Position numbers and translations under genes: made by a program. DNA of 37,621 nucleotides from an uncultured Bacilli bacterium (GTDB taxonomy: Bacteria; Bacillota_I; Bacilli_A; RF39; UBA660): NCBI GenBank assembly GCA_947631035.1, contig CANRJW010000010.1, positions 1-37,621 of the forward strand, given 5' to 3'. This document shows, piece after piece, positions 1 through 37,621 of this stretch (the first letter of the stretch is position 1; every line of letters begins with the position of its first letter). The notes beneath the pieces were generated by a model. The model was not told the DNA's origin and made no database searches. It saw only the letters and a program-made list of their open reading frames with translations.

Positions 1-1674
1 GTATCAAAATTACTTAAATCTAATTCAGTTAATTGAAGGCCTGTATAAATTGATCCAAACATTTCACCCATATTTGTTACATTATTCGTTACAAAATTTT
101 TACCTAGAATCAATGTTGTTAGACTGTTTAAACCACAAAACATTCTGAACATAGTATCTACTTTACTCGTATCAAAACTACTTATATCTATTTTTTGAAG
201 ATTTGATCTACCATAATAACTTTCGAACATGTTGCTCATATCCGTAACATTACTTGTGTCAAAATTATTTAAATTTATTTCTGTGATATTTGGCATATCG
301 CGAAACATTCCGTTCATATTGGTTACTTTACTTGTATCAAACGAACTTAAATCTAATTTTTTAAATCTACTACCTCCAAACATTCCACCCATATCTTTTA
401 CTTCACTAGTATTAAAATTATTTAAATTTATTTCTGTGATATTTGGCATACCGCGAAACATTCCGTTCATATTGGTTACTTTACTTGTATCAAACGAACT
501 TAAATCTAATTTTTTAATTCCAGTTTCGGCAAACATAGCACCCATATCCGTTACTTCACTGGTATTAAAATTTTTTAAATTTATTTCTTGCATTTTACTT
601 AACCCTGCAAATATCTGATTCATTGTTGTAACGTTACTGGTATCAAAATTACTTAAGTCTAACTTTGTAAATCCAGAATTAGAAAACATATGGGCCATAG
701 CCGTTACATTTCTTGTGTCAAAGTTTTCTAAGCCTTCAATTGTTGTGGCTTTAGTAAAGCCATGAAAGGCACTCCAACAGTCTGGATTAGCTTTAACTCC
801 ACCCTTACCTTGTAAATAAGCAATATATGTTCCACCCTCTTGAGGTACAAGATAACTCATTACACTTCCGTCACTATTAGCACTTTCATCATTTTTAATG
901 ACTCCTTCACCTGTTTTGGGTTCTAATTTATTTTCAATAACAATCTTCGTTATATTTTCTTTTTCTTTCCACATTCCTTTATCTTCATAATAATTTATAT
1001 ATCGCAGTGTTCCAGACTCTGCAAATACATCTTCTTTATAATCTACACTTAAGGTGATTTTTCCATTCCAAGTGGCATTCATTGTTTCTTCTATGGCTGG
1101 TGTATCTTCATGCATAAATACTAATAGTTTAAATTTTCTACTTTCTTTTTCTTTTAATGTAAACGTATATAAATTATAAGCATTAATGGCTTCTGGTATT
1201 ACTTTATTGTCATTATTTAATGGGTTACTAACCAACTTATAATCATTGCTTGAATATATTGGCATATTTTTTACAATATCTTTTTCTCCATCATATAAAA
1301 TTACTCCTATATATTGATCATCTAATCTTTTGGTATCCGTAATAGGAAGACTTTCTAAATTTATTGTTGCACTTGCTAAATCATTACATTGGTTGGTCAC
1401 AGTAAATACATAGGGTTTTGCTGTTGGAAAAAAATAATTATATAGTTCTTCTTTTGTCAAAGGATGAGTACTATTTAAAGCAATTCCTTCTCCATCCTCA
1501 AATGTTATCTTTAAACATGCAGAACTCACTAAATTTTCTTCTTCTTGCTTTATTGTTGATGTCCAATAGGCGTAGGTTACATTTATTATTAAAGTTAAAA
1601 GAAAGATTAATAAAATGAAAATTTTAATACCTTTCTTATTTAATACCCCCCCCCCGAATATTACTTTTTATCAT
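1..1674 (-). CDS. BspA-type leucine-rich-repeat surface protein (partial, frame broken at a poly-G tract)
   Basis: The gene runs off the window at base 1. The start is ATG at 1672-1674, with GGAGAG (1683-1688) eight bases upstream. With the 10 G residues seen here, that frame ends after about a dozen codons at 1636-1638. With 9 G it opens into a frame that stays open to the window edge. That product would begin MIKSNIRGG, then a hydrophobic signal/anchor segment, then AYWTST. A roughly 270-residue N-terminal region follows. After it come at least nine repeats of about 25 residues of the type LDLSxFDTSxVTxMxxMF, the BspA/DUF285 leucine-rich repeat of surface adhesins. The role in adhesion or host contact is inferred from the family. 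It could be a pseudogene rather than a switched-off gene, but no second lesion is visible in the 1.6 kb that can be read. Confidence 0.85.
261..517. repeat. 104-bp in-frame tandem duplication inside the LRR gene
   Basis: Bases 261-364 and 414-517 are the same over 104 bp except for one base (298 T, 451 C). The offset is 153 bp, which is 51 codons or two LRR units, so gain or loss of a copy would keep the frame. Other units in the gene have diverged much more at DNA level, so this copy is recent or maintained by gene conversion. Confidence 0.85.
1646..1655. repeat. 10-bp homopolymeric G tract (candidate phase-variation switch)
   Basis: Ten consecutive C on the + strand (G on the coding strand) lie 17 bases downstream of the A of the start codon of the LRR surface gene. 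Coding-strand G tracts of this length are very rare in AT-rich sequence and none other occurs in the window. Counts of 9 or 12 open the reading frame and 10 or 11 close it. Confidence 0.9.
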
Positions 1675-1700
1675 TTTTAAATCTCTCCATTCTTATCTAA

Positions 1701-1729
1701 ATTTTAGCATTTATTTTAATGCTTGTAAA
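1701..1729 (-). promoter_or_regulatory. Promoter of the LRR surface gene
   Basis: On the minus strand TTTACA (1724-1729) is 17 bases from TAAAAT (1701-1706), a good sigma-A arrangement. The spacer contains an AGCATT/AATGCT inverted repeat that could be an operator. A well-placed Shine-Dalgarno and start codon follow, which argues that the gene is functional when in frame. Confidence 0.6.
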
Positions 1730-1765
1730 TTAGAAATCTTTTCTAAAATTTTGAAATAAAGATTT

Positions 1766-1795
1766 CAAAAAAAAAGATCATTTATTTTTGATCTT
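1766..1795 (-). terminator. Intrinsic terminator after noc
   Basis: Read on the minus strand, AAGATCA and TGATCTT form a 7-bp stem directly after the noc stop and are followed by a long T run. A second inverted repeat (GAAATCTTT/AAAGATTTC, 1733-1766) lies next to it. Confidence 0.8.
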
Positions 1796-1796
1796 C

Positions 1797-3491
1797 CTAG
1801 TTTTTATTAATTTTTATAGTTATATGATAAATGTCTTCCAAATCAGCTTCTTCACATTCTACAACAAATCCACGATTTTCTAGGTCACTTATAGTGTCTC
1901 TAACTATATTAATGGCTGTTTTTAAATCTCTACCTGCTAATTCTTCTTGTTTTTGTTCATAATCAGGTTCTAAAGTAACAATACTATCTAAAGGATCAAC
2001 AAGTGGTTCTTCTACTACAGGTTTTATTTCTTCTATTGTATTATTTATAATAGGTTCCTCTACTATTTCATTTTCCACTTTTTCATCTTCATCTGTAAAG
2101 AAAATAGATTTAAAAGGTTTTATTTCTTCTGATGAATTGTTTTCTTGAATTGTTGTATCAACATGTGGAGTTAATTCTTCGATTTGATTTTCTGTTGGAT
2201 TTTCTAATATTTGAGCAGATTCAACTGGTATTATTGGTTCAACTAAATTTTCAACTGGATTGGCATTTTCTAAATTTTCAATTTCACTCGTATTACCTTG
2301 ATTTTCTAAAGTTGTCTCTAAAATTGGAGTTTCGTTATTTAGAGTGTCTGTATTATTCGTTGGTTCTCCTACAATTTCATTAACAGCTTGTTCTAAATCT
2401 TTAAAATCCATTTCATTTTCAAATTTGTCTTCGTTGTTTAAATTTTGGTTGTCTATATCTCCTAAATCATCTAAAGTTTCTATATTATTATTCGTAGCCA
2501 CATTTTCTTCAACTGGAATCGCTTCAGTATTAAATATAGAATCTATAGAATTTTGATTTTCTTCTTTATTCAAAATAGATGTATCTTCTTTTGGTGGTTC
2601 TTCTACAAGCTCTAAAGTAGGAGTTGTAGTAAAAGCATCAATATCCACTGGATCATTAACATTCATATTGGCTTGTTCGTCTTCTAAGAAATTAAAGAAT
2701 TTATTTTGATTTTTAACAGGTTCAACTGTTTCTTCCTTTTTTTCTTCTTTTATTCCACCTTCAGGTATTAACATACTTGCAACATCATGTGGGGGTCTTT
2801 CTACTACGATGTCTTCAGCACTGGAAACAATTTTATCGATATTGGGATTGATGTCTACTAGTTTAATTTCTTCGCCATCTTCTCCACCATTTTCTTGTAA
2901 TTTTTTAAGTTCCATATCAAGTTGTCTTACGGTTAATCTTTCGTCGATAATTCTTTTTAACCATTTCTTTTGGTCTTCTTTATCTAAAGAAAGTAAGGCT
3001 CTTGCATGACGTTCAGAGATTTTTTCATTTAATAAGGCTTCTTGGACTTCTTCGTCTAAGTTTAATAATCTTAATTTATTAGCAATTGAACTTTGAGAAA
3101 CACCCATTTTATTGGCAAGTTGTTCTTGGGTTAAGTAACCACGATCTAATAAATTTTTATAAGATTTTGCTTCTTCAATTGCCGTTAAGTTTCTTCTTTG
3201 AATATTTTCCACTAGAGCCACCTCTGCACTTTTGTTATCGTCGATATCTGAAATAATTACGGGAACTTTGGTAAGACCTGCTTGAGTTGCAGCTTTATAT
3301 CTTCGCTCTCCAGCAATAATTTCATATTTATCACCAAGTTTTCTTACGACTAAGGGTTGAATAATTCCATGTTGTTTTATAGAGTCAGCCAGTTCATTCA
3401 TGCCTTCTTCATTAAAAGAAAGTCTTGGTTGAAAACGATTTGGCAAAATGTCTTCAATTGGTATCTCTAAAATATTTTTCTCCGTATTCAT
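1797..3491 (-). CDS. noc: Nucleoid occlusion protein Noc with a giant acidic linker
   Basis: ParB-family CTP-dependent DNA clamp that in Bacilli keeps the Z-ring off the nucleoid. Residues 8-110 are the ParB/CTPase domain (GERRYKA 61-67, ENIQRRNL 95-102). Residues about 115-200 are the helix-turn-helix. Q133, K139 and R161 match positions that favour the Noc site over parS. The last 48 residues match the Noc C-terminal dimerisation domain. B. subtilis Noc is about 283 residues; this one has 564 because residues about 200-515 are an inserted Glu/Asn/Pro/Thr-rich, probably disordered acidic linker. The N-terminal amphipathic membrane helix of B. subtilis Noc is absent, but KFFNFLEDEQ (264-273) and FKSIFFTDEDE (460-470) resemble it. 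It is last in the mnmG-rsmG-noc run, as in Bacillus. The alternative, Spo0J/ParB, is less likely on the C-terminus and specificity residues. Confidence 0.85.
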   Translation of the reverse strand: MNTEKNILEIPIEDILPNRFQPRLSFNEEGMNELADSIKQHGIIQPLVVRKLGDKYEIIAGERRYKAATQAGLTKVPVIISDIDDNKSAEVALVENIQRRNLTAIEEAKSYKNLLDRGYLTQEQLANKMGVSQSSIANKLRLLNLDEEVQEALLNEKISERHARALLSLDKEDQKKWLKRIIDERLTVRQLDMELKKLQENGGEDGEEIKLVDINPNIDKIVSSAEDIVVERPPHDVASMLIPEGGIKEEKKEETVEPVKNQNKFFNFLEDEQANMNVNDPVDIDAFTTTPTLELVEEPPKEDTSILNKEENQNSIDSIFNTEAIPVEENVATNNNIETLDDLGDIDNQNLNNEDKFENEMDFKDLEQAVNEIVGEPTNNTDTLNNETPILETTLENQGNTSEIENLENANPVENLVEPIIPVESAQILENPTENQIEELTPHVDTTIQENNSSEEIKPFKSIFFTDEDEKVENEIVEEPIINNTIEEIKPVVEEPLVDPLDSIVTLEPDYEQKQEELAGRDLKTAINIVRDTISDLENRGFVVECEEADLEDIYHITIKINKN

Positions 3492-3525
3492 ACTATCAGC
3501 CCCTTTAGCCTATTATTACTATACA

Positions 3526-4248
3526 TTAATTCTTTCTTTTTTTCAATGTTTTTTTAAGAATTTTGTCATAACTTCGTGGATAGATTTCGTTTGTTTTTTC
3601 TGTATGTTTTACTTCTAAAATGGTTCTTTTGCTCAATTCTATTGGTAAAGTAAATTCTTTTTTATTTATAAGTTTACCTTTTAATTCTTCTATGGCTTCT
3701 AAAAATAAAGGATATTCATTTTCAATGTTTGCTTTTAAAGGAAGAAAGAAACCTCCTATTTTTAGGGCTGGAAGAGATAATTCTGCTAGTATACGTAGTT
3801 CTGCTACAGCACGAGAGGTGACAATATCAAAGGTTTCGCGATTTTTTCTAACGTAATCTTCTGCTCTTTCATTTATAATTTGAACATTTTCTAATTTTAG
3901 TTTTTCTTTTAACAGATTTAAGAAAGTTGTTTTTTTGTTATTGGAATCAAGTAAAACAAAGGAAGATTTGGGATTTACGATTGCTAGAACCATCCCCGGA
4001 AAACCAGCACCTGTGCCGATATCTAGAATATAATCCTTTTCTTTAATATAAGGATTAAGGGTTAAAGAATCATAAAAATGCTTTAGGTAAATGCCTTTTT
4101 CTTCTTTAATGGCTGTTAAGTTGGTATGGCTATTGTATTCGATTAGAAAATCTTTATAATTTTCTAGTTGTTCTTTTTCTGTATCTGTTAATTCGATATT
4201 TAGATTTTTTAAGGCTTCATAAAATTCTTCTTTAGTCATTTTTACCAT
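3526..4248 (-). CDS. rsmG: 16S rRNA (guanine-527-N7)-methyltransferase
   Basis: RsmG (GidB) methylates N7 of G527 in 16S rRNA using S-adenosylmethionine. The 240 residues match the usual length. The SAM-binding glycine loop DIGTGAGFPG is at 76-85, the acidic residue ending strand 2 is in LLDSNN, and VTSRAVAEL is typical of the family. Two possible starts exist (4248 and 4239). Both overlap the end of mnmG (17 or 8 bases), so translation is probably coupled to mnmG; no strong Shine-Dalgarno decides between them. Noc follows after 34 bases. Confidence 0.95.
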   Translation of the reverse strand: MVKMTKEEFYEALKNLNIELTDTEKEQLENYKDFLIEYNSHTNLTAIKEEKGIYLKHFYDSLTLNPYIKEKDYILDIGTGAGFPGMVLAIVNPKSSFVLLDSNNKKTTFLNLLKEKLKLENVQIINERAEDYVRKNRETFDIVTSRAVAELRILAELSLPALKIGGFFLPLKANIENEYPLFLEAIEELKGKLINKKEFTLPIELSKRTILEVKHTEKTNEIYPRSYDKILKKTLKKRKN

Positions 4249-6097
4249 ATTCTTTCTTTAAATAGATAGCAAGTATGGAAATATCGGCGGGATTAACACC
4301 ACTAATTCGAGCGGCTTGACCAATGGAAATCGGTCTTATTTTTTCTAGTTTCACACGAGCTTCACTCGCTAAATTTTTTACTTTGCTGTAGTCAATATCA
4401 GTAGGAATTTGTTTTTCTTCTAGTTTTAACATTTTTTCAATTTCTTTTTCGGTTTTTTTAATATATCCTTCATATTTAATAGCAATCTCAACAACTTCTT
4501 TGATATCCTCGGAAAAAGGAATTGCTAACAAGGTATCTAAAAAGGCAAAAGTAATTTCTGGTCTTTTTAAAAGTTCTTGAAGATTCATTTTATTAGGAGG
4601 AAGGTTAAAGTTTTGTTCTTGAAATTTAGCTTTGACTTCTTCAGTAAGTTCTAGTTTGGTTGTCTTTAGAAATTCGTTTAGTTCTTTGATTTTAGCAACA
4701 CGATTTAAGTAGTTTTGATACATTTCATTTGTAATGGTACCAAGTTCATGGGCATAACCCCTTAAACGTAAATCAGCATTATCATGACGTAATAAAAGAC
4801 GATATTCAGCACGAGAAGTAAGCATTCGATAGGGTTCTTTGGTCCCTTTCGTTACTAAGTCGTCAATTAAAACACCAATATAGGATTCGTTTCTTTTGAG
4901 AATAAAGGGTTCTTGGTTTTCCAATTTCCTTGCGGCATTGATTCCAGCCATTAATCCTTGGCCAGCTGCTTCTTCATAACCACTGGTACCATTAATTTGA
5001 CCGGCGGTGAATAAGTTTTCAATCACTTTGGTTTCTAAAGATAGTTTAAGTTGTAAAGGATCTATGGCATCGTACTCAATCGCATAAGCATATTTGGTAA
5101 TCACCGCATTTTCAAGTCCTTTTAGGCTATGAACCATACGAACTTGGACATCTTCTGGCATACTTGTGGAAAAACCTTGCAAATACCATTCGTCATAATA
5201 CATACTTTCTGGTTCTAAGAATAATTGATGTCTTTCTTTATCTTTAAAACGAACAATTTTATCTTCTATGGATGGACAATATCTGGGACCAACTCCAGTC
5301 ACATAACCTCCATACATACTGGATTTATCTAAGTTATCTAAAATAATTTGATGGGTTTCTTGATTGGTATAGATTAAATAACATTTTTGTTGTTCTTCAA
5401 TTTTGTATTTTGGTTGATCGTCATGGGAAAAAGTATAATATTTTTGGTCTCCCTCTTCAATACTACATTTGGAAAAATCTATAGAATCGGCTTTAATTCT
5501 TGGGGGTGTCCCGGTTTTTAAACGTTGAATCGTAAATCCTAAACGTTTTAAGTTATCGCTTAGATGGTTGCTTCTTCCTTCGCCATGGGGTCCGCCTTCT
5601 GTTGAAACAGCTCCTCTTAAAATGTTGCTTTTTAAATATGTTCCAGTTGTTAATATTAAAGCATCACATAGAATTTTTTCTCCATTTGCTAAAACAATTC
5701 CTTTTATTTTGTTTTCTTCAACGATTAAATCTTCGACTAAACCTTCTTGAATAGTTAAATTTTTGGTATCTTCTAATCTTTTTAACATATTTTTTGGATA
5801 AGTAGTTTTATCGGCTTGGCAACGAAGAGATTGGACAGCAGGTCCTTTTTTACTATTTAGCATTTTCATTTGAAAATGGGATTCGTCAGCTACTTTGCCC
5901 ATAAGGCCACCTAGAGCATCAATATCACGGACAATGACTCCTTTGGCTGTTCCTCCGATGGAAGGATTGCAAGGCATATCAGCAATATTTTTTTTATTCA
6001 TTGTAATGAGTAAAGTTTTATGTCCTAAAAAAGCGGACATGTGAGATGCTTCACAACCAGCATGACCTCCTCCAACAACAATAACTTCATATTTCAT
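4232..6097 (-). CDS. mnmG: tRNA uridine-5-carboxymethylaminomethyl modification enzyme MnmG
   Basis: FAD-dependent partner of MnmE (GidA). Together they add the carboxymethylaminomethyl group to the wobble uridine of certain tRNAs, using methylene-tetrahydrofolate. The FAD-binding Rossmann motif VVGGGHAGCEA starts at residue 7. Family signatures PCNPSIGGTAKG and the C-terminal helical MnmE-binding region ending in the ISGVNPADIS-type motif are present. Length 621 is normal. The start has a good ribosome site (AGAAAGGTG). Its usual upstream neighbour mnmE is here separated from it by an ATPase gene. Confidence 0.97.
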   Translation of the reverse strand: MKYEVIVVGGGHAGCEASHMSAFLGHKTLLITMNKKNIADMPCNPSIGGTAKGVIVRDIDALGGLMGKVADESHFQMKMLNSKKGPAVQSLRCQADKTTYPKNMLKRLEDTKNLTIQEGLVEDLIVEENKIKGIVLANGEKILCDALILTTGTYLKSNILRGAVSTEGGPHGEGRSNHLSDNLKRLGFTIQRLKTGTPPRIKADSIDFSKCSIEEGDQKYYTFSHDDQPKYKIEEQQKCYLIYTNQETHQIILDNLDKSSMYGGYVTGVGPRYCPSIEDKIVRFKDKERHQLFLEPESMYYDEWYLQGFSTSMPEDVQVRMVHSLKGLENAVITKYAYAIEYDAIDPLQLKLSLETKVIENLFTAGQINGTSGYEEAAGQGLMAGINAARKLENQEPFILKRNESYIGVLIDDLVTKGTKEPYRMLTSRAEYRLLLRHDNADLRLRGYAHELGTITNEMYQNYLNRVAKIKELNEFLKTTKLELTEEVKAKFQEQNFNLPPNKMNLQELLKRPEITFAFLDTLLAIPFSEDIKEVVEIAIKYEGYIKKTEKEIEKMLKLEEKQIPTDIDYSKVKNLASEARVKLEKIRPISIGQAARISGVNPADISILAIYLKKEYGKND

Positions 6098-6121
6098 GTG
6101 TTTTCACCTTTCTAATTTTTT

Positions 6122-7318
6122 TTATTTTTCTAATAACCAATCTATAATGTTTTTATGGATGATTCCATCTTGTGAAAAATCAAAATGATCCATAGACAAT
6201 ACATATTTAGGAAAGTTATCTTCTATTTTTTTATAAGTTTCAAATTCTCTTTTAATCACCGATTCATCCGCAAGTAAATAAGCTACTTGAATATAGATTT
6301 TTTCATCAAATCTTGTTGCGATAAAATCTATTTCTCCATTTTCTAGATTTCCTATATTTACATTGTAACCTCTTGCAATTAATTCGGTATAAACAATATT
6401 TTCTAAATAGGCTCCAATTTGTTCTTTTTTTCCTTCACTTAAAATATTTGTAAAACCTAAATCTGTCAAATAATATTTATATTTACCCGTTAAAATTCTT
6501 TTTCCTCTTATATCATATCTTTCTGCTTTATATATTAAATTCGCTCTTGCAATATAATCTAAATAATTATAAATTGTTTCAAGAGATACTCCCCTAGAAA
6601 CACTTTCAAAATATTTTTTTAAACTTTCAGGAGAAAAAATTTGAGCAGGTGTCGTTAAAACATAGGTTACAATTTTATTTAATAAATCAATATCTTTAAT
6701 ATTAAATCTTTTTACAATATCTTTTATAATGATTGAATCATATATGTCATTTAAATATGTCTTTTTCGATAAATCGTCTAATTGCATAAATCTTTGAGGC
6801 ATTCCACCCCATTTTATAAAATCTTTAAATGCAGATTCTAGTTCTTTTTGGTCTTCTATTTTTAATAATTCACAGACTTCACTAAAAGTAAAAGGGGTTA
6901 TTCTAAAACTTACATACCTTCCCGCAATATGGGTTGCCAAATCACTTGATAATAAATCACTATTAGATCCTGTTATAAAGATGGATACATTTTCTGTTGC
7001 TCTAAATGAATTTATTACTTTTTCCCAAGATTCTACATTTTGTATTTCATCAAAAAATAAATAATATTTTTTTTTGTCTGTAATTTTTTCCTTTATGTAT
7101 TTATTCAAACTTTTGGCGTTTGTTAAATAATCGTAATCATAATCTTCAAAATTAATATAAATAATATGTTCCTCATCGATATTTGCTTTTTTTAGTTCTT
7201 CTATTATTTGAGTTAAAATAACCGATTTACCAGAACGTCTAAGTCCTATTAATACTTTAATCAGTTCTTGATTATAAAATGGTCTTATGAGTTTTAAATA
7301 TCTTTCACGAATTATCAT
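6122..7318 (-). CDS. AAA ATPase with DUF4143-type C-terminus
   Basis: A member of the widespread, poorly understood AAA_14/DUF4143 family. Walker A is GLRRSGKS (25-32), Walker B is in YLFFDEIQ near residue 90, and sensor-1 is FITGSNS. A winged-helix/DUF4143 region follows. The C-terminal GEIDFIATRFDEKIYIQVAY resembles a degenerate PD-(D/E)XK nuclease-like fold, but the usual final Lys is not seen. Length 398 is typical. It sits between mnmE and mnmG, which are normally adjacent, and has its own consensus promoter and a 16-base leader. It is 24 bases upstream of mnmG, so that promoter may now drive mnmG-rsmG-noc too. Function is unknown; members often occur as mobile orphans. It was probably acquired by insertion. 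Confidence 0.85.
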   Translation of the reverse strand: MIIRERYLKLIRPFYNQELIKVLIGLRRSGKSVILTQIIEELKKANIDEEHIIYINFEDYDYDYLTNAKSLNKYIKEKITDKKKYYLFFDEIQNVESWEKVINSFRATENVSIFITGSNSDLLSSDLATHIAGRYVSFRITPFTFSEVCELLKIEDQKELESAFKDFIKWGGMPQRFMQLDDLSKKTYLNDIYDSIIIKDIVKRFNIKDIDLLNKIVTYVLTTPAQIFSPESLKKYFESVSRGVSLETIYNYLDYIARANLIYKAERYDIRGKRILTGKYKYYLTDLGFTNILSEGKKEQIGAYLENIVYTELIARGYNVNIGNLENGEIDFIATRFDEKIYIQVAYLLADESVIKREFETYKKIEDNFPKYVLSMDHFDFSQDGIIHKNIIDWLLEK

Positions 7319-7341
7319 AAATATTCCTCTTTTCTAAACCT

Positions 7342-7370
7342 ATTATAGTATTAACTTACTCTTTTGTCAA
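7342..7370 (-). promoter_or_regulatory. Consensus sigma-A promoter of the AAA ATPase gene
   Basis: Minus-strand TTGACA (7365-7370), a 17-base spacer and TATAAT (7342-7347) form a perfect consensus. The predicted start, near 7335, leaves a short leader with AGAGGA before the ATG. The -35 overlaps the edge of the palindrome at 7369-7396. Confidence 0.85.
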
Positions 7371-7396
7371 AAAATTACGCCATGGCGTAATTTTTT
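7369..7396. terminator. Perfect 28-bp palindrome: terminator of mnmE, possible operator
   Basis: Six A, TTACGCC, then its exact mirror ending in six T make a perfect palindrome centred on CCATGG. On either strand it reads as a GC-containing stem followed by a T run, so it can end mnmE transcription. Its edge overlaps the -35 of the downstream ATPase promoter, so a repressor-binding role is also possible. A related imperfect repeat with the same AAAAAATTAC edge starts at 7409. Confidence 0.75.
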
Positions 7397-7435
7397 ACCA
7401 TTTTTATCAAAAAATTACTCTGTAGAGAATAAAAA

Positions 7436-8785
7436 TTATTTTCCTAAACAGAAGTTTTTAAATAATTTATCGATTAATTCATCTTCATAGGTTTCTCCAA
7501 TCAGTAAGCCTAAATTGTCAAAAGCCTCTCTTAAATGAATTTCTAACATATCTACTGGAATATTTTTTTGTATATCGTTTAAAATTTGATTGATATTTGC
7601 TAATGCTTTTTTTACTAAATCAATTTGTCTTACATTGAATAAATATGTTAAATCTTTTTCTTGTATCTCATCTAAGTGATACATTTCTACGATTTTCTTT
7701 TTTAAAGCTTCTAAACCATCTAAGTCTTTGGTATTTCCAGTCACAATAGTATCATTTGTTTCTAAAACCAATTTGTTTTCTAAATCGGTCTTATTTACAA
7801 AGATAAGATGGGTTTTGTCCTTAATTTTTTCTAGTAATTCTTTATCTTCTGTTGTTAAGGCTTCATTATTATTTAAAACTAGAATGACTAAATCAGCCGT
7901 TTCTAAGATTTTCTTACTTTTATCAACACCAATTTTTTCAACAGTGTCTTCGGTATCACGGATTCCTGCGGTATCAATTAGATTAATTTCTATTCCATTT
8001 AGTGTCATTTGGGCTTCAATGGCATCTCTTGTAGTCCCCGAAATATCGGTGACAATCGCTTTTTCTTCATTTAGTAAAGCGTTTAAAATACTACTTTTTC
8101 CGACATTAGGTCTTCCAATTAAAGCAACATCAATTCCGGATTTAATGATTTTTCCCACTTCAGAATTTTTTAAAAGAAGTTCTAAATCCTTTTTAATAGG
8201 TTCTACTTTCTCTTTTAAGTTTTCATGGGTTATTTCAATCGCATCTTCGTATTCTGGATAATCAATATTTACTTCAATATTGGCAATAACATCTAATAGT
8301 TTATCGCGGATTTCACGAACTAAGGAAGTTGTTCTACCACTAATTCCACTCATGGCCATTTGGCGTTGTTTATTACTTTTGGATTCAATTAAATCACTTA
8401 CGGATTCTGCTTCTAGTAAACTGATACGGCCATTTAAAAAGGCTCTTTTGGTAAATTCACCAGCCTCAGCAAGACGGCAACCTTTTTCTAATAACAACTC
8501 TAAAATTTTCTTTGTTGTTGCAATACCTCCATGACAATTGATTTCAACGATATCTTCCGTGGTAAACGTTTTAGGGGCTTTCATAACTGTTACTAAAACT
8601 TCATCGATTTCTTCGTCATTCTCCATAATAAAACCATAATGGATAGTATGAGAATTTACCTTTGTTAAATCTTTTCCTTTGAAGATTTGATTTACAATAA
8701 AAATCGCGTTTGAACCACTAACACGAATAATGGATATGGCTCCAACACCTAAAGATGTAGAAATAGCAGCAATTGTATCTTCCAT
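7436..8785 (-). CDS. mnmE: tRNA modification GTPase MnmE
   Basis: G protein that works with MnmG on wobble uridine of tRNA. The N-terminal tetrahydrofolate-binding domain includes ISIIRVSG and INCHGG. The GTPase domain has GRPNVGKSS (224-232), DTAG (271-274) and NKTD. The chain ends in the invariant FCLGK with the catalytic Cys at 446. Length 449 is normal. It is separated from jag by 71 bases that contain its own extended -10 promoter and the jag terminator, so it is probably a separate unit from the rpmH operon. Confidence 0.97.
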   Translation of the reverse strand: MEDTIAAISTSLGVGAISIIRVSGSNAIFIVNQIFKGKDLTKVNSHTIHYGFIMENDEEIDEVLVTVMKAPKTFTTEDIVEINCHGGIATTKKILELLLEKGCRLAEAGEFTKRAFLNGRISLLEAESVSDLIESKSNKQRQMAMSGISGRTTSLVREIRDKLLDVIANIEVNIDYPEYEDAIEITHENLKEKVEPIKKDLELLLKNSEVGKIIKSGIDVALIGRPNVGKSSILNALLNEEKAIVTDISGTTRDAIEAQMTLNGIEINLIDTAGIRDTEDTVEKIGVDKSKKILETADLVILVLNNNEALTTEDKELLEKIKDKTHLIFVNKTDLENKLVLETNDTIVTGNTKDLDGLEALKKKIVEMYHLDEIQEKDLTYLFNVRQIDLVKKALANINQILNDIQKNIPVDMLEIHLREAFDNLGLLIGETYEDELIDKLFKNFCLGK

Positions 8786-8806
8786 AGTCTTTTCTCCTTC
8801 GCGGGT

Positions 8807-8812
8807 ATTATA
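8807..8812 (-). promoter_or_regulatory. Extended -10 promoter of mnmE
   Basis: On the minus strand TGTTATAAT gives TATAAT preceded by TGn. The -35 at 17 bases (TAATTT) is poor, as expected for an extended -10 promoter. A ribosome site AAGGAG follows before the ATG at 8785. Confidence 0.55.
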
Positions 8813-8843
8813 ACATAGAATTTAGAATAAATTAAATAATTTA

Positions 8844-8875
8844 AAAACCTACCGGTTTATTTATCAGTAGGTTTT
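8844..8875 (-). terminator. Terminator spanning the jag stop codon
   Basis: AAAACCTAC and GTAGGTTTT form a 9-bp stem. The 14-base loop contains the jag stop codon (8857-8859), and a T-rich tail follows on the minus strand. Confidence 0.75.
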
Positions 8876-9471
8876 ATTATGACATGACGATTCGGTTCTT
8901 CCCCTTCACTTATTGTGGTTACTCCTTTAAAATCTGTTAATACATTGTGAACAACTCTTCTTTCAAAGGAATTCATGTTTTCTAAAGAGGCTTCAACTTT
9001 GGTACTTCTCACTTCCCTAGCCACTTTTTTGGCTAAATATTCTAGATTCTTTATTCTTTTTTCTTTGTAATTTTCCACATCTAAGTAAAGGCTCATATAG
9101 AAATTATACTCATTTTGAATCTTTTGTTTTACAAGTGTTTCTAACGCTTTAAGGGTTTGCCCATTTTTACCAATTAAAATGGCATTATTATCCGCATACA
9201 TGGTGATATAAATTTTTCTTTCTCTTATCGAAGATTCAAATTGAACTTCTAATCCTAAATTGGTAATGACTTCTTTTAAGTATTCTTTTACCTTTTCGAC
9301 TAAATCAATAAGTGTGATGGCTTTTATTTTATAAACACTTGATTTAAATAAGCGTCCCGTCTTTTCTTCCTCGATATGATAAACGATTTCACTTTCACTC
9401 GCGTTTAATTTTTCAGTTGCAAGTTTAATTGCTTCTTCTTTTGTTTTGGCTTCTAATACTACTTCATTCAT
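8857..9471 (-). CDS. jag: RNA-binding protein Jag/KhpB
   Basis: Three-domain RNA-binding protein that partners with KhpA in related bacteria and is usually encoded after yidC. The Jag_N domain covers about 1-50 (VLEAKTKEEAIKLATEKL), the KH domain contains IGKNGQTLKAL near residue 100, and the C-terminal R3H domain has FERRVVHNVL and EPNRHVII. The 204 residues match the short Firmicutes form. Two bases separate it from yidC, so the two are co-translated. Confidence 0.95.
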   Translation of the reverse strand: MNEVVLEAKTKEEAIKLATEKLNASESEIVYHIEEEKTGRLFKSSVYKIKAITLIDLVEKVKEYLKEVITNLGLEVQFESSIRERKIYITMYADNNAILIGKNGQTLKALETLVKQKIQNEYNFYMSLYLDVENYKEKRIKNLEYLAKKVAREVRSTKVEASLENMNSFERRVVHNVLTDFKGVTTISEGEEPNRHVIIKPTDK

Positions 9472-9473
9472 TT

Positions 9474-10430
9474 TTATTTACCTCTCTTCTTACCACTTTC
9501 TCTTAATTTCTTAAATATTATATTTTGAATCACCGCAAATCCATTGGTTACCACCCAATATAGCGCAATGGCTGTTGGTAAACTAAAGGATGCGATGGAA
9601 ATCATAATAATCATAAATTTTAAGGTAAATTGCATTTGGCGTTCCATTTCACTGTTGCCACTTTGAGCACTCATAGCATTTTTGAAAGAAAAATAGGTTG
9701 AGGCAATAATCAAAACTAATAAAGCAATATATATATATTTTCCTTGACTTAATCCCACTAAGGGAGTCATACCAAGTTTCATACCAAATAAACTATCTTC
9801 AAATATGGCAGGAACTCGATTGATGGCTTGTAAGAAAGCAAAGAATAACGGCAACTGGATAAAAGCTATTAAACATCCTGAAACGGGATTAATTTTATAT
9901 TTTTTATAGACCATCATGGTTTCTTGGCTTTTCATCATCATGGAATCCGTATCCGTTCTACCCGCATATTTTCTTTCGATTTTGGCTATCTCTGGTTGCG
10001 CTTTTTTCATATTTTCTGATTGATCCATACTTTTTTTAGAGAATGGTAATAAAATAAGTCTTATTCCTAAACCAATTAACATAACAGATACTCCATAATT
10101 ATGAAGAAGTATTCCGACTTTTAATATTAACCAAGCAATCGGTTTTACAAAAATAGATTCCCATAAACTATGGTACTTAATATCATTTGGTTTAAAGGCT
10201 TCACAAGTTGGTAAATCTTCTAGTTTCGTAATTAATTGGTCATTATATTTTAAATAAACATCGTATAAATCTTGTTCTTTTGGCTTACAAAGAATATTAT
10301 TTTGTAAACTTTGACCCGTTTGTTCATACGTAACAATGGTTTTATCTTCTTTCAGATAAGTCTTGTTTCCACAACCCGTTGTTAGAGTTAAAATCATGAT
10401 TAGTAATAGTATTATTTTTTTTGTTTTCAT
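9474..10430 (-). CDS. yidC: Membrane protein insertase YidC (lipoprotein form)
   Basis: Inserts and folds membrane proteins, alone or with SecYEG; B. subtilis homologues are SpoIIIJ and YqjG. A lipoprotein signal peptide ends in LTTGC, so Cys20 is the predicted lipidated residue. About 80 extracellular residues follow before the first core segment (GVSVMLIGLGIRLILLPF), which holds the conserved Arg of the hydrophilic groove. Five transmembrane segments and a basic C-terminal tail are visible. The start overlaps the rnpA stop by four bases. Length 318 is slightly long for the Gram-positive form because of the extracellular N-terminal part with two Cys. Confidence 0.95.
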   Translation of the reverse strand: MKTKKIILLLIMILTLTTGCGNKTYLKEDKTIVTYEQTGQSLQNNILCKPKEQDLYDVYLKYNDQLITKLEDLPTCEAFKPNDIKYHSLWESIFVKPIAWLILKVGILLHNYGVSVMLIGLGIRLILLPFSKKSMDQSENMKKAQPEIAKIERKYAGRTDTDSMMMKSQETMMVYKKYKINPVSGCLIAFIQLPLFFAFLQAINRVPAIFEDSLFGMKLGMTPLVGLSQGKYIYIALLVLIIASTYFSFKNAMSAQSGNSEMERQMQFTLKFMIIMISIASFSLPTAIALYWVVTNGFAVIQNIIFKKLRESGKKRGK

Positions 10431-10753
10431 AGAATCTCCTTTATTAAATTTTCTAAAGACTTCTTCATTTCTTGAAAAGATATGGTTTTACATCCTTTCT
10501 TTATCATTATAATATAATCATTATAATTTTTAAAGTTTTGTTTTAAACTATCCACAATTGCTTTGGTTTGCCTTTTTAATTTATTTCTTTCTACTGCGGT
10601 ACCTACTTTTTTGCTAATAGCAAATCCAAAATGGGGAGACATTTCTTCTTTTTTCCTTATATATAAAGTGTAATTTGAATTTTTTACATAAGGACAATTG
10701 TTGATAATATGGTTAAATTCAATTTTTGATTTTACTATTTCTCTTTTTTTCAT
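10427..10753 (-). CDS. rnpA: Ribonuclease P protein component
   Basis: Protein subunit of RNase P, which trims the 5' end of pre-tRNA together with the rnpB RNA. The 108 residues contain the family RNR-type motif GTAVERNKLKRQTK and the upstream FGFAISKK. It lies between rpmH and yidC as in nearly all bacteria. A ribosome site AAGGAAGG precedes the ATG. A hairpin between rpmH and rnpA probably lowers its expression relative to rpmH. Confidence 0.95.
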   Translation of the reverse strand: MKKREIVKSKIEFNHIINNCPYVKNSNYTLYIRKKEEMSPHFGFAISKKVGTAVERNKLKRQTKAIVDSLKQNFKNYNDYIIMIKKGCKTISFQEMKKSLENLIKEIL

Positions 10754-10784
10754 ATTTAACCTTCCTTAATATAAAATAGCAAAA

Positions 10785-10803
10785 AAACCACGTACTGTGG
10801 TTT
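10785..10803 (-). terminator. Attenuator-like hairpin between rpmH and rnpA
   Basis: AAACCAC and GTGGTTT form a 7-bp stem with a 5-base loop, followed on the minus strand by a T run. The stem begins inside the rpmH stop codon. It probably terminates part of the transcription coming from the rpmH promoter. Confidence 0.65.
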
Positions 10804-10930
10804 ACTTCGTAATTAAATTTTTACGACCTTTTTTTCTTCTATTTTTTAAAATTTTTGTTTCTTTACGTGCAAAAAATCCATGTTTTTTCGCTTTTTTTCT
10901 TTTGTTTGGTTGATAAGTACCTATTTTCAT
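10802..10930 (-). CDS. rpmH: Ribosomal protein bL34 (short variant)
   Basis: The 42-residue product starts MKIGTYQPNKRKKAKKHGFF and is very basic, as expected for bL34 of the large ribosomal subunit. It has one extra residue before TYQP. It lacks the usual NGR of the family's TKNGRxVL stretch: it reads TKILKNRRKKGRK. The start has a strong Shine-Dalgarno (AAAGGAGG). It is the first gene of the rpmH-rnpA-yidC-jag operon leaving oriC leftward. Confidence 0.95.
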   Translation of the reverse strand: MKIGTYQPNKRKKAKKHGFFARKETKILKNRRKKGRKNLITK

Positions 10931-10960
10931 AATCGTCTCCTCCTTTAATAAAGCCACTTT

Positions 10961-10990
10961 ATTATAATATTTCTTTTAAAACCTTGTCAA
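10961..10990 (-). promoter_or_regulatory. Promoter of the rpmH operon
   Basis: Minus-strand TTGACA (10985-10990), an 18-base spacer and TATAAT (10961-10966) lie directly upstream of the rpmH ribosome site. Both hexamers are perfect, fitting a highly expressed ribosomal protein gene. Confidence 0.85.
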
Positions 10991-11102
10991 GAAATAATCA
11001 TAAATCCCCTAAAATTTTATATTCTTTAAGACTCTCAAATATTAATCCGATAGTTTAAAAAGTTTTAATTTTTATTTTGCATTAACTTTTCTATTTACTT
11101 GG

Positions 11103-11335
11103 TTATTCACTTTAGATGTTCATAGAAAAAGATATTTTTTGGTAAAAAGGAAAGTCCCATTTCTTTTGTGCATAATTTTTCTGAGGAGTTTAGGGGATGT
11201 TTTTAGCTTATTCACATAAAAAACAGAATGTGCATAACTTCTATAAACAAGTGAATACTTTTTTACAAAAAAATTGTGAATAATGTTGATAATCTTCAAA
11301 AACTTAGTTATTATAAGGAAAACTCTTGTGGATAA
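11103..11335. other. oriC left part: DnaA-box cluster upstream of dnaA
   Basis: The 505-base gap between rpmH and dnaA has no gene. It holds DnaA boxes: TTATTCACT at 11103-11111 (+), TTATGCACA at 11167-11175 (-), TTATTCACA at 11208-11216 (+), TTATGCACA at 11229-11237 (-), TTATTCACA at 11275-11283 (-) and a perfect TTATCCACA at 11327-11335 (-). Gene orientation switches here from leftward to rightward, as expected at an origin. Confidence 0.85.
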
Positions 11336-11347
11336 GTTGTTTATAAC

Positions 11348-11397
11348 TTTTGGAATTCATTTTTCTACTTTTCATTCCAAAATTATTGAGATAAAAT
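11348..11397 (+). promoter_or_regulatory. dnaA promoter with overlapping inverted repeat
   Basis: TTTTCA (11369-11374) is 17 bases from TAAAAT (11392-11397). A perfect 9-bp inverted repeat, TTTTGGAAT (11348-11356) and ATTCCAAAA (11374-11382), straddles the -35. The perfect DnaA box at 11327-11335 is just upstream, which would allow DnaA autoregulation. Confidence 0.6.
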
Positions 11398-11441
11398 GAA
11401 GATACAGAAGGTAGCAGAGAGTGGGGTGAGGTAATTTGCTA

Positions 11442-12809
11442 ATGGAAAAACAGGAGGTATGGACTAATTTTCTAAATTCAATTAAAAATGAAATTAGTTC
11501 CGTTTCCTATAGTGCATGGTTTAATGACTTAAAATTAATTCAAATGGAAAATAATTCCATCACCATCCAAGTTCCTATGGAAATCCATAAAAAGATATTA
11601 GGGGATACCTATTATAATATGATAGATGAAACCTTATATAAAATCACCGGTATTAATTATGATATTAACTTTGTTTTAGAAGAGGAAATCGAAAAACAAG
11701 TAGAAGTTCTTCCGAATCTAGAAGAAAAGAAAGAAATAGAAAATGAAAAAACAGAAGAATTGTGGATAAGTAATTTAAAACCAGAGCTTAATTTTGATAC
11801 ATTTATAGTAGGGGAGACAAATCAACTGGCTAAAGTAAGTGGTATGGCGGTTGCTGAAGCTCCAGGAAAAATTTATAATCCTTTATTTATCTATGGTAAA
11901 AGTGGGATTGGTAAAACACATTTGATGCAAGCGATTGGAAATTTTATAGCAGACAATACCCATTTAAAAGTTTTATATACAACTTGTGATATGTTTATGA
12001 ATGATTATATTGGAATTATGGGAAAGGATAAGGGAAAGGAAGCTATTGATTATTCTAATAACTTTAAAAATAAATATCGTAATGTTGATGTTTTAATTAT
12101 TGACGATATTCAGTATTTAGTAGGGGCAGAAAAATCACAAGAAGAATTTTTCCATACTTTCCAAGCTTTACATCAAGCAAATAAACAAATCATTATTAGT
12201 TCTGATAAAAGTCCCAATGATTTAAAGAAAATAGAGGAGAGGTTAAAAAGTCGTTTTTTGTGGGGTTTAACCGTTAATATCGATCCTCCAGAATTTGATT
12301 TAAGATGCCGTATTCTAAAACAAAAGTTAAAAGGCATGAGCATTGAACATATGGTAGAGGACGATGTCATTGAGTTTATCGCCAATAATTGTCAGAATGA
12401 TGTACGATTCTTAGAAAGCACTTTAAGAAGACTTATGGCTTATACGGCGATGGTTGTTCCAGAAAAAATTGATTTAGCTTTTGCTAATGAAGCCTTAAAA
12501 GATTACTTAAATGTGAATATCTACTCAGAAAATACCATTGAAAATATTCAACAAGTGGTAGCGGACTACTATCATATTACGGTGGAAGATTTAAAAGGGA
12601 AGAAAAGAAGTAATCCCATTGCTATTCCAAGAATGATTGCGATGTATTTATCTCGAATGCTTACCGAAGAAACCTTCCCACGGATAGGCTTTGAATTTGG
12701 AGGTAAAGACCATTCTACCGTTATCCATGCTTATGAAAAAATCAATAAAGAATTAAAAGAGAATAAAAAGTTACAGCAAGAAGTTCAGGAAATAAAAAAT
12801 AAATTGTAA
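11442..12809 (+). CDS. dnaA: Chromosomal replication initiator DnaA
   Basis: Binds DnaA boxes, oligomerises with ATP and melts oriC. The N-terminal DnaB/SirA-binding domain, a charged linker (about 80-110), the AAA+ domain (Walker A GKSGIGKT at 152-159, Walker B LIIDDIQYL near 220) and the C-terminal box-binding domain with GGKDHSTVIHA are all present. I chose ATG 11442 because GAGGT lies nine bases upstream. An in-frame TTG at 11436 is only three bases from that site. A perfect DnaA box (11761-11769, -) lies inside the gene. Confidence 0.95.
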   Translation: MEKQEVWTNFLNSIKNEISSVSYSAWFNDLKLIQMENNSITIQVPMEIHKKILGDTYYNMIDETLYKITGINYDINFVLEEEIEKQVEVLPNLEEKKEIENEKTEELWISNLKPELNFDTFIVGETNQLAKVSGMAVAEAPGKIYNPLFIYGKSGIGKTHLMQAIGNFIADNTHLKVLYTTCDMFMNDYIGIMGKDKGKEAIDYSNNFKNKYRNVDVLIIDDIQYLVGAEKSQEEFFHTFQALHQANKQIIISSDKSPNDLKKIEERLKSRFLWGLTVNIDPPEFDLRCRILKQKLKGMSIEHMVEDDVIEFIANNCQNDVRFLESTLRRLMAYTAMVVPEKIDLAFANEALKDYLNVNIYSENTIENIQQVVADYYHITVEDLKGKKRSNPIAIPRMIAMYLSRMLTEETFPRIGFEFGGKDHSTVIHAYEKINKELKENKKLQQEVQEIKNKL

Positions 12810-12838
12810 TGTGGAAAACAAGAGGCTTTTCTTCTTAG

Positions 12839-12908
12839 TTATTCACAAGAAAAAACTTGATTTTCTAAGATAAATAAAGACATTGCTTACTTATCAACTT
12901 TATCCACA
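12839..12908. other. oriC right part: DnaA boxes between dnaA and dnaN
   Basis: TTATTCACA (12839-12847) and a perfect TTATCCACA (12900-12908), both on +, flank a short region. An AT-only stretch (12909-12937) follows and is a plausible unwinding element. Together with the upstream cluster this gives a bipartite origin like that of B. subtilis. Confidence 0.75.
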
Positions 12909-12909
12909 C

Positions 12910-12915
12910 TATAAT
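12910..12915 (+). promoter_or_regulatory. Possible dnaN -10 element next to a DnaA box
   Basis: TATAAT directly follows the perfect DnaA box 12900-12908. The -35 at 17 bases (TTACTT) is weak. If used, the DnaA box would sit in the promoter spacer and DnaA could block or modulate dnaN. Confidence 0.4.
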
Positions 12916-12955
12916 AAACATAATAAAAAAAATAAAAAAGAAAGAAGGAAAAATT

Positions 12956-14074
12956 ATGAAATTTACAATTGATAAAAATATTTTATTAGAAAGTTTAACC
13001 AACGTATCCAAAGCCATCTCAACCAAAAATGTTATTCCTGTTTTAAACGGTATTAAATTTGAATTAACGGAAAAAGGATTATCTTTAACAGCAAGTGATA
13101 GTGAACTTACAATTAATTCTATTATTGATGCTAAAGAAATTAAACATATTGAAAGTACAGGAACTATTATTATTCAAAGTAAGTTTTTATTAGATATTAT
13201 AAGAAAATTACCGAGTGATGTTATTGACTTTGAAATGGTGGATAACTTAAAGGTACGTATTTATACAGAAAATGCCCAATTTAATTTGAATTGTTTAGAT
13301 GCAAACGATTATCCTAATTTAAAGATGGAGGAACATAAAGATCCTATTCTTTTAAAGGGAGATGTTTTAAAATCATTGATTAATCAAACAGCTTTTGCAA
13401 TATCAACTCAAGAATTAAGGCCATTACTTACCGGTATTAATATGACAATCACAGGAGATTCTCTATTATTTATTGCTACTGATTCTTATCGACTAGCAAA
13501 AAAGAATGTCAAATTATCCACTCCAGTTGAAACGGATGTCAATATTGTTCTTCCCGGAAAAAATATTTTGGAATTAGAAAAAATTATTACCGATGAAGAA
13601 ATGATAGAAGTTCATATCTTTAATAATAAAGTTTTATTTAAGTATAAAAATATTAAATTTCAAACCAATTTATTATCAGGAAGTTATCCTAATACGTCTA
13701 ATTTAATTCCAAATGAATATGGAATTATTGTCAAAGTGAATAAAAGTGATTTAATGGCAAGTGTTGATCGAGCTGCTTTATTAACACAAGGAAAAGATAA
13801 GAATATTATTAAGATGCAACTAAATAATAAAGTGATGCTTATTACTTCTTATGCTTCTGAAATAGGGAAAGTAGAAGAAAAATTAGTAGTGGATACAGAT
13901 GAGAGTTCTGTCATTGATATTTCTTTTAGTTCTAAATATATGTTGGAAGCGTTAAGAACCATTGAAGAAGAGGAAATCTTGCTTCTTATGACTGACGATG
14001 TTAAACCAATTGTATTAAAATCTGTAACAGACGAATCTTTAATTCAATTAATTTTACCAATTAAAACTTACTAA
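12956..14074 (+). CDS. dnaN: DNA polymerase III beta subunit (sliding clamp)
   Basis: Ring clamp that tethers the replicative polymerase. The 372 residues cover the three clamp folds; MKFTIDKNILLESL at the start, LDANDYPNL in the middle and the C-terminal LILPIKTY are typical. It starts 146 bases after dnaA with ribosome site GAAGGA. A weak hairpin (ACTAA/TTAGT) follows the stop, so comK may be partly separated from it. Confidence 0.97.
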   Translation: MKFTIDKNILLESLTNVSKAISTKNVIPVLNGIKFELTEKGLSLTASDSELTINSIIDAKEIKHIESTGTIIIQSKFLLDIIRKLPSDVIDFEMVDNLKVRIYTENAQFNLNCLDANDYPNLKMEEHKDPILLKGDVLKSLINQTAFAISTQELRPLLTGINMTITGDSLLFIATDSYRLAKKNVKLSTPVETDVNIVLPGKNILELEKIITDEEMIEVHIFNNKVLFKYKNIKFQTNLLSGSYPNTSNLIPNEYGIIVKVNKSDLMASVDRAALLTQGKDKNIIKMQLNNKVMLITSYASEIGKVEEKLVVDTDESSVIDISFSSKYMLEALRTIEEEEILLLMTDDVKPIVLKSVTDESLIQLILPIKTY

Positions 14075-14097
14075 TTTTTAGTAGTTTCTTTCATTTT

Positions 14098-14103
14098 TTG
14101 ACA
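14098..14103 (+). promoter_or_regulatory. Possible -35 of a comK promoter
   Basis: A perfect TTGACA lies 60 bases upstream of the comK start. No clear -10 is found at 16-18 bases, so the promoter may need an activator or may not be real. I found no AAAA-N5-TTTT ComK box pair here. Confidence 0.3.
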
Positions 14104-14163
14104 AATTTTTCACTTTTTACCTGTTACCATAACAAACAATTTAGAAACAGGGGAGGTGAAGAA

Positions 14164-14631
14164 ATGGGACAACATTATGAAATTAATAATAAAACAATTG
14201 CGCTTTATGGAATGACAAATAAAACTAGGGTTTATGAAGAAGATAAGAGTTTTATTGTGGATAAACCAGCAACAACCATTATGGAAGAAAGTTGTTCTTA
14301 TTTTGGAAGTTCACTAGAAGGAAGAAAAAAGGGAACTGAAAATTTAATAGGTGTTAGTTATAAAGCTCCTATTATTGTGGAAGAATCAAATTTATTAATC
14401 TTTTTTCCTACGTCTAGTCCAAAAGGGGATGATTGTTCTTGGATTCGAAGTGATAAAGTAGATCGTTTTTATTATAAAAATAATCATTTAGTGTTGGAAT
14501 TTAAAAATGGCTATAAAATTTTTTTAAAAGTTTCTTATGAAATGATGAATAAGCAAATTTTAAGGGCTACTCGTTTAGAACATGTGTTAAATGATCGAAA
14601 GAATCAAATTATAACTACTAAGAAAAAGTAG
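14164..14631 (+). CDS. comK: ComK-family competence transcription factor
   Basis: The 155-residue product matches ComK, the DNA-uptake master regulator of Bacillus. CSYFGSSLEGRKKGT corresponds to the ComK core CRFFGSSYAGRKAGT. It is followed by SYKAPIIVEESN, a FFPTSSP motif, CSWI, and a C-terminal RATRLEHVLNDR. The start is ATG 14164, with GGGGAGGTG five to six bases upstream; an open frame extends further up but has no such site. B. subtilis ComK is about 192 residues; this one lacks most of the C-terminal tail that is used for ClpC/MecA control there. It lies between dnaN and recF, where Bacillus has the S4-domain gene yaaA. A perfect DnaA box (14256-14264, -) lies inside the gene. The competence role is inferred. 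Confidence 0.85.
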   Translation: MGQHYEINNKTIALYGMTNKTRVYEEDKSFIVDKPATTIMEESCSYFGSSLEGRKKGTENLIGVSYKAPIIVEESNLLIFFPTSSPKGDDCSWIRSDKVDRFYYKNNHLVLEFKNGYKIFLKVSYEMMNKQILRATRLEHVLNDRKNQIITTKKK

Positions 14632-14638
14632 TTTTTTT
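14613..14638 (+). terminator. Terminator containing the comK stop codon
   Basis: AACTACT (14613-14619) and AGTAGTT (14627-14633) form a 7-bp stem followed by T6. The comK stop TAG (14629-14631) is in the 3' arm. Confidence 0.8.
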
Positions 14639-14690
14639 CTTGTTTTGGTTAAAAATAATAGTAATTGAAATGAATGTAGAGGTTAGTAAA

Positions 14691-15052
14691 ATGTTTTTTA
14701 CTTGGTCTTTTCTTCTTTGGGTTAGTGGGATGTACTTCTAATGTATCAGAGATGGAAAGAGAAGAGAATAACTATGCGAGTTATCAACAGTTTGCAGAAT
14801 TTTTCTATAGAAAAGGATGCATTAGTAAAATTTAATGCTTTTTATGGGAAATCTTTTAGTATTCTTGATTATGCTTTAGGAAGCAAACCTGTTGGAATTA
14901 TCGCTAAATCGCTTCTTAGTCTTTATGTTTTAAAATACGATGGAAAAACGAGTTAAGAAGAGATTTTAAAAGCAAAAGTTTATGATGTAACAAACAACTC
15001 TATAGTTTTTCAATATCAAAATGAATATGTTTTGTTTGAAAGAGCCTTATAA
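14691..15052 (+). pseudogene. Decayed lipoprotein gene
   Basis: Pieces in different frames join into one small lipoprotein. A hydrophobic start from ATG 14691 is followed, after a frameshift near 14730, by a lipobox-like SGCTSN. Then comes EMEREENNYASYQQFAEFFYRKG. After a second frameshift near 14815 follows DALVKFNAFYGKSFSI. An in-frame TAA (14954-14956) interrupts the last part, which continues EEILKAKVYDV to a final stop at 15052. Several lesions make sequencing error unlikely as the only cause. I do not recognise the family. No intact copy is present in the window. Confidence 0.7.
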
Positions 15053-15076
15053 TTGTTTATTTTTGTTTAAAAAATG

Positions 15077-15138
15077 TTTAAAATGGTCTTAAATTATGTT
15101 ATAATTTGAATAGGTATAGGAGTACATAAATACCTATT
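15077..15138 (+). promoter_or_regulatory. recF-gyrB-gyrA promoter and leader hairpin
   Basis: TTTAAA (15077-15082) is 17 bases from TATAAT (15100-15105), which is preceded by TGT to make an extended -10. From about the transcription start, AATAGGTA (15109-15116) and TACCTATT (15131-15138) form a perfect 8-bp stem with a 14-base loop. A T-rich stretch follows, so the stem could act as an attenuator or an RNA-stability element. Confidence 0.6.
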
Positions 15139-15170
15139 ATTTTTATATACGGGCGTAAAAGAGGCAAAAT

Positions 15171-16262
15171 ATGCAAATACAGGAATTGAAATTACTAAAT
15201 TTTCGGAATTATGAAAAGGTTATGGTTTCTTTTAAGGATCATATTAATATTATTTATGGGAAAAACGGAAGTGGAAAAACCAATTTAGTAGAGGCAATTT
15301 ATGTACTTGCCTTATCAAGGTCTTTTAAACAAACCAATGATAAAACTTTAATCCGAAATGATGCCGATTTAACTAAAATAGAGGGACGTATTCAAAATAA
15401 GTATCAAAATACTTATAAAGTTATTTTGACTCCTGAAGGAAAGAAAGTCAAAATTGATAACAATAAAATTACGAAAATAAGTGATTATATTTCCAAAATT
15501 AATATTGTTTTGTTTAATCCTAATGATTTAAGAATGGTTAAAGATACACCCAGTATAAGAAGAAAATACTTAAATATTGCTATATCTCAATTGAATGTAG
15601 AATATTTAAGGGAGCTCAATCAATACAATAAGCTAATTAAAACAAGGAATGCTTATTTAAAGAGAATGTACTTAAATGGCAATTCTTTGGAAACTTATTT
15701 GGATGTGATAACAGAAAAGATGGTGGATATTGGTTTATCTCTTTATGAGAAAAGAAAAAACTATCTATCTGCTATGAATTCTTTTTTAAAAGGGTTTTAT
15801 AAAACGATTGCTACAGATGGTGAGTTAGAGGTTCGGTATAGTAGTGATTATACGAATAAAAGTAAAAAGGAATTATTGCAAATTTATAAAAAAAATTTGA
15901 GTAAAGATTTAACTTTTGGCAAGACCAATTTTGGAGTTCACCACGACGATTTAGAGTTTTATTTGAATGGCTATTTATTAAAGGATTATGGTAGTGAAGG
16001 ACAACAGAAAAATGCCGTTATTTCTTGGAAATTTAGTGAAATTGAGATTATTGAGCAAGAAAAAGGTGTAACGCCTATTCTTATATTAGACGATTTGTTT
16101 AGTGAGTTGGATGTTGAGAAGATTGCTAATATTTTTAAGTTGATTGAAAAAGATATGCAGACTTTTATAACAACAACGGAGATTAGTAAAGTGGAATCTT
16201 TACTAGACAATCAAGATTATAAAAAGATATATGTCGAAAATGGTAAAATAGAGGAGGTTTAG
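15171..16262 (+). CDS. recF: DNA replication and repair protein RecF
   Basis: SMC-like ATPase of the RecFOR pathway that loads RecA at gaps. Walker A GKNGSGKT is at 30-37, the ABC signature lies in YGSEGQQKN near 275, and Walker B is LILDDLFSELD near 310. The 363 residues match the family. Three bases separate it from gyrB, so recF, gyrB and gyrA form one operon. Confidence 0.97.
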   Translation: MQIQELKLLNFRNYEKVMVSFKDHINIIYGKNGSGKTNLVEAIYVLALSRSFKQTNDKTLIRNDADLTKIEGRIQNKYQNTYKVILTPEGKKVKIDNNKITKISDYISKINIVLFNPNDLRMVKDTPSIRRKYLNIAISQLNVEYLRELNQYNKLIKTRNAYLKRMYLNGNSLETYLDVITEKMVDIGLSLYEKRKNYLSAMNSFLKGFYKTIATDGELEVRYSSDYTNKSKKELLQIYKKNLSKDLTFGKTNFGVHHDDLEFYLNGYLLKDYGSEGQQKNAVISWKFSEIEIIEQEKGVTPILILDDLFSELDVEKIANIFKLIEKDMQTFITTTEISKVESLLDNQDYKKIYVENGKIEEV

Positions 16263-18188
<1,926 letters not shown>

Positions 18189-18200
18189 GAGGTGAAAGGT

Positions 18201-20768
18201 ATGGATAAGATAATTGAAAATAATATCGTTGAAGAGGTGCAACAATCTTTTGGACGTTATGCCATGAGTGTTATTGTTGCTCGTGCTTTACCGGATTTAA
18301 GGGATGGTTTAAAGCCTGTTCATCGTCGTATTTTGTATTCGATGTTTGAGTCTGGTTATACACCGGATAAACCGCATCGTAAAAGTGCCAGAATTGTTGG
18401 AGATGTCATGGGTAAATATCACCCACATGGAGATTCTTCTATTTATGAAGCAATGGTCAGAATGGCTCAACCATTTAGTTATCGACATATGTTAGTGGAT
18501 GGCCATGGTAACTTTGGTAATATGGATGGTGATGGTGCGGCCGCTATGCGTTATACCGAAGCCCGTTTATCAAAATTATCGCTTGAAATGGTTCGTGACT
18601 TAAATAAAAATACGGTTGATTTTATTCCAAACTTTGATGAGACAGAAAAAGAACCGGTTATTTTACCGAGTCGTTTTCCTAATATTTTAGTTAATGGAAC
18701 AATGGGGATTGCAGTTGGTATGGCAACGAATATTCCTCCTCATAATTTAGGTGAGGTTATTGATGGTTGTGTTGCTTATATCGATAATCATGATATTGAT
18801 ACGGACGGATTGATGCAACATATTAAAGGACCCGATTTTCCAACGGGAGCAGCTATTTTAGGAAATAGTGGAATCAGAAAGGCATATGAAACGGGTAGAG
18901 GAACCATTACTATTCGTGGTAAAGCGGATATTGAAGAAGTAAATGGTAGGACAAGAATTGTGGTAACAGAACTTCCTTATCAAGTTAATAAGGCTGAGTT
19001 TCAATCTCGTATCGGGGAATTGGTTCGTGATAAAATTATCGATGGAATTAGTGAATTACATGAAGAGTCAAACCTAGAAAATCCTGTACGTGTGGTTATT
19101 TATTTAAAAAGAGAAGCGAATGCTAATGTTATTTTGAATAATTTATATAAATTTACGCAATTGCAAACAACATATGGTATTAATTTATTAATGATTGATC
19201 AAGGGGCACCGAGAATTTTAGGTCTTAAGGATATTATTTCTAAATACATTGATTATCAAAAGGAAATTATTATTCGTAGAACGCAATTTGATTTAGAAAA
19301 AGCTGAGGAAAGAGTCCATATTTTGGAGGGCTTAAAGATTGCTTTGGATCATTTGGATGAAGTTATTAAGACAATTCGTGAGTCAGAAACGGATGTTATT
19401 GCCAAAGAACAATTGATGGCTAAATTCAATTTAGATGAGTTACAAGCTCAAGCTATTTTGGATATGAGATTGCGTCGTTTGACAGGCTTAGAAAGAGAGA
19501 AAATTGAGGCAGAACTTGCAGATTTATTACACGCCATTGAGGAATATCGTAGTATTTTAGGTAGTGAAGAAAAGGTTCTTGCCATTATTCGTGAGGAACT
19601 TCTTGAAATTAAGAATAAGTATGCGGATGAGAGAAGAACAACCATTGATATGTCAGCAATTGAGTTTATTGAAGATGAATCTTTGATTCCAGAAGAGGAC
19701 ATTATCATTGCACTTACTCACAATGGTTATATTAAGCGTACAACTTCTGATACGTTTAAATTACAAAATCGTGGTGGTGTCGGTATAAAGGGTATGAACA
19801 CGAATGAAGAGGATTATGTCGAGCATCTTGTTAGTTTATCCACACACGATTATATCTTATTCTTTACGAATAAGGGAAAAGTGTATCGTTTGAAGGGCTA
19901 TGAAATCCCTGAATTCAGTCGTCAATCGAAAGGATTACCAGTTATCAACTTGTTACAAATTGATAAGGAAGAAAAGATTAATTCAATTTTAAGTATTAAA
20001 CGTGATGATGTAGCTAAATATTTATTATTTGCAACAAAACAAGGTGTGGTTAAGAGAACAAGTATTAGTGAATTTGATAACATTCGTACGAATGGTAAGA
20101 TTTCTATTAATTTACGTCCTTCTGATGAACTTATTTCTGTTAAGAAAACGACTGGTAATGATATGATTTTACTGGGCTCAAGTAATGGTAGAATGGTTAA
20201 GTTTAATGAAAGTGAAATTCGTATTATGGGACGTACAGCAAGTGGTGTTCGTGGTATTAATCTTGATGGTGGAGAGTGTATTGGAGCAGAGATTGCAACA
20301 GAAAATGATTCGTTGATTATCGTAACGAAGAAGGGTTATGGAAAACAAACCATTATTAGTGATTATCGCGAAACTAGAAGAGGAAGTAAGGGCGTTAAGG
20401 CTTTAAATATTACGGAAAAGAATGGTCCAATGGCGGCATTTAGGTTGGCTGAAGAGAATAGTGACTTAATTATTATAACGAATACAGGTATGGTTATTCG
20501 TATTCCTTTAGAACAAATTAATACGCTTGGTCGTGTTACACAAGGAGTTCGAGTTATTAACTTGAAAGATGGACAAGAAGTTTCAAATATTAGTTTAGTT
20601 GAAAAAACACCAGAGGTTAATGAACAAGAAGATAGTCCTATTAAAGAAGAGGAAACTTTAGCTCCTATTGAAAATACAGATAGTGAAGATACTTCTACTT
20701 TATCAGAAGAAAACACAGAGGAAGAAATCATTGAAGAATCCGAAGAAGATTCTAGTGAAGAAATATAG
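18201..20768 (+). CDS. gyrA: DNA gyrase subunit A
   Basis: Breakage-reunion subunit of gyrase. The catalytic Tyr is Y118 in [10 protein letters not shown]. The quinolone region [10 protein letters not shown] keeps S79 and E83, the drug-susceptible type. The C-terminal beta-pinwheel is present, but its GyrA box (522-528) reads QNRGGVG rather than the common QRRGGKG/QRRGGRG. A strongly acidic tail of about 55 residues ends the protein. I chose ATG 18201 because AGGAGGTG (18188-18195) precedes it; the GTG at 18192 lies inside that site. A parS palindrome begins at the base after the stop. Confidence 0.97.
19836..19844 (+). other. Perfect DnaA box inside gyrA
   Basis: TTATCCACA, in frame as Leu-Ser-Thr in SLSTHDY. 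Confidence 0.65.
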
Positions 20769-20784
20769 TGTTCCACGTGGAACA
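20769..20784. promoter_or_regulatory. parS site 1, also terminator-like
   Basis: TGTTCCACGTGGAACA is a perfect palindrome of the Firmicutes parS family. It begins at the base after the gyrA stop and is followed by T6CT4, so as RNA it forms a 6-bp stem with loop ACGU and a U run, the layout of an intrinsic terminator. Confidence 0.85.
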
Positions 20785-20820
20785 TTTTTTCTTTTAAAAA
20801 ATTAATACAGTTTCTTTTTA

Positions 20821-20836
20821 TGTTTCACGTGAAACA
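20821..20836. promoter_or_regulatory. parS site 2 (exact consensus)
   Basis: TGTTTCACGTGAAACA is the exact consensus site for ParB/Spo0J. It is 36 bases after site 1 and directly upstream of the SRP RNA promoter. Confidence 0.92.
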
Positions 20837-20838
20837 TA

Positions 20839-20867
20839 TTGTACTTTTTTTAAAAGTTTGTTATTAT
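20839..20867 (+). promoter_or_regulatory. Promoter of the SRP RNA
   Basis: TTGTAC (20839-20844), a 17-base spacer and TATTAT (20862-20867) with TGT in front form an extended -10 promoter. It predicts a start at about 20874, exactly where the RNA's terminal stem begins. Confidence 0.6.
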
Positions 20868-20873
20868 TTAGTT

Positions 20874-20950
20874 GTGCAACGAATATATTGTAATCTGGTC
20901 AGAATCGGAAGATAGCAGCCACGTCAGTCTCTATTCGTGTGCACTTTTTA
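20874..20950 (+). ncRNA. ffs: Small signal recognition particle RNA (4.5S type)
   Basis: The conserved Ffh-binding hairpin GGTCAGAATCGGAAGATAGC plus AGCC is present at 20897-20920. The ends pair: GTGC-A-ACGAATA at the start with TATTCGT-GT-GCAC at the end (20944), and T5 follows as terminator. At about 71 bases it is a minimal form without the Alu domain found in B. subtilis scRNA. It lies between gyrA and tadA-dnaX, close to where Bacillus encodes it. Exact ends are inferred. Confidence 0.9.
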
Positions 20951-20964
20951 TTTGGGTGAGAAGT

Positions 20965-21384
20965 ATGAACGAAAATAGAATTGTTAAGGAACTTTTAAAA
21001 TTAGCTAATAAAGCATTTAAAAAAGGGGAAATACCCGTTTCCGCTCTTTTAGTACAAAATGGTAAAATTATTGCTAAAACTTATAATAAAAGGGAAAAAA
21101 ATCATGATATTACAGCACATGCGGAAATTCTAGCAATAAAAAAGAGTGCTAAAAAATTAAAACGTTGGAATTTATCGGATTGTGATTTATATGTGACTTT
21201 GAAACCTTGCAGTATGTGTATGGAAGTTATTAAGCAAAGTCGGATTCAAAATGTATATTATTTATTGGATAAATTGAATTATAAACATGATTTTATGAAG
21301 ACTAATCTTTGTAAGTTTGCTTATGAACAGGATATTGAAAGTTATCAACAATTATTATCAAATTTTTTTCAAAATATGAGATAA
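20965..21384 (+). CDS. tadA: tRNA-specific adenosine deaminase TadA
   Basis: Converts the wobble adenosine of tRNA-Arg(ACG) to inosine. The zinc/catalytic motifs are HAE (in TAHAEILAI) and PCSMC. The 139 residues are shorter than the usual 150-165. The stretch after PCSMC (MEVIKQSRIQNVYYL) departs from the common GAI..ARI..V.YG. I chose ATG 20965 because the open frame extends upstream only through the SRP RNA. Some related deaminases act on other substrates, but position next to dnaX supports TadA. Confidence 0.88.
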   Translation: MNENRIVKELLKLANKAFKKGEIPVSALLVQNGKIIAKTYNKREKNHDITAHAEILAIKKSAKKLKRWNLSDCDLYVTLKPCSMCMEVIKQSRIQNVYYLLDKLNYKHDFMKTNLCKFAYEQDIESYQQLLSNFFQNMR

Positions 21385-21402
21385 ATCAGGTAGGTTTTAT
21401 GT

Positions 21403-21408
21403 TATAAT
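21403..21408 (+). promoter_or_regulatory. Extended -10 promoter of dnaX
   Basis: TGTTATAAT at 21400-21408 lies 20 bases before the dnaX start, with AAGGAG between. The -35 is weak (GATAAA), as at mnmE. Confidence 0.5.
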
Positions 21409-21427
21409 AAAAGAAGCAAAGGAGATT

Positions 21428-23098
21428 ATGATGACGAACGATTATAAAGTTTTATACCGCAAGTATCGACCAACAACTTTTGATGAAATCGTTGGTCAAA
21501 AATATTCGATTACAATGCTAAAAAATGCTGTGAAAAACAATAAAATCTCACATGCTTATATTTTTACTGGTCCTAGGGGAACGGGAAAAACAAGTACAGC
21601 TAAAATATTTGCTAAAACGATTAATTGTGAGAATCCAAAGGATGGTGTTCCATGTGGAACCTGTCAAAGTTGTTTAAACAGTAATAATAATGCTGATATT
21701 ATTGAAATTGATGCTGCTTCTAATAACGGAGTAGATAGTATAAGAGAACTTATTAACAATGTTAAAATTGCACCAGCGTATAGTAAATATAAGATTTATA
21801 TTATTGATGAAGTTCATGAGTTATCGGAGAAAGCTTTTAATGCTTTATTATTAACTTTAGAAGAACCTCCTAGTCATATTGTTTTTATTTTTGCTACAAC
21901 CAATATCGAGAGTGTACCCATAACGATTCTTTCTAGATGTCAACGTTATGATTTTAAAAAATTATCCAATGAAGAGTTATCCACACACTTAAGAAACATC
22001 GCCGATAAAGAAAATATTTCTATTACCGATGATGCTATTGAAGAAATTACTTATTTATCGGATGGTGGATGTCGAGATGCGTTAAGTATTCTTAATCAGT
22101 TATCCACAAGTAATGAATCTATTGATTTAGAGGTTGTTTTAAATAATTATGGCTCGGTTTCATTAGTACAAATTAAAAATATTGTCAATGCCTATGTTGA
22201 GAATGAATATAATCAAATAAAGACTATTTTTGAAAATTTGGAAAAGGCTTCCGTTGATTATAAAGTTTTTTTGAAAAAGTTAATTGATCAGTTTTTTCAA
22301 AAGGCTTTGGAATGCAAAGAACAAAAAAATAATCATTTGTATTTGAAAATCAAAGATACAATATTTGAATTAAATGATGTTATTAACAAGATTAATATCA
22401 ATGTTGATCCTTTTCTACTCATTTTTTTAATATTGGTAAAAAATGTTGGCGTTCAGGAGCCAAATGACGATATAGATAGTGTAGATGTAATCGATTCTAA
22501 GCCTTTAGAAACTAAAACTGTGGAAAAAAAGGATGCGTTAACAAAATCCGAGAAAACACCTTTAAAAGAGTCAAAAACAGTTGAAACAGTATTAGAAACA
22601 AATGATTCTACTTTTGAAAATGATACTTATTTAGCAGAATTAAAGAAGGTAAGAATTAATAATTGTTTTGCTCAAGCGGATAAGACGTTATTAAAAGATA
22701 GTAAAGAAAAATGGAAGCAATTTAATGATCAAGTGAGTTTGGTAGATACTATAAAGTCTATTATTATCGATATGGAGGTTGTTTTAGCTTCTTCTACTAT
22801 TAATCTTATAACAGATGCTCAAGAAAGCATTGTAGAGATGTTTAATGCTAATTTGGAGAGTATTGAAGAAAAATATGAAGAAATTTTAAAGCAAAAGATT
22901 CATTTTATTGCTGTATCAAGTAGTGAGTGGGAATCTTATAAAAAGGATTATGTAAAGAAAATAAAGGAAAAGTATGTTTATCAACTTCTTGAAGAGCCGA
23001 TAAAGGTTTTAAAAGAAAATCAAAAAGAAGTCGAAGAAAAAGATAATTATGAGGATGTTATTTCTATTTTTGATAAAGAAAAAGTAGAAATTAAATAG
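21428..23098 (+). CDS. dnaX: DNA polymerase III subunits gamma and tau
   Basis: Clamp-loader ATPase. Walker A GPRGTGKTS is near residue 45, the zinc finger has CGTCQSC, Walker B is IIDEVHELS, and the SRC motif is in LSRCQRYDF. After the clamp-loader domains (to about 340) comes a charged linker and a C-terminal polymerase-binding tau region. Length 556 is normal for the Firmicutes form. Two in-frame perfect DnaA boxes lie in the gene. It starts an operon with ebfC and recR. Confidence 0.95.
   Translation: MMTNDYKVLYRKYRPTTFDEIVGQKYSITMLKNAVKNNKISHAYIFTGPRGTGKTSTAKIFAKTINCENPKDGVPCGTCQSCLNSNNNADIIEIDAASNNGVDSIRELINNVKIAPAYSKYKIYIIDEVHELSEKAFNALLLTLEEPPSHIVFIFATTNIESVPITILSRCQRYDFKKLSNEELSTHLRNIADKENISITDDAIEEITYLSDGGCRDALSILNQLSTSNESIDLEVVLNNYGSVSLVQIKNIVNAYVENEYNQIKTIFENLEKASVDYKVFLKKLIDQFFQKALECKEQKNNHLYLKIKDTIFELNDVINKININVDPFLLIFLILVKNVGVQEPNDDIDSVDVIDSKPLETKTVEKKDALTKSEKTPLKESKTVETVLETNDSTFENDTYLAELKKVRINNCFAQADKTLLKDSKEKWKQFNDQVSLVDTIKSIIIDMEVVLASSTINLITDAQESIVEMFNANLESIEEKYEEILKQKIHFIAVSSSEWESYKKDYVKKIKEKYVYQLLEEPIKVLKENQKEVEEKDNYEDVISIFDKEKVEIK
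21977..22108 (+). other. Two perfect DnaA boxes inside dnaX
   Basis: TTATCCACA occurs at 21977-21985 and 22100-22108, both encoding Leu-Ser-Thr (ELSTHL and QLSTSN). Confidence 0.7.
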
Positions 23099-23113
23099 AA
23101 AGAAGGAAAAATT

Positions 23114-23404
23114 ATGAATATGCAAAATTTAATGGCTCAGGCTCAAAAAATGCAAAGGGATGTACAAAAAAAGAAAGCGGAACTTGATGCAACTTTGTTT
23201 ACTGGAAAATCTGAATTAGTTGAAGTTGTTTTGAATGGAAAAAAAGAAATGGTTTCTATCAAGTTTAAAGAGGGTATAGAGTTGGATGATGTAGAAATGT
23301 TAGAAGATATGATTGTCCTTGCTTCAAAGGATGCAACTACGAAGATAGACCAAGCCATTGAGGAAAAAATGGGCTCTCTTGGGGGATTAGGTGGCTTATT
23401 CTAA
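23114..23404 (+). CDS. ebfC: Nucleoid-associated protein YbaB/EbfC
   Basis: Small dimeric DNA-binding protein nearly always encoded between dnaX and recR. MQNLMAQAQKMQRDVQKKKAEL at the start (shown in part by MAQAQKMQ) and the Gly-rich end GSLGGLGGLF are typical. The 96 residues match the family. Its stop overlaps the recR start by one base (TAATG). Confidence 0.95.
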   Translation: MNMQNLMAQAQKMQRDVQKKKAELDATLFTGKSELVEVVLNGKKEMVSIKFKEGIELDDVEMLEDMIVLASKDATTKIDQAIEEKMGSLGGLGGLF

Positions 23405-24006
23405 TGGTATATCCTAAGAAGTTAGAAACTATTGTAGAATTTTATAAAAAATTGCCTGGAATTGGGGAAAAAAGTGCTGAAAGAATGGCTTTAGCTACCC
23501 TTGATTTGTCTACCGACGAAATAAACGATGTTAGTGTATCTTTAGTGGATGCTAAAAATTCATTAAGACCTTGTGCAATTTGTGGACATATTACGGATAA
23601 AGAAGTTTGTGATATTTGTAGTGATTCAAATCGAAATAAAAATATTATTTGTGTACTTGAGGATTATAAAAGTGTTTTTACTTTTGAAAAGACCGGTAAT
23701 TTTAAGGGTGTGTATCATGTTTTAGGTGGATTGATTTCTCCAACAGAAGGAATAGGGTATGAAGATATAAATATCCCTAGTTTGCTTGATCGAGTTGAAA
23801 AATTGGAAAAACCGGAATTAATTTTAGCTTTAAAGTCAAATATTGAAGGAGAAACTACTACACTTTTTATAAAAAAGATTTTAGAAGGAAAAAATGTAGT
23901 AATTTCAAGGCTTTCCTATGGAATTCCTATGGGAGCTGATATCGATTATATGGATACCATTACTTTAGATAAAGCTATTGAGGACCGTAAAAAAATTTCT
24001 GATTAA
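23404..24006 (+). CDS. recR: Recombination protein RecR
   Basis: Works with RecF and RecO in gap repair. It has the helix-hairpin-helix region (LPGIGEKSAERMA), the four-Cys zinc finger (CAICGHITDKEVCDIC) and a Toprim domain with VLEDYKSV, and ends in the usual SYGIPMGADIDYMD. The 200 residues are normal. Translation is coupled to ebfC. Confidence 0.97.
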   Translation: MVYPKKLETIVEFYKKLPGIGEKSAERMALATLDLSTDEINDVSVSLVDAKNSLRPCAICGHITDKEVCDICSDSNRNKNIICVLEDYKSVFTFEKTGNFKGVYHVLGGLISPTEGIGYEDINIPSLLDRVEKLEKPELILALKSNIEGETTTLFIKKILEGKNVVISRLSYGIPMGADIDYMDTITLDKAIEDRKKISD

Positions 24007-24048
24007 TAAAAAACTTCTTTGTCCCATATATTTCATTAGGTGATAATA

Positions 24049-24237
24049 ATGGGAAAGAAAGTATTAGCTGTTGTAAAAAAATTCATTTTTGCCTTTTTGC
24101 TACTCTATGGTTTAAATCTTTGTACTACTTCTTTGAATGTTTTAATTCCTATTAATGTATTTACTTTAGGAACGGTTACTTTTTTAGGAGTTCCTGGTCT
24201 GGTTTCTTTAATTGCCATGTTTTTTATGACAAAATAA
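24049..24237 (+). CDS. bofA: BofA-like membrane protein
   Basis: A 62-residue protein with two hydrophobic segments. The second, INVFTLGTVTFLGVPGLVSL, matches the conserved part of BofA, which in Bacillus holds SpoIVFB inactive and so delays pro-sigma-K processing. Position after recR is the same as in B. subtilis. I chose ATG 24049 with AGGTGA upstream; an in-frame GTG at 24040 is less likely. No yaaL lies between it and recR. Confidence 0.8.
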   Translation: MGKKVLAVVKKFIFAFLLLYGLNLCTTSLNVLIPINVFTLGTVTFLGVPGLVSLIAMFFMTK

Positions 24238-24249
24238 GTAGGTGATAGT

Positions 24250-25068
24250 TTGATTAAAAATGAAAATGTTTTAGGATTGGTAAAAAAGTTTAATGAGAAT
24301 AAAATGTCTCATGTTTTTTTAATGGAAACAAATGATAAAACGGCGCTATTATCGGATATTTTGGAACTTTGTAAAGTTATGAACTGCATGGAAACTTTTC
24401 AAAATGACTGTAATCACTGCAATTTATGCCATCTTATAGATACAGAAACATTGCCTTCTTTAAAAATTATTGTTCCAGATGGACAAGTTATCAAGAAAGA
24501 ACAAATGGAAGAATTAAAGAATGCTTTTGCCTATAAACCTTATATTGCTAAGTTTAATATTTATATTATTGAAGATGCTGAGAAGTTTAATCGAGAATCT
24601 GCTAATACGATGCTTAAGTTCATAGAAGAACCAGAACAAGATCTTTATGGCTTTTTAATTACCAACAATAAAGAAAATGTTATTGAAACCATTAAGAGTC
24701 GTTGTGAAATTGTAAAAGCTATCTATTCTATTCAAGAAAAACCAATTAGTGAAAAAATTGTTGCTTTAGCAAATCAATATCTTTATCAATTAGAAGTAGA
24801 AAAAGGATTAAGTATCGTTTATAATAAAGGTATTCTAGATGAAAATTTAGAAAAAGAGGAACTTATTCAATTTTTTAAGGTTCTTTTGGATATTTATAGT
24901 AATGATTTTAATAAAAATTATGCTAATAAAGGTTTTCCAAAACTAACTGAAAGAGAATTGTTAAAAAGGATTGGTCTTACAAACGAAATGATCGAACGAT
25001 TAAATTATAATGTGAATATTAATTTAGTTTTAGATTCTTTTGTATTAGGTTTGGAGGAAGAAGTATGA
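24250..25068 (+). CDS. holB: DNA polymerase III delta-prime subunit
   Basis: Clamp-loader subunit. The AAA+ fold is recognisable: zinc ligands CNHCNLC, IIEDAEKFNRESANTMLKFIEEP and the SRC motif in KSRCEIV. A functional Walker A is absent (FLMETNDKTAL instead of GxxGxGKT), common for delta-prime. The start is TTG 24250: AGGTGA lies just upstream and no in-frame ATG occurs until codon 19. It overlaps ricT by four bases. Confidence 0.9.
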   Translation: MIKNENVLGLVKKFNENKMSHVFLMETNDKTALLSDILELCKVMNCMETFQNDCNHCNLCHLIDTETLPSLKIIVPDGQVIKKEQMEELKNAFAYKPYIAKFNIYIIEDAEKFNRESANTMLKFIEEPEQDLYGFLITNNKENVIETIKSRCEIVKAIYSIQEKPISEKIVALANQYLYQLEVEKGLSIVYNKGILDENLEKEELIQFFKVLLDIYSNDFNKNYANKGFPKLTERELLKRIGLTNEMIERLNYNVNINLVLDSFVLGLEEEV

Positions 25069-25853
25069 ATATTTATGGTGTGAAGTTTAATGATAAAGGA
25101 AGAATTTATTATTTTAATGCTCATGATTTAGAAATTAAGAATAATGAATACGTTATTGTAGAGACAGAAAAAGGCTTACAATATGGTAAGATAACAGAAA
25201 AAGTGGAAACTTCTAAGTTAAATGCTCTTGATAATTATAAAGATATTATTCGCATTGCTACAAAAGAAGACTATAATAAGCATTTGGCTAACTTAAAAGA
25301 TGCTACTCATGCTTTAAAAAAGGCTCAAGAATTGTCTGATGAATTGCATTTAGAAATGCGTTTTTTGTCTTCTAGTTATACTTTCGATAAAAAGCAATTA
25401 TTGTTTAATTTTACAGCAGATGAGAGAGTTGATTTTAGAGAACTTACGAGAAAACTTGCAAGTATTTATCGTACTCGTATTGAATTACATCAAATAGGAG
25501 CAAGAGATAAAGCTTGTAGTGTAGGTGGCATTGGGCAATGTGGAAGAGAACTTTGCTGTGCTTCTTTTTTAAAATCTTTGGAATCTGTTTCCATGAATAT
25601 GGCAAAAAATCAAAATTTGGCTTTAACACCTTCCAAAATTAATGGGTGTTGTGGTAGATTGTTATGTTGTTTAGCTTATGAAGATGAGAATTATTTAGAG
25701 GCTCAAAAAGGATTGCCTTCTGTTGGAGATACTATTACGATGGAAGATACTCGTGGAAAAGTCATTTCTGTGGATATTTTAAACCGAAAAGTAAAATTGG
25801 ACTGTGGAAATGAAATCAAAGAAGTGGATTTAAAAAATGAAAGTCATAAATGA
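25065..25853 (+). CDS. ricT: PSP1-domain protein RicT (YaaT)
   Basis: In B. subtilis, RicT forms the Ric (Y) complex with RicA and RicF, carries iron-sulfur clusters and helps RNase Y mature certain mRNAs; it also affects sporulation and competence. The PSP1 core is clear. The cysteine-rich stretch is conserved: CSVGGIGQCGRELCC and then NGCCGRLLCCLAYE. Length 262 is normal. It overlaps both holB and the methyltransferase gene, so these three are translated together. Confidence 0.93.
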   Translation: MNIYGVKFNDKGRIYYFNAHDLEIKNNEYVIVETEKGLQYGKITEKVETSKLNALDNYKDIIRIATKEDYNKHLANLKDATHALKKAQELSDELHLEMRFLSSSYTFDKKQLLFNFTADERVDFRELTRKLASIYRTRIELHQIGARDKACSVGGIGQCGRELCCASFLKSLESVSMNMAKNQNLALTPSKINGCCGRLLCCLAYEDENYLEAQKGLPSVGDTITMEDTRGKVISVDILNRKVKLDCGNEIKEVDLKNESHK

Positions 25854-26541
25854 TTTATACGATTATGAAAATTATAAGATTGTTCAAGATGAGGATGTAT
25901 TCAAATTTTCAATTGATTCTATTTTACTTGCAGAGTATGTGACTCTTAATAAAAAAGACAAAGTTTTAGATTTATGCTCTGGTAATGCTAGTGTGCCTTT
26001 AATTTTATCTTATTATTTTCCAAACGAAATGATTGGCTTTGAAATTCAAGATTCTATTTATCAATTGGCTCAAGAGAGTATTCAATTAAATCGTAAGGAA
26101 AATCAAATAAAAATGATTCATGATGATGTTAAAAATGCTAAAAAATATTTCCCGGGAAATAATTTTGATGTTATTGTTGCCAATCCGCCTTATTTTAAAT
26201 ATCAAGAAAGTTCTTTAATTAACGAAAATGAAGAGAAAGCCATTGCTCGTCATGAACTTTTTTTGGATTTAGAAAGTCTTTTTCAAATCGTAAAACAGAT
26301 GTTAAAAGATAAGGGGACTTTTTATTTAGTGCACTTACCTCAAAGGCTTGAAGAGATTTTTTATTATTGTGAAAAATATAAAATCATTGTAAAAGAACTG
26401 CAATTTGTTTACACAAAAGAAAAGGGTTGTGCTACTATAGTTTTGTTGAAATGCATTAAGAATGCTCGCAATGCTTTAAAAGTTAATCCACCTTTGTTTG
26501 TTGAAAATCGAAAAAGTTATAAAAATTGTTTTAGAGGGTGA
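25837..26541 (+). CDS. tRNA1(Val) adenine-37-N6 methyltransferase-like protein
   Basis: Class I SAM-dependent methyltransferase of the TrmN6/YabB type. Motif I is LDLCSGNASVPLIL and the N6-adenine catalytic motif is NPPYFK. The 234 residues and the position after ricT match B. subtilis yabB. Overlap with ricT is 17 bases. Substrate is inferred from the family. A perfect Noc-type palindrome lies inside the gene at 26146-26161. Confidence 0.85.
   Translation: MKVINDLYDYENYKIVQDEDVFKFSIDSILLAEYVTLNKKDKVLDLCSGNASVPLILSYYFPNEMIGFEIQDSIYQLAQESIQLNRKENQIKMIHDDVKNAKKYFPGNNFDVIVANPPYFKYQESSLINENEEKAIARHELFLDLESLFQIVKQMLKDKGTFYLVHLPQRLEEIFYYCEKYKIIVKELQFVYTKEKGCATIVLLKCIKNARNALKVNPPLFVENRKSYKNCFRG
26146..26161. 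promoter_or_regulatory. Noc-binding site (NBS) palindrome
   Basis: TATTTCCCGGGAAATA is a perfect 16-bp palindrome identical to the B. subtilis Noc consensus as I know it. A GC core of this kind is unusual in such AT-rich coding sequence. It encodes part of KKYFPGNN in the methyltransferase. Confidence 0.85.
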
Positions 26542-26546
26542 GGAAT

Positions 26547-27095
26547 ATGAAATTAATTGTTGGTTTAGGAAATCCGGGGAATGAATATGCCTTTACGAGA
26601 CATAATGTCGGCTTTATAATGGTAGATTCTTATCTAAATAATGACAATTGGCAAAAAAAGTTTGATGGGCTCATACAATTACTGACAATCAATGGTGAAA
26701 AAGTGCTGTTTTTGAAACCATTAACTTTTATGAATAATTCAGGAATGTCAGTTTTAAAGGCAGTAAAGTATTATGATATAAAACCGGAGGATATATTGGT
26801 TATTCAAGATGATTTGGATATTGATTTTGGACGTTATAAATTAAAAAAGAATAGTTCTTCAGGAGGCCATAATGGTATAAAGTCTATTATTGCTTCTTTA
26901 AATACCGATTCTTTTAATCGTTTAAAAATAGGTATATCTCATGATAAAAGTAAGGATACTATAGATTATGTGTTGGGAAAGTTTTCTAAAATGGAATTAG
27001 AAAAGTTGAAAGAAGATTTTTCTTTGTACAAAGAGATTTTAGATTCTTTTATTACGAGTGGAATGGAAGTTACAATGAATAAATATCATAAATAG
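26547..27095 (+). CDS. pth: Peptidyl-tRNA hydrolase
   Basis: Releases peptides from prematurely dropped peptidyl-tRNA; in Bacillus the gene is spoVC. MKLIVGLGNPGNEYAFTRHN is the classic start, with the catalytic His in TRHNVG and FLKPLTFMNNSG and GGHNGIKS downstream. I chose ATG 26547; the upstream frame opens at a GTG inside the ribosome site. Length 182 is normal. Confidence 0.96.
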   Translation: MKLIVGLGNPGNEYAFTRHNVGFIMVDSYLNNDNWQKKFDGLIQLLTINGEKVLFLKPLTFMNNSGMSVLKAVKYYDIKPEDILVIQDDLDIDFGRYKLKKNSSSGGHNGIKSIIASLNTDSFNRLKIGISHDKSKDTIDYVLGKFSKMELEKLKEDFSLYKEILDSFITSGMEVTMNKYHK

Positions 27096-27104
27096 GTGAG
27101 TTTA

Positions 27105-30100
27105 ATGAAATGGTTAGAAGCGTTATTTCCTACTGATTACAATATTAGAGTTTGTGGCTTAACGAAAGAATTAAATGCTTTATATTTATTTACTATTTTT
27201 CAAAACCAAAAGCAAAAAGAACATTTATTGGTCGTTACAAATTCTTTATATGAAAGTAATCAACTTTATTCTCTTTTAAGTACATATACGGACGATGTGC
27301 TTCTTTTTCCTATGGATGATTTTTTGTCAACAGTTGCTTTAGCAATTTCTCCAGATTTAAAAATTAAACGTTTGGAAACATTAAATAAGATTCAAGAGAA
27401 AAAATATATTGTGATTACTAATTTAATGGGTTATTTAAAGTTTTTGCCTTCTAAAGAAAATCAAAGACATCAAGAATTGCAATTAAAAGTGGGAGAGGAA
27501 AAAACAAGAGAAGATATTATTACACAATTAGAACAATATGGTTATACGAAAGATTCTTTGGTAAGTTCTACAGGAACTTATGCTGTACGTGGTTTTATTT
27601 TGGATATTTTTTCTACATTTTTAGAGCATCCGGTACGTATTGAGTTTTTTGGAGATACGATTGATTCTATTCGTTCTTTTGACGAAGATACTCAACTTTC
27701 TTTAGAAACTTTGAAGGAAATTACCGTTTATCCATATGATGAGATTATAAAAGACGAACATAATTCTTTACTTGATTCTTTGGACAATCCTTTGGTCTGT
27801 TTTTGCGATTATCAACAAATTGAAGTTGCTTATAAAAAATTATGTGAAGATATACTGGAGTATAAAGAAAGTAATCATGTTTCACAAGAAACAGAGTATA
27901 TGTACAAGTTAGAAGATTTCAAGATTACTAGGCAAATTTTTATTGATAATTTGGAAAATAAGAGTACAAACGGTTATCCTGTTGTTAAATTTCAGTCCTT
28001 GGAAATAGAAAATTTTCGCTCTAATTTTAGTCTTTTAGAAGAAAAAGTAAATGGCTGGTTGTTTCAAAAGAAAACGGTACTCTTTTATTTATCAAGAGAA
28101 AATCAAATTAAACAAATGAAAGAATTATTTCCCAGTGCTCATATTTTAAAGGAAAATGCTTCTATTATAGAAAATGAAATTAATATAGTAGCTAAAAAAA
28201 TAAACCATGGTTTTATGCTCAATCATTATGTTGTTATTTCTGAATTTGATATAGAACAGGTGAATAATTCGGCGATTAAATATAAAAATACTTTAAAAAT
28301 GGGGAAAAAAGTAAATGCTTTAGATAATTTGAATTTAGGGGACTATGTAGTTCATAGAAGTCATGGTATTGGCATTTACAATGGTGTTGTGACTTTAAAA
28401 CAGGGGACGTTAGAAAAAGATTATATTCAAATTAATTATTTGGGTAATGATAAAGTTTATATTCCCGTTGAAAAAATATCCACTATTTTTAAGTATACGG
28501 ATAAAGATGGGGCAAAACCTAAAATTAATAAGTTAAATAGTACTGCATGGGAACTAAAAAAACGTCAAGTTCAAAAGAAAATCAAGGATATTTCTGAAGA
28601 ACTTATGCATTTGTATGCCATTCGTCATCAAACGAAGGGTGTTGCATACTTAGATTATCCTATGGAAGATTTATTTGCGATGGAATTTCCATATGAAGAA
28701 ACAAAGGATCAATTAAAGGCCATAAATGATGTGCAAAACGATTTAAGAAGTCCTGTACCAATGGATCGTTTACTTTGCGGGGATGTTGGTTTTGGGAAAA
28801 CGGAAGTGGCTTTTCGAGCTATGTTTAAGACTATTTTAAATAATAAACAAGTTTTATATCTATGTCCTACCACCATCTTATCCAAGCAACAATATACTTC
28901 TGCTTTGCAACGTTTTTCTTCTTATCCTATTGAGATGGCATTATTAAATCGCTTTACTTCTTCAAAAGAGGTCAAACGAATTTTAGAAGATTTAAAAAAT
29001 GGGAAGATTGATATTGTTTTTGGTACCCATCGTTTGTTAAGTAATGATGTGGTTTGCAAAGATTTAGGTTTACTTGTTGTGGATGAAGAGCAACGTTTTG
29101 GAGTTACTCATAAAGAAAGAATTAAAGAATTTCGAAATGATGTTAATGTTCTTACGTTATCGGCTACCCCGATTCCTAGGACTATGAAGATGGCCATGAG
29201 TGGTTTAAGAGATTTGTCAATCATTGATACGGCACCAGTGAATCGCTATCCGGTGCAAACTTATGTGATTGCAGAAAATGATTTAATTGTTAAAGATGCC
29301 ATTTATAAAGAACTAGCTAGAAATGGTCAAACGTTTATTTTATACAATAAAGTGGCTTCGATTGAAGAATTTTCTAACAAACTGAATCGATTGGTTCCGG
29401 AAGCCAGAATCTGTTTTGCTCATGGACAAATGACGAAACAAGAACTGGATACGATTATGGAATCATTTGTTGCACATGAATTTGATATTTTGGTTTGTAC
29501 AACGATTATTGAAACAGGAATTGATATTCCCAATGCCAACACTTTAATTATTTATGATGCAGATCATTTTGGGTTAAGTCAGCTTTATCAAATTCGAGGA
29601 CGTGTTGGTAGAAGTGATAAAATTGCTTATGCTTATCTTTTGTATGACAATAAAAAGGTTTTAAATGATATTGCAGTGAAACGTTTACAAACGATTAAGG
29701 ATTTCACCGAACTTGGAAGTGGATATCGTATTGCCATGCGTGATTTGTCTTTACGTGGAGCTGGAGATATTTTAGGCAGTGAACAAGCAGGATTTATTGA
29801 TACCGTGGGAATTTCTTTATATACAAAAATGGTCGAAGAAGAAATCAAGAGATTAAATGGAGAAGAAATTCCAGAGGAAGATTTGGATGCTAAATCACTT
29901 GTTAATGTAAGTACGCATATTAGTGATGCTTATGTTAGTGACGAAGAGGTTAAAATTGAAATTCACCAATTAATTAACGAAGTAGAAGATGAAAGTTCAT
30001 TAAATCGTATTAAAGGTATATTAGAAGACCGTTTTGGTAAGATTACTGAAGATATGGAAATCTATATGTATGAAGAGTGGTTTGAGAAACTGGCTAAAAA

Positions 30101-30347
30101 GTTAGAGATTAGTAGTGTTAAACAAACAGAACGTTTAGTAGAAATAGAAATTCCTGAAAAGTATTCTTCTTTGGTTAAAGGGGATAAGTTATTTTTTGAA
30201 GCCTATAATATTAATCCAAGTTTTACTTTTAAATATGTGAATAAAAGAATTCAAATTTCACTACTACTTAAAAGAGGTGATAAACATTTCTTGTATTCAT
30301 TCGTACCATTATTAGAACTTATTTTAAATGATGTAAAAGATGCCTAA
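27105..30347 (+). CDS. mfd: Transcription-repair coupling factor Mfd
   Basis: DNA translocase that removes stalled RNA polymerase and recruits UvrA. The N-terminal UvrB-like part, the polymerase-interacting domain (LGDYVVHRSHGIGIYNG), the RecG-like helicase (GDVGFGKTEVAF, DEEQRFG, SATPIPRTM, RGRVGRSDK) and the C-terminal D7 domain are all present. The start is ATG 27105, with AGGTGA five bases upstream. About 1080 residues is slightly short for the family (about 1150). The small gene fin, found between pth and mfd in Bacillus, is absent. Confidence 0.96.
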   Translation: MKWLEALFPTDYNIRVCGLTKELNALYLFTIFQNQKQKEHLLVVTNSLYESNQLYSLLSTYTDDVLLFPMDDFLSTVALAISPDLKIKRLETLNKIQEKKYIVITNLMGYLKFLPSKENQRHQELQLKVGEEKTREDIITQLEQYGYTKDSLVSSTGTYAVRGFILDIFSTFLEHPVRIEFFGDTIDSIRSFDEDTQLSLETLKEITVYPYDEIIKDEHNSLLDSLDNPLVCFCDYQQIEVAYKKLCEDILEYKESNHVSQETEYMYKLEDFKITRQIFIDNLENKSTNGYPVVKFQSLEIENFRSNFSLLEEKVNGWLFQKKTVLFYLSRENQIKQMKELFPSAHILKENASIIENEINIVAKKINHGFMLNHYVVISEFDIEQVNNSAIKYKNTLKMGKKVNALDNLNLGDYVVHRSHGIGIYNGVVTLKQGTLEKDYIQINYLGNDKVYIPVEKISTIFKYTDKDGAKPKINKLNSTAWELKKRQVQKKIKDISEELMHLYAIRHQTKGVAYLDYPMEDLFAMEFPYEETKDQLKAINDVQNDLRSPVPMDRLLCGDVGFGKTEVAFRAMFKTILNNKQVLYLCPTTILSKQQYTSALQRFSSYPIEMALLNRFTSSKEVKRILEDLKNGKIDIVFGTHRLLSNDVVCKDLGLLVVDEEQRFGVTHKERIKEFRNDVNVLTLSATPIPRTMKMAMSGLRDLSIIDTAPVNRYPVQTYVIAENDLIVKDAIYKELARNGQTFILYNKVASIEEFSNKLNRLVPEARICFAHGQMTKQELDTIMESFVAHEFDILVCTTIIETGIDIPNANTLIIYDADHFGLSQLYQIRGRVGRSDKIAYAYLLYDNKKVLNDIAVKRLQTIKDFTELGSGYRIAMRDLSLRGAGDILGSEQAGFIDTVGISLYTKMVEEEIKRLNGEEIPEEDLDAKSLVNVSTHISDAYVSDEEVKIEIHQLINEVEDESSLNRIKGILEDRFGKITEDMEIYMYEEWFEKLAKKLEISSVKQTERLVEIEIPEKYSSLVKGDKLFFEAYNINPSFTFKYVNKRIQISLLLKRGDKHFLYSFVPLLELILNDVKDA

Positions 30348-30353
30348 TTTACC

Positions 30354-30382
30354 GCATATTTCCTCTTAAATTATCCAAACTA
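30354..30382 (+). promoter_or_regulatory. Candidate forespore (sigma-G/F-type) promoter of spoVT
   Basis: GCATA (30354-30358), a 17-base spacer and CAAACTA (30376-30382) match sigma-G consensus GHATR-N17/18-CATWHTA with one mismatch. B. subtilis spoVT is a sigma-G gene. The predicted start lies very close to the ribosome site (GAGGAG at 30391-30396), and AT-rich DNA makes chance matches common. Confidence 0.35.
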
Positions 30383-30406
30383 ATTTTGTAGAGGAGTTGT
30401 GATACT

Positions 30407-30928
30407 TTGAAGTCAACGGGTGTTATTCGAAGAATTGATGAATTAGGTCGAATTGTGTTACCAAAAGAAATTCGTCGTAATTTAAAGATTCGTGAAGGTG
30501 AAAATTTAGAAATTTTTGTTGAGGATAATAAAGTTATTTTAAAAAAATATTCCAAAATTAAGGATTATCGTGAGACGATTCATACGATTTGTGAATTGGT
30601 TACGAGTGTGTATGATTTGAATTTACTGGTAACAGATCGAGATAGAGTGGTTTATGCCAATCAATTTCTCGCTTTTTCGGATGTAGAATTGGATAAGAAA
30701 TTATTAAATTATATTCATAATCGTGAAAGTGTTCTAAATAATGAGTTACAAACATATACTTTTAAAAAGGAAGAGTTAAGTGGGTATTTTTTTATTCAAC
30801 CGATTATTTCTTCAACAGATTGTTTGGGATTGCTTATTTTATATGCGAGTGAGCCTATTTTGGAGGAATATAAGCATTTACTGAAATTTGTGTCAAATTT
30901 AATTGTCAGTAAAGTCGATATTGCTTGA
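30407..30928 (+). CDS. spoVT: Stage V sporulation regulator SpoVT
   Basis: AbrB-family DNA-binding domain at 1-50 (MKSTGVIRRIDELGRIVLPK, with IREGENLEIFVE) followed by a GAF-like domain. This arrangement is SpoVT, which in Bacillus adjusts forespore sigma-G genes. The start is TTG, with GAGGAG upstream; the N-terminus then aligns with SpoVT. The 173 residues and the position after mfd match Bacillus. Confidence 0.9.
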   Translation: MKSTGVIRRIDELGRIVLPKEIRRNLKIREGENLEIFVEDNKVILKKYSKIKDYRETIHTICELVTSVYDLNLLVTDRDRVVYANQFLAFSDVELDKKLLNYIHNRESVLNNELQTYTFKKEELSGYFFIQPIISSTDCLGLLILYASEPILEEYKHLLKFVSNLIVSKVDIA

Positions 30929-30953
30929 ATTTAAAAATTCTTTATGTTACGAT
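30925..30953 (+). promoter_or_regulatory. Promoter of the metG T-box transcript
   Basis: TTGAAT (30925-30930) overlaps the spoVT stop codon and is 17 bases from TACGAT (30948-30953), which has TGT in front (extended -10). Confidence 0.5.
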
Positions 30954-30959
30954 ACAGAT

Positions 30960-31155
30960 AATTAATGAAGAAGGAAAGAGTAATACTTTTCGTTTGTGAG
31001 AAGAGAGTTTACGTTTGGTGAAAGTAAATACAAAAGAAAGTATGAACATGGTTCTGGAGTTAAATCGAAGACTTCACGTTACGAAGAAAAGAGCATGATT
31101 TAATCATGAATTAAGGTGGTACCGCGGTTTTTCGCCCTTAGTTTATGATTTTTTT
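30960..31155 (+). promoter_or_regulatory. T-box riboswitch controlling metG
   Basis: The T-box sequence AAGGTGGTACCGCGG lies at 31113-31127. Upstream, GGTGAAA and GAACATGG belong to stem I. The likely Met specifier is AUG at 31048-31050 (31042-31044 is another option). The terminator pairs ATCATGAATTAAGG (from 31103) with CCTTAGTTTATGAT and runs into T7. Uncharged tRNA-Met would stabilise the antiterminator and allow metG transcription. Confidence 0.92.
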
Positions 31156-31175
31156 GTTTTTTAGGAGGAAAGAAA

Positions 31176-32696
31176 ATGAAAGAAAAATATTACATTTCAA
31201 CAGCAATTGCTTATACGTCTGGAAAACCTCATATTGGGAATACGTATGAAATTGTCCTTGCGGATGCAATTGCTCGTTATAAAAGGCTAAAAGGATTTGA
31301 TGTTTATTTTCAAACTGGTACGGATGAACATGGAGAAAAAATTGAATTAAAGGCCAAAGAAGCTGGTTTAACACCAAAAGAGTTTGTAGATAATGTCTCT
31401 GGCGTTATTAAGAATATCTGGGATATTATGAATACAAGTTATGATCGATTTGTGAGAACAACAGACGTGCAACATGAGAAAGTTGTCCAAAAAATCTTTA
31501 AGAAAATGTATGATAAGGGCGATATTTATCTTGGTGAATATCAAGGTCTTTATTGTACTCCTTGTGAATCTTTTTGGACAGAATCTCAACTTGTAGATGG
31601 AAAGTGTCCAGATTGTGGACGAGAAGTGGAATTAAAGAAAGAGGAAGCGTACTTCTTCCGATTAAGTAAATATCAAGATAAGTTAATGGAGTACATTGAA
31701 AGTCATCCCCATTTTATTGAACCAGAATCTCGAAAAAATGAAATGATTAATAACTTCTTAAAACCTGGTTTACAAGATTTATGTGTTTCTAGAACTTCTT
31801 TTGATTGGGGAATACCGGTTGATTTTGATAGCAAACACATTGTTTATGTTTGGTTGGATGCTCTAACGAATTATATTACGAATATTGGGTATGATCCAGA
31901 TGGAAGCAGTGAAGAGTTTCATAAACTTTGGCCAGCGGATTTGCATTTGATTGGAAAAGATATTATTCGTTTTCATACACTTTATTGGCCATGTTTTCTA
32001 ATGAGTCTAGATTTGCCTTTACCAAAACAAGTTTTTGGCCATCCTTGGCTTATTATGAGCGATGGCAAAATGAGTAAGAGTAAGGGAAATGTCATCTATG
32101 CCGATGATTTGGTGAACGAATTTGGTGTTGATGCTGTTCGTTATTACATGTTACATGAAATTCCTTTTTCCAGTGATGGCGTGTTTACAAGGGATTTGTT
32201 AATCGAACGAATTAATGGGGATTTAGTGAATATTTTAGGAAATTTAGTAAATCGTACCATTTCCATGGGACAAAAATATTTTGAAGGTCACATTGAAAAT
32301 AAGAAAGTTACAGAAGATGTGGATCAAGAGTTATTAGCAATGGTTTCTCGTTTAGAAGAAAAGGTTGAAGAAAAGATGAATCGTTTAGAAATTGGAGCAG
32401 CCATTGATGAAATTTTTGAAGTTTTAAGAAGAAGTAATAAATATATCGATGAAACTACACCTTGGGTTCTTGCTAAAGAGGAAGAGAAAAAGAATCGTTT
32501 GGAAACCGTTTTGTATAACTTACTAGAGTCTATTCGCGTTTGTGCTGTATTCTTATTTCCTTTCTTACCGGAGACAAGTAAATGTATTTTAATACAACTT
32601 CATACGGATAATGAATCTATGGCTTTTCAAGAGTCAACAACTTATGATTTAAATCAACCAGAAATTTTATTTCAAAGAATTGATGCAACAAAATAA
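31176..32696 (+). CDS. metG: Methionyl-tRNA synthetase
   Basis: Charges tRNA-Met. The HIGH-type motif is HIGN at 19-22, KMSKSKGN is near 298, and a zinc knuckle (CTPC and CPDC) is in the connective domain. The 506 residues cover the catalytic and anticodon domains but not the C-terminal tRNA-binding/dimerisation domain found in B. subtilis MetS, which is about 660 residues. AGGAGG precedes the ATG. It is regulated by the T-box immediately upstream. Confidence 0.96.
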   Translation: MKEKYYISTAIAYTSGKPHIGNTYEIVLADAIARYKRLKGFDVYFQTGTDEHGEKIELKAKEAGLTPKEFVDNVSGVIKNIWDIMNTSYDRFVRTTDVQHEKVVQKIFKKMYDKGDIYLGEYQGLYCTPCESFWTESQLVDGKCPDCGREVELKKEEAYFFRLSKYQDKLMEYIESHPHFIEPESRKNEMINNFLKPGLQDLCVSRTSFDWGIPVDFDSKHIVYVWLDALTNYITNIGYDPDGSSEEFHKLWPADLHLIGKDIIRFHTLYWPCFLMSLDLPLPKQVFGHPWLIMSDGKMSKSKGNVIYADDLVNEFGVDAVRYYMLHEIPFSSDGVFTRDLLIERINGDLVNILGNLVNRTISMGQKYFEGHIENKKVTEDVDQELLAMVSRLEEKVEEKMNRLEIGAAIDEIFEVLRRSNKYIDETTPWVLAKEEEKKNRLETVLYNLLESIRVCAVFLFPFLPETSKCILIQLHTDNESMAFQESTTYDLNQPEILFQRIDATK

Positions 32697-32746
32697 AAGT
32701 AGGGTTTCTAAAAAAACTGTAATTAAAATCAGCGCTTAAAAGAAAT

Positions 32747-32787
32747 AAAAAATCCCATTGTCTTTTTAAAACAATAGGATTTTTTTA
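32747..32787. terminator. Bidirectional terminator between metG and the convergent surface gene
   Basis: AAATCCCATTGT and ACAATAGGATTT pair with one mismatch around a 9-base loop. T runs on both strands serve metG from the left and the minus-strand gene from the right. Confidence 0.8.
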
Positions 32788-32790
32788 GGT

Positions 32791-34206
32791 TTACCATCTA
32801 TCACAAGTTAAATTGTATTCTTGACATAGTTTTTCGGTTAATAAAGTTGGTTCTTCTGGTCCTTCTCCACAAGCTCCAGAAATATGATAAGAGTTTTTGA
32901 AAATGTTTTCTATTTGTTTATCCATTTGGTTAAGTTGTTTCTTTAATCCATCTTCTAATTCTTGGAAAGGATTTTTTCCTTCATAATAAAGAACAAGATA
33001 GTTATAATGATATTCAAATTTGTGTTCTGAAAAACTATAAGTAAAGTTGCTAATGCCGGGTAATTTCTTTTTAGAAATTTCTTTTAGTTTTTCTTCAGCG
33101 GTTTTTTCACTATTTTCATCATATTCTATTTGGTTTTCTTTGTTATTAAAATCTTCAATTGTATCCTTATCTTCAAGGAATAAATTATTATTATCTACAT
33201 CATCCGGAAAAAGTTCTTCTAAGTTTGTTGAAAAACATTTCCAACCACACATGGTTCCATATCCAGCAACTTGTATCATTATGTTGTCGTTTAAGTTAAT
33301 TTTTGAAAGTGTCGATGTAAGGTTAGCATTTGAATCCTTGTCCTCTTTTTTATCTGTTTCACTATTTGAATTTGGATTGTTATCTGAGTTATCGCTTGGT
33401 TTTGTTTCTTGAGTATCCTTTGAATTCTCTTTTGAATTCTCTTTAGAATTTTCTTTTTCTTCAATAGCCTCCCATTTTGCTTTTAAAGTGATATCCTCTG
33501 TTATTTTCGTATTAAAATTGAATTTTTTTCCATTTAATTGCCATTCAACAAATTTATACCCGTCCTTGGTTGGATTCGTAGGTTTGGCTACTTTATCACT
33601 TTTATTTATAACTTGACTTTCTATTTTACTTCCACCATCGCTATCAAACGATACCAAAAATTTTTCGTTTTGGGTATTTTCCTCTTTTAAAATTTCTTCC
33701 TCATTCATATATTCTTTAAAATTAACATATACAGAATAGTTTACTTCATATTTGGAATTTTCTTTTAGGTAATCTAGAATATTTTCATTCGTTACAGTAT
33801 TACTATCAGTAGTTATTTCGAGATTTTCAAAACCTACATTATTGTCTCGGGCTGTTTCGCACAATTCTAGTAAAACTTGATATAAATCTTTATCTACAAA
33901 ATCTAAATCTTTATAAAAAGTTTTTGCATCATCGTTTATTAACTCATATCCGATGACTTTATTCGTTTGTTCTCCACATACTTTTTCATTGTTGTTTTTA
34001 TCTTGGCATAAGTAGTATTCTTCTTTAAAAGTAAGTTTTACAAAAGGATTAATTTTCACATACATGCTATGGGTTTCTTCTTGGTAATTTGGAGTTGTTT
34101 CTTTTTTATTCATATTTAAGACGATGCATGTAATTCCAATTGCTATAACGATTATGACACCACCAATAATAGCGAGTAACTTTTTATTTTTTAACATCTT
34201 TTTCAT
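32791..34206 (-). CDS. Membrane-anchored surface protein with RsgI-like domain and InlB-type repeat
   Basis: The 471-residue product has one N-terminal transmembrane segment (11-30). Residues about 48-145 resemble the extracellular domain of RsgI-type anti-sigma factors: MYVKINPFVKLTF, then KVIGYELINDDAK, then a helical region. Residues 183-247 are one InlB B-repeat/Listeria-Bacteroides repeat (FDSDGGSKIESQVI to LKAKWEA). A low-complexity KENSKENSKE linker and a Cys-containing C-terminal domain (GTMCGWKC, SGACGEG, CDRW) follow. No cytoplasmic sigma-binding domain is seen, so it is not a full RsgI. The gene faces against replication and splits the usual metG-tatD pair. Function unknown; signalling or surface binding is inferred. 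Confidence 0.75.
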   Translation of the reverse strand: MKKMLKNKKLLAIIGGVIIVIAIGITCIVLNMNKKETTPNYQEETHSMYVKINPFVKLTFKEEYYLCQDKNNNEKVCGEQTNKVIGYELINDDAKTFYKDLDFVDKDLYQVLLELCETARDNNVGFENLEITTDSNTVTNENILDYLKENSKYEVNYSVYVNFKEYMNEEEILKEENTQNEKFLVSFDSDGGSKIESQVINKSDKVAKPTNPTKDGYKFVEWQLNGKKFNFNTKITEDITLKAKWEAIEEKENSKENSKENSKDTQETKPSDNSDNNPNSNSETDKKEDKDSNANLTSTLSKINLNDNIMIQVAGYGTMCGWKCFSTNLEELFPDDVDNNNLFLEDKDTIEDFNNKENQIEYDENSEKTAEEKLKEISKKKLPGISNFTYSFSEHKFEYHYNYLVLYYEGKNPFQELEDGLKKQLNQMDKQIENIFKNSYHISGACGEGPEEPTLLTEKLCQEYNLTCDRW

Positions 34207-34271
34207 ACTTTCACACCTTTCTATATTGAAAAATAAAAAGAGACATAATATGTACTTCTGTTTACAAGGTC

Positions 34272-34301
34272 ATTGTATCATAAAAGTTAAAAAACTATCA
34301 A
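34272..34301 (-). promoter_or_regulatory. Promoter of the RsgI-like surface gene
   Basis: Minus-strand TTGATA (34296-34301), an 18-base spacer and TACAAT (34272-34277), one mismatch each. A leader of about 60 bases precedes the start. Confidence 0.65.
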
Positions 34302-34356
34302 GTTAGAGAATCCTTTAAAAATTTGTTAGGTAATCTTTTCATATAAAATGCTTTTA

Positions 34357-34385
34357 TTGAATCCCTTTTTAAAATTTTGTATGAT
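34357..34385 (+). promoter_or_regulatory. Promoter of tatD
   Basis: TTGAAT (34357-34362), a 17-base spacer and TATGAT (34380-34385) lie 36 bases before tatD. The divergent gap 34207-34420 holds this promoter and the one for the surface gene, and nothing else recognisable. Confidence 0.55.
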
Positions 34386-34420
34386 TATTTTGTTGATAAA
34401 AATAAAGGAGGTCAATTTAT

Positions 34421-35167
34421 ATGTTTTGTGATACCCATTGTCATTTGTTTAAAGAATATTATGAAGATATTGATGGGATTTTAAAAAATGCTCAGGAACA
34501 TTTCGTAAATCGATTTATTAATGCTGGATGTGATCGAAAAAGTAATGAAGAAGTTTTGGAAACCATTAAGTTTTCCAATGTTTATGGGGCAATTGGAATC
34601 CATCCCGAAGATGTTTTAAATTATACTGAAGAAGATTTAGCGTTTATCGAGGAAAATTTGAAAAACGAAAAAATTGTGGCAATTGGAGAAATTGGTTTAG
34701 ATTATCATTATGGAAAGGAAACAAGGGAAGAGCAATTAATTCTCTTTGAAAAACAACTTTCCCTTGCGGAAAAATACAAAATTCCTGTTGTTGTGCATTC
34801 AAGGGAAGCAACTGAAGATACGATTGCTTTATTAAAAAAGTATCCTGTAAAAGGTGTTATTCATTCTTTTAGTGGGTCTTTGGAAATAGCAAGAATTTAT
34901 ATTCAAATGGGCTTTTTGCTTGGCATTAATGGTGTTATTACCTTCAAAAATTGTCATTTAAAGGATGTCATAAAAGAAATTGATGTACATAATCTTGTAT
35001 TGGAAACGGATTCTCCTTATTTAACACCTGTTCCTTTTCGAGGAGAAAAAAATGATCCAAGTAAGGTGTTTACTATTGCAAAATTTGTTGGGGAAGTGAA
35101 GGAAATTTCTTTAGACGAATTAGCAAACATTACCAATGAAAATATAAAGCGAATTTTTGACATTTAA
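34421..35167 (+). CDS. tatD: TatD-family metal-dependent DNase
   Basis: TIM-barrel amidohydrolase family with 3'-5' exonuclease activity. The metal ligands are visible in THCHL (residues 5-9), GEIGLDYHY, VVHSREA, HSFSG and ETDSPYL. The 248 residues match yabD of B. subtilis, which also follows metS. AAGGAGG precedes the ATG. Confidence 0.93.
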   Translation: MFCDTHCHLFKEYYEDIDGILKNAQEHFVNRFINAGCDRKSNEEVLETIKFSNVYGAIGIHPEDVLNYTEEDLAFIEENLKNEKIVAIGEIGLDYHYGKETREEQLILFEKQLSLAEKYKIPVVVHSREATEDTIALLKKYPVKGVIHSFSGSLEIARIYIQMGFLLGINGVITFKNCHLKDVIKEIDVHNLVLETDSPYLTPVPFRGEKNDPSKVFTIAKFVGEVKEISLDELANITNENIKRIFDI

Positions 35168-35220
35168 GGTTATCTTTGATAAAATGAAATTGAGGAATAT
35201 AATGCGAGGTGAAGTAAAAA

Positions 35221-35757
35221 ATGCCACAGTTTTTTCAATCATTCAAAAAAGTTTTTCAAGTTACTTTACTTGTATTATTAGTAATCTTTGTTGAATCTAG
35301 TAATAATATGAAACAAACGAAAGTTTTAAATGATAATTATAATAAATCAATTGATTTAGCAACGATGGCTTTGAAGTTACAAGAAGATATTAAAAATGAT
35401 TTGTATGGAGCAAAAAGTACACTAACAGGGGATTTAACCAGTTATCTACCTACTTGTCCACTATGTAGTGGAAAGCTTGCTTGTTTACCAAGATATAACG
35501 TATTGGATGGAACCGAAACGTATCAAGATATTTCTTATGGAGAAGTAAAAATTGTTGCTTCTAGTAAGAATTTATCTTGTGGGTCTATTGTGCGTTTAAA
35601 TAATACGAAATTATCAAAAGATCCTATTCTTGCTATTGTTCTTGATCGTGGTGTTCTTGGAAATGATTTGGATTTATTAACGTCTGATGCCACTTATGCT
35701 GCGTATGTCGGACGCTCTGTTGTTTCGTATGACGTTTTAAGAAATGGATGGCAATAA
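35221..35757 (+). CDS. 3D-domain-like cell-wall protein in the yabE position
   Basis: The 178-residue protein has one N-terminal hydrophobic segment (about 12-25) and a coil-like stretch. The C-terminal domain has the features of a double-psi barrel 3D domain: KIVASSKNLSCGSIVRLN and then VLDRGVLGNDLDLL, which supplies three Asp. Such proteins act on peptidoglycan. It has the place of yabE between tatD and ksgA but lacks the DUF348 and G5 domains of YabE, and has a CPLCSGKLAC Cys cluster. rnmV, the next gene in Bacillus, is missing. Family assignment is by motif and context. Confidence 0.65.
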   Translation: MPQFFQSFKKVFQVTLLVLLVIFVESSNNMKQTKVLNDNYNKSIDLATMALKLQEDIKNDLYGAKSTLTGDLTSYLPTCPLCSGKLACLPRYNVLDGTETYQDISYGEVKIVASSKNLSCGSIVRLNNTKLSKDPILAIVLDRGVLGNDLDLLTSDATYAAYVGRSVVSYDVLRNGWQ

Positions 35758-35767
35758 GCCATTTTTT
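35748..35767 (+). terminator. Terminator with the stop codon in its loop
   Basis: ATGGC and GCCAT form a 5-bp stem around the loop AATAA, which contains the TAA stop (35755-35757). T6 follows. The short stem may give only partial termination before ksgA. Confidence 0.6.
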
Positions 35768-35781
35768 AAGTTGGTGATTTG

Positions 35782-36570
35782 ATGGAATCTATTAAAGCGC
35801 AAAAAAAGTATGGACAAAATTTTTTAAAAGATACAGAAATTTTAAGAAGAATAGCTGATAGTGTTTTGGTTCGGCCAGACGATTTGATTTTGGAAATTGG
35901 ACCTGGAATGGGAGCTTTAACAAGTGAACTTATCAAAAAGAATTCTTATTTACTTTGTTATGAAATTGATGAGCGAATGAAACCTTATCTAAATCGCTTT
36001 GAAAACGAGAAATGTCATATTCTTTATGGTGACTTTTTACAACAGGATATTGCTATGAATATAAAAGATATTCCCTATAAAAATTTGTATGTGGTAGCAA
36101 ATATTCCTTATTATATTACGTCTCCTATTCTTACTAAGTTAATGGAATTGGAAATTCCTATACAAAAAATTGTTTTGTTGGTTCAAAAAGAATTTGGCAT
36201 GCGTTTATGTGCAGAAGAAAATCATAAAGATTATAATGCTTTTACTTTGTATGTGAATATGAAGTATGATGCTTCTATCTTATTTGAAGTAGGTAAGAAA
36301 TCTTTCGAACCTGTTCCTAAAGTAGATAGTGTTGTAATAGAATTGGTCAGAAATGAAAAAAAAGAAATTTTGGATAAAAAGTTTTATTTGCAATTTATTA
36401 AAGATGCTTTTCAAAATAAAAGAAAAACCTTAAAAAATAATATGAAACATTATGATTTTAATAAGATTTTTTCCATTTTAAATCAATTGGGCTATAAAGA
36501 AAATGTTCGTGCGGAGGAAATCAAGAAAGAAGATTTTATAAAATTAGCTAATCTTTATAGGATGAAGTAA
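35782..36570 (+). CDS. ksgA: 16S rRNA dimethyladenosine transferase
   Basis: KsgA (RsmA) dimethylates A1518 and A1519 of 16S rRNA. KYGQNFLKD, the SAM loop LEIGPGMGAL, and catalytic NIPYYI are present, followed by FxPxPKVDS-type FEPVPKVDS. The 262 residues are normal. I chose ATG 35782 with GGTGA upstream; the frame opens three bases earlier at TTG. Confidence 0.96.
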   Translation: MESIKAQKKYGQNFLKDTEILRRIADSVLVRPDDLILEIGPGMGALTSELIKKNSYLLCYEIDERMKPYLNRFENEKCHILYGDFLQQDIAMNIKDIPYKNLYVVANIPYYITSPILTKLMELEIPIQKIVLLVQKEFGMRLCAEENHKDYNAFTLYVNMKYDASILFEVGKKSFEPVPKVDSVVIELVRNEKKEILDKKFYLQFIKDAFQNKRKTLKNNMKHYDFNKIFSILNQLGYKENVRAEEIKKEDFIKLANLYRMK

Positions 36571-36580
36571 CATCCTTTTT
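36560..36580 (+). terminator. ksgA terminator with the stop codon in its loop
   Basis: GGATG (36560-36564) and CATCC (36571-36575) pair around AAGTAA, which holds the TAA stop. T5 follows. Confidence 0.65.
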
Positions 36581-36586
36581 ATTTGG

Positions 36587-36595
36587 CATATAATA
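36587..36595 (+). promoter_or_regulatory. Candidate -10 of yabG, sigma-K- or sigma-A-like
   Basis: CATATAATA fits the sigma-K -10 CATANNNTA and also contains a sigma-A TATAAT (36589-36594). An AC element at the sigma-K -35 (AACA) is about 13 rather than 16 bases away. B. subtilis yabG is sigma-K-dependent. Confidence 0.35.
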
Positions 36596-36610
36596 TAGTG
36601 GTGAAGATAT

Positions 36611-37396
36611 ATGCCTATTAAAAAAGGAGACATTGTGACTAGAAAAAGTTATCAACATGATACTTTGTTTAAAGTTATGAATGTTAAAGGAGATACGTTC
36701 TATTTAAAAGGAATCGATGTAAGACTTTATGCAGATAGTAAAATGGAGGATTTAACGATTGCAACGAAAGAAGACCAAGAACGTCTTTCAACGGATGATG
36801 AAGAGCAAGAAGAGGATTGTGATGGATTAGATAGAAGTGAATTTTTTTATTTACCTGGTAAAATATTACACCTAGATGGAGATAGTGAATATTTACAACG
36901 TTGTTTAGAATATTATAAAAAACATAATATTTTTGCTATTGGTAAAAAAATGAATGAAGTTGAAATTCCTTCTAAAATCCGTAATTTACTAGAGGAGTAT
37001 AAACCAGATATAGTCATTATTACTGGGCATGATGCATATTATAAAAAGAAGGGGAGAATCGATGATATTCACAATTATAAGAATACGGAGAATTTTATAA
37101 AAGCGGTTAAAGAATGTCGTCGATATGAGAAAAGTCATGAAAAATTGGTTATTATAGCAGGAGCTTGTCAAAGTAATTATGAAGAATTAATTAAAGCTGG
37201 GGCTAATTTTGCTTCTAGTCCAAAACGAATTAATATTCATTGCTTAGATCCTGCTATTATTGCAACGACAATTTCTTTAACAGAGAGAAACAAAGAAATT
37301 GATTTGATTTCTTTACTTGAGAAAACAAAGTATGGAAAAGATGGAATGGGTGGCATTCTATGTAATGGGCTTATGTATGTCGGCTATCCAAGATAA
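36611..37396 (+). CDS. yabG: Sporulation-specific protease YabG
   Basis: Processes spore-coat and related proteins in Bacillus and Clostridioides. MPIKKGDIVTRKSYQHD at the start, the His-containing TGHDAYYKKKG, and GACQSNYEELIKAGANFASS with the likely catalytic Cys are conserved. The 261 residues are close to normal. It follows ksgA and precedes veg exactly as in B. subtilis. Its presence implies a spore coat or recent descent from spore formers. Confidence 0.92.
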   Translation: MPIKKGDIVTRKSYQHDTLFKVMNVKGDTFYLKGIDVRLYADSKMEDLTIATKEDQERLSTDDEEQEEDCDGLDRSEFFYLPGKILHLDGDSEYLQRCLEYYKKHNIFAIGKKMNEVEIPSKIRNLLEEYKPDIVIITGHDAYYKKKGRIDDIHNYKNTENFIKAVKECRRYEKSHEKLVIIAGACQSNYEELIKAGANFASSPKRINIHCLDPAIIATTISLTERNKEIDLISLLEKTKYGKDGMGGILCNGLMYVGYPR

Positions 37397-37405
37397 GGGG
37401 GAATT

Positions 37406-37618
37406 ATGAATCTAGATAGTATAAAAGATGAAGTGAAAAAACACTTAAATGCTAAAGTTGAGGTTTCTGTATATGGCATGCGAAATAAAAATTATAAAAT
37501 ATGTGGTTATATTTCTAATGTTTATCCTAGTATTTTTACTATAAATGAAGATGGAATAGAAAGAAGTTTTACTTATTCAGATATTGCAACAGGAGAAATT
37601 CATATAAAGTATTTGTAA
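37406..37618 (+). CDS. veg: Veg protein
   Basis: Small protein reported in B. subtilis to raise biofilm-matrix gene expression and to act in spore outgrowth. The 70 residues carry the conserved YISNVYPSIFTI and the RSFTYSDI segment. It follows yabG after nine bases with AAGGGGGA as ribosome site. The B. subtilis protein is 86 residues. Confidence 0.85.
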   Translation: MNLDSIKDEVKKHLNAKVEVSVYGMRNKNYKICGYISNVYPSIFTINEDGIERSFTYSDIATGEIHIKYL

Positions 37619-37621
37619 AAA

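Follow-up and report, generated by a model that had tools for sequence, protein, structure and literature searches.

A poly-G tract as a putative translational switch of a PARCEL-repeat protein gene, and a possible default-OFF surface repertoire in an uncultured genus of Bacilli

The window analyzed here, the whole stretch of 37,621 nucleotides from an uncultured Bacilli bacterium (genome G000; 1.43 Mb in 82 contigs, 92.7% complete; 30% GC in the window), begins within a gene whose start is out of frame with the long reading frame that follows, and a run of guanines lies between the two. This raises the question of whether the run marks a defect or a switch. Lying on the minus strand, the gene has parB (1797-3491) on one side and the contig end on the other. 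The initial annotation had described a well-formed start with a good promoter behind it, and direct reading of the minus strand confirmed these elements: a GGAGAG ribosome-binding site (1688-1683), a gap of eight bases, an ATG start codon (1674-1672) and, six codons past it, a tract of ten guanines (1655-1646), an assembled length that is a consensus and may hide minority lengths. Upstream, a -35 box TTTACA (1729-1724) and a -10 box TAAAAT (1706-1701), the latter preceded by TG, are separated by a 17-bp spacer and match at 10 of 12 positions, although DNA this rich in AT often contains promoter-like matches by chance (shuffles gave a mean of 1.9). A G10 tract is expected by chance 0.02 times per window, and the next-longest run of G or C measures five bases. 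In the G10 form, translation ends after 12 codons at an in-frame TAA (1638-1636), as had been annotated. The alternative frame 3' of the tract is free of stop codons for 547 codons (1643-1), up to the contig end, where its 3' end is missing; it is joined to the start codon whenever the tract is a multiple of three (9 or 12). In other words, a change of one unit in tract length moves the gene between the open and the closed frame.

In the open (ON) frame, the predicted product consists of a short N-terminal tail with the glycines of the tract, a hydrophobic segment acting as putative membrane anchor or signal segment (IKIFILLIFLLTLIINVTYAYW, 1628-1563), a non-repeat domain and a series of PARCEL/DUF285 repeats (773-1) that runs off the contig. 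The SipW-type signal family TIGR04088 matches weakly (E=0.055; 13.7 bits, cut-off 19). The earlier description of a frame continuing through a signal segment and 1.6 kb of BspA-type repeats is thus correct for the open frame, which extends to base 1 of the window, and for the hydrophobic segment, but not for the extent of the repeats, which occupy only the last ~770 bases. Their assignment also had to be revised, as they match PF03382 (E=3e-58; 195 bits against a curated cut-off of 25) and TIGR02167 (E=6e-60; 198 bits against a curated cut-off of 30), while the BspA leucine-rich repeat family PF13306 is absent from the Pfam matches of the window gene and of its paralog L059. The only leucine-rich repeat matches in that search are to the generic families LRR_8 and LRR_4, below cut-off in the window gene. 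The BspA-type label was therefore rejected, and the translation identifies the predicted product as a membrane-anchored PARCEL/DUF285 repeat protein.

The window gene is not a single case but one of a genome-wide set of tract-bearing genes. The genome contains 59 tracts of at least nine guanines, whereas a first-order model derived from the window predicts ~0.75. Two of these, in the window gene and in L059, carry the leader type of the window; ~48 carry a second, commoner leader, MNxFKKNLPTxxNSRLGGG..., with the tract ~15 codons past the start. The leader CTCCCAACC...GTCGTCTGGG is present in 49 copies. The remaining tracts are single cases; one belongs to an acyltransferase, another to a protein with InlB-type repeats, and some lie in promoter spacers. 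In the 45 leader copies with a readable tract and following sequence, tract length is 10 in 37, 9 in four, 11 in three and 8 in one. Both wrong frames are shut within four codons in all 45 copies, and the right frame extends over a median of 538 codons without a stop; as the copies share descent, their common frame does not amount to 48 independent observations. Including two genes outside the leader family, 41 genes have a start, a tract and an open reading frame of at least 100 codons, and 38 of these are OFF and three ON. In two full copies with nine guanines, L046 and L053, reading continues without interruption into full proteins, so that the ON form is visible without any assumption. The ectodomains following leaders and tracts are of surface types, namely DUF285/PARCEL, glycine-rich ALK_LTK_GRD and InlB-type repeats. 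A search of solved structures with the large leader family gave no match.

Several further features of these loci were recorded. In 27 leader genes (L046, L053 and 25 others), the C-terminal 60 residues combine a conserved core with a hypervariable end, PWxxRGGxxxxGxxxGVFAF...FRIVLAP. This domain resembles a C-type-lectin-like display domain, in a genome where no reverse transcriptase was found, and has a weak match to FGE-sulfatase in one member only. A small open reading frame like MKSLKEIRKSSGLSQKELAKKIGVTQQQYS, an XRE-type regulator, is situated just past the stop codon, overlapping it or nearly so, in L046, L062, L074, L075, L042, L056 and L068, and is possibly co-switched with the surface protein. 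Two clear promoter-spacer tracts, L066 (C28:15354) and L077 (C52:7062), have the arrangement TTGACT-8 nt-G10-TATAAT with an 18-bp spacer, which nine guanines would reduce to 17. In L039 (C2:28289-28299) and L081 (C63), the tract is contained in a tiny leader peptide (MKNFSFY or MRIFNFY) directly before a gene of phage-like appearance that begins MAGN(G/N)S(I/L)QFLRG...; a PHROGs search with the first 60 residues of this protein gave no match. The G10 frame of L081 terminates at a TAATG that overlaps the next start, which suggests switchable translational coupling.

Tracts of at least nine guanines occur in all 22 species of the genus, ranging from 2 to 76 in each, based on one draft genome per species. 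Among the other 21 species, a strict pattern detected leader genes of the same type in 11, and 37 leader tracts in these have lengths of 7 (one), 8 (four), 9 (two), 10 (27) and 11 (three), corresponding to 34 OFF and three ON. The strict CTCCCAACC pattern matched none of the 76 tracts of G123, another member of the genus. In G126, the ON length varies between copies (0, 1 or 2 modulo 3), yet most are at G10. This suggests a resting length set by the mutation process, with frame offsets that have mostly settled on OFF. A loss of mismatch repair was considered as the origin of the tracts and not adopted: mutS is present in 20 of the 22 species, including the tract-rich G123, and mutL is present in the genome of the window (C8:14409-15923). 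A search for mutS1 in the same assembly did not find it; the gene may fall in a gap of the assembly, or the lineage may be a mutator, and at 92.7% completeness no conclusion is drawn from its absence. Given the presence of mutS, the tracts of most relatives form where mismatch repair is probably active, and this may make switching slower, a point against the switch reading.

Slipped-strand phase variation, which the initial annotation had proposed, remains the best-supported reading, given that the device is found dozens of times in the genome and that tracts are present throughout the 22 species of the genus, with leader tracts of 7 to 11 and intact reading frames beyond them. We consider it very probable that the window G10 is a translational switch belonging to a default-OFF surface repertoire. 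The replicating polymerase would slip on the tract, homopolymers this long being known to be unstable, and add or remove one base or a few. With 9 or 12 guanines, the ribosome would pass through a short cytoplasmic tail and a few glycines into the membrane anchor and the PARCEL-repeat ectodomain (ON), and with 8, 10 or 11 it would halt within a few codons (OFF). The basis for this reading in the sequence is the layout, the frame arithmetic, the recurrence of the tract, the length differences between copies, the intact reading frames and purifying selection acting on both the window gene and L059. The slippage rate, actual switching within populations, surface exposure and the biological purpose are inferred.

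Amongst the rival explanations, one is serious, although we regard it as unlikely: the G10 form might not be OFF at all, if slippage of RNA polymerase or ribosome kept up a constant share of full-length product and the tract were held at 10 for that reason. The peak at 10 in both sets of leaders (37/45 in this genome, 27/37 in relatives) is what such a mechanism would leave behind, but the same leaders are also found with 7, 8, 9 or 11 guanines and an intact reading frame. Moreover, the copies in G126 need different lengths, so that G10 is not bound to one frame offset. A peak at 9-10 is also known from Campylobacter, where it is ascribed to mutational bias: lengths across the 5-81 poly-G loci per strain are mostly 9 and 10 (PMC6321876), and G8 tracts are prone to lengthen, G11 tracts to shorten (PMC8355987). 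In Bifidobacterium breve, such a tract was shown to slip during replication, the ON genotype being in the minority (PMC9187656).

An error of assembly or sequencing, with a true length of nine and a gene that is simply expressed, is very improbable. Homopolymers are error-prone, the assembly is apparently a metagenome assembly, and poly-G artefacts do exist in these data, as shown by the G50 run at a contig end in the sister-genus genome G071. The dozens of tracts are, however, placed at corresponding leader positions in several species, mostly in the interior of contigs, with lengths of 7-11 rather than open-ended. Errors would not put tracts 6-17 codons past start codons, and a one-base error at the window site would leave the tract itself standing. 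The G50 run (L152, G071:C24:21027), probably an artefact of two-color sequencing, calls for caution when counting poly-G in metagenome contigs. In the genome of the window, contigs C33 and C44 and those of L086/L201 end within leader poly-G, and some nine further tracts are no more than roughly 85 bases away from a contig end; the breaks arise because the leaders are shared, perhaps also because of length heterogeneity.

The gene might also be a decaying pseudogene frozen by the frameshift, as its consensus is out of frame and its 3' end is unassembled. The other contigs of the genome were searched for the missing end without finding it, and only the paralogous contig C21 matched well (94%). 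The sole close paralog, L059 on C21, likewise carries G10, with tract, flanking leader and promoter almost identical to those of the window gene; both promoter boxes are the same in the alignment, and the position of the ATG agrees. Its reading frame is intact over 848 codons. Between the two G10 genes, dN/dS is 0.23 over the whole comparison and 0.12 for the 200 codons that directly follow the tract, which points to purifying selection on the reading frames and therefore to expression at least some of the time. Such selection, as estimated from the two sequences, together with the 547 stop-free codons of the window gene itself, argues against a dead gene, a possibility the earlier annotation had raised and to which we assign hardly any weight. 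The length comparison for the window gene itself comprises one allele and one paralog, both G10, and a scan of IMG/VR with both leaders for the allele of another strain gave no match. Most species of the genus do not share the site downstream of parB, and besides the genome of the window only G129 and G131 have a poly-G leader gene there.

That a diversity-generating retroelement or recombination cassette is the system of variation and the poly-G a mere landmark is scarcely credible, and its retroelement form is largely refuted: the hypervariable ends of 27 leader genes do recall retroelement targets and the leaders are nearly identical between copies, but the window gene lacks that hypervariable domain, variation is not confined to one base type, and a search of the genome for the reverse transcriptase RVT_1 found none.

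Across the family, at least one tract was found in 65 of the 117 genera sampled. In the five tract-rich genomes sampled, most tracts lie between a -35-like and a -10-like box, forming promoter-like spacers of the type TTGAC..G9-11..TATAAT upstream of surface-type reading frames whose proteins have similar N-terminal anchors. A change in tract length would there shift promoter spacing, not the reading frame. Sister genera, in which such spacers are likewise the usual site, contain 35-46 poly-G tracts per genome (L119-L138 in G080, L139-L158 in G071, L159-L178 in G021 and L179-L188 in G060).

Returning to slipped-strand phase variation in the genome of the window, the ~48 genes with the other leader version would place varied ectodomains under the same kind of tract, nearly all of them resting at G10 and thus presumably OFF. 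The recurrence of the tract before ~50 other surface genes, almost all OFF, suggests that the cell probably carries a large repertoire with few genes ON at once. Each cell would then express a small, randomly changing subset, probably to counter host immunity, to resist phages or to attach. Taking the lineage as a whole, we lean towards the view that this uncultured gut genus possesses a standardized default-OFF antigenic repertoire, in which one poly-G leader cassette was copied before ~50 different surface proteins in the species of the window, with a resting length of 10 corresponding to the closed frame and few proteins displayed per cell, while related genera employ the same tract in the promoter spacer for the same class of protein. 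A whole genus of uncultured small-genome Bacilli seems to commit many genes to poly-G switching. This would account for the contig breaks at leaders and for gene callers possibly missing or splitting these surface genes, and it makes tract length in existing metagenome reads a testable gauge of commensal surface variation inside the host.

Switching by poly-G tracts is a textbook mechanism, described chiefly in pathogens and in a small number of cultured commensals. Multigene surface families whose copies all share one kind of repeat switch, as here, are represented by Neisseria opa and Mycoplasma gallisepticum vlhA, most copies of the latter being OFF; the opa repeat is CTCTT and the vlhA repeat is GAA upstream of the promoter, unlike the in-frame poly-G of the present genes. 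For Mycoplasma agalactiae, a poly-G switch in PARCEL genes was suggested earlier, and repeat type, tract base, tract position and proposed frameshift switch are all the same as in the window gene. That case concerns two genes of a mycoplasma with lipoprotein anchors, whereas the genes described here belong to non-mycoplasma Bacilli, have a putative transmembrane or SipW-like anchor and number ~50 per genome. The Campylobacter phasome shares intragenic poly-G tracts of mostly 9-10 at many loci, switched ON or OFF by frame (PMC6321876; PMC8355987), and the scale in the species of the window seems comparable to the richest of these phasomes. In Campylobacter, however, mostly unrelated genes each have their own tract, in contrast to one leader cassette before many surface genes and a strong OFF bias. 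The sortase-pilus G-tracts of the gut commensal B. breve also lie in the coding region and are OFF in the majority, with an ON minority that increases in the mouse gut, but they comprise two pilus loci with longer tracts, G11-G12 at one locus (PMC9187656). A non-exhaustive literature search returned no report of such a poly-G repertoire for this lineage. Taken alone, the window gene is probably a further case of the known poly-G switch; what looks new in comparison with these systems is the repeated leader cassette, the default-OFF bias, the scale, the spread through an uncultured Bacilli genus and the alternative between frame and promoter in related genera.
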